Shown here: positions 1 to 64,000 of the stretch, piece by piece
Numbering within the stretch: position 1 is the first letter of the stretch
How the letters are laid out: each line of letters opens with the position of its first letter
DNA from: Chitinophaga pinensis
Lineage (GTDB): Bacteria; Bacteroidota; Bacteroidia; UKL13-3
DNA length: 64,000 nucleotides
NCBI GenBank assembly: GCA_945870425.1
Contig: CAMBSD010000002.1
Coordinates: 1 to 64,000, forward strand
Reading direction: 5' to 3'
Program-made: the position numbers and the translations under genes
Notes under the pieces: generated by a model
Told to the model about the DNA's origin: nothing
What the model saw: only the letters and a program-made list of their open reading frames with translations
The model's database searches: none

Positions 1-91
1 TAAAACAAAACCATCATTAATTGCCCTGACTAAAGGATTGAATATATAATGGTTGGCTGAAAGAAAATCTAATTTTATGAAATGATATAAC

Positions 92-124
92 AAAAAACCC
101 TTGCAAACTTATCATTTACAAGGG
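92..124 (-). terminator. Rho-independent terminator of tRNA-Leu(CAA)
   Basis: Read on the minus strand, a perfect 10-bp stem (CCCTTGTAAA paired with TTTGCAAGGG) with a 7-nt loop is followed by six T residues. It starts 10 nt past the CCA end of the tRNA. Confidence 0.9.
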
Positions 125-134
125 CTGTTAATTT

Positions 135-221
135 TGGTACCCGGAGCCGGGGTCGAACCGGCACGAGGGTGAGCTCACTGGTGTTTGAGACCAGCGCGTC
201 TACCAATTCCGCCATCCGGGC
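135..221 (-). tRNA. tRNA-Leu (anticodon CAA)
   Basis: The minus strand folds as a class II tRNA with a 7-bp acceptor stem (GCCCGGA with TCCGGGT, the first pair G-U), an anticodon arm CTGGT-CTCAAAC-ACCAG giving anticodon CAA, a long variable arm and a T arm with GGTTCGACCCC. The discriminator A is at 138, and CCA appears to be encoded (137-135). It is a single-gene unit with its own promoter and terminator. Confidence 0.96.
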
Positions 222-239
222 ATTTCCAATTAAGGGATG

Positions 240-270
240 CAAATATAATTTTAATGTTAACAGAAGCAAA
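240..270 (-). promoter_or_regulatory. Bacteroidota-type promoter for tRNA-Leu(CAA)
   Basis: The minus strand carries TTTG (270-267) and TATATTTG (247-240), with exactly 19 nt between TTG and the -7 box. This matches the known Bacteroidetes primary-sigma consensus (-33 TTTG, -7 TAnnTTTG). The -7 box ends 18 nt before the tRNA 5' end. Confidence 0.85.
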
Positions 271-418
271 TGCTAAATTAATTTTTATTGCTCAAGGCTA
301 GCCTTGTTTGTAGATATGACTCATTCAGAACCCAATGCAATTGATGAATGAATGTATTTTTGAAGCATCATTATCTAAAAGTCACTTATCCTTTTAACTC
401 GCCCCTATTCCCAAGTGC

Positions 419-1000
419 CTAGTGCACCCTATCTCCTCTTTGGTCAAGGCTATAAATAATCTCTGCTTCGTATTCAAGCATATCGTCCCAACGCTTCATC
501 ACCACTTCCTCTTTTTCATATTCTTTCGCCAAATTTATAAAAGTGATGTAATGCCCCGCTTCGCTTACCATAAACTCATGGTAAAATTTCTTCAAGTCTT
601 CATCTTCAATATGCAAAGATAGAAGTCTGAATCGTTCGCAACTCCTGGCTTCTATCATCGCACATACCATGAGCCTGTCTATCATTTGATCTTGGTGGTT
701 GCCGCTTTTGCGTATCCATTTAAGCAGTTCATTTACATATTCATCTTTGCGTTTATGACCAAATTTATATCCTCGCTTTTCAAGTTCTTTTAATACTTTT
801 CTGAAATGCCCCCACTCTTCAGCTACTATGGCTGTAATCTCATTCACCAACTTTTCTTTTTCAGGATATTTAATAATAATTGATATGCCATTGCTTGCTG
901 CTTTTTGTTCGCAATACGCATGATCAACAAGTATGTCTTCTATTGATTTTTCTGCTATATTCACCCATACAGGGTCGGTAGCTAATTTTAATCCAAGCAT
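419..1000 (-). CDS. miaE: tRNA-(ms2)io6A hydroxylase MiaE
   Basis: 193 residues, full length for the family. MiaE is a non-heme di-iron enzyme that hydroxylates the isopentenyl side chain of (ms2)i6A at position 37 of tRNAs reading U-starting codons. The four-helix di-iron ligand pattern is visible: a first Glu near residue 21 (IEDIL), EEWGH near 61-65, EARSCERF near 117-124 and EAGHY near 148-152. The ATG at 1000 begins MLGLKLATDP, the usual N-terminus. It is monocistronic, next to a tRNA-Leu gene. Its substrate is made by MiaA, encoded at 30.7 kb in this window; miaB is not in the window. Confidence 0.9.
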   Translation of the reverse strand: MLGLKLATDPVWVNIAEKSIEDILVDHAYCEQKAASNGISIIIKYPEKEKLVNEITAIVAEEWGHFRKVLKELEKRGYKFGHKRKDEYVNELLKWIRKSGNHQDQMIDRLMVCAMIEARSCERFRLLSLHIEDEDLKKFYHEFMVSEAGHYITFINLAKEYEKEEVVMKRWDDMLEYEAEIIYSLDQRGDRVH

Positions 1001-1004
1001 ATCG

Positions 1005-1012
1005 CAAAAGTA
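1005..1012 (-). promoter_or_regulatory. Possible -7 element for miaE, near-leaderless
   Basis: The minus strand reads TACTTTTG, a full match to TAnnTTTG, ending only 4 nt before the miaE ATG. No TTG lies 19-21 nt upstream. If used, transcription would start at or next to the start codon. Confidence 0.4.
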
Positions 1013-1194
1013 GTTTTTTGATTGGCCGGCTTAAAATATTTTTTAATTATTTTTACCAAGTACTTGTATTTTTAAAACTACGACTTATGTTTGACTGACA
1101 AAAATCAACTTTTCACACACAATAAAACCAAATCGCCTATAACCAAAAACTCTACACTAAATTTCTTTCTGTTTAACCTTTAATTTTAATAAAC

Positions 1195-1776
1195 ATGAAC
1201 CTTCAGAAAATTAGTGACCATGAGTTGGTGCATTTGTATCAAGCCGGACACGAACAAAGTTTTACCGAGTTATTCAACCGACACAACAGAAGTGTTTACA
1301 CCGCTATTTATTTATTGGTAAAAGACCAAGCCATTGCTGAGGACATTTTCCAAGAAGCGTTTATAAAAATTATCAATACGCTCAAATCAGGAAAATACAA
1401 CGAAGAAGGAAAATTTGTGGGTTGGGCAGTTCGGGTTGGGCGCAACCTTACCATCGACTACATCCGAAAGATGAAGCGTCAAGGAACTGTTATTACCAAT
1501 AGCGATGGCCGTGATGTTTTCGACTTCATCCATTTTCATGAGCCTTCTAACGAGGATAAGTTGATGCAAATGCAAAGTGAGCAAACCCTGCGTCAAATGA
1601 TTAGAAAACTGCCAGAAGAACAAAAAGAAGTGCTTATCTTAAGGCATTGGGGCAAAATGAGTTTCAAAGAAATTGCAGATGCAACTGGAGTGAGTGTAAA
1701 TACCTCCCTTGGTCGCATGAGGTATGCCATCAACAATTTGAAAAAAATGAACGAAAGCAGCAATGTGAAGTTGTAG
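1195..1776 (+). CDS. ECF-type RNA polymerase sigma factor (sigma-70 family)
   Basis: 193 residues. Region 2 lies near residues 20-90 (FTELFNRHNRSVY, AEDIFQEAFIKI, GWAVRVGRNLTIDYIR) and region 4 near 130-180 (LPEEQKEVLILRHWGKMSF, then KEIADATGVSVNT with the recognition helix). It directs core RNA polymerase to a dedicated promoter set. No anti-sigma factor gene is adjacent, unlike FecI-type systems, so its regulon and control cannot be inferred. The gene stands alone, 67 bp before the ABC-F gene on the same strand. Confidence 0.93.
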   Translation: MNLQKISDHELVHLYQAGHEQSFTELFNRHNRSVYTAIYLLVKDQAIAEDIFQEAFIKIINTLKSGKYNEEGKFVGWAVRVGRNLTIDYIRKMKRQGTVITNSDGRDVFDFIHFHEPSNEDKLMQMQSEQTLRQMIRKLPEEQKEVLILRHWGKMSFKEIADATGVSVNTSLGRMRYAINNLKKMNESSNVKL

Positions 1777-1780
1777 CTAA

Positions 1781-3475
<1,695 letters not shown>

Positions 3476-3493
3476 TTCATAAGATAAGCAAGC

Positions 3494-4555
3494 GTGAAAG
3501 CATTCAGACTCCTTCTCCTACCCTTCTCACTTTTGTACGCCATTATTATATTCTTGCGTAACTTATTTTATGATGCAGGTATTTTGCCTTCTACGCGATT
3601 TGATATTCCTATTATTAGCTTGGGTAATTTGGCTTTTGGTGGTACTGGTAAAACCCCACAAATCGAGTATTTGATTAGACTGCTTTCACCAGAAATAAAA
3701 ACAGCCGTATTAAGCAGGGGATACAGAAGAAAAACAATAGGCTATATTTTTGCTGATGATACTGCCACTGCTGCGAGCATGGGAGATGAGCCTTTTCAAA
3801 TATATAACAAACATAAACATGAAACGGCTGTGGCTGTTAGTGAAAACAGGGTTTTAGGAATACCCAATTTACTATATGATGCACAAGAAACACAAGTAGT
3901 TTTATTGGATGATGCGTTTCAGCACAGGGCAGTTAAACCCGGATTGAATATTTTGCTAAGCGACTATAGCAGAATGTTTACGAATGATTTCATTGCTCCT
4001 ATGGGTAATTTAAGAGAATACCGAAACGCCTACAAACGTGCAGATGCCATAGTAGTTACAAAATGTCCAGAGCAATTAAGCCAAACAAAGGCTAGGGAAA
4101 TAGAAGATAGTATTAAGCCTTACCCTTATCAAAAAGTATATTTCTCTTTTCAAACCTATGGTGAATTGATTCCTGTTTTTGAAAATGGAATTACGTATGA
4201 TGTTTCAAATGAATTAGGTGTATTACTCTTTGCAGGAATTGCTCATATTTTTAGCCTTGACGAACATATTAAATCAAGATTTAAGGAAGTTGAAACCATT
4301 CATTTTAATGACCATCAATCCTACGGAGACGATGAATTGAAGAGAATAATGTATGGTTATGAGCACTTAAAATCGAACAAGAAAATCATCATAACAACTG
4401 AAAAAGATGCGGTTAAATTATTAAGCCCTGAGTTAAAAGTTAAACTTCAGGACTTGCCTATTTTCTTCCAACCATTAAAAACAGAATTTTTCACTTGGTG
4501 CAAAAGCGATTTTGACACGATAGTGAAAGATTATGTTCAATCAAATCTTATCTAA
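3494..4555 (+). CDS. lpxK: Tetraacyldisaccharide 4'-kinase LpxK
   Basis: 353 residues. It phosphorylates the 4' position of the lipid A disaccharide at the inner membrane. It has an N-terminal membrane helix (LLLLPFSLLYAIIIFLRNLF), the P-loop GNLAFGGTGKTP near residues 46-57, SRGYRRKT and the DDAFQHRAVKPG block near 136-147. The start is GTG at 3494; no ATG is better placed. It lies 18 bp after the ABC-F gene. It implies a Gram-negative outer membrane with lipid A. Confidence 0.95.
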   Translation: MKAFRLLLLPFSLLYAIIIFLRNLFYDAGILPSTRFDIPIISLGNLAFGGTGKTPQIEYLIRLLSPEIKTAVLSRGYRRKTIGYIFADDTATAASMGDEPFQIYNKHKHETAVAVSENRVLGIPNLLYDAQETQVVLLDDAFQHRAVKPGLNILLSDYSRMFTNDFIAPMGNLREYRNAYKRADAIVVTKCPEQLSQTKAREIEDSIKPYPYQKVYFSFQTYGELIPVFENGITYDVSNELGVLLFAGIAHIFSLDEHIKSRFKEVETIHFNDHQSYGDDELKRIMYGYEHLKSNKKIIITTEKDAVKLLSPELKVKLQDLPIFFQPLKTEFFTWCKSDFDTIVKDYVQSNLI

Positions 4556-4646
4556 ATTGTTTTTGGGATTATTGTTGAGTTTGCTTTTTCTGAAAAGACC
4601 TTTCCCTTATGATGACAATTTTTAAATATTCAATCGTAATAATCAA

Positions 4647-6743
4647 TTAAGAAATAGAGCCCCAGCGACTAGTCTTATTATACAATTCAAAATAACTATT
4701 CAATACTATATTTTCTGGATTCTCTAGCTTAGGATCTTTTTCTAAAATATCTATTACTTTTTGTCGGGCTTCCATTAGCAGGGCATTATCTTTACTAATA
4801 TCTGCAATACGCATGTTTAATATACCGCTTTGAATGGTACCTTCTATATCGCCTGGCCCGCGTAACTGCAAATCCACTTCTGAAATTTTAAATCCATCAT
4901 TGGTTTCAACCATTGTTTTTATTCGCTGTCTAGCATCATTGCTCAATTTAAAATCAGTAAGCAATAAGCAGTAGGATTGGTCTGCCCCACGACCTACCCT
5001 ACCCCTCAACTGGTGCAACTGTGATAGACCAAATTTTTCCGCGCTCTCAATCACCATCACGCTGGCATTGGGTACATTTACACCTACCTCAATAACAGTG
5101 GTTGCCACCATAATATGGGTAATCCCTTTAATGAACATTTTCATTTCAGTATCCTTTTCGGCTGCTTTCATTTTGCCATGCACCATGCTTACATGGTATT
5201 GTGGTTGCTGAAACTCTCTACAAATTTGCTCAAAGCCATCGGTAAGGTTTTTATAGGTCATTTTCTCACTTTCCTCAATCAATGGATATACAATATATAC
5301 TTGCCTTCCTTTGGCAATTTCACTCCTCATAAAACCATAAACCGCTAATCGGTGGCTATCGTATTTATGAATGGTTTGAATGGGTTTTCTTCCTGCTGGC
5401 ATTTCATCTATCACAGAGGTATCCAAATCACCATAAAGTGTCATGGCGAGGGTACGAGGAATGGGGGTGGCTGTCATCACCAACACATGCGGAGGATAGG
5501 TGTTTTTATGCCATAGCTTAGACCTTTGTTCTACACCAAAACGATGTTGCTCATCAATTACAGCTATACCCAAATTTTTGAACTGCACACTGGATTCAAT
5601 TAAAGCATGTGTGCCTACCAAAATATGACAAGAACCATTCATGAGATCTTCATGTATTTGTCTCCTTTGTTTGGCTTTTGTTGAACCCGTTAACAAATGA
5701 ACCTTGATATCCATGCCATCCAACAATTGTGTTAAACTTTGATAATGCTGTGTGGCTAAAATCTCAGTAGGTGCCATCATACAAGCCTGATAAGAATTAT
5801 CCAACGCAATCAGCATACTCATCAAAGCCACCACTGTCTTTCCACTTCCAACATCCCCTTGCACCAGGCGATTCATCTGCTTGCCGCTTTTCACATCTGC
5901 TCGAATTTCTTTGATAACACGCTTTTGGGCATTGGTTAATTCAAAGGGCAATTTTGTATTATAAAAAGTATTGAAATAATCGCCAATGCTCGTTAATTGA
6001 ATGCCATTATATAACTGAGTTCGGTTTTGTTTGAAACGCAAAATTTTCAATTGGGCATAAAACAACTCCTCAAATTTCAATCGCTTTTGTGCCTCATTTA
6101 ATTTTGCTAACGACTCTGGAAAATGTATATTGATTAAGGATTGTCTGCGGTCGAGTAATGTTTCATTTTTGATAAGATAATCAGGAAGAGTTTCCTCCAC
6201 ATCAAAACGACTATCTGAAATCAATTGATTCAACAATTTCATAAGGGCTTTAGAATCGAGCCCTCGAGCCTTCATCTTCTCACTCACATTATAAAATGGT
6301 TGAATATGCAAATACATCTTATTAGCCGCATCCTCAGGCTCGTCCAATGGAGGGTGAACAATATTATAACTCCGATTAAATTCAGCAGGCTTACCAAACA
6401 CAATGTATTCTTTACCAAATTTAAGACTCTGTTTAATCCACTTTGCACCTTGAAACCAAACCAATTCTATCACACCAGTTCCGTCACTAAAGTCGGCCAC
6501 AAGCCTTTCAGAAGAGCCTTTACCAACTGTATGCATATTGGATATTTTGCCCTTTAATTGGATATAAGGCAAATTAACCATATCAATATCACTAATCTTG
6601 TATATTTTACTCCTATCCACATGTCGAAAAGGGAAATGATACAAGAGGTCATTAAAAGTAAAAATCTGCAATTCTTTTTGCAAGATTTCTGCTTTAGCAG
6701 GACCTACTCCTTTTAGATATTCTATGGGTGTTTTTAAAAACAA
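4647..6743 (-). CDS. recG: ATP-dependent DNA helicase RecG
   Basis: 698 residues, full length. RecG remodels stalled replication forks and Holliday junctions. It has an N-terminal wedge/OB domain (about 55-150), Walker A GDVGSGKT at 296-303, DEQH box at 397-400, motif III TATPIPRTLA at 424-433 and motif VI QLRGRVGRG in the second RecA lobe. The N-terminus MFLKTPIEYLKGVGPAKAE matches the family. The start codon is TTG at 6743 and no ATG is nearby. It is convergent with lpxK, 91 bp away. Confidence 0.97.
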   Translation of the reverse strand: MFLKTPIEYLKGVGPAKAEILQKELQIFTFNDLLYHFPFRHVDRSKIYKISDIDMVNLPYIQLKGKISNMHTVGKGSSERLVADFSDGTGVIELVWFQGAKWIKQSLKFGKEYIVFGKPAEFNRSYNIVHPPLDEPEDAANKMYLHIQPFYNVSEKMKARGLDSKALMKLLNQLISDSRFDVEETLPDYLIKNETLLDRRQSLINIHFPESLAKLNEAQKRLKFEELFYAQLKILRFKQNRTQLYNGIQLTSIGDYFNTFYNTKLPFELTNAQKRVIKEIRADVKSGKQMNRLVQGDVGSGKTVVALMSMLIALDNSYQACMMAPTEILATQHYQSLTQLLDGMDIKVHLLTGSTKAKQRRQIHEDLMNGSCHILVGTHALIESSVQFKNLGIAVIDEQHRFGVEQRSKLWHKNTYPPHVLVMTATPIPRTLAMTLYGDLDTSVIDEMPAGRKPIQTIHKYDSHRLAVYGFMRSEIAKGRQVYIVYPLIEESEKMTYKNLTDGFEQICREFQQPQYHVSMVHGKMKAAEKDTEMKMFIKGITHIMVATTVIEVGVNVPNASVMVIESAEKFGLSQLHQLRGRVGRGADQSYCLLLTDFKLSNDARQRIKTMVETNDGFKISEVDLQLRGPGDIEGTIQSGILNMRIADISKDNALLMEARQKVIDILEKDPKLENPENIVLNSYFELYNKTSRWGSIS

Positions 6744-6805
6744 TTATAAATGCTTTGAATTAAATCACTTTGTAAAAAAATCACATAACCCAAACTTATA
6801 CAATT

Positions 6806-8635
6806 TTATTTCTTCACAAAGCTTTTTGCTATTCCATTATTAAGCCTGATGTAATAAAAGCCTGGTTTCAAATCTGCAACAGATATGGTATGGAAAGGAC
6901 TTTTCTTCATCTCAATTCTTTTCAACTCTTTTCCTAAAGCATCAAAAATATACACAGCAAAATCTTTATCTGAGGCAGTATTTAACAATTCGATTTGTAT
7001 CTCCTCGTTAGCTGGATTTGGATATAAATTAAACTGGACATTGGCTTCAATCTCTTTCAGACTCGTAGCAGATTCGATAAGCATCACTTTACATTGATAA
7101 GGATTCAGGGCCAGACCATCAGCGAAAGAAGCTGACAATATCATTGATTCCTTTTTGCGTTTATTCATCAAATCGAATAATGAATAATTACCATCAGATA
7201 AACCAGTTAATGAGGTGCTTATGGCTAAGTTTGAAATACTTCTTGAAGAGGTATTAACCATTACAAGGATTTTTTGATTTCCAGATTGTCGTGTGAAGGC
7301 ATATACTGAAGAATCACCTGTTAAAATATTTTGGTAAGTACCAATCGTTAATGCCACATTTTGATTCCTAATAGCAATTAATTTTTTATAGTGATTCAGA
7401 AGCGAATTGCTATCAGCAGACATGGTTGCTATATTATAACTTGGGTAATTGCTGTTTACACTTTGCCATGGTTTTGCAGCACTAAAACCTGCATATGTAT
7501 TGTTATTCCATTGCATAGGAGTTCTTATGTTCTCGTCAGGCTTGCTGCCTCTTAAACCAATTTCTTCGCCATAATAGATATAAGGAATACCTGGCAGGGC
7601 CAGGTACATACTTGCAGCCGCTTTCATTTTACCATCATTTCCACCGAGTTCATCATATACCCTATTTTGATCGTGATTGGTTAAAAAAGAGGCAAATTCA
7701 TTATTCAATAAATTATCATAAGCATATTGGGCTGCCTGCCTAACATATCCAGCGTTTGCAAATTTTACAGCACTGAGAATTGAACTTGCTAATTCAAATT
7801 CAAAGCAATAGTCTAGCTTGTTATTATATTGTTTCACTGTACTTGTACTCGTCCAAACTTCACCTACTGTCATCACATTTGCTTTGATTGACTTAATATA
7901 GGTATTGAATTGCGTCCAGAATTGAAAGGTTTCAGGCTGATTCATAAGATTAGCTCCAGACTCATACAAATACATAGCGGCATCTAATCTAAATCCGTCA
8001 ATATCCATGCTATCCAGCCAATACTTAGCAGCATTGAATATACTATCTTTCACAGGCTGATAGGTATAATTCAAATCAGGCATTTCGCTCCAAAACAAAG
8101 CATAATAATTGCTATTATTTTTTGAATACCAGACATCTTGTCCCCATGGCCCCTTATAATTTGGCTTTGAAGTGTTCCATCGATAAAAGTCTCTATAGAA
8201 TGGATCATTTGCCACTGATTTCACAAACCAAGGATGTTGGCTTGATGTATGATTAATAACAAAATCAATTACTATTTTGATACCTCTTTTGTGAGCCTCC
8301 TTCACCATATTTTTAAACTCAGAAGCCGATCCATATTGTGGGTTTACGGCTTTGTAATCAGTTACATCATAACCATGATAACTTGGTGAAGCATTGATTG
8401 GCATCAACCATATGGCATTGATGCCTAAGTCTGTATTAGTGGTAGAATCCCCATCATTCAAATAATTCAATTTAGCTGTTATTCCATTAAAATCACCTAT
8501 TCCATTTCCATTGCTATCATAAAAGCTTCGAACAAACAGTTCGTAAAAGACAGATTGATTCCACCAATTTTTTGAAGGCTGGGCAATTATAAAACTAGGC
8601 ATTAAAGCCAAAAATAAAAGGATAAATCTTTTCAT
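6806..8635 (-). CDS. Secreted GH13 alpha-amylase with T9SS sorting domain
   Basis: 609 residues. A signal peptide (MKRFILLFLALMPSFIIAQ) precedes a GH13 barrel with region I DFVINHTS (124-131), region II GFRLD with nucleophile D218, region III VGEVW with acid E259 and region IV TNHD with D322. It should cleave alpha-1,4-glucans outside the cell. The last ~75 residues (from about YPNPANEEIQIELL) form a type A T9SS domain with the terminal FVKK strand, so it is probably anchored on the surface or released. It lies 62 bp after recG's start, same strand, probably with its own promoter. The exact substrate (starch, maltodextrin, cyclodextrin) cannot be read. Confidence 0.93.
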   Translation of the reverse strand: MKRFILLFLALMPSFIIAQPSKNWWNQSVFYELFVRSFYDSNGNGIGDFNGITAKLNYLNDGDSTTNTDLGINAIWLMPINASPSYHGYDVTDYKAVNPQYGSASEFKNMVKEAHKRGIKIVIDFVINHTSSQHPWFVKSVANDPFYRDFYRWNTSKPNYKGPWGQDVWYSKNNSNYYALFWSEMPDLNYTYQPVKDSIFNAAKYWLDSMDIDGFRLDAAMYLYESGANLMNQPETFQFWTQFNTYIKSIKANVMTVGEVWTSTSTVKQYNNKLDYCFEFELASSILSAVKFANAGYVRQAAQYAYDNLLNNEFASFLTNHDQNRVYDELGGNDGKMKAAASMYLALPGIPYIYYGEEIGLRGSKPDENIRTPMQWNNNTYAGFSAAKPWQSVNSNYPSYNIATMSADSNSLLNHYKKLIAIRNQNVALTIGTYQNILTGDSSVYAFTRQSGNQKILVMVNTSSRSISNLAISTSLTGLSDGNYSLFDLMNKRKKESMILSASFADGLALNPYQCKVMLIESATSLKEIEANVQFNLYPNPANEEIQIELLNTASDKDFAVYIFDALGKELKRIEMKKSPFHTISVADLKPGFYYIRLNNGIAKSFVKK

Positions 8636-8676
8636 ATATTTAAATTATGATAACCATTTGAAGAACAAAAATAACA

Positions 8677-9861
8677 CTATTTAATGTCTTCCCCCGCAGT
8701 GTGATGAGGAGTTGGAATAAAATTACGGTTTGCTCCTTTTAATTTGGTCAAACTTTTCAATACCGTTAAAAACAAAAAGGGCACATATACAAGCGCTTTA
8801 AGGTATTTAGGCTTATAGTACTTGAAAGGAACCGCTATAACCAATGCTGTCACTGTAATAAAAAAACTTGCTGCTGCAGGAACAAAAAAGTAAACCAAGA
8901 TAAAACAGTGAAATACAAAAAAGAAAAATGTTGAACCCAACATCAAAACCCTTGGAAGAAGCATGAACTGCAAAATTTTATTAAAATAATGTACATTGCC
9001 TTTTGATATCAGTGCCCACAAGGATTTAAACAAATTTTTTCTAAGGTAAAACAATTGAGCAGACATCCATCTTCTTCTTTGCGACTGAAATTCTGAGAAA
9101 AGACGGGTCTTTTCGTCAAATAAAAAGATATCATCATCATAGTAAGCAAACAAGTTTTCTTTGCCGATTTCAACCTCGATTTCTTTGTCAAAACCTCCAA
9201 CCGATTTAAATCCCATGAGTTTATCAAGAAAATAATCCCTTCTAAACACAATTCCAGAGCCTATTAGAGCTGAATGTAATCCTAAATTCTGCATCCCTTT
9301 ACGGAAAATTGAATTATTAATTTCTTCACTAATAGCATCTAAAATGGATACAGCAGTATCCAAATTTTTTGCCACACGATGTGTTTGCAAAATAACCACA
9401 TTGTGAGTTAACTTTTGGTTTAACTTATACAAATAATTGGGCTCCATCACATTGTCAATATCTATGACGATTACATAATCGAAATCACCCTCTTTTACGA
9501 TATCATAGGCCGCTTTTACACACCTTAATTTTGCGCTGTGTTCAAAATGCATATCAAGGACTTCGGCTTTTGTTTTCCTGAGTTCTTCAATAGTTTCCGT
9601 TTTCAAATGATCGCCAACAACAATTATTTTAAACAACTCTTCAGGGTAGGCAATTTTGAGATTCTCAGCCAAACTTTCCTTGATCACTTTATCATTTTTA
9701 TATGCTGGTACAATAATGGCAAACTTCCTATTAAAGTTAGTAAAGGTATTGTTTAACTTTTTCCTTGGAAAATAGGATGCAATGGCACAAACTAGCAAGT
9801 AGGTGCTAGTAAAAATTAGATAGCCATTTAATAGATAAAAAAATATGTAAAGTATTAGCAT
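8677..9861 (-). CDS. Membrane-associated glycosyltransferase family 2
   Basis: 394 residues from the ATG at 9861. A longer GTG start at 9996 adds 45 residues that do not look like part of the domain. An N-terminal membrane helix (MLILYIFFYLLNGYLIF) is followed by a GT-A fold starting FAIIVPAYKND, with DIDN near residue 132 as the DxD-like metal site and QRRRW in the late acceptor region. Two to four C-terminal helices follow. This is the layout of processive or lipid-linked polysaccharide glycosyltransferases. It lies 41 bp from the amylase start, same strand, with no other polysaccharide genes next to it. Sugar and acceptor are unknown. Confidence 0.85.
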   Translation of the reverse strand: MLILYIFFYLLNGYLIFTSTYLLVCAIASYFPRKKLNNTFTNFNRKFAIIVPAYKNDKVIKESLAENLKIAYPEELFKIIVVGDHLKTETIEELRKTKAEVLDMHFEHSAKLRCVKAAYDIVKEGDFDYVIVIDIDNVMEPNYLYKLNQKLTHNVVILQTHRVAKNLDTAVSILDAISEEINNSIFRKGMQNLGLHSALIGSGIVFRRDYFLDKLMGFKSVGGFDKEIEVEIGKENLFAYYDDDIFLFDEKTRLFSEFQSQRRRWMSAQLFYLRKNLFKSLWALISKGNVHYFNKILQFMLLPRVLMLGSTFFFFVFHCFILVYFFVPAAASFFITVTALVIAVPFKYYKPKYLKALVYVPFLFLTVLKSLTKLKGANRNFIPTPHHTAGEDIK

Positions 9862-10284
9862 CAAGATTACTACAAATGTATGTTTTGCAGGCCTAATAGA
9901 ACAAACTATTTTTGTGATTCGATGCAAAATAACATCTGACAACCAACAATATAATAATACTTTAGGTAAAATCGAAATATCTATTTGCCAAATCACCTGA
10001 TATTACTGATTAAATCGATCATCGTAATACTAAAAGTTTTGACCTGTTAAAGGACGTAAACTAATTTTCACAGTTACTATGATGAATTCAGATAAATACA
10101 AAAATTGCATTATTTGCAATTTTGCAAATCGAGTTGCAGCAAATGCAAGTAAAACAACTATTGATGCGTTTTCAAAAATTAATTTGCATTCCTTGCAAAA
10201 AATAAATTGAAATAAGATTTAGGTCATTATTAATTTTTTTGATGGGGATACACCTTTGAAGTACATTTTAAAACAACAAAAGCC
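9862..10284. promoter_or_regulatory. Divergent intergenic region with clustered TGCA sites
   Basis: Divergent promoter region between the GT2 gene and the exported protein at 10285. Between 10105 and 10198 the palindrome TGCA occurs seven times (at 10106, 10115, 10123, 10135, 10144, 10185 and 10194), mostly as TTTGCAA or TTGCAT, with 8-12 bp spacing inside two clusters. It looks like an array of operator sites, but no regulator is known. The 5' half also holds the possible long N-terminus of the GT2 gene. Confidence 0.4.
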
Positions 10285-11379
10285 ATGAAAAAATCAATTT
10301 GTTTAGTAGCTTTATTTATAAGTTTGATAAGCTTAACATTTGCACAAAAAGTAAAACCAACATTAACCATTTTAAACATTGATAGCAAAGGCCTACCAAT
10401 GGACCCATCACAACTAGGAAATTTAACCCGTATAGAGGTTGATAAACTCGATACCTTTGATGTAACTGACCGTTATGATGTGATGTACTTAATAGATAAA
10501 AACAAATTAAATATCACTAACTGTTATGGTAAAATGTGCTTGTTAGAAATAGGTAATATTATCAAAACTAATTATATGTTATCAGGAAGCATTGAATTGT
10601 ATGGTCAAACCATTATCGCCACTTTTAGATTGATTAATGTTGCAAATGGATCGGTGGAAAAAACAAGTATTGAAGAATACATCGATGTGCCAACCGAATT
10701 GCAACAAATAATCGGATGTAGCATTAAAAGAATGTTTGGAAAACCGGTAAACGATGATTTATGGAATAAATTAACCAAGCGTAACGATTACGAGAGTGCG
10801 TTAAATAATCCTACAAAAAACAAAGTAAATCTAAGTGGTCCAAGATTTGGATATGCCTTTATGTTTGGCAAAGAAGCAGATGTATTAAGTGCGAGTAAAG
10901 AAAGTGGAGGATATAACACCTACCCAAGTGCATTTCAATTTGGTTATCAATTTGAGAAGCAATACTTGAACGAAGGAAACTTTCAAGCTTTGGTTGAATT
11001 TATCCCAATGATAACTGGTGTTGACCACCAACTATTTATACCAAGTTTGACTTTTTTGAATGGTTTTAGAAACAATAAACGTGGTTGGGAAATTGGAATT
11101 GGTCCTACCTTTAGTATCCTTAAAAGAATTGATGGAGGGGAAGTAAATGGTAAATTTTATACAAGTGATCAACTATCTACCATGGGAGTGAAAGACTACA
11201 CAAAAACATCTAAATTAGATAACAGAGGCTCCCTTTCATTAAACTCAGCTTTAATTATTGCGATTGGTAGGACATTAAAGAGTGGCAAATTGAATATACC
11301 AGTAAATATCTGGGCAAGCTTACCTAATTCTGATGGTTGGAGGATCGGAATTTCTCTTGGATATAATGGTAAAAAATAA
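10285..11379 (+). CDS. Exported protein of unknown function, possible outer-membrane barrel
   Basis: 364 residues. A signal peptide (MKKSICLVALFISLISLTFAQ) is followed by an N-terminal domain (about 25-155) containing KPTLTILNIDSKG, DVTDRYDVMYLI and YMLSGSIELYG. That arrangement resembles the CsgG/TolB-N type of periplasmic alpha/beta domain, in which a protein name is looked up and a lipid-side strand pattern follows. The second half (about 185-364) is rich in alternating aromatic strands (FGYAFMFGKE, FQFGYQFEKQ, WEIGIGPTF) ending WRIGISLGYNGKK, as in outer-membrane barrels. I do not recognise a named family. It is preceded by the TGCA array and followed by a hairpin. Confidence 0.75.
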   Translation: MKKSICLVALFISLISLTFAQKVKPTLTILNIDSKGLPMDPSQLGNLTRIEVDKLDTFDVTDRYDVMYLIDKNKLNITNCYGKMCLLEIGNIIKTNYMLSGSIELYGQTIIATFRLINVANGSVEKTSIEEYIDVPTELQQIIGCSIKRMFGKPVNDDLWNKLTKRNDYESALNNPTKNKVNLSGPRFGYAFMFGKEADVLSASKESGGYNTYPSAFQFGYQFEKQYLNEGNFQALVEFIPMITGVDHQLFIPSLTFLNGFRNNKRGWEIGIGPTFSILKRIDGGEVNGKFYTSDQLSTMGVKDYTKTSKLDNRGSLSLNSALIIAIGRTLKSGKLNIPVNIWASLPNSDGWRIGISLGYNGKK

Positions 11380-11388
11380 AATTGAAAG

Positions 11389-11418
11389 TAAATTGTCGGA
11401 CAATTGTGCGACAATTTA
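11389..11418 (+). terminator. Perfect 10-bp stem-loop between two genes
   Basis: TAAATTGTCG pairs perfectly with CGACAATTTA around a 10-nt loop (GACAATTGTG), itself nearly palindromic and repeating the GACAATT word. It sits 10 nt after one stop codon and 15 nt before the next ATG. The T-tract is poor (TTTATTTAAAA), so it may be a weak terminator, an attenuator or an operator. Confidence 0.5.
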
Positions 11419-11432
11419 TTTAAAAAAAACTA

Positions 11433-11837
11433 ATGCAATCCAAAATGAAAACAGCAATTATGCATTGGCTACCCAGATGTGTCGTCATATTATCAATTCT
11501 ATTTGTAAGCGTTTTTGCCTTTGATACTTTCTCTTCTAATATTAATATTTGGCAACAATTGATTGATTTCTTCATCCACCTTATACCTTCTTATATATTG
11601 CTGATTGCGCTAATAATTGCATGGAAATTTGAGTTAATAGGTGGAGTCATTTTTATTTTAATCAGTCTTGGATTTGCTCCATTTATTTTCAATCATAATT
11701 ACCACATGAATCATTCAATTAGCATAAGCTTGGGAATAATCATGATGATAAATTTTCCTTTTTTTTTAGCAGGCATTCTTTTCTTATTAGATCATCAGAA
11801 CAAAAAGAAAAATAATATCAAAGTCAATGTTAAATAG
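11433..11837 (+). CDS. Small four-helix membrane protein (DUF7670-like)
   Basis: 134 residues; a second ATG at 11445 is equally possible. Four hydrophobic segments are visible: CVVILSILFVSVFAF, LIPSYILLIALIIAW, LIGGVIFILISLGFAPF and IIMMINFPFFLAGILFLL. The order and lengths, with a charged Lys-rich tail, resemble short Bacteroidota membrane proteins grouped as DUF7670; this assignment is from memory and tentative. It has no catalytic motif. It follows the exported protein and its hairpin on the same strand. Confidence 0.7.
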   Translation: MQSKMKTAIMHWLPRCVVILSILFVSVFAFDTFSSNINIWQQLIDFFIHLIPSYILLIALIIAWKFELIGGVIFILISLGFAPFIFNHNYHMNHSISISLGIIMMINFPFFLAGILFLLDHQNKKKNNIKVNVK

Positions 11838-12204
11838 TAAATACTTGTTTTAAAAATGGGCGAGAAATGGCAGTAATGAATATGTAAAATAGGTGGTTTC
11901 CAAAGCTATTTAAAAGTTTTGGTTTTTTGGCTAGTGCTAAAAATAAATTAACGATTATTTGAAATTTGAACCCTTGCATTATTCTTATTGCCTACCTCGT
12001 TCTAACATTGGTCAGATATGTTCGGTATTGGAAAATAACATGCTGTTGAGTAAGAATGTTAGCTCCTGGCATTAATCTTAATGTGGTAAAAAAATAAAAC
12101 ATGGTGCTTATTTTGGACTTGCTTAATTGGAATTATTTTGAATCATTCCTCAAAATTAGAGCTATTTGTTTATAGATTAACTCAATTAAAATTATCAAAT
12201 AACA
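11838..12204. other. 367-bp intergenic stretch before transposase remnant
   Basis: AT-rich and without an ORF on either strand. I looked for a terminal inverted repeat that would mark the left end of an IS407-type element and found none. Confidence 0.5.
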
Positions 12205-12477
12205 ATGAAAACAAAACAATTTAGTCCTGAACAAATTGCCTTTGCATTAAACGAGTATGATCAAGGTAAAAATGTAAATGAAATCACCCAATCACATGGT
12301 GTTAGCAAGACCACATTTTATAAGTGGCGAAAGCGCTATGGAGGTATGAGTTATGATGAGTTAAAAAAATTAAAATCACTCGAAGTGGAAAATAGAAAGT
12401 TGAAACATATTTATACTGGCTTAAATTTAGACTTACAACTGGTGAGGGAGATTATCGAAAAAAAACTTTATGATTAA
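12205..12477 (+). pseudogene. Orphan IS3-family (IS407 group) transposase OrfA
   Basis: 90 residues, complete as an OrfA: an N-terminal helix-turn-helix (FSPEQIAFALNEYDQG, SHGVSKTTFYKWRKRYGG) and a leucine-zipper helix (LKKLKSLEVENRKLKHIY). In intact IS407-type elements OrfB, with the DDE catalytic domain, follows in an overlapping frame. Here the next 100 bases contain no OrfB-like reading and no inverted repeat is seen, so the element cannot transpose by itself. It is either a deletion remnant or a captured DNA-binding protein. Confidence 0.8.
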
Positions 12478-12580
12478 TTGTTTGTCCAACTTTTTTTTAG
12501 TTCTATTAAAAAATTTATTTATAGTTTCCCCATCCTTTGTTCCTAAAAAACTGAGGCACCATTTGTATTATAGTTATAAT

Positions 12581-12712
12581 TTAATTCATCAAATTACTTT
12601 CACTTGATATGCCATATTTTCGACAGGCAACTGCCAATGAAATAGATTTGTCTTTTACAGACTGAACTTATTTTATTTTAAATTCACTTTCATATTGGAA
12701 TGTGTTTGGCCT
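12581..12712 (-). pseudogene. Degenerate transposase OrfA-like HTH remnant
   Basis: Reading the minus strand from 12712 gives RPNTFQYESEFKIK, an in-frame TAA, then VQSVKDKSISLAVACRKYGI and SSESNLMN before another stop. The pattern (EFK..VVQSV, then S...A.RKYGI....N) is that of the helix-turn-helix of transposase OrfA proteins. A stop interrupts it, the N-terminus is lost, and nothing recognisable follows. It is inverted relative to the OrfA at 12205, so the two probably come from different elements. The flanks to 12946 contain no other gene. Confidence 0.55.
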
Positions 12713-12946
12713 ACTCTTTAATCTTCATTTCCTATGTTTTTTATAATAGGTTAACTAGTTATGCATGAGTCATTCATATTTCAGTTTTTACTTACCCAGG
12801 ACTAATGTAAAATTGTATTTTTTCGATACCTCATTAATGCAGTGAAGCTTGATTTCATAATTGCATTTAACGATGCTTTTCATAAAAATGCATACTCATA
12901 GAATGAAACTTTCGGAGATCAGTTAACAAGAACATTATCATTTATA

Positions 12947-13804
12947 TTAATTTTGAATAAAAACAGAATCTGCCTTTAACCAAGAATCTCTGAAGGCAGC
13001 TTTGTTTAATCCTATTTCAATTTTGATTTCTTCAAAATAAGCAATCATTTTTTCAGTGGGCATATTGCCAGTCAAATCATCCGCAGCCATAGGGCATCCG
13101 CCAAATCCTTTGATAGCTCCATCAAACCTCCTGCAACCACTCCTATATGCTGCTTCAACTTTCTCCCTTACGGTATCAGGTGTGCTGTGCAAATGAGCCC
13201 CAAATTCGATGTGAGGTAATGATGAAATTAAATTACCAAACAAATACGAAATTGATTCAGGATTGGCAATTCCAATGGTATCGCTAAGCGAAATAATCTT
13301 GACGCCAATTTGGTTCATTTTATTTACCCATTGCTCAACAATATCAACATTCCAAACATCCCCGTAAGGATTGCCAAATCCCATTGATATATATATTACC
13401 AATTCTTTGTTATGTATAATACATAAGTTTTGTATGGCTTCAACATTTATTAAACTGTCCGCAATACTACTACTGGTATTTCTTTGTTGAAAGGTTTCAC
13501 TGATAGAAAATGGATATCCGAGATAATTAATTTGTTTATACTGACAGGCTGATTCTGCCCCTCGTTGATTGGCAATGATGGCTAATAGTTTACTTTTAGT
13601 ATGATTCAAATCAAGATTTGCCAGTACCTCTGCCGTATCCTGTAATTGAGGAATGGCCTTTGGAGAAACAAAGCTTCCAAAATCAATGGTATCAAAACCC
13701 ACTGAAAGTAAACCATTTAAATAATCAATTTTAGTTCGGGTGGGTATAAAATGATGCAGTCCTTGCATGGCATCACGAGGGCATTCAATCAATTTTAAAG
13801 TCAT
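12947..13804 (-). CDS. Hydroxymethylglutaryl-CoA lyase family protein
   Basis: 285 residues, a TIM-barrel HMGL-like enzyme. It begins with the family motif LIECPRDAMQGL (substrate-binding Arg and catalytic-site Asp) and carries FGAHLHSTPDTVREK (metal His pair) near 198-212. The active-site loop FDGAIKGFGGCPMA near 229-242 has the conserved Cys of HMG-CoA lyases. It would cleave HMG-CoA to acetyl-CoA and acetoacetate, typically in leucine catabolism. Other leucine-degradation genes are not adjacent, and related aldol enzymes are not fully excluded. ATG start at 13804. Confidence 0.85.
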   Translation of the reverse strand: MTLKLIECPRDAMQGLHHFIPTRTKIDYLNGLLSVGFDTIDFGSFVSPKAIPQLQDTAEVLANLDLNHTKSKLLAIIANQRGAESACQYKQINYLGYPFSISETFQQRNTSSSIADSLINVEAIQNLCIIHNKELVIYISMGFGNPYGDVWNVDIVEQWVNKMNQIGVKIISLSDTIGIANPESISYLFGNLISSLPHIEFGAHLHSTPDTVREKVEAAYRSGCRRFDGAIKGFGGCPMAADDLTGNMPTEKMIAYFEEIKIEIGLNKAAFRDSWLKADSVFIQN

Positions 13805-13850
13805 TTTTTGATAGCAATTATTTAACGCTGCTAAATTAAAAGCATTTTTT

Positions 13851-13858
13851 TATCTTTG
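13851..13858 (+). promoter_or_regulatory. -7 element of DUF349 gene promoter
   Basis: TATCTTTG matches TAnnTTTG and lies 43 nt before the ATG at 13902, leaving a plausible leader of about 35 nt. No exact TTG is present 19 nt upstream. Confidence 0.5.
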
Positions 13859-13901
13859 GCGTTCTTTTTTAAAAACCTATAACTAATTTTATTAAATTAA
13901 C

Positions 13902-15920
13902 ATGTCTGAACTAAATGATGATGTAACTACTACACCTGAAATTACAAGCGAATTATCGTCTGTAGAGCAGAACCCAACTTTAGCAACTGAAACAGCTGAG
14001 CCAGTAGAAGTAACTGCGAATGCACCAGTGCCCGCAGCAATGGAAGAAAACAACACACCTGAAGCCACTCAAAGCGAAAGTATAGAGGCTACAACCCATG
14101 AAACAAGTAATATTATAACTGATGCCAATGATCATATTGACATAAGTGATGATGAGCATGAACTTGTTGTTGAGGAATTACCAGATTTTAACCACTTAAG
14201 CAAGGAAGAATTATTGGCTACAGCCATCAATGCCGCTCAAAATAAAGAGGTAAATGAAGCTATTCAAATTTTAAAAGTAATTCGCCCGCAACTTGATGCA
14301 GCCTTGAATGAAGAAGAAGCACAAGCCCTTCACAAATTTATTGAAGAAGGGGGCGAAAAAGATAGTTTTGAATGGAAAACAGGCGATAAAATTCGAGAAC
14401 AATTCAACAAAATATTCAAAGAATTAAAAGATAAAAAACAGGCTATTAAACAGGCTCAAGAGGCAGAAAAAGTTAAAAACTTAGCTGCTAAAAATGCCAT
14501 ATTAGAGCAGATTAAACAGCTCAACGAAAGTGAAGGCACTATGGATAGTTTGAAAAAACTGAAAGAGTTGCAAAACGAATGGAAGCGCATTAAACATGTG
14601 CCAGCCGAAAACGTTGAGAGTATATATGAAAGCTACAGGGTTCAAAATGAAATTTTCTATGATAAATTTCGTATCAACATCGAGTTGATTCAATTGGATA
14701 GAGAAAAGAATTTGGATCAAAAAATTGACTTGTGTAAAAAAGTTAGCGAATTATCTGCTGAAACTAGCTTAAAGAAAGCCTTAATTTCAGTAAAAAAATT
14801 CCAGGAAGATTGGAAAAACATAGGTCCAGTGCCTAAGGAAGCCAATGAAGATATTTGGGCTAGATTTAAAGCAGAAGTTGATAAGGTATATACTTTTATT
14901 AAAGCTGAAAATGAAAAAATGGAAGGAGTTAGACAAGAAAATCTAGCTGCCAAACAAATCATTTTAGTAAAAGCCAAAGAATTAGAATCATTCACTACAA
15001 ATCGCATAAAAGATTGGTTAGAAAAAACAGAATATGCTAATCAATTGATGGAGGATTGGAGAAAAATTGGACATATACCATTGTCGGTGCGAGAGGAAAT
15101 TTGGAATGATTTTAGAACAGCAAGAAACAATTTCTTTAATAACAAAAACAATTACTTCAAAACAATTAATCACGAGCGTAATCAGAATCTAAAACTGAAA
15201 ACTGAAATGTGCGAGAAAGCCGAAGAAATATCGGCAAATCCTATTGATTGGGCCAAGCAAACTGAGGAACTAAAAGGTCTTCAAGAAAAATGGAAATCAG
15301 TGGGGCAAGTGGGTGATAAAATGAATGATGTCATTTGGAAACGTTTCCGATCGGCCTGTGATGCTTTTTTCGCAAAAAAAGCTGAAAGGTATGCTTCGGT
15401 TATAGATGAGCAAAAACAAAATCTCGAGAAAAAACAAAGCCTAATAACTAAATTAGAAGAATTAGCTGCTCAAGAAGATGTTCCAAATGTTTTTGCTGAA
15501 TTAAAAATCATCCAAGATGAGTGGAACGGAATTGGCTATGTGCCTAATGCCAACAAGAATGATATTTTCAAAAAATACAATGACTTGTTAGACAAATTAT
15601 ATGGCAAATACCGTCAATTAAACAAAGATATGCGTAGCGAAAAAGAGCGTCAACAGTTCAACGAATTGGCTACTGCACCAAATGGCGCGCACCGCCTTCA
15701 GCGTGAGGAGAAAATACTACTTGAGCGTATCAAAGGTATGAAAGGTGATATTGACACCTGGGAAAACAACCTTGGCTTCTTCAAACATGGTAATTCAAAA
15801 AATGTCATGGCTGAACAAATTCAAGATAAAATTGCCATTGCCAACAAGCACGTAAAAGAGCTTGAAGAAAAACTGAAAACCTTGAGAAGCATCAAATCAA
15901 AAAGCGAAAGCGAAGCTTAA
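13902..15920 (+). CDS. DUF349 repeat protein
   Basis: 672 residues, cytoplasmic (no signal or membrane segment). The first ~110 residues are acidic and low in complexity (many E, T and A). Then come about five DUF349 repeats of 70-75 residues, each with a W-x(2)-I/V-G...VP core followed by I(W/F)..(F/Y): NEWKRIKHVP, EDWKNIGPVPKEANEDIW, EDWRKIGHIPLSVREEIW, EKWKSVGQVGDKMNDVIW and DEWNGIGYVPNANKNDIF. The C-terminus is a coiled coil ending in a helical hairpin with ENNLGFFKHG. The family is widespread in Bacteroidota and its function is not established. A strong terminator follows. Confidence 0.9.
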   Translation: MSELNDDVTTTPEITSELSSVEQNPTLATETAEPVEVTANAPVPAAMEENNTPEATQSESIEATTHETSNIITDANDHIDISDDEHELVVEELPDFNHLSKEELLATAINAAQNKEVNEAIQILKVIRPQLDAALNEEEAQALHKFIEEGGEKDSFEWKTGDKIREQFNKIFKELKDKKQAIKQAQEAEKVKNLAAKNAILEQIKQLNESEGTMDSLKKLKELQNEWKRIKHVPAENVESIYESYRVQNEIFYDKFRINIELIQLDREKNLDQKIDLCKKVSELSAETSLKKALISVKKFQEDWKNIGPVPKEANEDIWARFKAEVDKVYTFIKAENEKMEGVRQENLAAKQIILVKAKELESFTTNRIKDWLEKTEYANQLMEDWRKIGHIPLSVREEIWNDFRTARNNFFNNKNNYFKTINHERNQNLKLKTEMCEKAEEISANPIDWAKQTEELKGLQEKWKSVGQVGDKMNDVIWKRFRSACDAFFAKKAERYASVIDEQKQNLEKKQSLITKLEELAAQEDVPNVFAELKIIQDEWNGIGYVPNANKNDIFKKYNDLLDKLYGKYRQLNKDMRSEKERQQFNELATAPNGAHRLQREEKILLERIKGMKGDIDTWENNLGFFKHGNSKNVMAEQIQDKIAIANKHVKELEEKLKTLRSIKSKSESEA

Positions 15921-15937
15921 TTTTATACTTATAACAA

Positions 15938-15972
15938 CAAAAACGCAGGGCTGCGAGGCCCTGCGTTTTTTA
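15938..15972 (+). terminator. Rho-independent terminator after DUF349 gene
   Basis: AACGCAGGGC pairs with GCCCTGCGTT around a 6-nt loop (TGCGAG), followed by a T-rich tract, 18 nt past the stop codon. It ends right before the next ATG at 15979. Confidence 0.92.
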
Positions 15973-15978
15973 TTATGA

Positions 15979-16785
15979 ATGAACATACATTACCTTAAAA
16001 ATTTAATTCAACATTATATTCAAGCCACATTAATAGATGTGTTGCACTCCCCTTTTGTTTATAAACTCTACAAAACAAGTATAAAAAAACAAAAGAATAA
16101 CGGGGCCTTTGAAGCGATTGAAAAACTAAGACAAGAACTAAAAAAAGACAATACCCAAATTGCATTTAATGAAATAGGAGCAGGTTCAAATTTTGCTAGA
16201 ACCAAAACTATGTTGGTGACAGAAATTGTTAGCAAGCACGCCAAGCCTAAACGCATTGCAGAAATATTACATCATGTAGCCCTAAATAACCAATGTAGCT
16301 ATAGCATTGAGTTAGGAACTTCACTAGGTATTTCAACAGCTTATTTGGCATTGGCTCATAAAGAAAGGGCCATGCTTAGTGATATTTTATTAACAAGTGT
16401 GGAAGGCAATAAATCAGTGATACAGAAAGCGCAATCCAATTTTGAAAAATTGCAATTAGATGGGTATGTCAATTTGGTGGAAGGTAACTTTGATGCTGTG
16501 TTAGATGAAATATTAAAGTATTACCCACAACTCGACCTTGCTTTTATAGATGGAAACCACAAAAAAGAGGCAACGCTCATGTATTTCCAACAAATGTTGC
16601 CATTGGCTCATAACAACTCAGTATTTATTTTTGATGATATATATTGGAGCAAAGGCATGACCGAGGCATGGAATGAAATAAAAAAACACCCACAAGTTAC
16701 TGTTACTGTTGATTTATTTTTTGTAGGGTTGGTGTTTTTCAGAAAAGAACAAGCCAAACAAGACTTCAAACTCAGGGTTTTGTAG
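15979..16785 (+). CDS. Class I SAM-dependent methyltransferase (O-methyltransferase-like)
   Basis: 268 residues. The SAM-binding motif I is SIELGTSLGISTAYLA near residues 112-127. An acidic residue follows at TSVEGN, then DLAFIDGNHKKEAT near 195-208, where the D-x-x-H layout recalls metal-dependent O-methyltransferases, and VFIFDDIYWSKGM near 218-230. Substrate is unknown. The start was chosen at 15979 because the ATG at 15975 is out of frame. It lies directly behind the terminator of the DUF349 gene, so it probably depends on read-through or on a promoter inside that gene. Confidence 0.85.
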   Translation: MNIHYLKNLIQHYIQATLIDVLHSPFVYKLYKTSIKKQKNNGAFEAIEKLRQELKKDNTQIAFNEIGAGSNFARTKTMLVTEIVSKHAKPKRIAEILHHVALNNQCSYSIELGTSLGISTAYLALAHKERAMLSDILLTSVEGNKSVIQKAQSNFEKLQLDGYVNLVEGNFDAVLDEILKYYPQLDLAFIDGNHKKEATLMYFQQMLPLAHNNSVFIFDDIYWSKGMTEAWNEIKKHPQVTVTVDLFFVGLVFFRKEQAKQDFKLRVL

Positions 16786-16861
16786 TTAATTTTCCCACAT
16801 TATCAGTGTAAATTGGTAGATAAAATTTAAGTATTATAACAGCAATGTGCTTAATAAGCAT

Positions 16862-16869
16862 TAATTTTG
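16862..16869 (+). promoter_or_regulatory. -7 element of glmM promoter
   Basis: TAATTTTG matches TAnnTTTG and ends 22 nt before the TTG start at 16892. The -33 box is not evident. Confidence 0.45.
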
Positions 16870-16891
16870 CGGCTCAAAAAAAAATACAATT

Positions 16892-18307
16892 TTGACATTA
16901 ATTAAATCAATTTCAGGTATTAGAGGTACAATAGGCGGCAAAGCTGGAAATGCATTAACCCCTATTGATGTTGTAAAATTTACTGCCGCATATGGCAGCA
17001 TGATTAAGGGCGACAAAACTGAATGTAAAGTAATAGTTGGACGAGATGCCCGTATCAGTGGAGATATGGTTAACCGCTTGGTATGCGGAACTTTATCTGG
17101 ATTAGGAATAAATGTAATCGATTTAGGTTTATCAACCACACCTACTGTTGAAATGGCGGTAGTTATGGAAAATGCCCAAGGAGGAATTATTTTAACTGCT
17201 AGTCATAATCCAAAGCAATGGAACGCGCTTAAGCTTTTAAACGAAAAAGGTGAATTCATCAGCGATGAAATAGGAAAACAGGTGCTTGCAGTTGCTGAAA
17301 GCGGTGAAATCAATTTTGCAGATGTTGACAAACTAGGCAGCATTAGCGAAAACAAAGATTATATAAGAAAACACATTGACGAGATTTTAAAAATCAAATT
17401 GGTGGATGTAGATGCTATCAAAGCAAAGAAATTTAAAATTGTTGTAGATGCAGTGAATTCGACAGGTGGCATTGCCATTCCTATGCTATTAAGGGCATTA
17501 GGCGTTGATGATATTGTAGAAATATTCTGTACTCCGGATGGCAAATTCCCTCATAATCCTGAGCCACTACCTGAAAATCTAACAGCCATCTCAAATGAAG
17601 TGATTCGTCAAAAAGCGGATTTAGGAATCGTTGTAGATCCTGATGTCGACAGACTTGCACTGGTAAATGAAGATGGAAGCATGTTTGGCGAGGAATACAC
17701 ACTCGTTGCTGTATCTGATTATGTATTAAAAAATGTAAGCGAAGAAACCCTACATGCTCTTAATTTCAAGAAAAATACAGTTTCAAATCTATCATCTACC
17801 AGGGCATTGCGCGATGTAACGGATATGCACAAAGGATCATACAATGCCAGTGCTGTGGGTGAAGTAAATGTTGTTAAAATGATGAAGGAAACCCATGCTG
17901 TAATTGGTGGTGAAGGGAATGGAGGTATCATTTTCCCTGAATTGCATTATGGAAGAGATGCCATGGTAGGAATAGCATTGTTCCTAACTCATTTGGCCAA
18001 AAGTGATAAACTTTGCTCTATTTTACGGTCAAGTTACCCTGATTATACCATTGCCAAAAAGAAAATTGATCTAGATGACAACATCAATATTGATGAGCTT
18101 TTAGAAGGAATTAAAGAAAAATATAAAAAACAACCTATCAACACGGTTGATGGTGTGAAAATTGAATTTGAAAATGAATGGGTACACTTGCGAAGAAGCA
18201 ATACTGAAGCCATTATACGTATCTATGCTGAAAGCAAAAGTGAGGCTACTGCCAATCACCTTGCCGAAAAAATCATCATGGATATGAAGCAAATCATCAA
18301 AGGATAA
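16892..18307 (+). CDS. glmM: Phosphoglucosamine mutase (GlmM-type phosphohexomutase)
   Basis: 471 residues. It converts glucosamine-6-phosphate to glucosamine-1-phosphate for UDP-GlcNAc, hence peptidoglycan and lipid A. It begins with TLIKSISGIRGTIGG, as in the family. The phosphoserine loop is TASHNPKQWNALK near residues 106-118, the metal loop DPDVDR near 249-254, the sugar loop GEGNGGIIFP near 344-353 and the phosphate loop RRSNTEAIIRIY near the C-terminus. The start is TTG at 16892; no in-frame ATG is nearby. Phosphomannomutase/phosphoglucomutase activity in the same superfamily is possible, but the sequence favours GlmM. Confidence 0.88.
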   Translation: MTLIKSISGIRGTIGGKAGNALTPIDVVKFTAAYGSMIKGDKTECKVIVGRDARISGDMVNRLVCGTLSGLGINVIDLGLSTTPTVEMAVVMENAQGGIILTASHNPKQWNALKLLNEKGEFISDEIGKQVLAVAESGEINFADVDKLGSISENKDYIRKHIDEILKIKLVDVDAIKAKKFKIVVDAVNSTGGIAIPMLLRALGVDDIVEIFCTPDGKFPHNPEPLPENLTAISNEVIRQKADLGIVVDPDVDRLALVNEDGSMFGEEYTLVAVSDYVLKNVSEETLHALNFKKNTVSNLSSTRALRDVTDMHKGSYNASAVGEVNVVKMMKETHAVIGGEGNGGIIFPELHYGRDAMVGIALFLTHLAKSDKLCSILRSSYPDYTIAKKKIDLDDNINIDELLEGIKEKYKKQPINTVDGVKIEFENEWVHLRRSNTEAIIRIYAESKSEATANHLAEKIIMDMKQIIKG

Positions 18308-18349
18308 TAAACCAAGACCCCTGAATCAATAATCATAAACAAATAAAGC

Positions 18350-19441
18350 ATGCAGTGTGGAATCGTAGGCTTACCGAATGTAGGCAAATCAACATTATTT
18401 AATTGCTTGAGCAATGCAAAAGCCCAAGCGGCCAATTTTCCTTTTTGTACCATCGAACCCAATGTAGGCGTTATTACTGTGCCTGATGAGCGTTTAAATG
18501 TCTTAGAAGGATTGGTGAAGCCTAACAAAGTGGTGCCCACAACCATCGAAATTGTAGATATTGCAGGTTTGGTGAAAGGTGCAAGCCGTGGTGAAGGTTT
18601 AGGAAATCAGTTTTTGGCAAATATAAGAAACACTGATGCCATCATACATGTGCTTCGTTGTTTTGATGATGATAATGTGATTCACGTAGATGGTTCGGTT
18701 AATCCAATCCGTGATAAAGAAATTATAGATACCGAATTACAGCTTAAAGATTTAGACTCGGTTGAGAAAAAATTACAGAAAGTAGCGCGTGCTGCCAAAA
18801 CAGGCGACAAAGACGCTAAAAAAGCCGAAGAAGCCTTGTTAAAATACAAAGCCTTATTAGATGATGGAAAATCGGTGAGAAGTGCTGTGGTTACTGATGA
18901 AGAGAAGGAACATATAGCTGATCTATTTTTGTTAACTTCAAAGCCTGTAATGTATGTTTGTAATGTGGATGAGGCTTCGGTGGTAAAAGGAAACAAATAT
19001 GTTGATATGGTAAAGGACTATGTAGCTAATGAAAACGCAGAGGTTTTGATAATAAGTGCAGCTATTGAAAGTGAAATATCAGGCCTTGATAGTTATGAAG
19101 ACAGAATAGCCTTTTTAAATGATTTGGGTCTTAATCAAAGTGGTGTAGCCAAATTGATTACTGCCTCATATAAACTGCTTAATTTAATTACATATTTCAC
19201 CGCTGGTGTGCAAGAGGTAAGAGCATGGACAATAGAGAATGGTTACAAAGCTCCTCAGGCGGCAGGAGTAATTCATACCGATTTTGAGCGTGGCTTTATT
19301 AAAGCAGATGTAATAGCCTACGATGAGTTTAAAAAACATGGCTCTGAAAGTGCATGCCGCGAGGCAGGTGCATTGAGAATGGAAGGCAAAGAGTACCTCG
19401 TAAAAGATGGTGATTTGATGCACTTTAAGTTTAATGTATAG
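18350..19441 (+). CDS. ychF: Redox-regulated ATPase YchF
   Basis: 363 residues. An Obg-family P-loop NTPase that prefers ATP and binds ribosomes. It has G1 GLPNVGKST near residues 6-14, G3 DIAGLVKGAS, the YchF-type G4 variant CNVDE (near 204-208, replacing NKxD) and a C-terminal TGS domain (FTAGVQEVRAWT through AGALRMEGKEYLVKDGD). The final DGDLMHFKFNV is characteristic. It lies 42 bp after glmM, same strand. Confidence 0.97.
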   Translation: MQCGIVGLPNVGKSTLFNCLSNAKAQAANFPFCTIEPNVGVITVPDERLNVLEGLVKPNKVVPTTIEIVDIAGLVKGASRGEGLGNQFLANIRNTDAIIHVLRCFDDDNVIHVDGSVNPIRDKEIIDTELQLKDLDSVEKKLQKVARAAKTGDKDAKKAEEALLKYKALLDDGKSVRSAVVTDEEKEHIADLFLLTSKPVMYVCNVDEASVVKGNKYVDMVKDYVANENAEVLIISAAIESEISGLDSYEDRIAFLNDLGLNQSGVAKLITASYKLLNLITYFTAGVQEVRAWTIENGYKAPQAAGVIHTDFERGFIKADVIAYDEFKKHGSESACREAGALRMEGKEYLVKDGDLMHFKFNV

Positions 19442-19512
19442 TGATATTGTATTTTATTCTAATTGAAAATCACTTTCATAAAAATAAAATACACAAAAAA
19501 ATAGCATATGAC

Positions 19513-19542
19513 TTGCACTTATAGATGATAAACTTATATTTG
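19513..19542 (+). promoter_or_regulatory. Bacteroidota-type promoter for tRNA-Gly/tRNA-Leu unit
   Basis: TTG at 19513-19515 and TATATTTG at 19535-19542 are separated by exactly 19 nt, matching the -33/-7 consensus. The box is identical to that before tRNA-Leu(CAA). It ends 10 nt before tRNA-Gly. Confidence 0.85.
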
Positions 19543-19552
19543 CACTCCATTT

Positions 19553-19628
19553 GCGAAAGTAGCTCAGCTGGTAGAGCGCAACCTTGCCAAGGTTGAGGTC
19601 GCGAGTTCGAACCTCGTCTTTCGCTCCA
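19553..19628 (+). tRNA. tRNA-Gly (anticodon GCC)
   Basis: Acceptor GCGAAAG pairs with CTTTCGC, the D arm has AGCTCAGCTGGTAGAGC, the anticodon arm CAACC-TTGCCAA-GGTTG gives GCC, and the T arm contains GTTCGAACCTC. The discriminator is T and CCA is encoded. Confidence 0.97.
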
Positions 19629-19699
19629 TTAAGTTATTTGTTATTGTTATTTGTTTTATAACAACGAATAGTCAAAAACAAATAACTTTTTTAATTTTT

Positions 19700-19784
19700 G
19701 CCCGGGTGGTGGAATTGGTAGACACGCAGGACTTAAAATCCTGTATCCTTTAAAGATGTGCGGGTTCAAGTCCCGCCTCGGGTA
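19700..19784 (+). tRNA. tRNA-Leu (anticodon TAA)
   Basis: A class II tRNA with acceptor GCCCGGG pairing with CTCGGGT, anticodon arm CAGGA-CTTAAAA-TCCTG giving UAA, a long variable arm, and a T arm with GGGTTCAAGTCCC. The discriminator is A and CCA is not encoded (ACAAAA follows). It lies 71 bp after tRNA-Gly and is probably co-transcribed. It is a substrate class for MiaA/MiaE. Confidence 0.96.
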
Positions 19785-19792
19785 CAAAAACG

Positions 19793-19817
19793 AAGAGCTT
19801 AACTAGCTCTTTTTTTA
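19793..19817 (+). terminator. Terminator of the tRNA-Gly/tRNA-Leu unit
   Basis: AAGAGCT pairs with AGCTCTT around TAACT, and the downstream half runs into a seven-T tract. It begins 8 nt past tRNA-Leu. Confidence 0.85.
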
Positions 19818-19842
19818 TGCCCTAAAGCAACGCTACAATTAT

Positions 19843-21084
19843 CTATTGTTTTTCTATTCTATAGCTGAATGTCCCGTCTATCAAGAGGGTATAAAGACCA
19901 AACGACAAACTGCTAATATCAATTTCTTCATTGGATTGTTTAATCAAACCTTTCAGAACCTCCTCCCCTATGCTATTCAGAATAACAAATGGGTAACATT
20001 TTTCATTAAACTCTATATCGATGAGAATTTTTTCTTTACTTGGGTTTGGATAAACTATGAACGCGTCTTTTTTTTTATTTTTACCTATACCTGAATTTTT
20101 GTTATTGATATAGCGATCCAAAAAGGCACTCATATCTAGTTCATGCATTTTTTGATCAACTGTGACCAAAGATCCTCTGCTAAAATATTCATTCGAAAGA
20201 TAATATTTTAAACCGTCCGTGCTTGTGATTCCTTCAATCTGGTTAAAAGGCAATGTCAAGGCTATTTTCCTTTTATTAGCTGCAAAAAAATCATTTCCTT
20301 TGAAATCATATAGTAAATATAAAAAAGGCTGCAATAGGCTACTATAACCACACAAGGCAATCATCCTTTTTGATTCAAGGTAGTTAGCACCAGTTATCAA
20401 ACCTTGCACATTTAAATTATCCTTCAAGCGAGCGGAATAGGTTCCAGGTTTTTTTGGCAGAACATACAATGAGGTTTGATTAGTCAGCCATTGTTTAGTA
20501 AATAAGTAAATACTATCTGATGAGACTATGAAGGCTTCGCAATCAAAATCGGTTTTGTTTGCTCTGTTTGGGGTAAAATCAGTTTGGCTGCTGTAACTGA
20601 ACTTTATGGTATCAACAATAGGCGCATTGTTCAACAACGAATTTTTATCCACTCTAAAAATCCTCAGATTTTGGCGCACTCCTGTAGAATTGTTTCCAAA
20701 ATCACCCACATACACAAAATTGGCATCTTGCGATATTTCTTCCCAATCTGTATTATAGGTATTTGTTAAGTTAACGGATTGGCTTATGCTACCATCCATC
20801 GTATCTAATGCGTATAGTTTTAGATCGTCATTATCATTATGCGTCCAAATATGATTGTTCCATTTTATCAACCCTGAAGTTTCAATCACTTTTGCATCCA
20901 AGTTCACGCTTCTATAAGGTGCAACAGAAGTATCTACATAAATACAAGAACCATTGTTTTTGGTAGCATTTGGGTTGTAGTTAGAGGCCATAGGGTCAGT
21001 GCAACCAAATGTTTGAGCATGAAGGCAATAAGCAGAAAAGAAAATTAGCAGAGTAAAAGTAAATATTTTGAACTTAAACTTCAT
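19843..21084 (-). CDS. Secreted T9SS type A sorting domain protein, beta-propeller-like
   Basis: 413 residues. A signal peptide (LLIFFSAYCLHAQ) is followed by the short Bacteroidota module FGCTDPMASNYNPNA...GSCIY, often seen after signal peptides of secreted proteins. The middle (about 55-320) has repeated strand units such as IKWNNHIWTHNDNDDLKLY, VYVGDFGNNS, IYLFTKQW and YYLSNEYF, which suggests a propeller-like fold. The last ~75 residues (from VYPNPSKEKILIDIEF) are a type A sorting domain ending in RIEKQ. Enzymatic activity is not evident. ATG start at 21084, followed by the lipoprotein gene 45 bp upstream on the same strand. Confidence 0.85.
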   Translation of the reverse strand: MKFKFKIFTFTLLIFFSAYCLHAQTFGCTDPMASNYNPNATKNNGSCIYVDTSVAPYRSVNLDAKVIETSGLIKWNNHIWTHNDNDDLKLYALDTMDGSISQSVNLTNTYNTDWEEISQDANFVYVGDFGNNSTGVRQNLRIFRVDKNSLLNNAPIVDTIKFSYSSQTDFTPNRANKTDFDCEAFIVSSDSIYLFTKQWLTNQTSLYVLPKKPGTYSARLKDNLNVQGLITGANYLESKRMIALCGYSSLLQPFLYLLYDFKGNDFFAANKRKIALTLPFNQIEGITSTDGLKYYLSNEYFSRGSLVTVDQKMHELDMSAFLDRYINNKNSGIGKNKKKDAFIVYPNPSKEKILIDIEFNEKCYPFVILNSIGEEVLKGLIKQSNEEIDISSLSFGLYTLLIDGTFSYRIEKQ

Positions 21085-21128
21085 TTTATAGGCAAACGTT
21101 TAATTCAAAAAAATATACCAGAACTTAC

Positions 21129-21521
21129 CTAGTTCAACAATTTACTAACTGACACCTCAACAGAGTCAGACATTTGACTAAGGGTACTTTTAGCTAATGT
21201 ATCACCATTGGCAGTATTGATAATATACGCTGCTACCGACACATTGGTATTGATATTATTTTGAAAGGCTTTCAACTTAATATAGGGTGTTGAAGGCTTA
21301 CGAAAATTTTGACTAATTGTTTTTGTTGTATTTCCAGGGAGACTGCCTTTTTGAGTAGCACCATCTTTATCTGTATATTCCCATTGCGAACGAGACGCAT
21401 TCGTTGACACGATAACATAATTAACATTCACATCATTGCTAGTGGAAGCCTCATCAGCCTTAGAGCATGAAAGAATAACAAGTGAACTTAAAACCAAGGC
21501 GCTAAATAATATCTTTTTCAT
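21129..21521 (-). CDS. Small lipoprotein of unknown function
   Basis: 130 residues. A lipoprotein signal peptide with lipobox LVILSC puts the acylated Cys at about residue 19, followed by KADEAS. The remaining ~110 residues read as one small beta-rich domain (VNVNYVIVSTNASRSQWEY, then PYIKLKAFQNN, VAAYIINTANGD), similar in feel to the immunoglobulin-like or MmpS-like domains of small Bacteroidota lipoproteins. It lies 45 bp upstream of the T9SS protein gene and is likely co-transcribed with it. No function can be assigned. Confidence 0.75.
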   Translation of the reverse strand: MKKILFSALVLSSLVILSCSKADEASTSNDVNVNYVIVSTNASRSQWEYTDKDGATQKGSLPGNTTKTISQNFRKPSTPYIKLKAFQNNINTNVSVAAYIINTANGDTLAKSTLSQMSDSVEVSVSKLLN

Positions 21522-21586
21522 AATAATAAATTTCTATACAAAAATACCTATTCAAAATGTAAATGCAATATTAAATTTGAGAGAAA

Positions 21587-23062
21587 TTAATCCTCTAATT
21601 CCAATTCAAGATTGTATAACTGATCTTCACCATCAATATGATATATGTCTAAGGCGGTTATGATGGCGAAACTACCCCAAAGCAAAACTGCAATTTTATC
21701 CTGATCGCTATACCCATTTACCAACCCATGAACGAGGTAGGTAACTAAACCTAGTAGTATGGCTGCTGCAAATATTTTCACCTTGATGTCAATGGCATTA
21801 TAAACCAACCGAAATCCTGTTTTATATACAAAAAACAAGATAGCCATCCAACTTAGCAAGCCTATCCAACCGCTTTCGGCCAAAGGATTTAAATATTCAC
21901 TATGAGCGTGTCCTTGGTCTCCAAAATGTGTGGTAATTTCGGTTTCAAAAGCAGGGTCTTGGTATACTGCATACTTGAATGGATAAGTGCCTGGACCAAA
22001 TCCAAAAATAGGCTTGACCTTAGACATATTGATGGCAGCCACCCATCTATTTAAGCGTTCTAAATTTGATTGATCATTATTAATATTTGAAATGGATTCC
22101 AAATGTTGTTCAATTCCCTCTGCCGAGTTCTGCTTATTCAAGGAAAGTCTGTATATTATTTCATCTTGATTAACTAAGGCAACAGTCACAACTGAAGCTA
22201 ACAAGAGTATAAGGGCATTAAACCTTACCCTAAATACAAAAATGAGACTAAATGCAAGCGAAACAGCAACGCTTAGCCAGGCCGCACGTGTAAATGAAAA
22301 TATTAAGCCTAAAACCAAAGTAATTAAAACCGGTATAGAGATTGCAAACAAGGTGAAATTAAGTTTAATATTAAATCCAAAAATAATAAACAATAAAACA
22401 ATGGGAATAAAAAAAGCAATAGCTGCTGAATAAACTCCATGTGCTTCATAAAATGGTTGCATGATTTCAAATGAAGCTCTCTGAGAAAAGCTTTCTTCAC
22501 TATGCTTGTAAAGGGTGAATATAATAACCCCAACTAAAGGGATTATATAAAGCCATAAGTATCGACTGATGTTTTTAAATTTCTTAAACAAAACAACTGC
22601 CAAAAAATAAAATACCACCACATACCAAAACCTTGAAGTAAAAAATTTAAGGGAAATAATTTTTTCAGTACTTATAAATGAAGTAAACAACACCCAAGCC
22701 AAATTAACTAAAATAGCAATGGTTATTGGATGTTTAAAAACCCTGTAATCATAGGTACCATCAATGATGTATTTGAATATTACCAAGCCACAGAGACAAA
22801 TGATAAAAGGTTCGTCAGGAAGGGTAAGTCCTAACCCTCCTACTACATTCAAATCGGTAATAGATAGTGGAACTAGAAAGACTATGAATAAAATGAGAAT
22901 ATCAATTCTTAGAATGCCCAAAAGCAATACAACAAAAATGATAGGGATAATGCCTATCCAAAAGTAACCCAATGCAACAGCGATAGAATTTACGATAAGA
23001 AATATCGCACTAATGATATAAAACCAACGAAGAGAAATCGATGACTTAATAAAATTAATCAA
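21587..23062 (-). CDS. O-antigen ligase/polymerase family membrane protein
   Basis: 491 residues with about 11-12 predicted membrane helices and a large periplasmic loop containing GFGPGTYPFKYA and HAHSEYLNPLAESGWIGLL. That H-(A/S)-E-Y/N pattern in the Wzy_C region is the hallmark of WaaL/Wzy-type enzymes that transfer or polymerise polysaccharide on undecaprenyl carriers. The TTG start at 23062 overlaps the Wzz-like gene by 8 bp, so translation is probably coupled. Ligase and polymerase cannot be told apart by sequence alone. Confidence 0.87.
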   Translation of the reverse strand: MINFIKSSISLRWFYIISAIFLIVNSIAVALGYFWIGIIPIIFVVLLLGILRIDILILFIVFLVPLSITDLNVVGGLGLTLPDEPFIICLCGLVIFKYIIDGTYDYRVFKHPITIAILVNLAWVLFTSFISTEKIISLKFFTSRFWYVVVFYFLAVVLFKKFKNISRYLWLYIIPLVGVIIFTLYKHSEESFSQRASFEIMQPFYEAHGVYSAAIAFFIPIVLLFIIFGFNIKLNFTLFAISIPVLITLVLGLIFSFTRAAWLSVAVSLAFSLIFVFRVRFNALILLLASVVTVALVNQDEIIYRLSLNKQNSAEGIEQHLESISNINNDQSNLERLNRWVAAINMSKVKPIFGFGPGTYPFKYAVYQDPAFETEITTHFGDQGHAHSEYLNPLAESGWIGLLSWMAILFFVYKTGFRLVYNAIDIKVKIFAAAILLGLVTYLVHGLVNGYSDQDKIAVLLWGSFAIITALDIYHIDGEDQLYNLELELED

Positions 23063-24065
23063 GGTAATTGGCTTTTTGGTTTTGGTATTTTTCTAAAATT
23101 AATAATACAATGCAACCTAGCACAAAGGCACCAAAGGTTGATACCAAAACGATAAGCCATCTTACTGGATAGGCTTTTTTATCAGCAGGAACAGCATGGC
23201 TGATTACGAAGACATTACTCATTACTGAGTTTACATCCACCCTTGCTCTTTCAAGCTTTTTGCTCAATTCAGTTAAACTTTCGGTTTCATATTCGAGTTG
23301 GGATTTCAAGCCATGTGCCTCCGCTCCATATAAGGCTAGGGCATCTTGTTGTTTTTTGATAAACCCAGCATCACCACCTCTAGAAGCCAAGGCAGTAACT
23401 GCCTGAGATTGGTCCTCGAAACTATAAACACCTTTAGCACCAATTTCTTTCATTCTACCTTCAATATCAGCAATTTGATTTTCTTTATTTTTATACTGTT
23501 GCTCAATTATGGTAAGGGCTTGCATGGCCACATTGCGTTGCACTTCGGTCTTAACAGAATCAGCAGTTTCAATAATGCCATTTGCCAATTCAGCGGCTTT
23601 CGAGGGATCTACATCTAACACACTCACCTCAATGGATGCGTAGGGCGTTTTACGAACTGAAATATATTCATCATATAATAAACCTATTTTGTAGTTTTTC
23701 TCTTTATCATCCGCATTTACATTATATCGTTCTAAAAGGTTAAATCGAGCAATAACTTTGGACTTTAAATAATCTGACTCCAATATTTGAACAAACTGCT
23801 GAGCCGAAACCTGCTCTCCAAACTCCAAAGGGTCTTTTCCTTTCACTCTACTATCTGACAAGATAGCTGTTGATATAGAGTAATTGCTTGTTGGGTAAAA
23901 TACTGCCTTTGATAAATAACGAGGTTTGATAATGAAAGGGCTTGAAAAGAGAATTGACAATATTACTGCCAAAGCAGAAACATAAATAAGCGGACGCTTC
24001 CAACGGCTGATAAATTTCACAACATCGACCAATTCGAAGTAATACGACTTTTTCTTTTTACTCAT
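23055..24065 (-). CDS. Wzz/GumC-like polysaccharide chain-length protein
   Basis: 336 residues from the ATG at 24065 (an upstream GTG adds two residues). An N-terminal membrane helix (YVSALAVILSILFSSPFII) leads into a periplasmic domain with a long coiled coil (about 175-270: TIIEQQYKNKENQIADI, LESLTELSKKLERAR), and a second helix near the C-terminus (LIVLVSTFGAFVLGCIVLLI) precedes a short cytoplasmic tail. There is no tyrosine-kinase domain, so it is the short Wzz type. It regulates chain length or export in a Wzx/Wzy pathway. Overlaps the ligase gene; the flippase lies 44 bp upstream. Confidence 0.88.
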   Translation of the reverse strand: MSKKKKSYYFELVDVVKFISRWKRPLIYVSALAVILSILFSSPFIIKPRYLSKAVFYPTSNYSISTAILSDSRVKGKDPLEFGEQVSAQQFVQILESDYLKSKVIARFNLLERYNVNADDKEKNYKIGLLYDEYISVRKTPYASIEVSVLDVDPSKAAELANGIIETADSVKTEVQRNVAMQALTIIEQQYKNKENQIADIEGRMKEIGAKGVYSFEDQSQAVTALASRGGDAGFIKKQQDALALYGAEAHGLKSQLEYETESLTELSKKLERARVDVNSVMSNVFVISHAVPADKKAYPVRWLIVLVSTFGAFVLGCIVLLILEKYQNQKANYLD

Positions 24066-24109
24066 AATCACAAATTACTTTTGCCAAAAATATAAAAAAA
24101 TGAGAAACC

Positions 24110-25552
24110 TTATGTGTTTAGTTTATTTATAAGTAATTCTAACGATAATTTAAGGTTGAATATTTTGAATGTGAACAACAATACTGTAGCCAATGATAAT
24201 GAGACAACTACAGCCAAAAACCAGCTAAAGATATAATACTTCAATAGCATCGAGATAATTAAAATACTGATGGTATATAAACAAATCCTTACAAATAAAG
24301 GTCTATTAAATTGCAATTCATCCAAGGTATAGGCAAAATAAGTATTACTGAAAGCAATAAACCCTTGCGTAATTAATGCGGCATAAGCAGCACCTAACGA
24401 CTTGTAAACTGGTATTAATATAATATTTAGCAAAACATTTAGAACCAAAGCAATAAAAGCCAATTTGTTCAACAAATGTAGACTCCCATTGGCCGTTAAC
24501 AAAGTTCCAAAAACATACATAAAACTGAATGAAATGAAACTTATCATGGTAATGGCAAATACATTTACCGACAAATCTGTACTATGGTGGTAAAGCAAAT
24601 TCATCACTTCTACCCTAAATACAATGCAAACACTGCAAATAATTAATGATGGGACAATCATAAGACCTACGCATAAATCCACTAGCTTGCTTACATTTTC
24701 TTTTTGTTGCAGCATCCTTGAAAATAAAGGTAAAAGTATAACAGCAATCAAAGCAATCATCATATTACCTGCATCTAAAAGCCTATACCCTTGGGAGTAT
24801 ATGCCATTTTGATAATCTCCATCAGGTAATAATTGCCTCAAAAGAATGCTGTCAACTCGGGTATAAGCCATCATGATAAAGGCTAATAATGCATAGGGAT
24901 AGGTTGACTTGAAAATCTGAATAAGAATCTCTTTATCAAACACAAATGAGATTTTTCTGATTTTGGATTTTACAATTAAAAAAGAACAAAGAGCAGCAAC
25001 GGTGTATGACAAGGTTTGCGCGTAGATATAAGATTCAAGGGTTAGAGGAAACACATTGCCCCATATCATGGCTGAACAAAATACAATCATCAATACCCTA
25101 TCAATAATCGAAAGAACCGAATCTGTTTTGAAAAAATGTAAGCCACTTACATTGCTCCTAAAATACATATTGAAAAATGACATGACTTGTGTAAATGCAA
25201 TAACCATCAGTAAGTATAATCTTGAACCATTATAGTTAAACAGCAATGCACTTAGTATGGTTATGACAAGGTAGGTAAGGGAGTACAGTATTTTAAGACT
25301 GAATGTGGCTGCAAAAAATTGTGGGGCTTTCTCAGGGTATTTGGCTATTTGAGATGATGTGTAATTGTTGATACCAAACTCTAGTATAACGGATAAAATG
25401 AGTGTAAAGGCAACTAAGTTGTAATACATTCCATAGGTTTCAGGACCAAGAATGTTTTGAACTGTTCTATCAATACCAAGTACCCAAAAGGGTTTGATAA
25501 GTAAGTTTAAGGCCATCATAACCCCTACATTTGATATAAAAGCTCTACGCAT
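24110..25552 (-). CDS. Wzx-like polysaccharide flippase (MOP superfamily)
   Basis: 480 residues from the ATG at 25552. The open frame extends to a TTG at 25600, but MRRAFISNVGVMMALNLLIK is the usual N-terminus. There are about 12-14 membrane helices. Family features include LGPETYGMYYNLVAFTLILS in the first third, YTRVDSILLRQLLPDGDYQNG in the middle and a C-terminal helix cluster. It would flip undecaprenyl-linked oligosaccharide across the inner membrane, upstream of the chain-length and ligase genes in the same transcript. The divergent GT4 gene starts 55 bp away and the two probably share a promoter region. Confidence 0.9.
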   Translation of the reverse strand: MRRAFISNVGVMMALNLLIKPFWVLGIDRTVQNILGPETYGMYYNLVAFTLILSVILEFGINNYTSSQIAKYPEKAPQFFAATFSLKILYSLTYLVITILSALLFNYNGSRLYLLMVIAFTQVMSFFNMYFRSNVSGLHFFKTDSVLSIIDRVLMIVFCSAMIWGNVFPLTLESYIYAQTLSYTVAALCSFLIVKSKIRKISFVFDKEILIQIFKSTYPYALLAFIMMAYTRVDSILLRQLLPDGDYQNGIYSQGYRLLDAGNMMIALIAVILLPLFSRMLQQKENVSKLVDLCVGLMIVPSLIICSVCIVFRVEVMNLLYHHSTDLSVNVFAITMISFISFSFMYVFGTLLTANGSLHLLNKLAFIALVLNVLLNIILIPVYKSLGAAYAALITQGFIAFSNTYFAYTLDELQFNRPLFVRICLYTISILIISMLLKYYIFSWFLAVVVSLSLATVLLFTFKIFNLKLSLELLINKLNT

Positions 25553-25606
25553 CTTAATAAATCTGCCTTTTTTTGAGGCGAAAATAATTATAATTGCCAA
25601 ACAATA

Positions 25607-26785
25607 TTGGCACCATCATTAAAAATAGCTGTAAACACAAGATTTCTCCTTAAAAATAGGCTGGAAGGCTTTGGTCATTTTACAAATGAAACCCTCAAAA
25701 GGATTACACAGCAACACCCCGAAGTTCAATTCTATTTTCTTTTTGACAGGCCTTACGATTCATCATATATATATGGACCAAATGTAAAAGCAGTTGTTTT
25801 ACCCCCACAGGCGCGTCACCCTTTTCTTTGGTATTTGTGGTTCGAATTGTCAACTGCTATTTGGTTAAAGATAAACAAACCTGATTTATACCTTTGTACG
25901 GATGGTTATGCATGCATGAACACTTCTATAAAGCAAGTAACTGTAATACATGACCTCGCATTCGAACATTTTGACAATAACATCAAGTCATACCAATTGA
26001 GGTATATGCGCAAAAACAGCCCAATGTTTGCAAATAAGGTAGATAGGATAGCCACCGTTTCGGAATTTTCAAAACAGGATATCGTTGAAAAATACAAAAT
26101 CAAAGTCGATAAAATAGATGTGGTGTATAATGGAGCCAATCATTTATACAAAGTATTAGACGATACAGAAAAGTTAAAAATTAAAGAACAATACACCAAT
26201 GGACATGACTATTTTGTGTATGTTGGTTCTATTCATCCGCGAAAAAATGTGAAGCGATTGCTTGAGGCTTTTGATAATTATAAAACCCAATCAGGTGGAA
26301 ACAAAAAACTATTAGTTGTTGGCAGAATGGCATGGCAAACAAGTGATGTCAATGACACAGTGCAAGCTATGAAACACAAGTCTGATGTAATTTTTACGGG
26401 ATATGTTTCTGATGAAGAATTGGCCAAATGTGTGGGTGCAGCTTTTGCCCTTTGTTATGTTTCATTATTCGAAGGTTTTGGTATACCCATTATTGAGGCC
26501 ATGAAATCTGGGGTGCCTGTAATTTGCAGTAATATTACATCCATGCTTGAAGTTGGTTTGAATGCATCCATTCAAGTCAACCCTTATCAAACAAAAGAGA
26601 TAACAAATGCCATGCTCCTACTTGATAAAGATAATGATGTAAGATTGTCCCTCATACAAAAAGGTCTTCAACGTCAACTTGATTTTACTTGGGACAAAAC
26701 CGCCCAAAAGCTCTGGGATTGTTGCGTGAAAGTGATTGGTTCACGGTCCACTGCCTCTGTCATTTCGAGCGAAGACGAGAAATAG
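25607..26785 (+). CDS. Glycosyltransferase family 4 (GT-B)
   Basis: 392 residues. The N-terminal Rossmann lobe begins KIAVNTRFLLKNRLEGFG (acceptor-binding loop), with VTVIHDLAFEHF near 117-128. The C-terminal nucleotide-sugar lobe has YVGSIHPRKNVKRLLEAF near 206-223, and the E-x7-E segment is SLFEGFGIPIIEAMKSGVP near 286-304. It adds a sugar to the polysaccharide handled by the divergent Wzx-Wzz-ligase operon. The TTG at 25607 is the first usable start. The last ~13 residues (SRSTASVISSEDEK and stop) are encoded by REP-like repeat A, so the original C-terminus was replaced. Confidence 0.92.
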   Translation: MAPSLKIAVNTRFLLKNRLEGFGHFTNETLKRITQQHPEVQFYFLFDRPYDSSYIYGPNVKAVVLPPQARHPFLWYLWFELSTAIWLKINKPDLYLCTDGYACMNTSIKQVTVIHDLAFEHFDNNIKSYQLRYMRKNSPMFANKVDRIATVSEFSKQDIVEKYKIKVDKIDVVYNGANHLYKVLDDTEKLKIKEQYTNGHDYFVYVGSIHPRKNVKRLLEAFDNYKTQSGGNKKLLVVGRMAWQTSDVNDTVQAMKHKSDVIFTGYVSDEELAKCVGAAFALCYVSLFEGFGIPIIEAMKSGVPVICSNITSMLEVGLNASIQVNPYQTKEITNAMLLLDKDNDVRLSLIQKGLQRQLDFTWDKTAQKLWDCCVKVIGSRSTASVISSEDEK

Positions 26786-26935
26786 ACATAGATTAATCAT
26801 TTGTTCGGTCTCGACTCCGCTCGACCTGACAAATTGTTCTATTATTTAGTTTATGGATCACTGTTGTTCAGTTGACAGTTCACGGTTGGATAGTTCATGG
26901 CCTTTGTCATTTCGAGCGAAGACAAGAAATAGACA
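26758..26935. repeat. Three REP-like 31-bp repeats, REPIN-like arrangement
   Basis: Copy A (26758-26788, plus) starts TGTCATTTCGAGCG and ends AATAGACA. Copy C (26905-26935, plus) matches it at 30 of 31 positions. Copy B (26802-26831) is the same element inverted and more diverged: its reverse complement begins TGTCAGGTCGAGCG and continues AGTCGAGA. A and B form an inverted pair 13 bp apart. Each copy contains the partly self-complementary core TCGAGCG-nAGnCGAGA. The layout resembles REP/REPIN sequences mobilised by RAYT transposases, but no RAYT gene is in the window. Confidence 0.7.
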
Positions 26936-27074
26936 ACTACAAGATATTTGTTCATTCTAAACATAGCTCAAGAACTCCTTAACACAAAATCAAAAACATT
27001 TTCAGTCAGATTTTATGAATGTCGAATATATTTACTTTAAGGTGCATTTAACAGTTTTGATTTCCGTGCGCTTA

Positions 27075-27310
27075 GCCAAGGTAATAGTTCAAACAGAAGG
27101 CGTACGATAGGTTGAAAAATCTCGATTAATCGGGACGGGCAGTGCATCTGGCTGGTGGGGGGAAGCATATTTTTTTCTAGTCCCGCTCAGCGGGATTGTT
27201 ACTTTTTCATCAATGGAAAAAGTAAGAGAAAAAGTATATGTATAATTGGTGTCGCATCTAACGTTTAATAAGAACAAACATCCCCCCTAACCCTCCATTA
27301 GCTAAAGGAG
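27075..27310. repeat. Hairpin-rich, probably dispersed intergenic repeat
   Basis: Contains CTCGATTAATCGGGA (27120-27134), a hairpin TCCCGCTCAGCGGGA (27181-27195), a hairpin TACTTTTTC-atcaatg-GAAAAAGTA and the C-run CCCCCCTAACCC near 27284. GC skew and composition differ sharply from the neighbouring genes (a GGCTGGTGGGGGG tract). No convincing gene is present: the 62-codon minus-strand frame at 27089-27277 reads through the hairpins and looks like repeat-derived noise. The segment resembles multi-copy intergenic sequence seen in other Bacteroidota genomes, from memory. The rest of 26936-27442 shows nothing else. Confidence 0.5.
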
Positions 27311-27442
27311 AGAATGACATCCGTAAATAGCCAAAGGTTTTTCGCTTCCAAAACTGGCTTTCATATTGAGTGCAAAAATCCATTATAGCCTATCCGCTAA
27401 TATGTCCCAACTATCAACTAATTTAAGTAATATTGCCATGCC

Positions 27443-28438
27443 ATGCCTGTAAATATATTAGCTATAGAATCGAGTTGTGACGACACTTCAGCCTCTGTTA
27501 TCAGTGATGGAAAAATACTATCCAATCTGGTAGCAGGACAAAAAGTGCATGAAGCCTATGGAGGCGTAGTGCCTGAGTTGGCAAGTCGTGCGCACCAAGC
27601 CAATATTTTGCCAGTAGTCGATATGGCCCTGAAGCAAGCAGGCATGACTCTTACAGATTTATCTGCCGTAGCTTTCACACAAAGCCCCGGATTGATAGGC
27701 TCATTGATGGTGGGTTGTTCATTTGCGAAATCATTAGCTCAATCTCTCAACATACCACTTATAGGCGTGCATCACATGCAAGCCCACGTATTGGCGCATT
27801 TTATTGACGAACCTAAGCCTGTCTTCCCTTTTCTGTGCCTAACCGTAAGTGGTGGGCATACTCAAATTGTTTTGATGCGCAACTACTTTGAGTTTGAGAT
27901 TATTGGCAAAACCCTTGATGATGCTGCTGGTGAAGCTTTTGACAAAGCCGCTAAAATACTAGAACTCCCCTACCCTGGTGGACCCTTGATAGACAAGTAT
28001 GCAAAAGAGGGAAACCAACATGCTTTTCAATTCGCCAAACCTGATATTCCTGAACTTAACTTCAGCTTTAGCGGTCTAAAAACCTCTTTCCTTTACTTTA
28101 TCCGTGAGCGTATAAAAACAAACCCTGATTTTATTAATGAAAATCTGGCAGATATCTGTGCGAGTATGCAAGAAGCCATTATCTATCATTTGATGAAAAA
28201 ATTAGTGAAAGCTTCTAAGCAAACAGGTATTAAAAAAATTGCCTTAGCTGGAGGTGTTTCGGCCAATACTGGTTTACGCAAAGCAATAGATATAGAAGGC
28301 CAAAAGCTAGGTTGGCAAACTTTTGTTCCTGCCTTTGAATATTGCACAGATAATGCTGCCATGATTGCTATCACGGCTCACTACAAATACCTAAATACCG
28401 AATTCAAAAGCCTTGATGTAAGCCCAAGCGCTAGGTAA
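27443..28438 (+). CDS. tsaD: tRNA N6-adenosine threonylcarbamoyltransferase TsaD
   Basis: 331 residues. TsaD transfers the threonylcarbamoyl group from TC-AMP to A37 of ANN-decoding tRNAs, with TsaB and TsaE. It starts ILAIESSCDDTSASVIS, has the iron-binding pair in HHMQAHVLAHF near residues 110-120, SGGHTQIVLM near 137-146, GEAFDKAAKILELPYPGG, FSFSGLKTSF and the C-terminal GGVSANTGLR and DNAAMIAI. ATG at 27443. It is monocistronic. Confidence 0.97.
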   Translation: MPVNILAIESSCDDTSASVISDGKILSNLVAGQKVHEAYGGVVPELASRAHQANILPVVDMALKQAGMTLTDLSAVAFTQSPGLIGSLMVGCSFAKSLAQSLNIPLIGVHHMQAHVLAHFIDEPKPVFPFLCLTVSGGHTQIVLMRNYFEFEIIGKTLDDAAGEAFDKAAKILELPYPGGPLIDKYAKEGNQHAFQFAKPDIPELNFSFSGLKTSFLYFIRERIKTNPDFINENLADICASMQEAIIYHLMKKLVKASKQTGIKKIALAGGVSANTGLRKAIDIEGQKLGWQTFVPAFEYCTDNAAMIAITAHYKYLNTEFKSLDVSPSAR

Positions 28439-28832
28439 ACGACTTGTAAATAAGTAATTAGGACTAGAATTCCTTCATAATTCATTTAAAAAAATTCTTG
28501 GCGTTATGGCTAGGCACGAGTCCAACTAATTGGATAAAAGTTTGCTTCAACCCAATTCGACAAATCTGAATCAGGATTCTTAAAGACTTTCAATTATAAA
28601 TGAAGTCTTATAAGGAAATATCGAAATGTCTTTCCTTTTCATAAACGCTAGTCACGGTATGCCATGAAAAGATTAATAATACCATTAGGAATGATGATGA
28701 AAAATTCTCATTAATAGCATTCTTCTATTTTTCAATAAACATAGGATGATGAGCTAAACAAACTAAATCATGACCATTACTGTATATTGAATTAAGAGAC
28801 GAAAAAATCTGCAATATTAATTAAACTAGATA
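28439..28832. other. 394-bp intergenic stretch, no feature seen
   Basis: Convergent region between tsaD and the polyprenyl synthase gene. It is AT-rich with stop codons in all frames. I see no strong terminator hairpin, repeat or small gene. Confidence 0.5.
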
Positions 28833-29804
28833 CTACTTTTCTCTATCAATGATGAAGTTTACCAATAGTTTTAGTTTATCGGCAAATTCGTTTTGGGATA
28901 TGGAATTCAGAATTTCAAGTGCTTCTTCTTTATAGCGAAGCATTGCTTTGCGGGTATAAGCAATTCCATCATGCTCGTTTACATACCTAATAACTTCAGC
29001 TACACGCTTCTTATCAGTATTATGATTTTTTATAGAATTGATGATAAACCTCCGGGTTTCTTTATCGGCATTATTGATGGTATAAATAATGGGTAAGGTT
29101 AACTTTTTTTCTTTGATATCAATACCATGTGGTTTTCCGATATCATCATCGCCATAGTCAAGTAAGTCATCTTTAATTTGAAAAGCAATACCTATTTTCT
29201 CTCCAAATAGATGCATTTGCTTAATCTGCTCTGCATTGGCACCAGCACTAGCAGCACCTATGGCACAACAACTGGCAATAAGGGAGGCAGTCTTTTTCTT
29301 GATAATATCAAAATACACATCTTCAGAAAGATTGAGGTTACGGGTTTTTTCAATTTGCAGCAACTCCCCTTCACTCATGGCTTGAACCGCTTCGCTGATT
29401 ATTTCTAATAAATGAAAATCTTTATTCTTAACGGAAAGAAGTAAACCTTTTGACAAAAGGTAGTCTCCCACCAAAACCGCAATTTTATTTTTCCATAGGG
29501 CATTGATACTAAAAAAGCCTCTACGCTCATCACTATCATCCACCACATCATCATGCACTAGGGTGGCAGTGTGTAAAAGCTCAACCATACTTGCCCCGCG
29601 ATAAGTAGATTCGTTAATACCTTCAAACAATTTGGCACAATAAAAAACGAACATAGGGCGCACTTGCTTGCCTTTGCGCTTAACGATGTAGGTCATAATC
29701 GTATCTAACAATGGTACCGAACTTTTCATGGCCTCTCTAAACTTGCTTTCAAACAAATTAAGTTCGGCAGAAATGGGTTGTTTTATGTCGTTTATAAGAC
29801 TCAA
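28833..29804 (-). CDS. Long-chain polyprenyl diphosphate synthase
   Basis: 323 residues. An all-helical trans-prenyltransferase with a first Asp-rich motif DDVVDDSDERR near residues 84-94 and a second FQIKDDLLDYGDD near 205-217, plus GKQVRPM and KKKTA. The residue five before the first Asp is Ala (HTATLVHDD), small, which in this family generally allows long chains such as the menaquinone side chain (hepta- to nonaprenyl). The TTG start at 29804 gives MSLINDIKQPISAEL, a normal N-terminus. It is paralogous to the gene at 36603. It is monocistronic. Confidence 0.9.
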   Translation of the reverse strand: MSLINDIKQPISAELNLFESKFREAMKSSVPLLDTIMTYIVKRKGKQVRPMFVFYCAKLFEGINESTYRGASMVELLHTATLVHDDVVDDSDERRGFFSINALWKNKIAVLVGDYLLSKGLLLSVKNKDFHLLEIISEAVQAMSEGELLQIEKTRNLNLSEDVYFDIIKKKTASLIASCCAIGAASAGANAEQIKQMHLFGEKIGIAFQIKDDLLDYGDDDIGKPHGIDIKEKKLTLPIIYTINNADKETRRFIINSIKNHNTDKKRVAEVIRYVNEHDGIAYTRKAMLRYKEEALEILNSISQNEFADKLKLLVNFIIDREK

Positions 29805-30046
29805 GTAGATTGCAAATAAAAGAAATAAAATGATTGATTGCTTTTACATCTTAGAAAAGTATTTTTGAAAAGTTTTAAGGGCTCATTAAAAAGGATTTAT
29901 AATGTCTGCTTTATAGCAACCTTTGCATATGTCGGTCCTAAGTTTTTCATTTTGTATCAGTTATAAAATTTTCATACTGTAGCGAGCATTACATAATTCT
30001 AATAGATACAGATGTAAATGAAAGATGATTAAGAACCATTACGATT

Positions 30047-30742
30047 TTGAACAAAGAAGAACAACTCATTTATAACACACTATCGGCCAAATTTCCTATG
30101 GTGCACATTCAAATAAATTTGCAAAAACATCAATTGAAAATTGAATTAAATGACCTAAAAATGAATTGTTGGAAAGACGAGTGGGAAGATAAGCCGGGCA
30201 TCATTTTATCTCGTATTAACTCCTTATTAGGTCAAAACAAAAGAGTTCATGGTAGATCCTGCGATATAAGATTATTAGATAAAAATACAGCTGAAACATT
30301 TTTGAATCGCCATCATGTTATGGGTTTTGCCAGTTCATATTATAAATTGGGTTTGTTTAAAAAGGATGAACTACTTGCTATAGCCACTTTTAGTAAAGGT
30401 CGAAAAATGAATAGGCTGCCCGAAGGGAAAAAGTCATTTGAATTGATTCGATTTTGCAATGCATCGGGTATTACCGTGGTGGGGGGATTGAGTAAACTGT
30501 TAAAACACTTTATAAAACTAACAGACGCAGGTGATATTATGACCTATATTGATAAGGACCAAAGCGAAGGAAAAGCCTTTATTAAACTGGGTTTTAAACT
30601 TCATTCAGAAAGTGAACCGATAGCCTTTAAGGTAGATAAAAATTCTCAAAAAAGAACGAATCAAAACATTACCAATCATGATATTGAAATGCAGGTGGTA
30701 AAAAACTCAGGTAATCTTAAACTTATATATACCGCATCATGA
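30047..30742 (+). CDS. GNAT/Mom-like protein of unknown function, coupled to miaA
   Basis: 231 residues from a TTG at 30047; the next Met is 17 codons later. I do not recognise a named family. The segment from about 84 to 185 (FLNRHHVMGFASSYYKLGLF, LLAIATFSKGRK, FELIRFCNASGITVVGGLSK, DIMTYIDKDQSEGKAFIKL, then GF) resembles the C-terminal domain of phage homing-endonuclease-like proteins, which I relate to the GNAT/Mom fold. This is from memory and pattern only. N-terminal ~80 residues are Lys-rich. Its TGA overlaps the miaA ATG (ATGA), so the pair is translationally coupled, suggesting but not proving a role in tRNA modification. Confidence 0.7.
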   Translation: MNKEEQLIYNTLSAKFPMVHIQINLQKHQLKIELNDLKMNCWKDEWEDKPGIILSRINSLLGQNKRVHGRSCDIRLLDKNTAETFLNRHHVMGFASSYYKLGLFKKDELLAIATFSKGRKMNRLPEGKKSFELIRFCNASGITVVGGLSKLLKHFIKLTDAGDIMTYIDKDQSEGKAFIKLGFKLHSESEPIAFKVDKNSQKRTNQNITNHDIEMQVVKNSGNLKLIYTAS

Positions 30743-31644
30743 AGAAGTATAATTGCATCATCATTACGGGAACTACAGCAAGTGGCAAAACCAAACTTGC
30801 TTGTCAGCTGGCTTATGAACTGAATGCTGAAATCATTGGTGTGGATTCGAGGCAGGTATATAGAGGCTTAAACATTGGTGCGGGAAAAGACTTAGATGAT
30901 TATGTAATTGAAGGAAAAGCTATCCCCTATCATTTAATTGACATTGCAGATATTGAAGAGAATTTCCACCTATATAAATTTATTGAGCATTTTATAGAGG
31001 CTTATTCAGACATTGTTTCAAGAAACAAAACGGTTATCATATGCGGTGGTACTGGACTTTACCTTGATGCAATATTAAAACAACATTATTATGCTGCAGT
31101 TCCTGTAGACAATGATTTAAGGTCAAAATTGATTAGTTTGTCGCATGATGAACTATTGAAAATATTTAATAGCTACCAAAATGAATTTAGCCAAATAGTT
31201 GATTCCCGGTCTAGTAAGCGACTTATTAGGGCTATTGAAATCTTCGAATTTCTAAAAAACAACAAGTTACCAAAAACCCATTTCCCAAATCTAAATCCAT
31301 TAATCTATTGCATTGAATTGGACAGAGATGAACGTAGAAAAAAAATTACTGATCGACTCAAAAATCGATTAGAAAATGGGATGATTGAAGAAGTAAATAA
31401 TTTAATAAAATTAGGCTATTCAGCCGACAGGTTGGAGTTCCTTGGTTTAGAGTATAAATATATAAGCTTCTACATTTTAGGCAAACTTAATTATGATGAA
31501 ATGATCAGCCAGTTAGAAACTGCCATCCATCAATTTGCCAAAAGGCAAATGACATGGTTTAGAAAAATGGAACGCGAAGGGCAAAAAATAAACTGGATAG
31601 CACATGACTATCCAATTCAAAATATTATTAAAAATTATAAATAA
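30739..31644 (+). CDS. miaA: tRNA dimethylallyltransferase MiaA
   Basis: 301 residues. MiaA transfers the dimethylallyl group to N6 of A37 in tRNAs reading U-starting codons, giving i6A, the precursor of MiaB and MiaE products. The P-loop is GTTASGKTK near residues 11-19, then VDSRQVYRGLNIGAGK near 35-50, PYHLIDIAD, CGGTGLYLDAIL near 100-111, and the C-terminal QFAKRQMTWFRK. The ATG at 30739 overlaps the preceding gene by 4 bp. The catalytic Asp and Thr of the P-loop region are intact. Confidence 0.96.
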   Translation: MKKYNCIIITGTTASGKTKLACQLAYELNAEIIGVDSRQVYRGLNIGAGKDLDDYVIEGKAIPYHLIDIADIEENFHLYKFIEHFIEAYSDIVSRNKTVIICGGTGLYLDAILKQHYYAAVPVDNDLRSKLISLSHDELLKIFNSYQNEFSQIVDSRSSKRLIRAIEIFEFLKNNKLPKTHFPNLNPLIYCIELDRDERRKKITDRLKNRLENGMIEEVNNLIKLGYSADRLEFLGLEYKYISFYILGKLNYDEMISQLETAIHQFAKRQMTWFRKMEREGQKINWIAHDYPIQNIIKNYK

Positions 31645-31966
31645 TATATCACCTATTCAAACAAACGATTTTTAGATTTATCCTGAAAGGGCGTATGTTA
31701 TGTAAAACCGACTTATGCAAAAATTTTATTTTTTCAATGCCTATGTCTGATAAATTATTCGAAGCAGGAAATGATTCATTTCGCGATATGGAAGTAATAG
31801 GATGAGAATTCTAGTTTAGTGAATACAAAAGGATATTTGGATAGAAATAGATTTACATACATTGATAAAATCCTCTTAAGAATAGATTACCGGTTTCAAT
31901 AATATTAGACTTAATCATGTCAATGAATAGAATACTAATTTAAAATTAGCTTATGTTTGCTTTAGT
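31645..31966. other. 322-bp intergenic stretch, no feature seen
   Basis: Between miaA and the HD gene, AT-rich, no ORF. TTTGCTTTAG directly before the ATG at 31967 resembles a -7 region but does not match TAnnTTTG. Confidence 0.45.
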
Positions 31967-33196
31967 ATGACAATTGTTCAAAAGAAAAAAATAATCAATG
32001 ATCCTGTTTATGGTTTTGTTAGCATTCCTGCTGGTTTAATTTATGACTTAATAGAACAGGCTTGGTTTCAAAGACTCAGGCGAATCAGACAATTGGGCCT
32101 CACACATTATGTGTATCCTGGAGCACAACATACACGTTTTCAACATGTGATAGGAGCAGTACATCTAACCCAACAAGCTATTGAAATTCTGAGAAGCAAG
32201 GGAATTGAAATAAATGAGCAAGAAAAAGAAGCGGTTTGTGCGGCCGTATTACTTCACGATATGGGTCATGGACCTTACTCGCATACATTGGAATATATGC
32301 TTGTAAAAGATGTTTCGCATGAGGCCATTTCTATTCATTATATGAACTTGCTCAATCAAAAATTAAATGGCCGATTGGATATGTGCATTGACATATTTAG
32401 CAATAAATATCCAAAGAAATTCTTGCATCAATTGGTTAGCTCGCAGCTCGACATGGATCGATTGGATTACTTAGGAAGGGATAGTTTTTTTACGGGTGTG
32501 ATTGAAGGCGCAGTTGGTAATGACCGTATTATCAATATGCTCAATGTGCACAATAATGAACTAGTAATTGATGAAAAAGGTATTTATTCCGTTGAGAAAT
32601 TTCTGATTGCGCGAAGGCTAATGTATTGGCAAGTGTACTTGCACAAAACCGTTATTTCAGCTGAAAGTCTATTGATAAAAATACTAGAAAGGGCTCGCCA
32701 TTTAGCCAATCAAAAGGTGGATTTATTTGGCACACCCGCATTGAATTATTTTTTATACAATGACATCAATAAAAACAATTTCTTTACAAACCCGGAAAAC
32801 ATCAAACAATACAGCGATTTAGATGATGAAGATGTTTTTACAGCAATCAAGGTTTGGTGTAGTCATCCGGATGAGATCTTGAGCAAAATGTGTTGCATGT
32901 TGCGTGATAGAAAATTATTTAAAACTGAAATATCTAAAGAAGCTTTTTCTGATGAAAGAATCAATCAACTAAAAGAAAGAATCATGGAAACTCATGTTAT
33001 TTCATCCACTGATATTGATTATTTTGTTTTCACAGATTCGGTAAAAAACCGCGCTTATAATCTTAATAATATTAATATAAAAATCCTATACAAAAACGGT
33101 GAAGTGAAGGACATAGCAAAAGCCAGCGACCAAGATAATATAGAAGCACTAGGCCAAACGGTAACCAAATTCTATTTATGTTATTTAAGGCCTTAA
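31967..33196 (+). CDS. HD-domain phosphohydrolase (dGTPase/SAMHD1-like)
   Basis: 409 residues. HD-superfamily metal ligands are visible: TRFQHVIGAVHL near 51-62 (first His), LLHDMGHGPYSHTLEY near 92-107 (the HD doublet) and SSQLDMDRLDYLGRDS near 156-171 (final Asp). The D-R-L-D-Y-L-x-R-D pattern and the start DPVYGFV are typical of the dGTPase/SAMHD1-like branch common in Bacteroidota, which hydrolyses dNTPs or related nucleotides. No C-terminal nucleotide-sensor domain can be recognised. Substrate is not established. It is convergent with the NMO-like gene. Confidence 0.85.
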   Translation: MTIVQKKKIINDPVYGFVSIPAGLIYDLIEQAWFQRLRRIRQLGLTHYVYPGAQHTRFQHVIGAVHLTQQAIEILRSKGIEINEQEKEAVCAAVLLHDMGHGPYSHTLEYMLVKDVSHEAISIHYMNLLNQKLNGRLDMCIDIFSNKYPKKFLHQLVSSQLDMDRLDYLGRDSFFTGVIEGAVGNDRIINMLNVHNNELVIDEKGIYSVEKFLIARRLMYWQVYLHKTVISAESLLIKILERARHLANQKVDLFGTPALNYFLYNDINKNNFFTNPENIKQYSDLDDEDVFTAIKVWCSHPDEILSKMCCMLRDRKLFKTEISKEAFSDERINQLKERIMETHVISSTDIDYFVFTDSVKNRAYNLNNINIKILYKNGEVKDIAKASDQDNIEALGQTVTKFYLCYLRP

Positions 33197-33337
33197 CACT
33201 GTAATATTTTGAAAATTGTAGAAAGGATTATCCGTTAAACTTTAGTTTTTTTTAGGACAATTAAGTAACACCGCCACCTTCTCTGTTAGCTAAAGGAGTA
33301 ATAGCTCATGCTTAAGTCCCAATCTTTTTTGATGTAT

Positions 33338-35113
33338 TTACATAGGTTTAATAGTAATGAATTCGGCCCACTTTTCATCCAATTGCTTTAGGATTAAGTC
33401 GCTTTGCTCAGCAAACAATTCTCGGTAATATTGGATTCCATTCTCAATATTTTTACCCATGTTTTGAATTTGCTTTTTTACTAAATCACTTGGTTTGGCC
33501 AAATATTCCTTAATTGTTTTTTGGTAAAAACTCAAATTCAATTCTAATTCTTTTATAAACATGTGAGGTCTCTTAGAATTATCAACCAAATTCAATTTTC
33601 CATAAATATGCTTACACATAGTTTCAAGGGAAACGACCTTTGAATAATAAGCCATATTGGGTCCAGGGCATACCGAAACACCATTACCTTCTAACCTTGT
33701 ATCAAGACCATTCACAAGCAAGGCTGAAGTTCCTAATCCCACACACAAACAAGTTTTCTGTATTATCAAATCAGTTTCAGTCTCAAGCAACGCAGCATAC
33801 ATGCCTTGTGAATTTAATGATTTCAATTTTAAATTTTGGTATTGACGAGAGGCCGTACAAATTACCTCTTCAGTAAATTCATTATTTAATTTAGCAAACT
33901 CGCGAGGGCAAGAACTGCCGGGACGACCTTTTTCAATCCATTCTATTCTTTCAATATCTTTTGTAGTTCTTCGCAATGAATTAAATGGAACACCCAAAGG
34001 AGAAATATTACTAAGGTAAAGGTCTTTTTCTTTTGCTTTACATAATAAATCCATGGTATCATCATCGACAGTTGTAGCTTCAGGTACTAATAAAAATGGG
34101 GTGCCCCAACCAATAGAATCCAGCTCATATTTATTAATCAAGAATTGATGTTCTTCGGCAGTTCCAACCCCACCTTGTGCAGTAAATTTAACAGGCAATG
34201 GATTGATAGGAATAGGTTTAGCTTTTACTTTTAAAGCAGCAATGTAAACGGAATAAATATCATGAATGAGTTCTTGTTTATTCTCAAAGAATTCCTGCAA
34301 AATGGGTCCCATAAGTGAGGCTTCATTGCCAAATGCGTGACCACCACAATTCAATCCTGATTCAAGTCTAAACTCCGATATCCAAATACCTTTTTTGGCT
34401 AAAAATTTTCCTTGAATTAATGCAGAGCGGTAATCACTTATTTTTAAAATTACTTTTTTATCGAGTTTACCATTTTCATCTGGAAAGAAACAGTCTAATT
34501 GTTCGAAATAGCTGTACAACCTAGGGTTCATACCTGCTGAAAGCACAATAGATGAATGTAAATTGCTATTGGCAAAACCTCGCAAAGCAGCATGAGCATC
34601 GTTATACATCGCAGACAATTTCTCACTATTGAAAGTATTTTCCTTATCCAATTTGGTCATGATGTTTACATCAATTCCACCCATTTGCAGATGCTGATTG
34701 GCCCACTGTCTGATGTCATCAATGGTTTTACTGCTATCAACAAAAGCATTGAATTGCATTTTTATATCAGCATAATCAGGCAACATGCTCATGTATTTTT
34801 CGAACTCTTCACCTGTTTCGCAGATAGATTGCTTCAATTGCTCAAACTTATCTCTCACAATATGGTCAACCATATTCAAATAAGCTGTTATGCGTTTTGC
34901 TCTAGAATCTTCCACTTTATTTGTAATTGATTCATATGGAATGGCGAACTTTTCAGCGTAAAAAGCACGCATTTTTTCCATCAATACATCATCCACCAAT
35001 GAAATGGTAGAGGCAATGCCATAGGCCGCTAGCTTTATGGGAGAGTCAATAGTAAAGCCAATGCCCATCACTGGAATGTGGAAGCTATGGCCCTCAAATT
35101 TTTCATTCGTCAT
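33338..35113 (-). CDS. Nitronate-monooxygenase-like TIM-barrel protein with Cys-rich C-terminal part
   Basis: 591 residues from the ATG at 35113; the frame extends to a TTG at 35134. Motifs recall 2-nitropropane dioxygenase/nitronate monooxygenase (FMN TIM barrels): IPVMGIGFTIDSPI at the N-terminus, SGLNCGGHAFGNEAS near 257-271 (cf. the EAGGH loop), FTAQGGVGTAEEH near 305-317 and GWGTPFLLVPEAT near 330-342 (cf. the MGTRFL phosphate loop). About 85 residues of helix are inserted early. Cysteines at SSCPRE, VICTAS, KTCLCVG and SVCPGP suggest a metal or Fe-S site. At about 600 residues it is longer than NMO (~350). The reaction is unknown. Confidence 0.7.
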   Translation of the reverse strand: MTNEKFEGHSFHIPVMGIGFTIDSPIKLAAYGIASTISLVDDVLMEKMRAFYAEKFAIPYESITNKVEDSRAKRITAYLNMVDHIVRDKFEQLKQSICETGEEFEKYMSMLPDYADIKMQFNAFVDSSKTIDDIRQWANQHLQMGGIDVNIMTKLDKENTFNSEKLSAMYNDAHAALRGFANSNLHSSIVLSAGMNPRLYSYFEQLDCFFPDENGKLDKKVILKISDYRSALIQGKFLAKKGIWISEFRLESGLNCGGHAFGNEASLMGPILQEFFENKQELIHDIYSVYIAALKVKAKPIPINPLPVKFTAQGGVGTAEEHQFLINKYELDSIGWGTPFLLVPEATTVDDDTMDLLCKAKEKDLYLSNISPLGVPFNSLRRTTKDIERIEWIEKGRPGSSCPREFAKLNNEFTEEVICTASRQYQNLKLKSLNSQGMYAALLETETDLIIQKTCLCVGLGTSALLVNGLDTRLEGNGVSVCPGPNMAYYSKVVSLETMCKHIYGKLNLVDNSKRPHMFIKELELNLSFYQKTIKEYLAKPSDLVKKQIQNMGKNIENGIQYYRELFAEQSDLILKQLDEKWAEFITIKPM

Positions 35114-35225
35114 TTGTAATAAGTAAGGGCGCAATTTCTTGCCCCAAAATACATTAACACATGACGATGCTCATAATTTTTATTGATTGAAATTAGGTTC
35201 AATTGAATAGTAGGGCACATTAAGC

Positions 35226-35885
35226 CTACTGAATAATCATCCCATCTTTAATGGTCAATTTCCTATCGCTTCTATCTGCTAAAACATCATTATGCGTAAC
35301 GATGATAAAAGTCTGATCGAAGTTTTTGCGTAAATCAAAAAACAAATGATGAAGGGCTTCCGCAGAAGATGAATCAAGGTTACCAGAAGGTTCATCCGCT
35401 AAAACTAAGGCCGGATTATTTATCAATGCCCTTGCGACTGCTACACGCTGTTGCTCTCCACCACTCAGTTCAGAAGGCTTGTGTTTAACCCTTTCTGAAA
35501 GTCCAAGAAAGCCTAATAATTCTTTAGCTCTTTTTTCGGCATCTCTATTACTTTGTCCTGCTATCCAGGCTGGCATACAAACATTTTCGATGGCAGAAAA
35601 CTCTGGCAATAGTTGATGAAACTGAAAAACAAAGCCAATGTTTTTATTGCGAAAAGAAGAAAGTTTGTTTGAACTTAATTTTGTAATATCTGTATTATTT
35701 ATTATTAAGTGGCCTGCATCAGGATTATCTAATGTCCCCATAATTTGAAGCAAAGTAGTTTTACCAGCCCCACTTGCACCAACAATCGATACAATCTCGG
35801 CTTTGTTAATACTAAATGAAATATCTTTTAAGACTGGTACATCTCCGTATGATTTTTTGATATTTTTCAGCTCAATCATGGTCAT
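35226..35885 (-). CDS. ABC transporter ATP-binding protein, LolD/MacB type
   Basis: 219 residues, a single cassette: Walker [10 protein letters not shown] near residues 36-44, Q-loop [16 protein letters not shown], signature [12 protein letters not shown] near 139-150, Walker [13 protein letters not shown] near 158-169 and H-loop IVTHND. The LPEFSA-ENV and DEPSGNLD patterns are those of the LolD/MacB/FtsE group, which drive lipoprotein release or mechanotransmission at the inner membrane. The partner permease is not adjacent. It may pair with a LolC/E-type permease elsewhere. The gene stands alone 112 bp from the NMO-like gene, same strand. Confidence 0.9.
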
Positions 35886-36050
35886 AATTCAGGGGTAATA
35901 TTAGTATAGATATAGTATTCAAAAAAATAAATTTATTGGCCCATTCTATAGACCGCTTAGCCTTGATTATACAAAAGTATACACCCCACGTGTTGATATG
36001 TTAAGTGCGCAGTCTTTGAATCAATTACTATTGTAGTATAAACTCTTATT

Positions 36051-36599
36051 ATGTTCGAAAATTATACTAATCACGTAAAGTACGCAATTGCTTTTGTACC
36101 GGAAGATCCGGTATATAGCAAGGTGTCTCAATTGAAAGACTATGTAAGTTCAAATTATAGGTGTCAAAGTAATTCTTTACCTCAAATTACACTTATCAAG
36201 CCTTTCGAATGGGAAGAAAACAAAGAATACTTATTAGTAGATAGTATCAAAAAATTCGTATCGACCCAATTCCCTGTAGACATTGATTTAACTGGTTTTG
36301 GCATGAATAAAGACGAGAAGGTTTTCATAAAAATAGAAAACGAGGACCCAATCAAAAAAATGCAATGGAACTTAAGAAACCATTTCGACACAGGCATTAG
36401 AGTGGGTTATATGGATTCAGACAATTTCAATCCTCATGTTTGTTTTGGATGTACCAATACGTCAAAGGCTTCGATAAAAAAGGCTTGGGAGGAATTTAAG
36501 AACAAGTGTTTCGAAGCAAGCTTTATTGGCAGCAAGATATCATTAATTAAAACCACCGAAACGGGCAATGAAATAACCGCTCAGTTTGAATTAGAATAA
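36051..36599 (+). CDS. 2H phosphoesterase-like (2'-5' RNA ligase) family protein, one motif degenerate
   Basis: 182 residues, the usual size of the 2'-5' RNA ligase/cyclic phosphodiesterase family. That family uses two H-x-(T/S)-h motifs. Here the second is FNPHVCFGC (HVC, near residue 129), while the first is LPQITLIKPF (near 44-53), with Gln where the catalytic His is expected. The fold-defining spacing is kept, so it is probably a divergent or inactive member that could bind RNA or nucleotide. ATG at 36051. It is convergent with the polyprenyl synthase gene (3 bp apart). Confidence 0.7.
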   Translation: MFENYTNHVKYAIAFVPEDPVYSKVSQLKDYVSSNYRCQSNSLPQITLIKPFEWEENKEYLLVDSIKKFVSTQFPVDIDLTGFGMNKDEKVFIKIENEDPIKKMQWNLRNHFDTGIRVGYMDSDNFNPHVCFGCTNTSKASIKKAWEEFKNKCFEASFIGSKISLIKTTETGNEITAQFELE

Positions 36600-36602
36600 T
36601 TA

Positions 36603-37571
36603 CTAAGACATTCGTGTCATTAATTCATTAGCAGTATCACTTAACAGTTTTTTAGCCTCTACATTCGATTTTACTTTATCCAAGCTTTGAAAAGCAAGGT
36701 TTAGGTATTTTGATTTTTCGGCTTCGGCAAATTCTTTTACTTGGTATTTTTTATACAATTCCAGAACACCCATTATTTTGGCCTCCTCGTTTGTTTCGTT
36801 AATTAATTTCTCAAGCAGGGCTTTATCATCTTTGTGACAAGCCGATAGCAATTCAATAAGCAATAAAGTCTTTTTATTCGAAGCGATATCACCTCCAATT
36901 TTCTTTCCTACTTTAACTCCTTCTCCAAAACTATCAAGAATATCATCTTGAATTTGAAAGGCAATGCCAATATTCTTGCCAAAATCATAAATGTATTGAG
37001 CATCTTCATTAGATGCACCTCCTATTTTGGCACCAATATGCAAGGAGGCAGCAAGAAGCACGGATGTTTTAAGGCTAATCATTTGGATATACTCTTCATG
37101 CGTGACATCATTTCGAGCTTCAAAATTCATATCTATTTGTTGCCCTTCGCAAACCTCAATAGCCGTTTTATTAAACATGTCTAACAAGGCTTTTAGTTCA
37201 TTTGTTTCTGTTTCACAAAGCAACTGGGTTGCTTTTATCATCATTAAATCGCCACTCAAAATAGCGATAGGCATGTTCCATTTGGTATAAACTGTTTGCT
37301 GCCCTCTACGTAAAGGGGCATTATCCATTATATCATCATGAACTAAAGTAAAATTATGAAATACTTCAATGGCATGTGCAGCGTTAATAGCATTGGAAAC
37401 ATTGCTATCAAATAACTGACAAGCCATTAAAACCAATACTGGACGCAATCTTTTGCCCCCAAGGGCCATCATATAAGAGATAGGCTCATATAATTCGGCC
37501 GGACTTTGTCCGTATGATGTACTTTCGATTTCAGATGAAATGAGTTTATATAATTCAGTATAATTTTTCAT
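36603..37571 (-). CDS. Short-chain polyprenyl diphosphate synthase (GGPP/FPP type)
   Basis: 322 residues. First Asp-rich motif DDIMDNAPLRRG near residues 80-91, second FQIQDDILDSFGEG near 202-215, with GGKRLRP and QLCETE features. Five residues before the first Asp is Phe (HNFTLVHDD), a bulky side chain that usually limits products to short chains (FPP or GGPP). It therefore differs in likely product from the paralogue at 28833. Both use IPP/DMAPP. A terminator lies just upstream, between it and the uspA gene, so it needs its own promoter. ATG at 37571. Confidence 0.9.
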   Translation of the reverse strand: MKNYTELYKLISSEIESTSYGQSPAELYEPISYMMALGGKRLRPVLVLMACQLFDSNVSNAINAAHAIEVFHNFTLVHDDIMDNAPLRRGQQTVYTKWNMPIAILSGDLMMIKATQLLCETETNELKALLDMFNKTAIEVCEGQQIDMNFEARNDVTHEEYIQMISLKTSVLLAASLHIGAKIGGASNEDAQYIYDFGKNIGIAFQIQDDILDSFGEGVKVGKKIGGDIASNKKTLLLIELLSACHKDDKALLEKLINETNEEAKIMGVLELYKKYQVKEFAEAEKSKYLNLAFQSLDKVKSNVEAKKLLSDTANELMTRMS

Positions 37572-37588
37572 GCTTTGTATTCATAAAC

Positions 37589-37622
37589 AAAAAAACCACA
37601 GCCCATTTTTCAGCTGTGGTTT
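37589..37622 (-). terminator. Rho-independent terminator of the uspA gene
   Basis: On the minus strand AAAACCACAGC pairs with GCTGTGGTTTT around an 11-12 nt A-rich loop, followed by more T. It begins 18 nt past the UspA stop and separates that gene from the downstream polyprenyl synthase. Confidence 0.9.
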
Positions 37623-37639
37623 TAAATAACAGGGTGTTA

Positions 37640-38467
37640 CTAACCAAAATAAATGCTAAACCCGTAGGCCGTTTTAAGCGCAATATGATTGATTACCATC
37701 ACAGGTACTTCTGCATTATTACCAATTACAGTTTGCTCAAACGAGCCACCAAAATAGGTGAAAATATTTTCATGGTTATTTATTAGAGTAATTAAATCAG
37801 CATGATTTTGTTGGGCAAATGCAATCAAGTCTTTGGCAAAATCATTTTTCTCGATGCCGATTATTTCATAATCGATGCCTTGTTCTTGTAAATATTCTTC
37901 GGCATGCGGAATGTTACGAGTAATTTTTGCTAGTATAAATTCATCTTTTTCTAAAGGATAAACGATATGAATTTTTGAATTGAAATACTTAGCCATTTCA
38001 CTGGCATAAATCATTCCTTGTTTTACCTCTTGGTTAAAATCGATTGGAAGGACAATATGCTTGAATCCATGCTCACGCATAGGTGTTTTTTGCACCACTA
38101 CAAAAGGCACATCAGAATTAGTAATAACTTTTAAAGCCTTACTACCCATGATGTGTTGCATGCCTTTCACACCATGTGTTCCCATAACGATTAATTTGGC
38201 ATTTAATCGTTCAGCAACTTTTCCAATATCATCAAAAATACTTCCTACTTCAACTAACGAATGTGCTACAATATTCTCTTTAGCTAGGCTATTAACAATA
38301 TTGTCTATTACTGCCTTGGCCTGCACTATTTCTTTGTCTTTGGCTACAATGTGCAGCAAATGAATTTCACTTTTTAGAATTTTTGATAACTCTACGGCAT
38401 ATCTAACTGCACTGTCACCTACAGGGGTAAAATCTGTTGGAACTAATATAACTGCTTTATGATTCAT
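37640..38467 (-). CDS. Tandem universal stress protein (UspA family)
   Basis: 275 residues with two Usp domains. Domain 1 starts ILVPTDFTPVGDSAVRYA and has the ATP-binding G-x2-G-x9-G-S motif as GTHGVKGMQHIMGS near residues 97-110. Domain 2 (about 145-275) starts KHIVLPIDFNQEVKQGM and its nucleotide loop is degenerate (NNHENIFTYFGGSFEQTVIG). Usp proteins bind ATP and accumulate in stress. The adjacent HD gene is 4 bp upstream on the same strand, so they are one operon ending at the terminator at 37589. Confidence 0.9.
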   Translation of the reverse strand: MNHKAVILVPTDFTPVGDSAVRYAVELSKILKSEIHLLHIVAKDKEIVQAKAVIDNIVNSLAKENIVAHSLVEVGSIFDDIGKVAERLNAKLIVMGTHGVKGMQHIMGSKALKVITNSDVPFVVVQKTPMREHGFKHIVLPIDFNQEVKQGMIYASEMAKYFNSKIHIVYPLEKDEFILAKITRNIPHAEEYLQEQGIDYEIIGIEKNDFAKDLIAFAQQNHADLITLINNHENIFTYFGGSFEQTVIGNNAEVPVMVINHIALKTAYGFSIYFG

Positions 38468-38471
38468 GTTT

Positions 38472-39062
38472 TTAGGAGGTATAGGTATTAACTATTTCAA
38501 TTACTAGATTTAAATGTTGTGTTTTTTTTTCGTTGCGCAAATTAATGGCACTTTGGGTAAAATATTGGTGCGAACTTAAAAATTTTAATTGCAATCTATT
38601 CCAATCTTCCTGGTTATTCAAAATACCATAAATCTCAAGCTCTTTGTAGAGATTATTTCCAATTTGCCAAAAATCTTCCCTACCAAGATAATCTAAGTCT
38701 GAATCACAAATAATTTGTTCCAAAATATTATGTGGTGTTTGTGGAATTTTGGTAGCCATAATCATACCTTGAATTCTCTTAATTTCCTCATCAGTAAACT
38801 CAAATTCAGGAAGTGTAGCTTGAACCATATCACAACCAACCATTTCATGATCCTTGATTTGCACAATAAAACCAGAATCGTGATAAAGAACTGCAGTTTT
38901 CAATAGAGTAGTTTCATATTCTGAAATATTTTCCATCTCTGCATAGGTTATTGCCGCTTGCAGCACATCCATTACGTGGCTAAAGCTATGGTAATACAAA
39001 TTACTTGGCAACTCATTCTTGAGTTTATCAAGTATAAACGATTCGGCTTCTTTAAATTTCAT
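38472..39062 (-). CDS. HD-domain phosphohydrolase, small
   Basis: 196 residues from the ATG at 39062; the frame extends to a TTG at 39083. The HD ligands are YYHSFSHVMDVLQA near 21-34, LYHDSGF near 62-68 (HD doublet), DHEMVGCDM and DSDLDYLGRED near 121-131. It lies 4 bp before the uspA gene and is co-transcribed. Small HD proteins of this kind hydrolyse nucleotides or phospho-compounds; the substrate is unknown. It is not similar in layout to the longer HD protein at 31967. Confidence 0.85.
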   Translation of the reverse strand: MKFKEAESFILDKLKNELPSNLYYHSFSHVMDVLQAAITYAEMENISEYETTLLKTAVLYHDSGFIVQIKDHEMVGCDMVQATLPEFEFTDEEIKRIQGMIMATKIPQTPHNILEQIICDSDLDYLGREDFWQIGNNLYKELEIYGILNNQEDWNRLQLKFLSSHQYFTQSAINLRNEKKTQHLNLVIEIVNTYTS

Positions 39063-39177
39063 AACAGAATTATCAACAAACAATTATATGAATATAAGGG
39101 GAATAAATAGCATAGCTTTTTCAAATTTAAAACGGCTCATTTTTTTTGTCCAATTGATTAGTCATTCTAAATATTTC

Positions 39178-41847
39178 TTAATTAACGAAATACATATCGA
39201 TTTCACCTTTGTTTTTTGCTGCTATTTTACCTCGATGCACACAATTAAAATTTGATTTTACCAAATCGTAGGTAGCACCGCTGATGTTTATTTTGCCTGG
39301 TTCAGATTTTTGTTCCATGCGCGCAGCGGTATTTACAGTATCACCCCAAATGTCATAAGCGTACTTTTTTACACCCACAATACCTGCCACCACAGGACCA
39401 CTATTAACTCCTATTCTTATCTGAAAACGCCCCCCATTCTTCGATACATAGTCTCTAATATCAATAGCTGCTCTTACAATTTTTTCTGCATGATCGGGCG
39501 ATTCGTTAGGTAAACCACAAACCGCTAAATAAGCGTCTCCAATGGTTTTAATTTTCTCAATATTGTATTTTTCGATAATGGCATCAAAAGCAGTAAAATT
39601 ACGATGTATTTCAGCCACAAGCTCGGTTGGCGAAAGATTTTCACTTATATTAGTAAATCCGACAAAATCAGTAAAAATAACGGATACGTGGTTATACAAT
39701 TTAGCTTCTATCTCTCCTTTGTTTTTTAATTCATCAGCTATTTCTTCTGGCAAAATGTTAAGCAGCAAATCATCCGATTTCTTCTTCTCTTTTTGCACTT
39801 GTAAATTCACAGTAGTTAGCTGTTCATTTTTAATAGAAACCTTTTCATTAAGCATGGCTAGTTGACCATTCAATTTTTTTTGATTCTTAAAACCAAAATA
39901 CATGAAAAAGGCTATAAGAATAAATAATAAAAAGCCTCCAATAAAAATGTTTCGTTGAAATGCCTTTGATTTTAATTCAACTTGAGACAAGTATAACTCA
40001 GACTCTTTCAGAGCCTTTTGCTTACCCATTACTTGCAGCTGCACTTCTTTCAGTTGGCTTTCTTTCTCTGAGAGACTTAATTGCTTTTGTTTGTCTTGTC
40101 TCTCGGCCTTTTCTTTTAAATAAGCAAGTCTTTGCAATTGCTCATTTTGCTGACTTATGGCCAATTTTTTCTCTTTCAGTTCAAGCTCTTGCTGCTTTTG
40201 TTTGGCATATAGAATTTGTTCTTGCAATTTTTGATCAACCAATTGCTGTTGGTATTTCAATTCAGTTTCCTTTTTATCAAAATTGTATTGCATTTCCTTT
40301 TGGGTAATCTTTTTCTGAATACCTTCATTGATAATAGAATCTCTAATCTCGATATAATTTTTATACGCCTTATATGCTTCCTTAAAATCGGCATCTTTAG
40401 CAAAGTTTTTACTCCTCTCCAACCATAATTGGTACTGTTCATTCCTTCCATTTATTTCTTGGGCAATGTTCAAACTTTCAATATAATACCCATCTGCTTT
40501 TTTGTACTTCAACTTTACATTTACACCTTGGTTAACTATGAAACTATCGGGAGCATCTCTATAAATATTGCCCATTTCTAATAAGTTATTTGACTGTCCA
40601 GGTTTATTTCCAATTTCCTCATTGATGGCCAAACTTTGTTTCTGAAAATTCAAAGCTTCAGTGTAATGTCGTTGCTTTAAATTTACCTCTCCTAAATTTT
40701 TCAAGTTAACCGCCACCCCTTTTTTGTTTCCAACAGACTGATTAATTGCCAAAGCTTTATGCAGGTATTCCATGGCCGAAGCATAATTCAATTGATTTGA
40801 AAGTATTGAGCCCATATTACCATAAACTCTTGCCATCTCAATCTTTCTTCCCAGGGATTCTTCTATTTCCAATGCCCTTTTTTGATATTCCATGGCCATT
40901 TTATAATCCTCCAAATCAGAAAATACCAAACTAATATTTCCCAAGTTAGAGCTGATTTCTTTTTTGTTTTCTAACTTTTCGTTGATGCTTAATGCATTTT
41001 GAAAATGCTCAATGGCCTTTAGATAATTGGACAATTTGCGATACACCAGACCTAAATTGTTTAAGTTCTTAGCCATGTTTTCTTCAATGCCCAATTTAAC
41101 ATTAATGTAATAGGCCTCCCACAAGGTATTCAATGCCGCAGAATCATTAGATAAATTACTATAAATAGTTCCCAAATTACCAAGGTTAATGGCCATGGCC
41201 GACATATTACCAATCTCTTCGTTCAGTTTCAATGATGATTTAAAATGGATTACTGCCTCAATATAATTAGACAAACTATTTTCTAAATGTCCATATTTGT
41301 TGTAGGTGCGGGCAATGTATTCTTTAAAGTTTAACCGCTTAAAAATGAGAAAGGCTTTATCCAAATATTCACGTGCTTTTAAAATCTCCCCTTTTCTAAG
41401 CAAGATGTCCGATATGCTCAAAAAATTAATGCCTAATCCAAAATCATATTTTATTGAATCGGATAAATAAAGCCCTTGGCTCAAATATTCCATAGCTTTG
41501 GGAATCTCATTTTTTGAATAGTAATTATCCCCCAAACTATTTAGGGCTTCGCAATGCAGTTTTGTATAATTATACTTTTTACAAATAGCTAGGCACCTTT
41601 CAGCCAACTCAATGCCCTTTGTAGCATTTACTTTAGTATAAGAATTCGAGAGTGAAATTAACAGTCGTACTTTTAGGGTATCGTCCTTAGGGTGATTAGT
41701 AATCAACCACGTTATAGAATCAATCTTATGGTTTGCGATTGAAGTTTTTTGGGCAAATAAATCATACGAGTTAAAAGCACATGCAAATACAATCGCGCAT
41801 GCGTATCTGAAAATATTACAACTTCTATGGATTTTATAGAAAATCAT
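39178..41847 (-). CDS. TPR-containing membrane adenylate cyclase (class III)
   Basis: 889 residues from the ATG at 41847 (a TTG 33 nt upstream also keeps the frame). A signal peptide (MIFYKIHRSCNIFRYACA...LFAQ) is followed by about nine TPRs to ~480, with repeated NLGNLG, ALxxxxK and EIGN units. A Gln/Lys-rich coiled coil leads to one membrane helix (FIGGFLLFILIAFFMYFGF), a second coiled coil, then the catalytic domain: metal Asp in IFTDFVGFTN and IGDAYLAV, Lys in KIKTIGDAY and Asp in YDIWGDTVNTAARM. That Lys/Asp pair predicts ATP, so cAMP, rather than GTP. The TPRs should face the periplasm. A CRP-type regulator is not in the window. Confidence 0.9.
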   Translation of the reverse strand: MIFYKIHRSCNIFRYACAIVFACAFNSYDLFAQKTSIANHKIDSITWLITNHPKDDTLKVRLLISLSNSYTKVNATKGIELAERCLAICKKYNYTKLHCEALNSLGDNYYSKNEIPKAMEYLSQGLYLSDSIKYDFGLGINFLSISDILLRKGEILKAREYLDKAFLIFKRLNFKEYIARTYNKYGHLENSLSNYIEAVIHFKSSLKLNEEIGNMSAMAINLGNLGTIYSNLSNDSAALNTLWEAYYINVKLGIEENMAKNLNNLGLVYRKLSNYLKAIEHFQNALSINEKLENKKEISSNLGNISLVFSDLEDYKMAMEYQKRALEIEESLGRKIEMARVYGNMGSILSNQLNYASAMEYLHKALAINQSVGNKKGVAVNLKNLGEVNLKQRHYTEALNFQKQSLAINEEIGNKPGQSNNLLEMGNIYRDAPDSFIVNQGVNVKLKYKKADGYYIESLNIAQEINGRNEQYQLWLERSKNFAKDADFKEAYKAYKNYIEIRDSIINEGIQKKITQKEMQYNFDKKETELKYQQQLVDQKLQEQILYAKQKQQELELKEKKLAISQQNEQLQRLAYLKEKAERQDKQKQLSLSEKESQLKEVQLQVMGKQKALKESELYLSQVELKSKAFQRNIFIGGFLLFILIAFFMYFGFKNQKKLNGQLAMLNEKVSIKNEQLTTVNLQVQKEKKKSDDLLLNILPEEIADELKNKGEIEAKLYNHVSVIFTDFVGFTNISENLSPTELVAEIHRNFTAFDAIIEKYNIEKIKTIGDAYLAVCGLPNESPDHAEKIVRAAIDIRDYVSKNGGRFQIRIGVNSGPVVAGIVGVKKYAYDIWGDTVNTAARMEQKSEPGKINISGATYDLVKSNFNCVHRGKIAAKNKGEIDMYFVN

Positions 41848-42145
41848 ATGAGGTTGTGAAAATACAAAAATTTCACTCAAAGCAATTAAATTATAATAGA
41901 TGCGAGCTAATAAAGGAGAAGATAATACCTATTTCGATTTCAAAACTTGATGTATTGGAGTATAGTGAATTAAGTTCGATGGTATATTTAGTAGGCTGAT
42001 TATTGAAATGTAGAATGATACATTTTTATGACATTAGGTATCTTTTGAAACAACTTGAAACCTCAGAAAAAAATAATCTAGAAAATAGGTTATAGTTATA
42101 ATTAATCGAATTAGAACATCAAAAAGCTTGCAACATAAAATCAAC
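41848..42145. other. About 300-bp intergenic stretch, no feature seen
   Basis: Between the cyclase start and the lysA stop, both on the minus strand. AT-rich without an ORF, repeat or clear hairpin; it should hold the cyclase promoter, but no TAnnTTTG box was found near the start. Confidence 0.4.
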
Positions 42146-43366
42146 CTAAAACGCTACTTCAACTTCATTTCTAATTAAGTCTTCAAAGGTTTCTCTCTTG
42201 CGAATAAGATGCATTTGTCCTTTATGAATTAATACTTCAGCTGGTCTAAAACGTGCATTGTAGTTGCTACTCATGGTGATGCCATAAGCACCAGCATTGT
42301 TAAAACATAATATATCTCCTTCGCGCACCTCATGCAATTTTCTATCCCAAGCAAAAGTGTCGGTTTCAAATATATTTCCAACGATGGTGTAAATACGTTC
42401 TTTACCATCAGGGTTTGAAATATTGGTGATATGGTGATAGGAATCGTAAAGCATAGGACGTATCAAATGGTTTAAACCACTATCCACTCCCACAAATACA
42501 GTAGCAGTGGTTTGCTTGATGATATTGGCTTTTACCAAAAAAGAACCCGATTCGCTAACAATGTATTTGCCGGGCTCGAACCAAAGTTCTAAATCGCGGC
42601 CATATTCTTTGCAAAACTCCAAAAACCTTTCACCCAAAGCTCTTCCAAGTTCCTCAATATCTGTAGTTATATCGTTTGGCTTATAGGCCACTTTAAATCC
42701 ACTTCCAAAGTCTATAAATTTTAAATCTGGAAAATCTTTAGCAGCATCAAACAAAATCTCTGCCCCTTGTAAAAATACACCTGAATCTAATATATCGCTG
42801 CCTGTGTGCATGTGCAAGCCATTAATTTGCATGCCATAAGTTTTTATAATACGCAATACATGGCGCAACTGATGAATGGAAATGCCAAACTTCGAGTCAA
42901 TATGTCCAGTTGAAATTTTATTATTTCCTCCTGCTAAAATATGTGGATTTAACCTCACACAGCAAGGCACTTCATAACCATAAGCGCTACCGAATTGTTC
43001 AAGAATGGAGATGTTATCAATATTGATATGTACACCCAAACTTACAGCTTCTTGAATTTCTTCAAAAGCCACGCAATTAGGTGTGAAAATAATTTCATCC
43101 GCTTGAAAACCTGCTCTCAGTCCTAGTTTCACTTCATTTATTGAAACCGTATCTAGGCCACTTCCTTCGTTTTTTAATAGCTTTAAAATGGCCGTATTAT
43201 TTAGCGCTTTGCAAGCATATTTCACCTTAATATCAATAGGTTTAAAAGCGTTTACCAAACGTTTATATTGCGAAATAATCTTTTCAGCATTATACATATA
43301 GATAGGCGAATCAAACTGTTCTGCTACTTTTAAAAGCATTGAATAATCAAGGTTTTCAGTCATCAT
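42146..43366 (-). CDS. lysA: Diaminopimelate decarboxylase LysA
   Basis: 406 residues. PLP-dependent fold III decarboxylase converting meso-diaminopimelate to lysine. The Schiff-base Lys is in KYACKALNN near 48-56; HMHTGSDI near 183-190 binds the substrate side, GSGFKVAY the PLP phosphate, and EPGKYIVSES and NNAGAYGITMSSNYN the C-terminal half. ATG at 43366, preceded by an adjacent in-frame ATG. Monocistronic. LysA is preferred over carboxynorspermidine decarboxylase because of the EPGKYIV motif and length. Confidence 0.93.
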   Translation of the reverse strand: MMTENLDYSMLLKVAEQFDSPIYMYNAEKIISQYKRLVNAFKPIDIKVKYACKALNNTAILKLLKNEGSGLDTVSINEVKLGLRAGFQADEIIFTPNCVAFEEIQEAVSLGVHINIDNISILEQFGSAYGYEVPCCVRLNPHILAGGNNKISTGHIDSKFGISIHQLRHVLRIIKTYGMQINGLHMHTGSDILDSGVFLQGAEILFDAAKDFPDLKFIDFGSGFKVAYKPNDITTDIEELGRALGERFLEFCKEYGRDLELWFEPGKYIVSESGSFLVKANIIKQTTATVFVGVDSGLNHLIRPMLYDSYHHITNISNPDGKERIYTIVGNIFETDTFAWDRKLHEVREGDILCFNNAGAYGITMSSNYNARFRPAEVLIHKGQMHLIRKRETFEDLIRNEVEVAF

Positions 43367-43538
43367 TTTTAATAAAATTTACGGGCAAAGATAATGTAAT
43401 ATGTAGAATAGGCTTAACTCGAGTATTAAAAGGCCTTTAATAGTTATCTAGCTTTAACTAGCTTTTGAAAATCACTTAACAAAATGCCAAGAAAATTCAA
43501 ACTATTAAAAAAAGCTTTTAACTTGCATTCATAATCCT

Positions 43539-45881
43539 ATGAAAACAAAAATACTAATAACCTTTATTTTTATCCTTTCTGTACTATTGACCAAGGCTGA
43601 TGACAGAGAAAATTTGTTTGACATTAAAAACTATACTATACAATTAAATCTTACAAACATTGCTAGCAAAACCCTTTTGGGGACTACAAGTATTCATTTA
43701 CAATCTAGATCAAATAACTTGGCATCAGTAAGGTTAGATTTAGCCAAATTGACAGTGAGTTCGGTGCTTGCCAATGCCGATAGTCTTCTTTTTTCTCAAA
43801 ACGACTCAGAACTGTTTATCAATTTTAAAAGGCCACTTAATCAAAATGACAGTATTCAATTAGACATTGCATATGCTGGTCAACCTACAAAAGACCCAAG
43901 TTGGGGTGGCTTTTATTTTAGTGGTAATTATGCTTTCAATCTAGGTGTAGGCTTTAATGTGAAGCCTCACAATTTTGGTAGGTGTTGGTTTCCATGTGTA
44001 GATAATTTTACAGATAGAGCCACCTATAATTTTCATATCAATACGGATAGTGGATACAAGGCAATTTGTAATGGAAGCAAACAAACTGAAACATATAATA
44101 ACGATGGAAGCATTACATGGCATTGGACTTTAAAAGATGAAATACCCACTTATTTGGCTTCTGTAGCTGTTTCAAACTATGTATTTTTACAATATAATTT
44201 TCAAGGCAAAAGCAAAAGTTTTCCTGTTATCATTGCTTGTCAAGCGCAGGATACTAGTAAATTGAAAGCCTCTTTTGTAAACTTAAACTTAGCACTCCAT
44301 TGTTTTGAAGACAAATTTGACCCTTACCCTTTTGAAAGAGCTGGCTATGTGGCGGTACCATTTGACGGGGGAGCTATGGAACACGCCACAAGTATAGCCT
44401 ATCCTATTTTTGCTATTGATGGAACTACCAATTACGAAACCCTATTTGCTCATGAGCTTTCGCACATGTGGTGGGGCAATCATGTGACATGCAGAACGGC
44501 AGAAGATATGTGGCTGAATGAAGGCTGGGCAAGTTATTGTGAGGCTCAATTTTTAGAATGCTTATATGGAACAGATGCATATAAAAAGGAAATAAAAAGT
44601 AATTGGAATACTGTATTGAGGTTTGCAGCTGCCAAGGATGGTGGATTGTTTGCTTTATCCAATGCACCACACAATGCAACTTATGGCACAACTGTTTATA
44701 AAAAAGGGGCTTTGATAGTTCATTCTTTGCGTTCCTTCATGGGTGATTCGGCCTTTTTTGCTGCGTGCAAATCTTATCAGAAAAAATTTGCTTTTAGTGA
44801 TGCTAGTTCAACAGATTTAAAAAACGAATTTCAGAAATTTACTTCCTTAGATATAAGTTCATTCTTTGACATGTATGTAAGTAATCCAAGTTTGTATAAT
44901 GTAAGAGTGTTAAAATCAGAATTGAATAATGGTGTTATTTCTGTGCAGCTAACCCAAGATTTAAAAAATACCCAAAGAGGTTTTAACAATATTCCTGTAA
45001 GCATTACTTTTTTTGATGGTAATATTCGTATTGTTCGTGACTTTATATTCAATAATGAAGGAATCTATACTTTTACTATTGGCAAAATAAATTTTGATAA
45101 AGATTTTTATACCATCATAGATTCGGATGATAAATATTTCAAAGCAAGGTCGATGCAAAATCAAACCATAAAAAGTACAGGACTCAAAAATTTTGCTGAT
45201 GCTTTTTGTGGTATCAACACCCAAAGCATTAGCGACTCGGTGAATATAAACATAGAGCACAATTGGATTGGCGGTAAATGGTGGGAAGTAGCGCCTGCAG
45301 GCATCAGAATCTCAAACCAAAGACTTTGGATTATCAATGGCTTTTTACCAAGCAGTTTTAAAGCACAGGGCTTTTTCAACTATGATGGCTCAACCCCCGA
45401 AAACCCGAGTAATTCCGGTTGGTTAGACAATGAATTTATTGACAGAAATGAAGACTCGTTGGTGATGCTTTATAGGGCAAATGGAACTGAAATGTGGCAA
45501 TTGTTGACTGATTGCTCAATAAACATAGGCGGAAGCAAAACAGATAAGGTAGGAAGAATTACAGTTAATAACTTAAAGGTTGGGGAATATGCTATTGGTA
45601 AAAAGGATGTGACAAGTATTACTCAAAATGTATTACCTGAGAATTCAGATTTCATTCAAATGTTTCCAAACCCAGCTAAAAACCTAATCAATATTCAAAT
45701 CAAAAAGCAGTTTAAAAATATTGATTTATTGATAATGGATATTACTGGAAAAACAATTAGGCATATTATCCTTAAAAGTGATGAAAACGAAATAGATATT
45801 AGCAACCTAATTAAAGGTCAGTATTTTTTCGTTTTTAACATGGATGGATACTCAAAAAGTAAAAGTGTAATGGTTAACTAA
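43539..45881 (+). CDS. Secreted M1-family metallopeptidase with T9SS domain
   Basis: 780 residues. Signal peptide MKTKILITFIFILSVLLTKA. The M1 fold has the exopeptidase loop GGAMEHATS (GAMEN with His replacing Asn, a frequent Bacteroidota variant) and the zinc site HELSHMWWGNH, with the third ligand Glu in WLNEGWASYCE 18 residues later. The catalytic domain ends around residue 430. A beta-rich segment and the T9SS type A domain follow (from MFPNPAKNLINIQIKKQ, ending KSVMVN). It should act as an aminopeptidase on extracellular peptides. Convergent with the outer-membrane protein at 45878 (4-bp overlap). Confidence 0.93.
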   Translation: MKTKILITFIFILSVLLTKADDRENLFDIKNYTIQLNLTNIASKTLLGTTSIHLQSRSNNLASVRLDLAKLTVSSVLANADSLLFSQNDSELFINFKRPLNQNDSIQLDIAYAGQPTKDPSWGGFYFSGNYAFNLGVGFNVKPHNFGRCWFPCVDNFTDRATYNFHINTDSGYKAICNGSKQTETYNNDGSITWHWTLKDEIPTYLASVAVSNYVFLQYNFQGKSKSFPVIIACQAQDTSKLKASFVNLNLALHCFEDKFDPYPFERAGYVAVPFDGGAMEHATSIAYPIFAIDGTTNYETLFAHELSHMWWGNHVTCRTAEDMWLNEGWASYCEAQFLECLYGTDAYKKEIKSNWNTVLRFAAAKDGGLFALSNAPHNATYGTTVYKKGALIVHSLRSFMGDSAFFAACKSYQKKFAFSDASSTDLKNEFQKFTSLDISSFFDMYVSNPSLYNVRVLKSELNNGVISVQLTQDLKNTQRGFNNIPVSITFFDGNIRIVRDFIFNNEGIYTFTIGKINFDKDFYTIIDSDDKYFKARSMQNQTIKSTGLKNFADAFCGINTQSISDSVNINIEHNWIGGKWWEVAPAGIRISNQRLWIINGFLPSSFKAQGFFNYDGSTPENPSNSGWLDNEFIDRNEDSLVMLYRANGTEMWQLLTDCSINIGGSKTDKVGRITVNNLKVGEYAIGKKDVTSITQNVLPENSDFIQMFPNPAKNLINIQIKKQFKNIDLLIMDITGKTIRHIILKSDENEIDISNLIKGQYFFVFNMDGYSKSKSVMVN

Positions 45882-47041
45882 TAAGTATTTCCATAGGTTG
45901 ATTTGGTTTTGAAACGATAGCCAATACCGTACTCAAGAAAATCAGATCGCACACCTCTAGTGTTATCCAATGTACTTTTCAAACTTCCTTGAACAAATAT
46001 GTTGCTTTTGTGAGTATATCTCAATCCGAATATATAGTAAATTCTATCCACCCTGACATTGGCAAGGTTATAAACGTAATGCATACCCCTCATAGGGATT
46101 GATATTCTGCCGATGTTAAATTCAGTCGACAGACCCATTGCAACCTTAAATTTATCGACCTCAGCTATCTCGTCCATACTTGTTGGTCTTAATAACCTAA
46201 TGTTTGAAGTAGGATCATAGTAAAAATCTATGGCAGGACCAATGTTCATTATTTTATTTTTCGAGTACATCAACTGACTAGACATTACATAAATATCATA
46301 CTCGGTTTTTAAGGGATATCTAATTTTAGTGTATGCTGTGCCTAAAAAAGTCTGTAAATACCACTTCTTGGTTTGATCATTATGAAAAGTGGTCATGCCA
46401 CGATGATTAATCCTATCATATAGAAAGAAATTAAGTCCACCTTTAAGGTATGCCAAATTAATCCCATTATTAGGTGAATTTATAGACCCATTTGAAAAAT
46501 TCAGAACACCAGCCTCAAGCGCCAATTCAGTATTTGAAAATAACTTTTGATGAATACCAAAACCAAATTGAATTCCAAGATTATAAGGCTGACTTATTAA
46601 ATTATTTTTAAGTTCTCTTACACTGCTTGTGTCATATTGCTTATCAATATAGGATGCCCCAAGTCCAAATTTCAAAAATGCAGAAGTAGTGGCTCTATTT
46701 ATTAGTGTAAAATTAACAAAAGGCATAGCCGAATAAATATTACCATAAAGCCATTCCGTTGGCATAAGTAAATAAATTAAACCCAATCCAAATCTAGGAT
46801 TATTATATAATTTTTGCCAATCCTTGTGTCCATCAGCTCTATAAATAAAATCAAATTCAGCTCCAATAGCATCAAAATTTCTATTTGGAGCGTTTCGTCC
46901 ACGAGCTGAGAAATCATATCCCTTGATAATATTGGCGCTTATACCAATATTCCTTAAAAATCGAGAAGAATTAACATCTTGAGAAAATGAAAAAAAACTT
47001 ATTAAGGAGAAAAAGAAAAATAAATAAATTTTAGGGTTCAA
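45878..47041 (-). CDS. Outer-membrane barrel of the PagL/acyloxyacyl hydrolase type, catalytic His absent
   Basis: 387 residues from a TTG at 47041, chosen because it gives a signal peptide (MNPKIYLFFFFSLISFFSFSQ). The open frame continues to 47254 and would overlap the divergent gene. The barrel ends in a C-terminal aromatic-rich strand (FLEYGIGYRFK). The family motif H-x-S-N-G...P-N-x-G-x-N appears as LNFSNGSINSPNNGINLAY near 198-216: the serine stays but the catalytic His of PagL is Asn. Bacteroidota homologues usually keep His. It may therefore bind or organise lipid A without deacylating it. Confidence 0.75.
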   Translation of the reverse strand: MNPKIYLFFFFSLISFFSFSQDVNSSRFLRNIGISANIIKGYDFSARGRNAPNRNFDAIGAEFDFIYRADGHKDWQKLYNNPRFGLGLIYLLMPTEWLYGNIYSAMPFVNFTLINRATTSAFLKFGLGASYIDKQYDTSSVRELKNNLISQPYNLGIQFGFGIHQKLFSNTELALEAGVLNFSNGSINSPNNGINLAYLKGGLNFFLYDRINHRGMTTFHNDQTKKWYLQTFLGTAYTKIRYPLKTEYDIYVMSSQLMYSKNKIMNIGPAIDFYYDPTSNIRLLRPTSMDEIAEVDKFKVAMGLSTEFNIGRISIPMRGMHYVYNLANVRVDRIYYIFGLRYTHKSNIFVQGSLKSTLDNTRGVRSDFLEYGIGYRFKTKSTYGNTY

Positions 47042-47192
47042 TGCTTTGAATTGCTTATTTTTAGCATGCAAGAATAACACATAATATTTTGATATAAAGG
47101 AAATATCTTGAATTATTTTTTTTATCCAATTTTTAAATAATCTTCGTAAATAAAATAAAATATATTCGTGAACAAAAAATTGCAGAAATTTT

Positions 47193-47489
47193 ATGGCAGG
47201 TAGAAGAACTAAAAACCCCTCATTTTTTTCGGATGATACCTTATTATCTAACATTACTTTTACTCGAGTTCTTATACTTTTGGTGATAGTTGGGATTGTT
47301 TATTTCTGCTTTTGGTCAAGAAAACATTTACGTTTTTCTGCAGATTGTCCTAAATGTTTGGTAACAGAATTTGTCAAAAGAAAACATCGAAGTTACTTCG
47401 CAAAAAAAATAATACCTTTTCTTAGAATTAATAAACTTAATTGCAGCAGATGCAATATGACTTTTTACCAAGCTTTCTCGGAAAAATAG
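47193..47489 (+). CDS. Small membrane protein with zinc-ribbon-like CxxC pairs
   Basis: 98 residues. One membrane helix near 26-43 (VLILLVIVGIVYFCFW), then a basic segment with two CxxC pairs: ADCPKC near 50-55 and LNCSRC near 84-89, spaced 30 residues apart, suggesting a zinc ribbon. No known family assigned. It is transcribed away from the outer-membrane protein (starts 151 bp apart). The ATG follows a plausible AT-rich leader. Confidence 0.7.
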   Translation: MAGRRTKNPSFFSDDTLLSNITFTRVLILLVIVGIVYFCFWSRKHLRFSADCPKCLVTEFVKRKHRSYFAKKIIPFLRINKLNCSRCNMTFYQAFSEK

Positions 47490-47872
47490 TTTCTTTAGAT
47501 TCAATTAATCCTACTTTCTTTCTCGTCATTTATAAAATACCTCAGCTAAAAATGCTTTATATTGAGGGAAAGCAAGACATTATTGCCAATTGAGGAAGGC
47601 AAAACGAATATCAGGTTGCTTTGCTCCAAAAAAAAGAATCTTAGTTTCCAATGCTAACTGATGGCTCTATGTTCAGAAAATTAACAAGTAAGAATCTAAA
47701 AGAAAAAGAAATTAGACCTGCTTTCTCTTGAAAAAAGGTATATATCAATAGCTCTCAGGCATAGTTAAAATCTCTTATCTCCGATTTAAACTGGGGCTAT
47801 ATTACAAATAAATTACCTTAAATTGACCAAAGAAGCTAAGGAAAGAATTAGTGAAATGATTGGCCAAGCAAC
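47490..47872. other. 383-bp intergenic stretch, no feature seen
   Basis: Between the small zinc-ribbon gene and the GNAT gene, convergent. AT-rich, no ORF over 40 codons of convincing composition, no strong hairpin. Confidence 0.45.
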
Positions 47873-48997
47873 CTAAAATTTAATTTGATAGGTATGGTGT
47901 ATTTTGGTCGTTTTTGCTCCTAAGGCAATAAACAAACTATGCATTTTGGGATTAAAATCCCCTATCCAAGCCAATTCAGATGCGGTAATTTCAGGATGGT
48001 ATTTTTGAGCAGCTTTATACAAACTCATAATCATACCTGTTTCTAAACCCAAATTTTGATAGGCTGGAATAACACCAAAAACTATACCCCGAATTCTATT
48101 TACCTTGGTGGTGCTTTTATACCAGAGAAATTTAATTTTACCCCACCAATTCAAATTGCCTTTTAAAGGTTTGAATATTTTGTTTACATCTATTACACTG
48201 ATATAAAAACCTGCAGGCTTGCCATGAGCATAAGCAAACCACATAACCCTTTCTAAAATTATAGGTTTCAAAGATTTTAAGGTAGTTTCTATTCTATCCT
48301 TAGTCATTGGGCTGAAATCTGGCCGATGTGACCAAGCTTGGTTGTATATGGCAATAAAATCTTCGGAAAACTTACCCAAATCTTTTATTCTAAAATGCTC
48401 AAACGAATAATCAGGATTATTTAACACCCTTGAGGCTAGCTTATTAAACCTCACAAAGTTAAAATCATTCAGGTTTATTTCAGATGTGGTTTGTTCAGTA
48501 AGTTTCTCAAAGCCATAATTCTCAAAAAGTTTCTGGTAATAGCTTGGGTTATAATTTTCTTGGTAGGATGGATTTTTAAAACCTGCTACCAACAAACCCC
48601 AAAATTTATCTTTCTCACCAAAGTTCACTGGCCCGTTCATGCCTTCTATACCATTACTTTGAAGCCATTGCTTAGCTGAATCAAACAACATGTTTGCTGC
48701 CAATTGGCTATCTACACATTCAAAAAAACCGCAGCCACCTATTTTCTTTTCGTTGGGCAAAAAATCTTTTTGACTATAAAATGCTGCAATTCGGCCGATT
48801 ATTTTTTGCTTATCATCAAAAAGCAACCAACGGCAGGCCTTTCCCTGCTTGAAATTCAAGTTTTGTTTCTCGTCAAATATTTGTGCAATATCCTTTTCAA
48901 GTGGTGCTACCCAATCTTCATCGTTTTTGTAAAACAATTGAACCGATTTTATGAATTGTAATTTATCTGACTCGATCTTTACCTCTTGAATTTTCAT
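47873..48997 (-). CDS. GNAT-like acyltransferase family protein
   Basis: 374 residues. Two related halves: the N-terminal half contains VGRIAAFYSQKDF-like and GGCGFFECVDSQLAANMLFD segments, and the second half has AGFYISVIDVNKIF, GIVFGVIPAYQNLGLETGMI (the acyl-CoA pyrophosphate-like loop, near residue 310-330) and ALGAKTTKIHHTYQIKF. This layout, including GPVNFGEKDKFWGLLVAGF, matches the widespread YghO-like GNAT family found across Bacteroidota. Substrate is unknown. ATG at 48997; divergent from the thioredoxin-like gene 113 bp away. Confidence 0.82.
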   Translation of the reverse strand: MKIQEVKIESDKLQFIKSVQLFYKNDEDWVAPLEKDIAQIFDEKQNLNFKQGKACRWLLFDDKQKIIGRIAAFYSQKDFLPNEKKIGGCGFFECVDSQLAANMLFDSAKQWLQSNGIEGMNGPVNFGEKDKFWGLLVAGFKNPSYQENYNPSYYQKLFENYGFEKLTEQTTSEINLNDFNFVRFNKLASRVLNNPDYSFEHFRIKDLGKFSEDFIAIYNQAWSHRPDFSPMTKDRIETTLKSLKPIILERVMWFAYAHGKPAGFYISVIDVNKIFKPLKGNLNWWGKIKFLWYKSTTKVNRIRGIVFGVIPAYQNLGLETGMIMSLYKAAQKYHPEITASELAWIGDFNPKMHSLFIALGAKTTKIHHTYQIKF

Positions 48998-49110
48998 TAT
49001 GGCAATTAAGGTATTATTAAAGTTAAAAAACTAATTTTGCTGCGAAGTAAAATTCAAGTATTCAACTTTCATAAAAAATTACTTAATTTACAGCAAAATT
49101 ACACACTATT

Positions 49111-49650
49111 ATGTTACAAATAGGCGACAAATTACCAGAATTTAGGCTAAAAGGTTTTGATGATAAAATGTATACCAATTTTGACTATGCAGACAAATAT
49201 GCTTTGGCAATTATCTTCACTTGCAATAGCTCCCCGATATCAAAGGCTTATGGCCAGCGGTTAATAAAGCTTTTTGAAGCATATGAAGATGATAATTTGG
49301 GTATTGTTGGAATCAATCCTAATGATGCATTGCAATCACCTGAAGATAGTCTTGACCATATGAAATTTGTCGCCAATCGTTTAAAATTAGGGGACATAAA
49401 CTTCTTATTTCTGCAGGACGAAACCCAAGAAGTAGCTAAGAAATTTGGCGCAACCGTTACCCCAGAAGTTTTCCTTTTCAATCGCAAACGCGAGTTGGTT
49501 TACAAAGGTGCTATTGATGATGCTTGGGAAAATGAAAACATGGTGACCGCTGCTTACTTAGAAGATGCTATTGAAGAAGCATTAGATGGTATCGAACCAG
49601 ATTTTCCTGAAGTAGAAGCTTTAGGTACTCCAATTGTTTGGAAGAAATAA
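49111..49650 (+). CDS. Thioredoxin-fold (AhpC/TSA-like) protein lacking the CxxC active site
   Basis: 179 residues. It has the thioredoxin/peroxiredoxin fold of the family whose members carry FxCNHCPxV at the active site. Here the site is FTCNSSPISKAYG near residues 36-48: the first Cys remains and the second is Ser. The C-terminal GCxIKWK of the family is also altered, to GTPIVWKK. TPEVFLF near 118-124 keeps the cis-Pro. It could work as a one-Cys redox protein or have a structural role. ATG at 49111. Confidence 0.8.
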   Translation: MLQIGDKLPEFRLKGFDDKMYTNFDYADKYALAIIFTCNSSPISKAYGQRLIKLFEAYEDDNLGIVGINPNDALQSPEDSLDHMKFVANRLKLGDINFLFLQDETQEVAKKFGATVTPEVFLFNRKRELVYKGAIDDAWENENMVTAAYLEDAIEEALDGIEPDFPEVEALGTPIVWKK

Positions 49651-49675
49651 TACCAATTAGGAATTATCCTCAAAA

Positions 49676-50488
49676 TTGAATTTACAAAATAAAGTTGTTA
49701 TCATTACTGGTGCCTCCTCGGGTATTGGAGAAGCGAGTGCCTACGCCTTTGCAAAACAAGGATGTAAACTTGTGTTAGCCGCCCGCAATATTGATAAACT
49801 TGAAAATGTAAAACAACAATGCCTTTCACTCAAAGCTGAAACACTGCTTGTGAAATGTGATGTGAGTATTGAATCAGATTGCAAAAATCTAATTACACAA
49901 AGTGTAGAAAAATTTCAGACCATTCATATTCTAATTAATAACGCAGGTATCAGTATGCGTGCGCTTTTTGCCGACTTAGACCTTGCAGTTTTGAAACAAG
50001 TTATGGACATCAATTTTTGGGGAACAGTGTATTGCAGCAAACATGCCATGCCTTATCTATTGAAGGAAAAAGGAAGTGTTTTAGGCGTTAGTTCGATAGC
50101 TGGTATTAAAGGCTTACCAGGACGAACAGGATACAGTGCAAGTAAATTTGCCATGAATGGTTTTATGGAAGCACTAAGAATTGAAAACCTAAAAACTGGT
50201 CTTCATGTGGGTGTTATCTGCCCTGGATATACTTCAAGCAACATCCGTAATGCTGCGCTAAACAAGGATGCCAAGCAACAAGCCGAAAGTCCTTTTGATG
50301 AAAGCAAACTCATGCCTGCCGAAACCGTAGCCGATTATATGGTGAAAATGGTATTGCAAAGGCAAAACAATTTGGTGCTTACTAAACAAGGCAAACTCAC
50401 CCAATGGCTCAACAAATTCTTTCCAAATTGGGTTGATAGCTTGGTGTATAAAACAGTAGCCAAGGAAAAAGACAGCCCTTTTAAATAA
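49676..50488 (+). CDS. Short-chain dehydrogenase/reductase (SDR)
   Basis: 270 residues. Rossmann fold with the cofactor motif TGASSGIGEASA near residues 11-22, LAARN near 33-37 (Arg suggests NADP(H)), CDVSIES near 62, NNAG near 89-92, the catalytic Ser in GVSSIAGIKG and Tyr/Lys in GYSASKFAMNGF near 153-164. Substrate is unknown; similar genes act on lipids or sugars. The TTG start at 49676 gives MNLQNKVVIITGASSG. It lies 25 bp after the thioredoxin-like gene, probably in one transcript. Confidence 0.9.
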   Translation: MNLQNKVVIITGASSGIGEASAYAFAKQGCKLVLAARNIDKLENVKQQCLSLKAETLLVKCDVSIESDCKNLITQSVEKFQTIHILINNAGISMRALFADLDLAVLKQVMDINFWGTVYCSKHAMPYLLKEKGSVLGVSSIAGIKGLPGRTGYSASKFAMNGFMEALRIENLKTGLHVGVICPGYTSSNIRNAALNKDAKQQAESPFDESKLMPAETVADYMVKMVLQRQNNLVLTKQGKLTQWLNKFFPNWVDSLVYKTVAKEKDSPFK

Positions 50489-50530
50489 TTGCGGAAAGCG
50501 GAGTAACAAGAATGCGAAATGAAATAAAAT

Positions 50531-50905
50531 ATGTTTGCTAAATCTATTAAACACCTGCAAAAAGAACCTGTTCTTAAACCCATCACCAAGGCTTGTAAGA
50601 AAGAGGTGGAGCAAAGGTTTGACAGGATTGAAGAACAAAAGGATGTTTACCTCATTTTACTTAATAGTATTGTATAACAACAGCTATCAACAAAAGCCCC
50701 AAATACCATTTATCCAAGATTTGAAGCTTTGTTTAACAAATCAAATCTTCTACCAAAAGAGGTGCTTAAATTAAGGAACGAAACATTAAGAGGTTTGGGC
50801 CATTCAAGACACAAAAATGGCTATATAAAAGCATTAGCCAAATATTGGCAACCCTATGGCAGCATAAGCAGTTTGTATTTGCGGCAATCGAAGCAGTTGG
50901 CGTGA
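50531..50905 (+). pseudogene. AlkA-type DNA-3-methyladenine glycosylase pseudogene
   Basis: In one frame (124 codons, stop at 50903) the reading gives MFAKSIKHLQKEPVLKPITK, then DVYLILLNSIV, an in-frame TAA at 50675, then QQLSTKAPNTIYPRFEALF, PKEVLKLRNETLRGLGHSR, YIKALA and KYWQPYGSISSLYLRQS. This is the HhH-GPD glycosylase pattern (SIVSQQLSTKAA..IY.RF, then L...GLS..K..Y...LA). The TAA replaces the Ser codon of SQQ. The jump from YIKALA to the terminal WRPYRS-like segment drops the whole helix-hairpin-helix and catalytic Asp region. It is a decayed gene, behind the SDR gene by 42 bp. Confidence 0.75.
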
Positions 50906-51073
50906 AGGGATTGGAGAATAGAAGTAATAAATAAATTGAATTTCAATTCTATAGGTTATCTTAGCTGTGCCTGCATCCTAATAAAGGCGCCAATAATATA
51001 TTGTATCAATTATAAATTCAACAAACTATTTCAAAAGACAATAATTGAGATTAATATTACCGGACACAAAATT

Positions 51074-51466
51074 ATGCCAGTTTATATACATTTAGCTAAT
51101 CTATTCATTAAAAAATCAGCCGTAGAAAATAAATATGAAGGAGGAATAGGAAAATTTCGTGAAGATTTTTTTATTAGTGGAGATAATTATAATCAAGAAG
51201 ACAATGAGTTATTTTCAATAGCAAAAATGAATACAGATGAATTTGACTTGGATTACTTATTAAGTAAAGGGTTAGATTATGAAGTGAACCTTCACACATC
51301 AATTGATTTTACCATCAAATCTCGCTATGGTGATTACGAATGGCGATGCGACTGGATTAATAATAACAATTTATTTGCTTGGCATATAAATGCGAATGCA
51401 AACTTAATTGCAAAATCAATTGCTTTAGGAAATCTAACCATGGACAAAATTGAAGAAATGTTTTAA
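51074..51466 (+). CDS. Small cytoplasmic protein of unknown function
   Basis: 130 residues from the ATG at 51074. The frame opens at 50936, but the earlier part (NFNSIGYLSCACILIK...) does not look like the protein. From MPVYIHLANLFIKKSAVENK the sequence is well formed and acidic (EDNELFSIAKMNTDEFDLDY), ending in ANLIAKSIALGNLTMDKIEE. It resembles short, unnamed bacterial proteins of about 120-130 residues, and I cannot name the family. It has no signal peptide. It stands alone after the glycosylase pseudogene. Confidence 0.6.
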   Translation: MPVYIHLANLFIKKSAVENKYEGGIGKFREDFFISGDNYNQEDNELFSIAKMNTDEFDLDYLLSKGLDYEVNLHTSIDFTIKSRYGDYEWRCDWINNNNLFAWHINANANLIAKSIALGNLTMDKIEEMF

Positions 51467-51679
51467 AAAAAAGAAAACCCATTCGCTACAATCGTCTAAA
51501 ACACCTTGGATAAAAGTAAATAATTTAAAAGGCTAGAATTCTATACGAATACAACTAAATTTTGATAGATTTTTAACTACTAATCAGTATACTCATCCAT
51601 AAAAAATTATCCTTACTATTGAAACAATCTTAATTTTTCTTGGTTTGTCATTTGTACTAATTAAAAAAAAATCCATTAA

Positions 51680-53023
51680 ATGAAAAATTACATTTTGTTT
51701 ATCGCACTATATTTTACTATTGATGTTTTAATTGCTCAAAATGTAGGTATTGTTAGAAAAAACTATTATTCTTCTTACTACGACAGTACAGTAATGGAAA
51801 AAATTGATGTGCTAGATTCCTCCACATTTAGGTTAGGAATTATAGATCCATATAATGGTGTGGTCACTAACATAGGAAATTCAGAATATAACTCATCAGT
51901 TAATCTAAATGGCGCAACAATTGATTCTTATTTAAATAGATATTACATCGGCAGTGGTCAAAATTTATTAACATTTGATATCAATTCGGGAAATATCATC
52001 AACAATGTTCCGATTTTTGGTTCCAAAGCAGCAACAGGTTTTCAGAACCTTCGATTCAATCATAGTGATTCAAAAATATACGGCTTATTACCAATTAACT
52101 ATTATTCGTATATTTACTATAGCACATTAATGGGCAATATTGAGATCCTTGATTCAACCCAAATCCGATTTGCTTCTATAAATCCTTCAACAGGCCAATA
52201 CACAATTATCGGAAACACATCATATAATAATATGTATACCTTGGCTGGCAACTCTATTGATCCTTATCAAATGCTATATTATTATTCAGCAGTCGACACT
52301 TTGATAGGTATTGATTTATATACTGGTGCTAAATTTAGTGCAGTTCCTATTCAATTACCTCCGCATGGAATTTTTGAAAACATTGCATACTGTTGCATTG
52401 ATACCTCCGTTTACGGTTTAACTCGACAAAATTATATTTCCTACGTATATGATAGTATCATAATGGAGTATGCATTCATTATAGATTCAACCACCTTCAG
52501 ACTTTCAAAAATAAATCCTAATACAGGTGTGGTGACTTTTGTATCACCAAGTAATATTGGTGCAGGAGGCAATTTAACGGGAGGGGCATTTATTGATCCA
52601 AATTCTATGACCTATTTTTTTAGCCATGGAAATAAAATTGTAGGTGTTTCATTAAATACCGGGCTTATTTCATCATCAGTCTCAAAATCATTCGATTCTG
52701 GTGCGTTTGCTTTTGATATGATGAGAAGTACACAAAACTGCATGAATGCCGCAGCAATAAGGGTGAATAATCCCAATGGAATAAGTGAAACTGTTAATTA
52801 CAATTTAGATGGATTTATATTTCCAAATCCTGCACAAAATAAAATTTCAATTACATTACATGTTGCGATTAACAAAATTGAAATCCTAGATCCCAAAGGT
52901 CAATTAATTCTAGAACAAAAAGACAACTTGATTGATATTTCAAATTTGCAAAGCGGTATATATTTTGTAAAAGTTATTACTGAAAACGGGGAATTGTTTA
53001 GTAGTAAATTTATTAAAAATTAA
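51680..53023 (+). CDS. Secreted T9SS type A protein with three internal repeats
   Basis: 447 residues. A signal peptide (NYILFIALYFTIDVLIAQ) is followed by three repeats of about 115-120 residues, each holding a (Y/N)YYSY.YDS.(I/V)ME segment, then DSTTFRL, IxPxTGxVT.(I/V), an FxDPxxMxYY-like Asp-Pro strand and (I/V)xxDxxTG. Examples are YYSSYYDSTVMEKIDVLDSS, YYSYIYYSTLMGNIEILDST and YISYVYDSIIMEYAFIIDST. The rhythm suggests a beta-propeller. The last ~75 residues (from FPNPAQNKISITLHV) are the sorting domain. Function is unknown; probably surface attachment or binding. Confidence 0.85.
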   Translation: MKNYILFIALYFTIDVLIAQNVGIVRKNYYSSYYDSTVMEKIDVLDSSTFRLGIIDPYNGVVTNIGNSEYNSSVNLNGATIDSYLNRYYIGSGQNLLTFDINSGNIINNVPIFGSKAATGFQNLRFNHSDSKIYGLLPINYYSYIYYSTLMGNIEILDSTQIRFASINPSTGQYTIIGNTSYNNMYTLAGNSIDPYQMLYYYSAVDTLIGIDLYTGAKFSAVPIQLPPHGIFENIAYCCIDTSVYGLTRQNYISYVYDSIIMEYAFIIDSTTFRLSKINPNTGVVTFVSPSNIGAGGNLTGGAFIDPNSMTYFFSHGNKIVGVSLNTGLISSSVSKSFDSGAFAFDMMRSTQNCMNAAAIRVNNPNGISETVNYNLDGFIFPNPAQNKISITLHVAINKIEILDPKGQLILEQKDNLIDISNLQSGIYFVKVITENGELFSSKFIKN

Positions 53024-53598
53024 TGATGAACTGATGGAGATTCTATGATCATAAATTTAGTTTTAAATGTTTTCATTATTTCATGTCAATCATGGTAATT
53101 TAAAAAATAATATTATTTGATTTGTTCTCCCACGAGATTAATTTTATCTATAAATTATTGGCAAGTATAGTGTAAGGAACAACTTAGATATTCATTTTAA
53201 AAATAGAATAATTTTGTGGCTTTCTAATTTTGGCTTTTTGGGCTATACAAAATATCAGATAAATCCTGGGCATCGCTGAATATGCTGAAACGAGCAGATG
53301 GATATAATTTGCATTTCGAATCAATTAATACAATTATTTGTAATCGACTTTTCACATGTTTATTTTACTAAGCAAATGTCCGAAATGGGAATATTTTTTC
53401 CTATTTAAAATTTTTGTATATGATCCTAATTTTTAACAATATTCAATGTTTGATGCGCAACATTTACTAAACATGTTGGTATTCTTTGGCAAATACATTC
53501 CTTTTTCCAATCTTAAATCAAACTTCTAGGACGAAGCTTTCCGCTTCATATCCCACTATCAACACATTGTTGAAATAAGCGTTTCAGTTGCTGAAGCA
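53024..53598. other. 575-bp intergenic stretch, no gene seen
   Basis: AT-rich, all frames closed. A small hairpin GAAGC-TTTCC-GCTTC lies near 53535-53551. TTTGTACTTTATTATGG near 53612 resembles a promoter -7 region next to the GT2 start. No repeat or RNA gene recognised. Confidence 0.45.
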
Positions 53599-54750
53599 AT
53601 GGGCTTACTTTTGTACTTTATTATGGAATTGTTAGGCGCATACGGATTTATTTTGTTTATTGTATTGGGTTTATCGACTGTTATTCAGTTGTATTACTAC
53701 ATTTTTATTTTTGGCAAGTTTGCATTTTATAAACCAACCGTGACCCCTCAAAATTTGTCGGAAGAACCTGTTTCTATCATTATTGCTGCCCGAAACGAAT
53801 ATGCCAACCTAGAAAAAAACCTTAAAGCAATTCTAGAGCAAGATTACCCAAATTATGAAGTTATTGTTGTAAATGATTGTAGTTGGGACGACAGTCAAAA
53901 ACTTCTCGAGTACTACCAAGAAGTATATTCTCACCTTAAAATCTGTCAACTTATTGAACAAGAGAAATACCCAACAGGTAAAAAATTTGCCTTAACCATG
54001 GGCATAAAAGCCACCAAAAATAATAAGTTATTATTCACAGATGCCGATTGTGCTCCAAACAGCAATCAATGGTTGAGATTGATGCAAGAACAATATACCA
54101 CCGGCAAAGAAATCATTCTAGGATTTTCGCCATATAAAGGCTTTGGCTCACTTTTGAGTATGTTTATTCAATACGAAAGTGGCATAACAGCTATCGCTTA
54201 TTTTTCTGCAGCCATTGCCAAGCGACCTTTTATGGGTGTGGGGAGAAACTTGAGCTACACAAAAGATTTGTTCTTTAAAAACAAAGGTTTTGCTTCCCAC
54301 CAACATATTTTGAGTGGCGATGATGACCTGTTTGTAAACGAGACAGCTACTAGCACAAATGTTGCCATACAAATAAACCCTGATAGTTTTGTATACACCG
54401 AAGCTAAAAAAACCTTTACCAGTTGGTCGAGACAAAAGACTCGCCATGTGAGCACTGGTAAATATTACAAATCAAATGATAAGTTTTTCTTAGGCTTGTA
54501 TTATTCCAGTTTAATGTTGTTTTACCCTGCTTTTGGGTGTCTACTTTTAATGCAAATTCAATTGCCTGTGTGTTTAGGAATCTTTGGGATGCGTTTCTTA
54601 ACCCAGTTGGTTATTATGTATTTTGCATTGAAGAAACTTAAATACGCTCATATCCTTTGGTTATTGCCTTTCCTTGATGTATTGTATCTGTTCTATATTG
54701 TTATCTTTGGCACTCGAGGCTTATTAACCCGCAAACAAAAATACTGGTAA
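53599..54750 (+). CDS. Membrane glycosyltransferase family 2
   Basis: 383 residues; a second start at 53623 (MELLGAYGFILFIV) is equally likely. It has an N-terminal membrane helix, GT-A domain beginning VSIIIAARNEYANLEKNL near 53-70, a DADCAP metal site near 150-155, GDDDL near 241-245 and the acceptor motif QKTRHVSTGK near 280-289, then two to four C-terminal helices (LLYYSSLMLFYPAFGCLLL, VLYLFYIVIFG). This is the layout of GT2 enzymes that add sugars to lipid or polysaccharide acceptors. Overlaps rsmG by 1 bp (TAATG), in an operon with rsmG and folC. Confidence 0.88.
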   Translation: MGLLLYFIMELLGAYGFILFIVLGLSTVIQLYYYIFIFGKFAFYKPTVTPQNLSEEPVSIIIAARNEYANLEKNLKAILEQDYPNYEVIVVNDCSWDDSQKLLEYYQEVYSHLKICQLIEQEKYPTGKKFALTMGIKATKNNKLLFTDADCAPNSNQWLRLMQEQYTTGKEIILGFSPYKGFGSLLSMFIQYESGITAIAYFSAAIAKRPFMGVGRNLSYTKDLFFKNKGFASHQHILSGDDDLFVNETATSTNVAIQINPDSFVYTEAKKTFTSWSRQKTRHVSTGKYYKSNDKFFLGLYYSSLMLFYPAFGCLLLMQIQLPVCLGIFGMRFLTQLVIMYFALKKLKYAHILWLLPFLDVLYLFYIVIFGTRGLLTRKQKYW

Positions 54751-55388
54751 TGGATATTGATATCATCAAAAAATACTTCCCTGCACTAACTGAAAAACAA
54801 GTGGATCAATTCACCATTTTGTATGAGTTATATGCAGATTGGAACGAAAAGATAAACGTAATCTCTCGTAAGGATATTGACTCGTTATATGAAAAGCATG
54901 TGCTGCATAGCCTTGCCATAGCTAAGTTTGCAGACTTTAAACCAAAAACTAAAATATTGGATGTTGGCACAGGTGGAGGATTTCCGGGCATTCCTTTGGC
55001 TATATTTTTTCCGGAGTGTCACTTTACTTTAGTGGATTCGATTGCTAAAAAAGTCCACGTAGCAGAAGATATTTCTGAAAACATAGGTTTAACCAATACC
55101 GATTTTGTAATAGGCAGGGTTGAAATGCTGAAAGAGAAATTTGATTTCGTGGTGAGCAGAGCAGTCGCTCCCATGGACAAGATATATCGTTGGACACAAA
55201 GCTATATTAAACCTGAGGGAATTAATTCTAAATTTAATGGTTATTTATTACTTAAAGGTGGCGATTTGAAAGAAGAGAAGCAAAACATCAAAGGGATAAA
55301 CCGCAAATTGCGCATTGAAGAATTGAAGTTGAGTACCTATTTTGAAGAAGAATTTTTTGAAACCAAAAAACTCATTCATATTTACTAA
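54750..55388 (+). CDS. rsmG: 16S rRNA (guanine-527-N7)-methyltransferase RsmG
   Basis: 212 residues. It methylates G527 of 16S rRNA. N-terminal helical segment (YELYADWNEKINVISRKD), the SAM motif LDVGTGGGFPGIPLAIFFP near residues 69-87, the motif LVDSIAKKVHVAEDIS near 92-107, then VSRAVAPMDKIYRW near 130-143 (the conserved RA of the family). The ATG overlaps the GT2 stop as TAATG. The stop precedes the folC ATG directly. Confidence 0.96.
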   Translation: MDIDIIKKYFPALTEKQVDQFTILYELYADWNEKINVISRKDIDSLYEKHVLHSLAIAKFADFKPKTKILDVGTGGGFPGIPLAIFFPECHFTLVDSIAKKVHVAEDISENIGLTNTDFVIGRVEMLKEKFDFVVSRAVAPMDKIYRWTQSYIKPEGINSKFNGYLLLKGGDLKEEKQNIKGINRKLRIEELKLSTYFEEEFFETKKLIHIY

Positions 55389-56681
55389 ATGGCTTTAAGC
55401 TACCAAGCTACACTTGACTATTTGTATAGCCAATTGCCTATGTTTACTAGGATTGGCGCAGCAGCTATCAAAAAAGATTTAACCAATACCCTTGCCCTTT
55501 GCAACGCGCTGAATCAACCCCAAGAAAAATTTAAAAGCATACATATAGCTGGCACAAACGGCAAAGGTTCTACCAGCCATATGATGGCTTCGATTTTGCA
55601 AGAAGCTGGATTTAAAGTGGGATTATATACCTCACCACATTTAAAAGATTTCCGTGAACGCATTCGCATCAATGGACAAATGATTAGTGAGAAAGAAGTA
55701 GTAGATTTTGTTGATACACATAAAGCCCTTTTTGAAGAAATAAAACCATCCTTTTTTGAATGGACGGTTGCCTTGTGTTTTCAGCATTTTGCCTATCATA
55801 AAGTGGATATTGCCATTATAGAAACTGGTTTGGGAGGTAGATTAGATTCAACTAATGTCATCGCACCTATCCTTTCAGTAATAAGCAATATAGGTTGGGA
55901 CCATATGGATATGCTTGGAGATTCATTAGACAAAATTGCCTTTGAAAAAGCAGGTATCATCAAAGCTAAAACACCTGTGGTGATAGGTGAAGCATTGCCT
56001 GAAACCGAGCCTATTTTTAGAAAAAAATCTAAAGCAGAAAAAGCAGAAATCATTTTTGCCCAAAAGGAATACACGATGGATTATTTCAGCACCACCAAAA
56101 ATGGGGTATTGTGTGATGTGAAAAAAGGAAACCAAATGTATTTCAAAAACCTCGATTGTGATTTAGGAGGCATATACCAACAAAAAAATATAATCACTTT
56201 AATTGCTGCTATTGATATATTGAAGGAGCAAGGATATCCCATTTCAGAAAACGATATTCGTTCAGGATTGGAGCATGTGAAACGAAACACAGGTTTAATG
56301 GGCAGGTGGCAGGTATTGAAAGAGAAACCTTTTACGGTTTGCGATACGGGTCATAATGTGGATGGAATAAAATATGTAATGGAACAATTGAAATCCATCC
56401 CAAGCAGTAAACTCCGCATGGTTTTTGGAATGGTGAAAGACAAGGATATCAGCAAAGTATTGGCGTTACTACCCAAAGAAGCTAAATATTATTTTTGCAA
56501 GGCTAATCTCCCTAGGGCCGTGGATGAAAAGGAAATGCAGGCTCAAGCTTCTGTATTTGGTTTGATGGGAAATTGCTATGCAAGCGTTATTGAAGCCTAC
56601 AAAGCAGCCCAAAGTGAATCTATTGATACAGACGTTGTCTTTGTGGGAGGTAGTACTTTTGTGGTGGCTGAGATATTTTAA
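55389..56681 (+). CDS. folC: Bifunctional folylpolyglutamate synthase/dihydrofolate synthase FolC
   Basis: 430 residues. It adds glutamate to dihydropteroate and extends folate with polyglutamate. P-loop AGTNGKGSTSHM near residues 54-65, YTSPHLKDFRERI near 80-92, ETGLGGRLDSTNV near 145-157, IGWDHMDMLG near 168-177 and the C-terminal GHNVDGI. The ATG abuts the rsmG stop with no gap. Immediately downstream on the opposite strand is a MmcQ/YjbR-like pseudogene. Confidence 0.95.
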   Translation: MALSYQATLDYLYSQLPMFTRIGAAAIKKDLTNTLALCNALNQPQEKFKSIHIAGTNGKGSTSHMMASILQEAGFKVGLYTSPHLKDFRERIRINGQMISEKEVVDFVDTHKALFEEIKPSFFEWTVALCFQHFAYHKVDIAIIETGLGGRLDSTNVIAPILSVISNIGWDHMDMLGDSLDKIAFEKAGIIKAKTPVVIGEALPETEPIFRKKSKAEKAEIIFAQKEYTMDYFSTTKNGVLCDVKKGNQMYFKNLDCDLGGIYQQKNIITLIAAIDILKEQGYPISENDIRSGLEHVKRNTGLMGRWQVLKEKPFTVCDTGHNVDGIKYVMEQLKSIPSSKLRMVFGMVKDKDISKVLALLPKEAKYYFCKANLPRAVDEKEMQAQASVFGLMGNCYASVIEAYKAAQSESIDTDVVFVGGSTFVVAEIF

Positions 56682-56945
56682 AAACTTTCAATATCTCTAA
56701 GAAAACGCTCTGCAAATGCCCAGGTGCCAAGTTGAAGTAGGCAGTGGTTAATACATCCATTAACATGTCTTTCTTTATGGCTTTCAAATTCACCAAAGTC
56801 CAACGATAATTGCCTCATTTGTTAGGTACGGGATAAATCAACTTTTTGTTAATCATGCAAAATAAAGGTTGTTCTTCTTTGCTTAACAAAACACAGCAAC
56901 GGTTTTCTTTCGCATTATGTGTTACAAATATTATACCTTTAACCT
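56678..56945 (-). pseudogene. MmcQ/YjbR-like (DUF419) protein pseudogene
   Basis: On the minus strand, one frame reads IIFVTHNAKENRCC, PLFCMINKKLIYPVPNK, an in-frame TGA, GNYRWTLVNLKAIKKDMLM, DVLTTAYFNLAP and GHLQSVFLEILKVFK. The P..NK-x-x-W...NL....K..L...L..AY pattern is like the C-terminal half of small MmcQ/YjbR proteins. The TGA replaces the expected TGG of PNKWG. The 5' end is missing (a TAG lies four codons upstream) and the frame runs on through the folC stop region. A 46-codon ATG frame at 56678-56818 is a shadow of this decayed gene. Confidence 0.45.
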
Positions 56946-57038
56946 AGTAAGCTGTAAGTTCGCAGTGAGGTGTAGCTTTCACCTCGGAAAAAAACAATGG
57001 GTATTTAGGAAATTGTGCATTGCTTACCATACACTCAA

Positions 57039-57494
57039 CTATTTTCTTACATAATCGCTTTTGTTCAAAATGGCCATTGTACTGCTCGATTTGGCAATCA
57101 AAACCTCGGAATCATCACTAATAACCCACAATTCACTTTCGCAGAAATGTAGTTTTGAGCCTGGTTTAATCACAGTGCCAATGGCTTTAAGAGTATGACC
57201 TTTTCCAGGGTTTAAGTACGATACTTTTAATTCCACGGTTACCACTCCCTGCCCTTCTGCAAGTAAAGAAAAGGCTGCAAAACCTGCAACAATATCACTT
57301 ACAGTAGCGGTAACGCCACCATGCACAAAGCCCATTTGCTGTAGATGATGCTCTTCAAGGCGCATGCTTCCTTCTACCCTGCCAGGTGTAATCGTATGAA
57401 CTTCAAATCCAATGAAATGGGTAAAATGATTACCCTTGATTTTTTCATTTACCATTTTTTCGAAATCTGGATTGCCCGGTGTAAAGTTTTGCAT
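57039..57494 (-). CDS. PaaI-like hotdog-fold thioesterase
   Basis: 151 residues, one hotdog domain. The helix-containing motif QMGFVHGGVTATVSDIVAG near residues 51-69 is the family signature, with HGG for substrate and G...D for catalysis. FEVHTITPGRVEGSMRLEE forms the start and VTVELKVSYLNPGKGHTLK the central strand. It hydrolyses acyl- or phenylacetyl-CoA type thioesters; the substrate is not defined. ATG at 57494; divergent from the DUF3822 gene. Confidence 0.85.
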   Translation of the reverse strand: MQNFTPGNPDFEKMVNEKIKGNHFTHFIGFEVHTITPGRVEGSMRLEEHHLQQMGFVHGGVTATVSDIVAGFAAFSLLAEGQGVVTVELKVSYLNPGKGHTLKAIGTVIKPGSKLHFCESELWVISDDSEVLIAKSSSTMAILNKSDYVRK

Positions 57495-57550
57495 AAGTTT
57501 TTTTAGAAATATAAAATTGAAAATTTACTTTGCGAATGTAAGTCGAAAAT

Positions 57551-58426
57551 ATGCAAGCCGAAACACTCACACCTCTAAACATAAAACATTATACCGATGG
57601 CGATTTTGTGGCGGATAGTGAATTTAGGTATCATTTTTATCTTTCAATAGCTAAACATAAGGTAAGTTGTATCATTGCAGACCCCTTGAATGCCAGGGTG
57701 GTGTCGCTTAAAACATTCGGCAGTCCCGATATAGATTTTCTTAAAATAAACTACGATGATTGGAAACGGTTACAAGATATTTTACAAGAAATAAAACCTG
57801 CTTACAAGAGTAAGTTTGTTTTAATTGACAATGACGACTGCCTGATAGCTCCGGAATCATTATGCAATATTATTGAACTAGAAGCTTATTATCAGTTACA
57901 TAAACCGATTTTAAATAAATCGCAAATGTTGTACAGCAAATTGCATATTTTTAATACCACAGCTGTTTTTAACCTTCGCAATGAAACCATTAAATTCATT
58001 CGCTTTGAAATGCCTAATGCTGATTTGTTGCACCAATCGCAGCTTTTTATGAAAGCCATTGTAAAAAGTCAGATAGAGGAAAAAGAGAATAAAATATTTG
58101 TCAATGTGCACCAAGAGTTTATTGAAGTACTAGCCACTGATGGCCAAAACCTGTTGTTCTACAATACTTTTAAATACGACACTGAAACAGATTTTATATA
58201 TTACATTTTATCGGTGGCAGAGCAAAGGGGTATGGAATCAAATCAGATTCAAATTCTATTATTTGGGGATATCACTAATAGCGATAACGCCTTTGAGATG
58301 CTAAAAAAATATGCGGCAAGGGTGCAATTTGGTGATAAATTGCAGCAATATTTTTACCCTGAAGCATACAATCAATTTAGTTCTCACCAACATTTTGTTT
58401 TATCAAGTTGCCTGCTCTGCGAATAA
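57551..58426 (+). CDS. DUF3822 family protein
   Basis: 291 residues. Bacteroidota-restricted family with an actin/ASKHA-like look: F.YHFYLSIAKHKVSCIIAD near residues 26-45, SKFVLIDNDDCLIAPESL, VNVHQEFIEVLATDGQNLLF, and NQIQILLFGDITNSDNA near 227-243. The gene is usually found before rsmD, as here. Its 3' end overlaps rsmD by 19 bp, so they are co-translated. Function is not established. ATG at 57551. Confidence 0.88.
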   Translation: MQAETLTPLNIKHYTDGDFVADSEFRYHFYLSIAKHKVSCIIADPLNARVVSLKTFGSPDIDFLKINYDDWKRLQDILQEIKPAYKSKFVLIDNDDCLIAPESLCNIIELEAYYQLHKPILNKSQMLYSKLHIFNTTAVFNLRNETIKFIRFEMPNADLLHQSQLFMKAIVKSQIEEKENKIFVNVHQEFIEVLATDGQNLLFYNTFKYDTETDFIYYILSVAEQRGMESNQIQILLFGDITNSDNAFEMLKKYAARVQFGDKLQQYFYPEAYNQFSSHQHFVLSSCLLCE

Positions 58427-58947
58427 TTGGTGGCGAAAAAGGTGGCATTATCATAAATGCCCCTGCTAACTTGCCTGTGCGCCCAACTACAGACAGGGCT
58501 AAAGAAAGTTTGTTTAATATCCTGCATAATCATTTTAATCTAGATACCGTTTGTGCCCTCGATTTATTTAGTGGCACAGGAAATATGGCTTATGAATTTG
58601 CAAGTAGAGGTGCTTTAAAAGTGGTTAGTGTAGATATTAACTTTAACTGTTATAATTTTATCAAACAAAGTAAAATTAAACAAGACTTTGATAAGCTAGA
58701 GGTTCTTAAAGCTGATGTATTCAAATACTTGCAGAAATGTGAAGATAGCTTTGATATAATCTTTGCAGATGCACCTTACAATTTACCTAGAATATCAGAA
58801 ATACCCAATCTTGTTTTAGCTAAAAACATGCTTAAACAAGGCGGGTGGCTGATTGTTGAGCATGGAAGTGAATTGGATTTAAGCAAACATGCGCGTATCA
58901 GAGAAGTAAGAAAATATGGCCAATCTACTTTTTCGATTTTTGTTTAA
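58408..58947 (+). CDS. rsmD: 16S rRNA (guanine-966-N2)-methyltransferase RsmD
   Basis: 179 residues. It methylates G966 of 16S rRNA. RIIGGEKGG at the N-terminus, RPTTDRAKESLFNIL near residues 27-41, the SAM motif LDLFSGTGNMAYEFASRGA near 51-69, and VVSVDIN. Motif IV, usually D-P-P-(Y/F), reads FADAPYNLPR near 118-127. The start is TTG at 58408, overlapping the DUF3822 gene by 19 bp; an ATG is not available. Confidence 0.93.
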   Translation: MPALRIIGGEKGGIIINAPANLPVRPTTDRAKESLFNILHNHFNLDTVCALDLFSGTGNMAYEFASRGALKVVSVDINFNCYNFIKQSKIKQDFDKLEVLKADVFKYLQKCEDSFDIIFADAPYNLPRISEIPNLVLAKNMLKQGGWLIVEHGSELDLSKHARIREVRKYGQSTFSIFV

Positions 58948-59274
58948 TTTCTGATTTTCAAAAGAAAATTTATATATGGTAATCCTGTTTTAGGTACTAT
59001 CTAGAATCATTCACACAATCCTTCGCAAGAAGCCCAATAAGGCATGCCCTCCTATTTATAATGGGCTTTATATTTAAAATTACTCCTAAAGACTAATTGG
59101 AATTAACACGAACTCGCCAATGTTAACTAATGGATTAATTGCCAATAAATTTACCTTAATAATTTCAATAATTCTGTTCTTTTCTTAAAACGTAAAAACT
59201 ACTTCTTCATAATAAATTTTTAATAGCATATTCAATTGGTTTTCTTATTTTTGAATTGAGAATTAAACCATTGA
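58948..59274. other. 327-bp intergenic stretch with weak hairpin
   Basis: AT-rich, no ORF. A 7-bp inverted repeat AAGCCCA/TGGGCTT with a long loop lies near 59030-59072, after rsmD, as a possible weak terminator. The 3' end carries the promoter of the next gene. Confidence 0.4.
59246..59253 (+). promoter_or_regulatory. -7 element before the T9SS type B gene
   Basis: TATTTTTG matches TAnnTTTG and ends 21 nt before the TTG start at 59275. A -33 TTG is absent at the usual distance. Confidence 0.45.
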
Positions 59275-62200
59275 TTGAAACCATCTAGAGATAAATTTAT
59301 TAGTTCATTGTTGTGGCTAGCATTTTTGCTTGCTCATATTTGTGCCTATGCTAATTCTCCGCTAACGCCCATAACAGGCAACTTCATTAAGTTTATTGAA
59401 AACAAAGGCCAATGGCAATCCAATATACTTTTCAAGGCAAGCATCCCAAGCGGGGCTTTATTTATTGAAGAAAAGCAATTAACCTATGTGTTTGTTGACA
59501 AGCAAGCCATTCATGATTATCATCATGGCAAAAAAATCAGCACTGGAAGAGCTCATTCTATTGTAGTAAAATTTGATGGCGCTATGAGCCCAAGTGAGGT
59601 ATTGAAACAAAATATGTTTGCTGAATACTATAATTATTTTATTGGCAATGATGCCAGCAAATGGGCAAGTCATTGTAATGCCTATAGCAGTATTGTTCTT
59701 AAAAATATTTATAATGGCATAGACATAGAGATTATTGGAGATGGAGTGAAATTGAAAACCAATTTCATCGTTTCACCTTATGCCAACCCCAATCAAATAA
59801 AACTGAAATACCAAGGACAAGAGGATATTAAATTATTAGAGGGTAATTTGGTTTATACTACATCGTTGGGCTACATACAAGAGCAAAAACCATTCAGTTT
59901 GCAAGAAAACGAAATCATCAAAACCCAGTACGTTCTGAAACAAAACACACTTCAATTTGCGGTGAATGAATATGACCGAACACATGAATTAATAATAGAT
60001 CCTCAGATAATTTTTGGCACTTATGTGGGTTCGGTGGCTGATAATTTTGGTAATACTGCCGCCTATGATAATGCAGGAAATAGCTATGCGGGAGGCTCAG
60101 TCTACGATATTGGTTTCCCAGTAACCATAGGTGCTTACGATATAAATTTTAATGGTGGTAGCGGAGCCAACAATGAATATGCTCGAGACGCCATTATTGC
60201 TAAGTTCAATAGTGATGGTTCTCAAATGCTATACTCAACTTACTTGGGTGGTTCGAATAATGAGCAGCCTCATAGTATGATTGTAAATAATATGGGTGAA
60301 TTAGCTATATTGGGTTCAACCATGTCGAGCGATTTTCCTGTTTCCAACAAGGCTTTTGACAAAACCCATAATGGCAAGTATGATATTTTTGTTTGTAAAT
60401 TATCTGGAGACGGAACAAGTTTAATAGCCGGTACTTTTGTTGGAGGAAGCGAGGATGATGGTATCAGTGGCAATGATGATTATGATTACTCAACCAATCT
60501 TTCAAAGTTAAACCACAATTATTCTGATTGGTACAGAGGTGAAATTTTTTATGATTTAATAGGCAATGTGGTAGTGGCAAGTACAACTAGAAGTGCTAGT
60601 AATTTCCCTTTACAAAATCCATTTCAACCCATATTTGGGGGAAATCAAGATGGGCTTATATTCAAAATGAATGACTCATTAAGTGCTATGCTATTTAGTT
60701 CATATTTTGGAGGTAGTGGAGATGATGCGGCCTATGCCTTTTGTTTTGACAAGAGCAATAATATTTACCTTACTGGGGGAACAGAAAGTAGTAATATACC
60801 TAGTAAAACAAATAGCTATTTTGGGGCAATAGATGGCTTTATTGCAAAAATTGACGGCACGGGAACTTTGGTAAAAAGTATTTATCTAGGAACCAATCAA
60901 TACGATCAAAGTTATTTGATTCAATGCGACCAAGATAACAACGTATATGCCTATGGACAAACCACCGGGAACATTGTTCCAAGTGCTGGAGTTTATAAAA
61001 ACATTGGGGCAAAACAATTCATAAAAGTATTTGATAAAAACTTAAATGGTGTAATTAGGCAAACAGTTTTTGGAGCAAATACTAGCTTCCCTCAATTATC
61101 ACCTACTGCCTTTGTAGTGGATGAATGTAGCCGATTGTATTTAGCAGGATGGGGCGGAGGCACAAATACCAATAGGGGTTCACCTACAACAAACACTGTT
61201 GGTTTACCAGTAACAGTAGACGCCTTTCAAAAGTTAACAGATGGAAGTGACTTTTATATCATGGTTATTACCAACACCCTCGACAGGCTTGTATATGCCA
61301 GTTATATTGGCGGCAATCAAAGTCAAGATCATGTTGATGGTGGTACAAGTCACTTGGATAAAAACTTCGTAATTTACCAAACGGTTTGTGCCAGTTGCAA
61401 TTCAGGAGCTTCAGATTTCCCAACTACACTCAAAGCATACTCTAGAGTAAATCCAAGTGTGAGAACCTTTAATAGAAACTTACCTGGATGTAATATTGCA
61501 GTATTTAAATTTGATCTAAACACATACAAAATCCCACCAAAATTTAGAGATACTACATTTTATCTACTGGCAACTGACACCTTACGTTTTAAGCTAATAA
61601 TTACGGATGGCAACCAAAACAATATAGATTTTACATACAGCGGAAGCCTAACCAACAATGTTGAAAACCCTGCAATCATAGACAATATTGTAAAGACCCC
61701 TGGACTTACAACAGCTGACTTATATTGGGAATCTACATGCAATGACATAGGAAAGGATACTTTTGAACTTAGCATTGATATGATTAATGATGCTTGTCCT
61801 ATACCCATGCAAGGATTTGGCAAAATAAAAGTGGTGGTATCAGCCCCTACACTACCCCAAGCCAATACCTTTTGCTTAGTTAATTTGTCGCCAAATATAG
61901 TGCAGCTTAAATGGGATACAACACGAGCTTTAAGAATATTTGAAGAGTTCAGGATATTAAGAAGTAAGTCTAATAGTCCTTACGCTGAATATGGGAAAGA
62001 AGTATCGCAAAGTAATAGCTATTTTGTAGATTCCTTTGCTACAAATCATTCAAGCAACAACTATTGTTATACAGTTTATAGTACCAATTATTGCAAGCTG
62101 CATTCTGACACATCAAGAACTATTTGCTCCAATGTGATGCCCGATTCGGCTAATAAAATTTTTATAAAGAGCAATGATGAATTGATTTTATTGGGTCCAA

Positions 62201-63624
62201 ACGATACACTTACTATAAACGATAGCATTATTCATTTTGATAATAAAGATTCTGTTTTCATATCCCTAACAAGTAGTGAAAGTTCGAACCCCAAATTGAT
62301 ATATGCTTTACAAAATGAAAAAGGGAAGGCTTATTACAAAATAACGCTCCCGCTACATTGTCAATATGCTTTATATGATACCCTTACATTTACCCTAGAT
62401 CTAGTAAACAACCGATGCCCGAGACCTAATATTGGCAAGAAAACAATAAAGGTAGTTCCAATAACATATAAACCTGACTTTTCTATTCATTTAGCTTGTC
62501 CTAAAATTTATTCAAACAATAAGGTTGACCTTAGCATAAAAAATAAAAAACAAGACCCTCACTTTGACTTTTATAAAATTGTTCAACTAGAACAAAATAA
62601 TACATATAAAGTGGTAGGTAAATTCTCACCCTCAAGCATAGATTCAACCATAAGCATATTAAGCACAAGCAACTTGCAAAATCAGAATGTTTGCTTCTTG
62701 TTATTCCCTATCGATGTGTGTGGGAATGTTGGAGATACCATAAGTCGAGTTTGTACCCAAGATGCGGCCTCATCACCTCCAAATGGTGTAGATTTCCATA
62801 GTGTTACGGTAGTAAACGATAAGACTGTTAAGCTTACATGGCTAAGATTGCAGGATACAAATTTTTGGCAATATCGAATTTATAAGCACACTCGATTTGC
62901 TGATACAAGTATGTTGCCTATTCAAGTTTATTCATCAAATAGCGACACCACTTTTATAGATGAAAATGTGAAGGTCGATGAAAACGCCTATTGCTATGAA
63001 GTGCGCTCTGCCAACCAATGTGGCATAAACAGTGTAGCAAATACCAAATCATGTAGCATACTTTTGAATGGAATTTCTAGCCCATTTAAACACGATATCA
63101 ATTGGACAAATTATACCTATTGGCAAAACGGAATTCGAAAATATGAAATCATTAGAACTGAACCTTTTTATTCTCAATTGGATTCTGTTTTAACAAGCAC
63201 CAGTTTCAAACAAGAAAGATACATAGATGAAAAATGGAATTATGACAATGGGCTGTATAATTACAAAATAAGAGCTCTTGAAGGAATTGGAGGCAACAAT
63301 TCATTTAGTGAATCAAATACCATCGAGTTGATTCAATCACCTGTAGTGAACGTGCCAAATGCATATACACCGAATGGCGATAATATCAACGACCTATGGA
63401 AGGCAGTACCTGTGTTTGTAAAAGATTTCAATTTAAAACTTTATAACCGTTGGGGAGAAAAGTTATGGGAAACCAATGATAAAAAAGAATTTTTTAGCAA
63501 TAAATTCAGTGATAAATTTCCGGAAAACGATATTGCCATGAATGTGCTTGTTTATGTTATTACCTATAGTGGATGGGATGGAACAATTGGAACCAAAACT
63601 GGGAATGTTACCTTGCTGAGATAG
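59275..63624 (+). CDS. Large secreted protein with DUF7948, SBBP-like repeats and T9SS type B domain
   Basis: 1449 residues from a TTG at 59275 (KPSRDKFISSLLWLAFLLAH begins the signal peptide, cut near CAYA). The N-terminal DUF7948-like domain (about 35-245) contains FIENKGQWQSNILFKA and ANPNQIKLKYQG. Next come SBBP-type propeller units (about 250-740): FGTYVGSVADNFG, YSTYLGGSNNEQPHSM and FSSYFGGSGDDAAYA, each with G(S/N)..D/N. The middle holds Ig/FN3-like domains. The end is the gliding-motility-associated (CHU_C) domain with PNAYTPNGDNINDLW and LYNRWGEKLWET, a type B T9SS signal. Probably a cell-surface adhesin or motility-linked protein. Confidence 0.92.
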   Translation: MKPSRDKFISSLLWLAFLLAHICAYANSPLTPITGNFIKFIENKGQWQSNILFKASIPSGALFIEEKQLTYVFVDKQAIHDYHHGKKISTGRAHSIVVKFDGAMSPSEVLKQNMFAEYYNYFIGNDASKWASHCNAYSSIVLKNIYNGIDIEIIGDGVKLKTNFIVSPYANPNQIKLKYQGQEDIKLLEGNLVYTTSLGYIQEQKPFSLQENEIIKTQYVLKQNTLQFAVNEYDRTHELIIDPQIIFGTYVGSVADNFGNTAAYDNAGNSYAGGSVYDIGFPVTIGAYDINFNGGSGANNEYARDAIIAKFNSDGSQMLYSTYLGGSNNEQPHSMIVNNMGELAILGSTMSSDFPVSNKAFDKTHNGKYDIFVCKLSGDGTSLIAGTFVGGSEDDGISGNDDYDYSTNLSKLNHNYSDWYRGEIFYDLIGNVVVASTTRSASNFPLQNPFQPIFGGNQDGLIFKMNDSLSAMLFSSYFGGSGDDAAYAFCFDKSNNIYLTGGTESSNIPSKTNSYFGAIDGFIAKIDGTGTLVKSIYLGTNQYDQSYLIQCDQDNNVYAYGQTTGNIVPSAGVYKNIGAKQFIKVFDKNLNGVIRQTVFGANTSFPQLSPTAFVVDECSRLYLAGWGGGTNTNRGSPTTNTVGLPVTVDAFQKLTDGSDFYIMVITNTLDRLVYASYIGGNQSQDHVDGGTSHLDKNFVIYQTVCASCNSGASDFPTTLKAYSRVNPSVRTFNRNLPGCNIAVFKFDLNTYKIPPKFRDTTFYLLATDTLRFKLIITDGNQNNIDFTYSGSLTNNVENPAIIDNIVKTPGLTTADLYWESTCNDIGKDTFELSIDMINDACPIPMQGFGKIKVVVSAPTLPQANTFCLVNLSPNIVQLKWDTTRALRIFEEFRILRSKSNSPYAEYGKEVSQSNSYFVDSFATNHSSNNYCYTVYSTNYCKLHSDTSRTICSNVMPDSANKIFIKSNDELILLGPNDTLTINDSIIHFDNKDSVFISLTSSESSNPKLIYALQNEKGKAYYKITLPLHCQYALYDTLTFTLDLVNNRCPRPNIGKKTIKVVPITYKPDFSIHLACPKIYSNNKVDLSIKNKKQDPHFDFYKIVQLEQNNTYKVVGKFSPSSIDSTISILSTSNLQNQNVCFLLFPIDVCGNVGDTISRVCTQDAASSPPNGVDFHSVTVVNDKTVKLTWLRLQDTNFWQYRIYKHTRFADTSMLPIQVYSSNSDTTFIDENVKVDENAYCYEVRSANQCGINSVANTKSCSILLNGISSPFKHDINWTNYTYWQNGIRKYEIIRTEPFYSQLDSVLTSTSFKQERYIDEKWNYDNGLYNYKIRALEGIGGNNSFSESNTIELIQSPVVNVPNAYTPNGDNINDLWKAVPVFVKDFNLKLYNRWGEKLWETNDKKEFFSNKFSDKFPENDIAMNVLVYVITYSGWDGTIGTKTGNVTLLR

Positions 63625-63660
63625 GTAGTAGTTGATGGTTGCCTGTTGATAGAATCTATA

Positions 63661-63948
63661 ATGATTAATTTTATTCGCATGATGAGAATATTAGAAATAT
63701 TTATAGAGATATTATCTTGGCTTAGAATAATGGCATCTCCATTGATAATAGGTGTTGGCGTTGGCATCCTTGTATACGACAATAATCCTAATAATTCAGG
63801 TATGGCCATAGGAATTATTATTTCACTCATTGGTTTATTAGTTGGTATAATTGGGGCCACAAAAGTTTGGAGAAAAACAGGTACAAGTAATTTCATGTCA
63901 AGAGTAAATTCAACTCCTGAGTTAACTAATAAAGTAGATTCTAAATAA
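63661..63948 (+). CDS. Small two-helix membrane protein
   Basis: 95 residues from the ATG at 63661; the frame reaches a TTG at 63646, and ATGs at 63679/63682 are alternatives. Two hydrophobic segments: IMASPLIIGVGVGILVY and IGIIISLIGLLVGIIGAT, with a short NNPNNSG link. The tail is polar (VNSTPELTNKVDSK). No family recognised. It follows the T9SS type B gene by 36 bp, so it may be read from the same transcript. Confidence 0.6.
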   Translation: MINFIRMMRILEIFIEILSWLRIMASPLIIGVGVGILVYDNNPNNSGMAIGIIISLIGLLVGIIGATKVWRKTGTSNFMSRVNSTPELTNKVDSK

Positions 63949-64000
63949 TTATTTGTCACAAATACCTGCGGTGATAATAGCCTCATCAAAGATGCTTTGC
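63949..64000 (-). CDS. 3' end of a truncated gene, product unknown
   Basis: Reading the minus strand from the window edge gives QSIFDEAIITAGICDK and a TAA at 63949-63951, in the only long open frame there. The composition is protein-like, and the gene would continue beyond base 64000. With 16 residues no product can be named. It is convergent with the small membrane protein. Confidence 0.45.
   Translation of the reverse strand, partial: QSIFDEAIITAGICDK

Follow-up and report, generated by a model that had tools for sequence, protein, structure and literature searches.

The gene pair and its surroundings

The 64-kb stretch of DNA that was analysed here, referred to as the window, contains a gene for a GNAT/Mom-like protein that runs directly into a miaA gene, and the question raised by this locus is what a protein of that kind does beside a tRNA-modifying enzyme. 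An earlier note on this DNA had described an overlap of the 231-residue gene with miaA, and this overlap was indeed present: the TGA stop codon of the GNAT gene shares an ATGA with the ATG of the downstream gene (Table 1). The start of the GNAT gene was placed at a TTG, the first start codon available in frame. The note had further pointed to tsaD and miaE in the same window. Both genes were found, but they lie outside the gene pair, at distances of 1.6 kb and 29 kb, respectively, and tsaD is near-universal; a link of these genes to the pair was therefore set aside. Two leucine tRNA genes were also present in the window. Their tRNAs read codons starting with U, and such tRNAs are typical substrates of MiaA. 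The leucine tRNA gene with the anticodon CAA was located close to miaE.

Table 1. Positions of the gene pair, its parts and other relevant genes in the window
Feature	Positions	Strand	Basis or remark
GNAT/Mom-like protein gene	30047..30742	+	ORF, 231 aa, TTG start
N-terminal ~67 residues, putative short remnant of Hef nuclease domain	30047..30247	+	from longer relatives
GNAT domain, residues 68-231	30248..30742	+	VIA-align model range and conservation
ATGA stop/start overlap	30739..30742	+	sequence; translational coupling probable
miaA2, divergent second tRNA dimethylallyltransferase gene, 301 aa	30739..31644	+	TIGR00174
tsaD	27443-28438	+	own sequence
miaE (PF06175)	437-991	-	profile match
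Leucine tRNA gene, anticodon CAA	135-221	-	
Leucine tRNA gene, anticodon TAA	19700-19785	+	

The partner is a second, divergent miaA

The miaA of the window passed the family model TIGR00174 with 180.1 bits (cut-off 148.65), so that the GNAT gene is in fact coupled to a member of the miaA family, but not to the housekeeping copy, a distinction that the earlier note had missed. A canonical miaA with 276 bits to the same model was found elsewhere in the window genome (G000:C3:19375-20217), and genomes of the window's family carried two miaA genes each, a canonical one with about 200-280 bits and a divergent one with about 125-192 bits. In a tree of 98 MiaA proteins the canonical proteins and the divergent subfamily, here named MiaA2, formed two clades, each supported by 100/100, and every GNAT-adjacent miaA, including that of the window, fell into the MiaA2 clade. 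Bit scores and tree thus ruled out the housekeeping miaA as the partner of the GNAT gene.

MiaA2 retains the P-loop, D36, R206 and the KRQxT motif of the family, which makes it plausible that it is a working tRNA prenyltransferase. Diagnostic changes relative to canonical MiaA were the replacement of GTAKP by GTGKD, of an invariant methionine by arginine (R210) and of GYxE by GLEYK with a two-residue insertion, together with a conserved C-terminal RKMEKEG. We infer that recognition by MiaA2 is probably altered relative to the canonical enzyme.

Linkage, occurrence and dependence

The pairing with miaA, whose conservation across Bacteroidota the note had named as a check, was found to be conserved in several families of the phylum. 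Among 80 named Bacteroidota loci, 57 had the GNAT gene just upstream of miaA2 on the same strand, and this recurrence is more than would be expected by chance. At least eight different flanking arrangements were seen around the persisting pair, and about half of the adjacent pairs overlapped by 4-17 bases, with start codons assigned mechanically. Linked pairs were found in Sphingobacteriaceae (Parapedobacter, Pedobacter, Hufsiella, Olivibacter and Sphingobacterium), in Spirosomataceae (Dyadobacter), in Cyclobacteriaceae and in the window's family, including the closed genome UKL13-3.

Within the window's family (f1) the GNAT gene was present as a single copy in 56 of 58 genomes; outside this family it was found in two of 39 genomes of the same class, and a sample of 395 genomes across the phylum had it in seven. 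All seven of the latter were among the 55 genomes of that sample that carried MiaA2 (hypergeometric p 7e-7, a value that ignores phylogeny and shared ancestry). One genome of family f1, G012, was without GNAT at 99% completeness and was also without MiaA2, and in another, G040, MiaA2 was cut by the contig end exactly where the GNAT gene would sit. Ten loci in genera g6 and g7 and several others had the two genes unlinked; physical coupling of the pair is therefore not essential. Where GNAT was unlinked, MiaA2 was found elsewhere in 10 of 12 genomes checked, in one case as two fragments, while no MiaA2 was found in two small Prevotellaceae MAGs among these 12.

MiaA2 without GNAT was common (families f32, f46, f47, f51 and f69), which rules out that MiaA2 always needs GNAT. 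Since GNAT without MiaA2 hardly ever occurred, GNAT seems to depend on MiaA2, and not the reverse. In the MiaA2 tree the GNAT-bearing genomes fell into a single clade of 41 rows (96/91), apart from two stray rows, and the presence of GNAT required three changes on this tree, compared with 23 in shuffles. GNAT thus appears, from the tree, to have joined one existing MiaA2 lineage. The tandem arrangement of the GNAT gene and miaA2 suggests a modification step that has not been described, with tRNA as its most likely substrate.

Several further neighbours could be observed. In seven loci (L093, L095, L100, L116, L117, L170 and L175) from Parapedobacter, Sphingobacterium, Olivibacter and relatives, a conserved gene of 385-390 codons, resembling Gfo/Idh/MocA-type oxidoreductases by sequence, was located between GNAT and miaA2. 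A gene that reads like an RluE-type rRNA pseudouridine synthase often occurred near the pair (L070, L072, L074, L080, L082, L089, L099 and L101). Among the unlinked loci of genera g6 and g7 (L042-L050 and L075), the GNAT gene of g6 was positioned upstream of a transketolase-like gene of 281 codons in all members with that flank. A gene resembling deoxyhypusine synthase (PF01916, E 9e-93 in L113) preceded the GNAT gene in Prevotellaceae/Bacteroidales MAGs (L102, L103 and L113) and is the second neighbour with a relation to translation. The GNAT-less MiaA2 of families f51 and f69 (L172-L174 and L177-L189) was flanked by two conserved genes, one of about 490 codons, N-terminally cut in the loci, and one of about 440 codons that reads as glycosyltransferase-like.

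Fold and relatives of the GNAT protein

An AlphaFold2 model of the GNAT protein, based on an alignment of 55 relatives, reached a pLDDT of 95.6 and a pTM of 0.89. Foldseek yielded 127 PDB matches at E<=0.001; the top match was Mom of phage Mu (8bv8, E 8.7e-7), with many GNATs ranked after it, and the best 50 of the 127 were nearly all GNATs. In VIA-align, the superposition on Mom covered 159 residues at 4.2 A (Z 13.1) and that on RimI 130 residues at 2.7 A (Z 13.5), the Z values for RimI and Naa50 being 13.3-13.5. The 231-residue protein is therefore predicted to have a GNAT superfamily fold, in agreement with the GNAT/Mom-like fold claimed earlier, while the modelled fold by itself does not separate the Mom line from the RimI line.

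No relative of the GNAT protein came up when the PDB was searched by sequence. Its matches to phage families were strong: PHROG 3339 and 559, annotated as 'homing endonuclease' and 'HNH endonuclease', were matched in their C-terminal parts at E 2e-39 and 4e-35, respectively, and the PHROG family of Mom-like DNA modification proteins at E 5e-5. All 55 relatives matched both nuclease-fused families and 39 of the 55 matched the Mom-like one. Pfam Mom (PF25680) gave 15.1 bits with the window protein, which is under the gathering score of 27.1, and at E<=0.1 it matched 19 of the 55 relatives (best 1.3e-5). A tblastn search with the GNAT protein hit 354 phage records, many of them annotated as Hef-like homing endonucleases, at up to 11 places per genome; its closest sequence relatives were the C-terminal halves of these enzymes, and phage Hef-type homing endonucleases were also its best matches among viral structure models. 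The kinship with phage homing-endonuclease proteins noticed earlier was thus supported.

Fifteen residues were invariant across the 55 relatives (R70, F85, H90, L103, A113, F115, E132, G146, G147, M165, T166, Y167, D169, G182 and F183), and dN/dS of the GNAT gene was 0.15-0.42 in close pairs with enough changes; both indicate that the GNAT half is under purifying selection. The pyrophosphate loop for acyl-CoA was sought as Q/RxxGxG/A at the junction of beta4 and alpha3. In this region G146 and G147 were invariant at the start of the helix 147-159, and no conserved Q or R preceded them. The CoA loop thus appears degenerate, with two invariant glycines but no conserved R/Q, which counts against treating the activity as proven.

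Mom, the closest characterised relative, is known to act on DNA, not on tRNA. The main rival to a common role with MiaA2 is that the GNAT protein still modifies DNA adenines as Mom does, for chromosome protection or as an epigenetic mark, and that its gene lies next to miaA2 owing to co-expression or a common history and not because both enzymes act on one substrate. The rank of Mu Mom in the structural search and the fusion of the GNAT domain to nucleases in phages are in its favour, as is the report that Mom domains of jumbo phages, described as moving an acyl group onto adenine N6, are fused to REase-fold nucleases, read there as DNA modification (PMC7824862). In the 80 named loci, however, no restriction or nuclease partner recurred beside the chromosomal genes; the sole recurring partner was a tRNA-modifying enzyme, whose co-occurrence persisted when the genes were unlinked. 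The residues also speak against it. The catalytic serine of Mu Mom, reported as S124 in 8bv8, is presumably S114 of the GenBank protein. In a weak hhalign alignment read with this presumed offset, its position was taken by V145, a variable residue. The catalytic serine of Mom is thus apparently not conserved in the GNAT protein, and the chemistry may differ from that of Mom. We consider DNA modification unlikely.

Still less probable is a protein acetyltransferase of the RimI/Naa50 kind, which would acetylate, for example, MiaA2 or a ribosomal protein and so regulate the neighbouring enzyme. RimI and Naa50 superimposed with Z values as high as that of Mom, and its dependence on MiaA2 would be compatible with a regulator of MiaA2; the high Z of RimI, however, belongs to the generic GNAT core, Foldseek ranked Mom first, and by sequence the protein belongs to the nucleic-acid-associated Hef/Mom lineage and not to the RimI families.

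Requirement for MiaE and MiaB

If GNAT and MiaA2 act on the same tRNAs, the site of acylation has to be considered. The earlier note had suggested, as a speculation, acylation or carbamoylation of an isopentenylated base, for which the nearest concrete form would be transfer of the acyl group to the MiaE-made hydroxyl on (ms2)io6A37. MiaE and MiaB were common in GNAT-positive genomes and both are present in the window genome. No fewer than eight GNAT-positive genomes that were at least 90% complete were, however, without MiaE (G004, G007, G015, G020, G029, G033, G041 and G089), and six were without MiaB above the TIGR01574 cut-off, namely the closed UKL13-3 genome (G022), G014, G024, G031, G036 and G050. 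A need for MiaE or MiaB was thus contradicted by complete or near-complete genomes that miss one or the other: neither enzyme is required by GNAT. Acylation of ms2io6A dependent on either was rejected as a general mechanism, and transfer to the hydroxyl is a very improbable explanation. Without a hydroxyl, i6A has no atom well suited to accept an acyl group; since MiaE is not required, acylation of the isopentenylated base is chemically problematic, and GNAT would have to act on a different atom or base. MiaA2 was present in spite of the missing MiaB in Bacteroidetes bacterium UKL13-3 (G022), G014, G024, G031 and G036, and in this sample the whole of genus g14 seems to be without MiaB.

Phage ancestry and loss of the nuclease

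Many relatives of the GNAT protein had a longer N-terminus of about 105 residues. Residues 1-105 of the UKL13-3 relative (L089), modelled alone, gave a pLDDT of 92.1. The best structural match of this domain was the catalytic domain of I-Bth0305I (probability 0.99, Z 10.5 over 91 residues), followed by Vsr (Z 10.1), while matches ranked below Vsr had mostly Z 4-6, except two mitoribosomal chains at 8.4-8.7. The model thus predicts a Vsr-like (EDxHD) nuclease fold for the N-terminal domain of this relative, which is longer than the N-terminus of the window protein. From an alignment with phage Hef, the N-terminal ~67 residues of the window protein are probably a remnant of the same domain.

The nuclease residues E184, D186, E197, H204, H214 and K217 (numbering of CPX Hef) were present in 12-14 of 14 phage Hefs and nearly absent from 24 long chromosomal relatives. 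With its catalytic residues lost, the nuclease half of the chromosomal proteins is, as far as sequence tells, dead, a point that the earlier note had missed as well. An unrooted GNAT tree separated 13 phage Hefs as one clade from all chromosomal proteins (100/100), which is consistent with one domestication. The mobility of homing endonucleases, with several copies at scattered sites, was not seen in the chromosomal gene, which had one copy per genome and a fixed partner. A viral contig (L214) was considered as a possible phage copy; it carried MiaA2 29 bp downstream and was taken as chromosomal. That the gene is a functionless homing-endonuclease remnant landed beside miaA, as phage ancestry and the dead nuclease half might suggest, is hardly credible in view of its dN/dS, its invariant GNAT residues over 55 diverse sequences, its near-universal single copy in the window's family and an absence concordant with that of MiaA2.

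Proposed pathway

On balance we think it probable, by a narrow measure, that a domesticated, nuclease-dead GNAT of the Hef type and MiaA2 belong to a common pathway, in which GNAT would most likely acylate a base of the tRNAs that MiaA2 modifies. By sequence and model, the upstream gene derives from a phage Hef-type homing endonuclease, composed of an EDxHD/Vsr-like nuclease and a Mom-like GNAT domain. It became fixed in Bacteroidota chromosomes, losing the nuclease active site while the GNAT half was kept under purifying selection, and appears to have joined the pre-existing second MiaA lineage, MiaA2. MiaA2 would prenylate A37 at N6, and its tRNA set would differ from, or overlap, that of canonical MiaA. 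The anticodon loop of these tRNAs would then be modified by GNAT with acyl-CoA, at an adenine or at some other base, and the dead nuclease domain may have been left as a scaffold or nucleic-acid grip. What the computations show is the GNAT fold, the phage ancestry, the missing nuclease residues, the pairing, the one-way need for MiaA2 and the dispensability of MiaB and MiaE; substrate, acyl donor, modified position, order of steps, product and the role of the dead domain are proposed.

More tentatively, and with somewhat less than an even expectation, we suggest that the joint product of MiaA2 and the Hef-derived GNAT is a new hypermodified nucleoside, placed in the anticodon loop of Bacteroidota tRNAs. 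In that case the modifying part of a phage homing-endonuclease protein would have been recruited by the host as a tRNA-modifying enzyme, and its specificity would have shifted from DNA to RNA. Hef domains, Mom-like domains and the MiaA family are already known; a search of the open-access literature, with subscription papers outside its scope, yielded no report in which a Hef GNAT with a dead nuclease, encoded on the chromosome, is paired with a second MiaA. The pair has real potential for a new nucleoside. If the proposal is true, a further tRNA modification pathway, whose gene pair can be named, would be gained for a large phylum with many common inhabitants of gut and freshwater. The proposal would also trace how a selfish phage gene turned into an RNA-modifying enzyme of its host, and the second MiaA of many Bacteroidota, so far unexplained, would be assigned a role open to testing. 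Cultured hosts of GNAT exist in Parapedobacter, Pedobacter sp. Leaf194 and Dyadobacter.

Comparison with known systems

Canonical MiaA (TIGR00174) and MiaA2 have the family cut-off and the catalytic core (P-loop, D36, R206 and KRQxT) in common; MiaA2, however, forms a separate clade, and both copies coexist in one genome. With Mu Mom (PDB 8bv8; PF25680) the GNAT protein shares the predicted GNAT fold and the motifs E-L-x-R, (S/T)-aromatic-x-D and G..Y/F...(G/N)F, but it stays below the Pfam gathering score and its gene partner is a tRNA enzyme. I-Bth0305I, an EDxHD homing endonuclease, and Vsr have their fold in common with the modelled N-terminal domain of the UKL13-3 relative, which differs from them in being without the catalytic residues and in having a GNAT domain attached. 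The phage Hefs (e.g. the Hef74-like protein of Campylobacter phage CPX and the Hef-like protein of Vibrio phage VP-1; PHROG 3339/559) have a homologous GNAT-like C-terminal domain, about 35% identical, and the same nuclease-type N-terminal fold as the longer chromosomal forms. In contrast to the phage Hefs, the chromosomal proteins have lost the nuclease motifs (E)LD, IExNG, WH and YHxxK and are without the zinc-ribbon-like N-terminus; they are encoded in single copy, and their partner is fixed as MiaA2.
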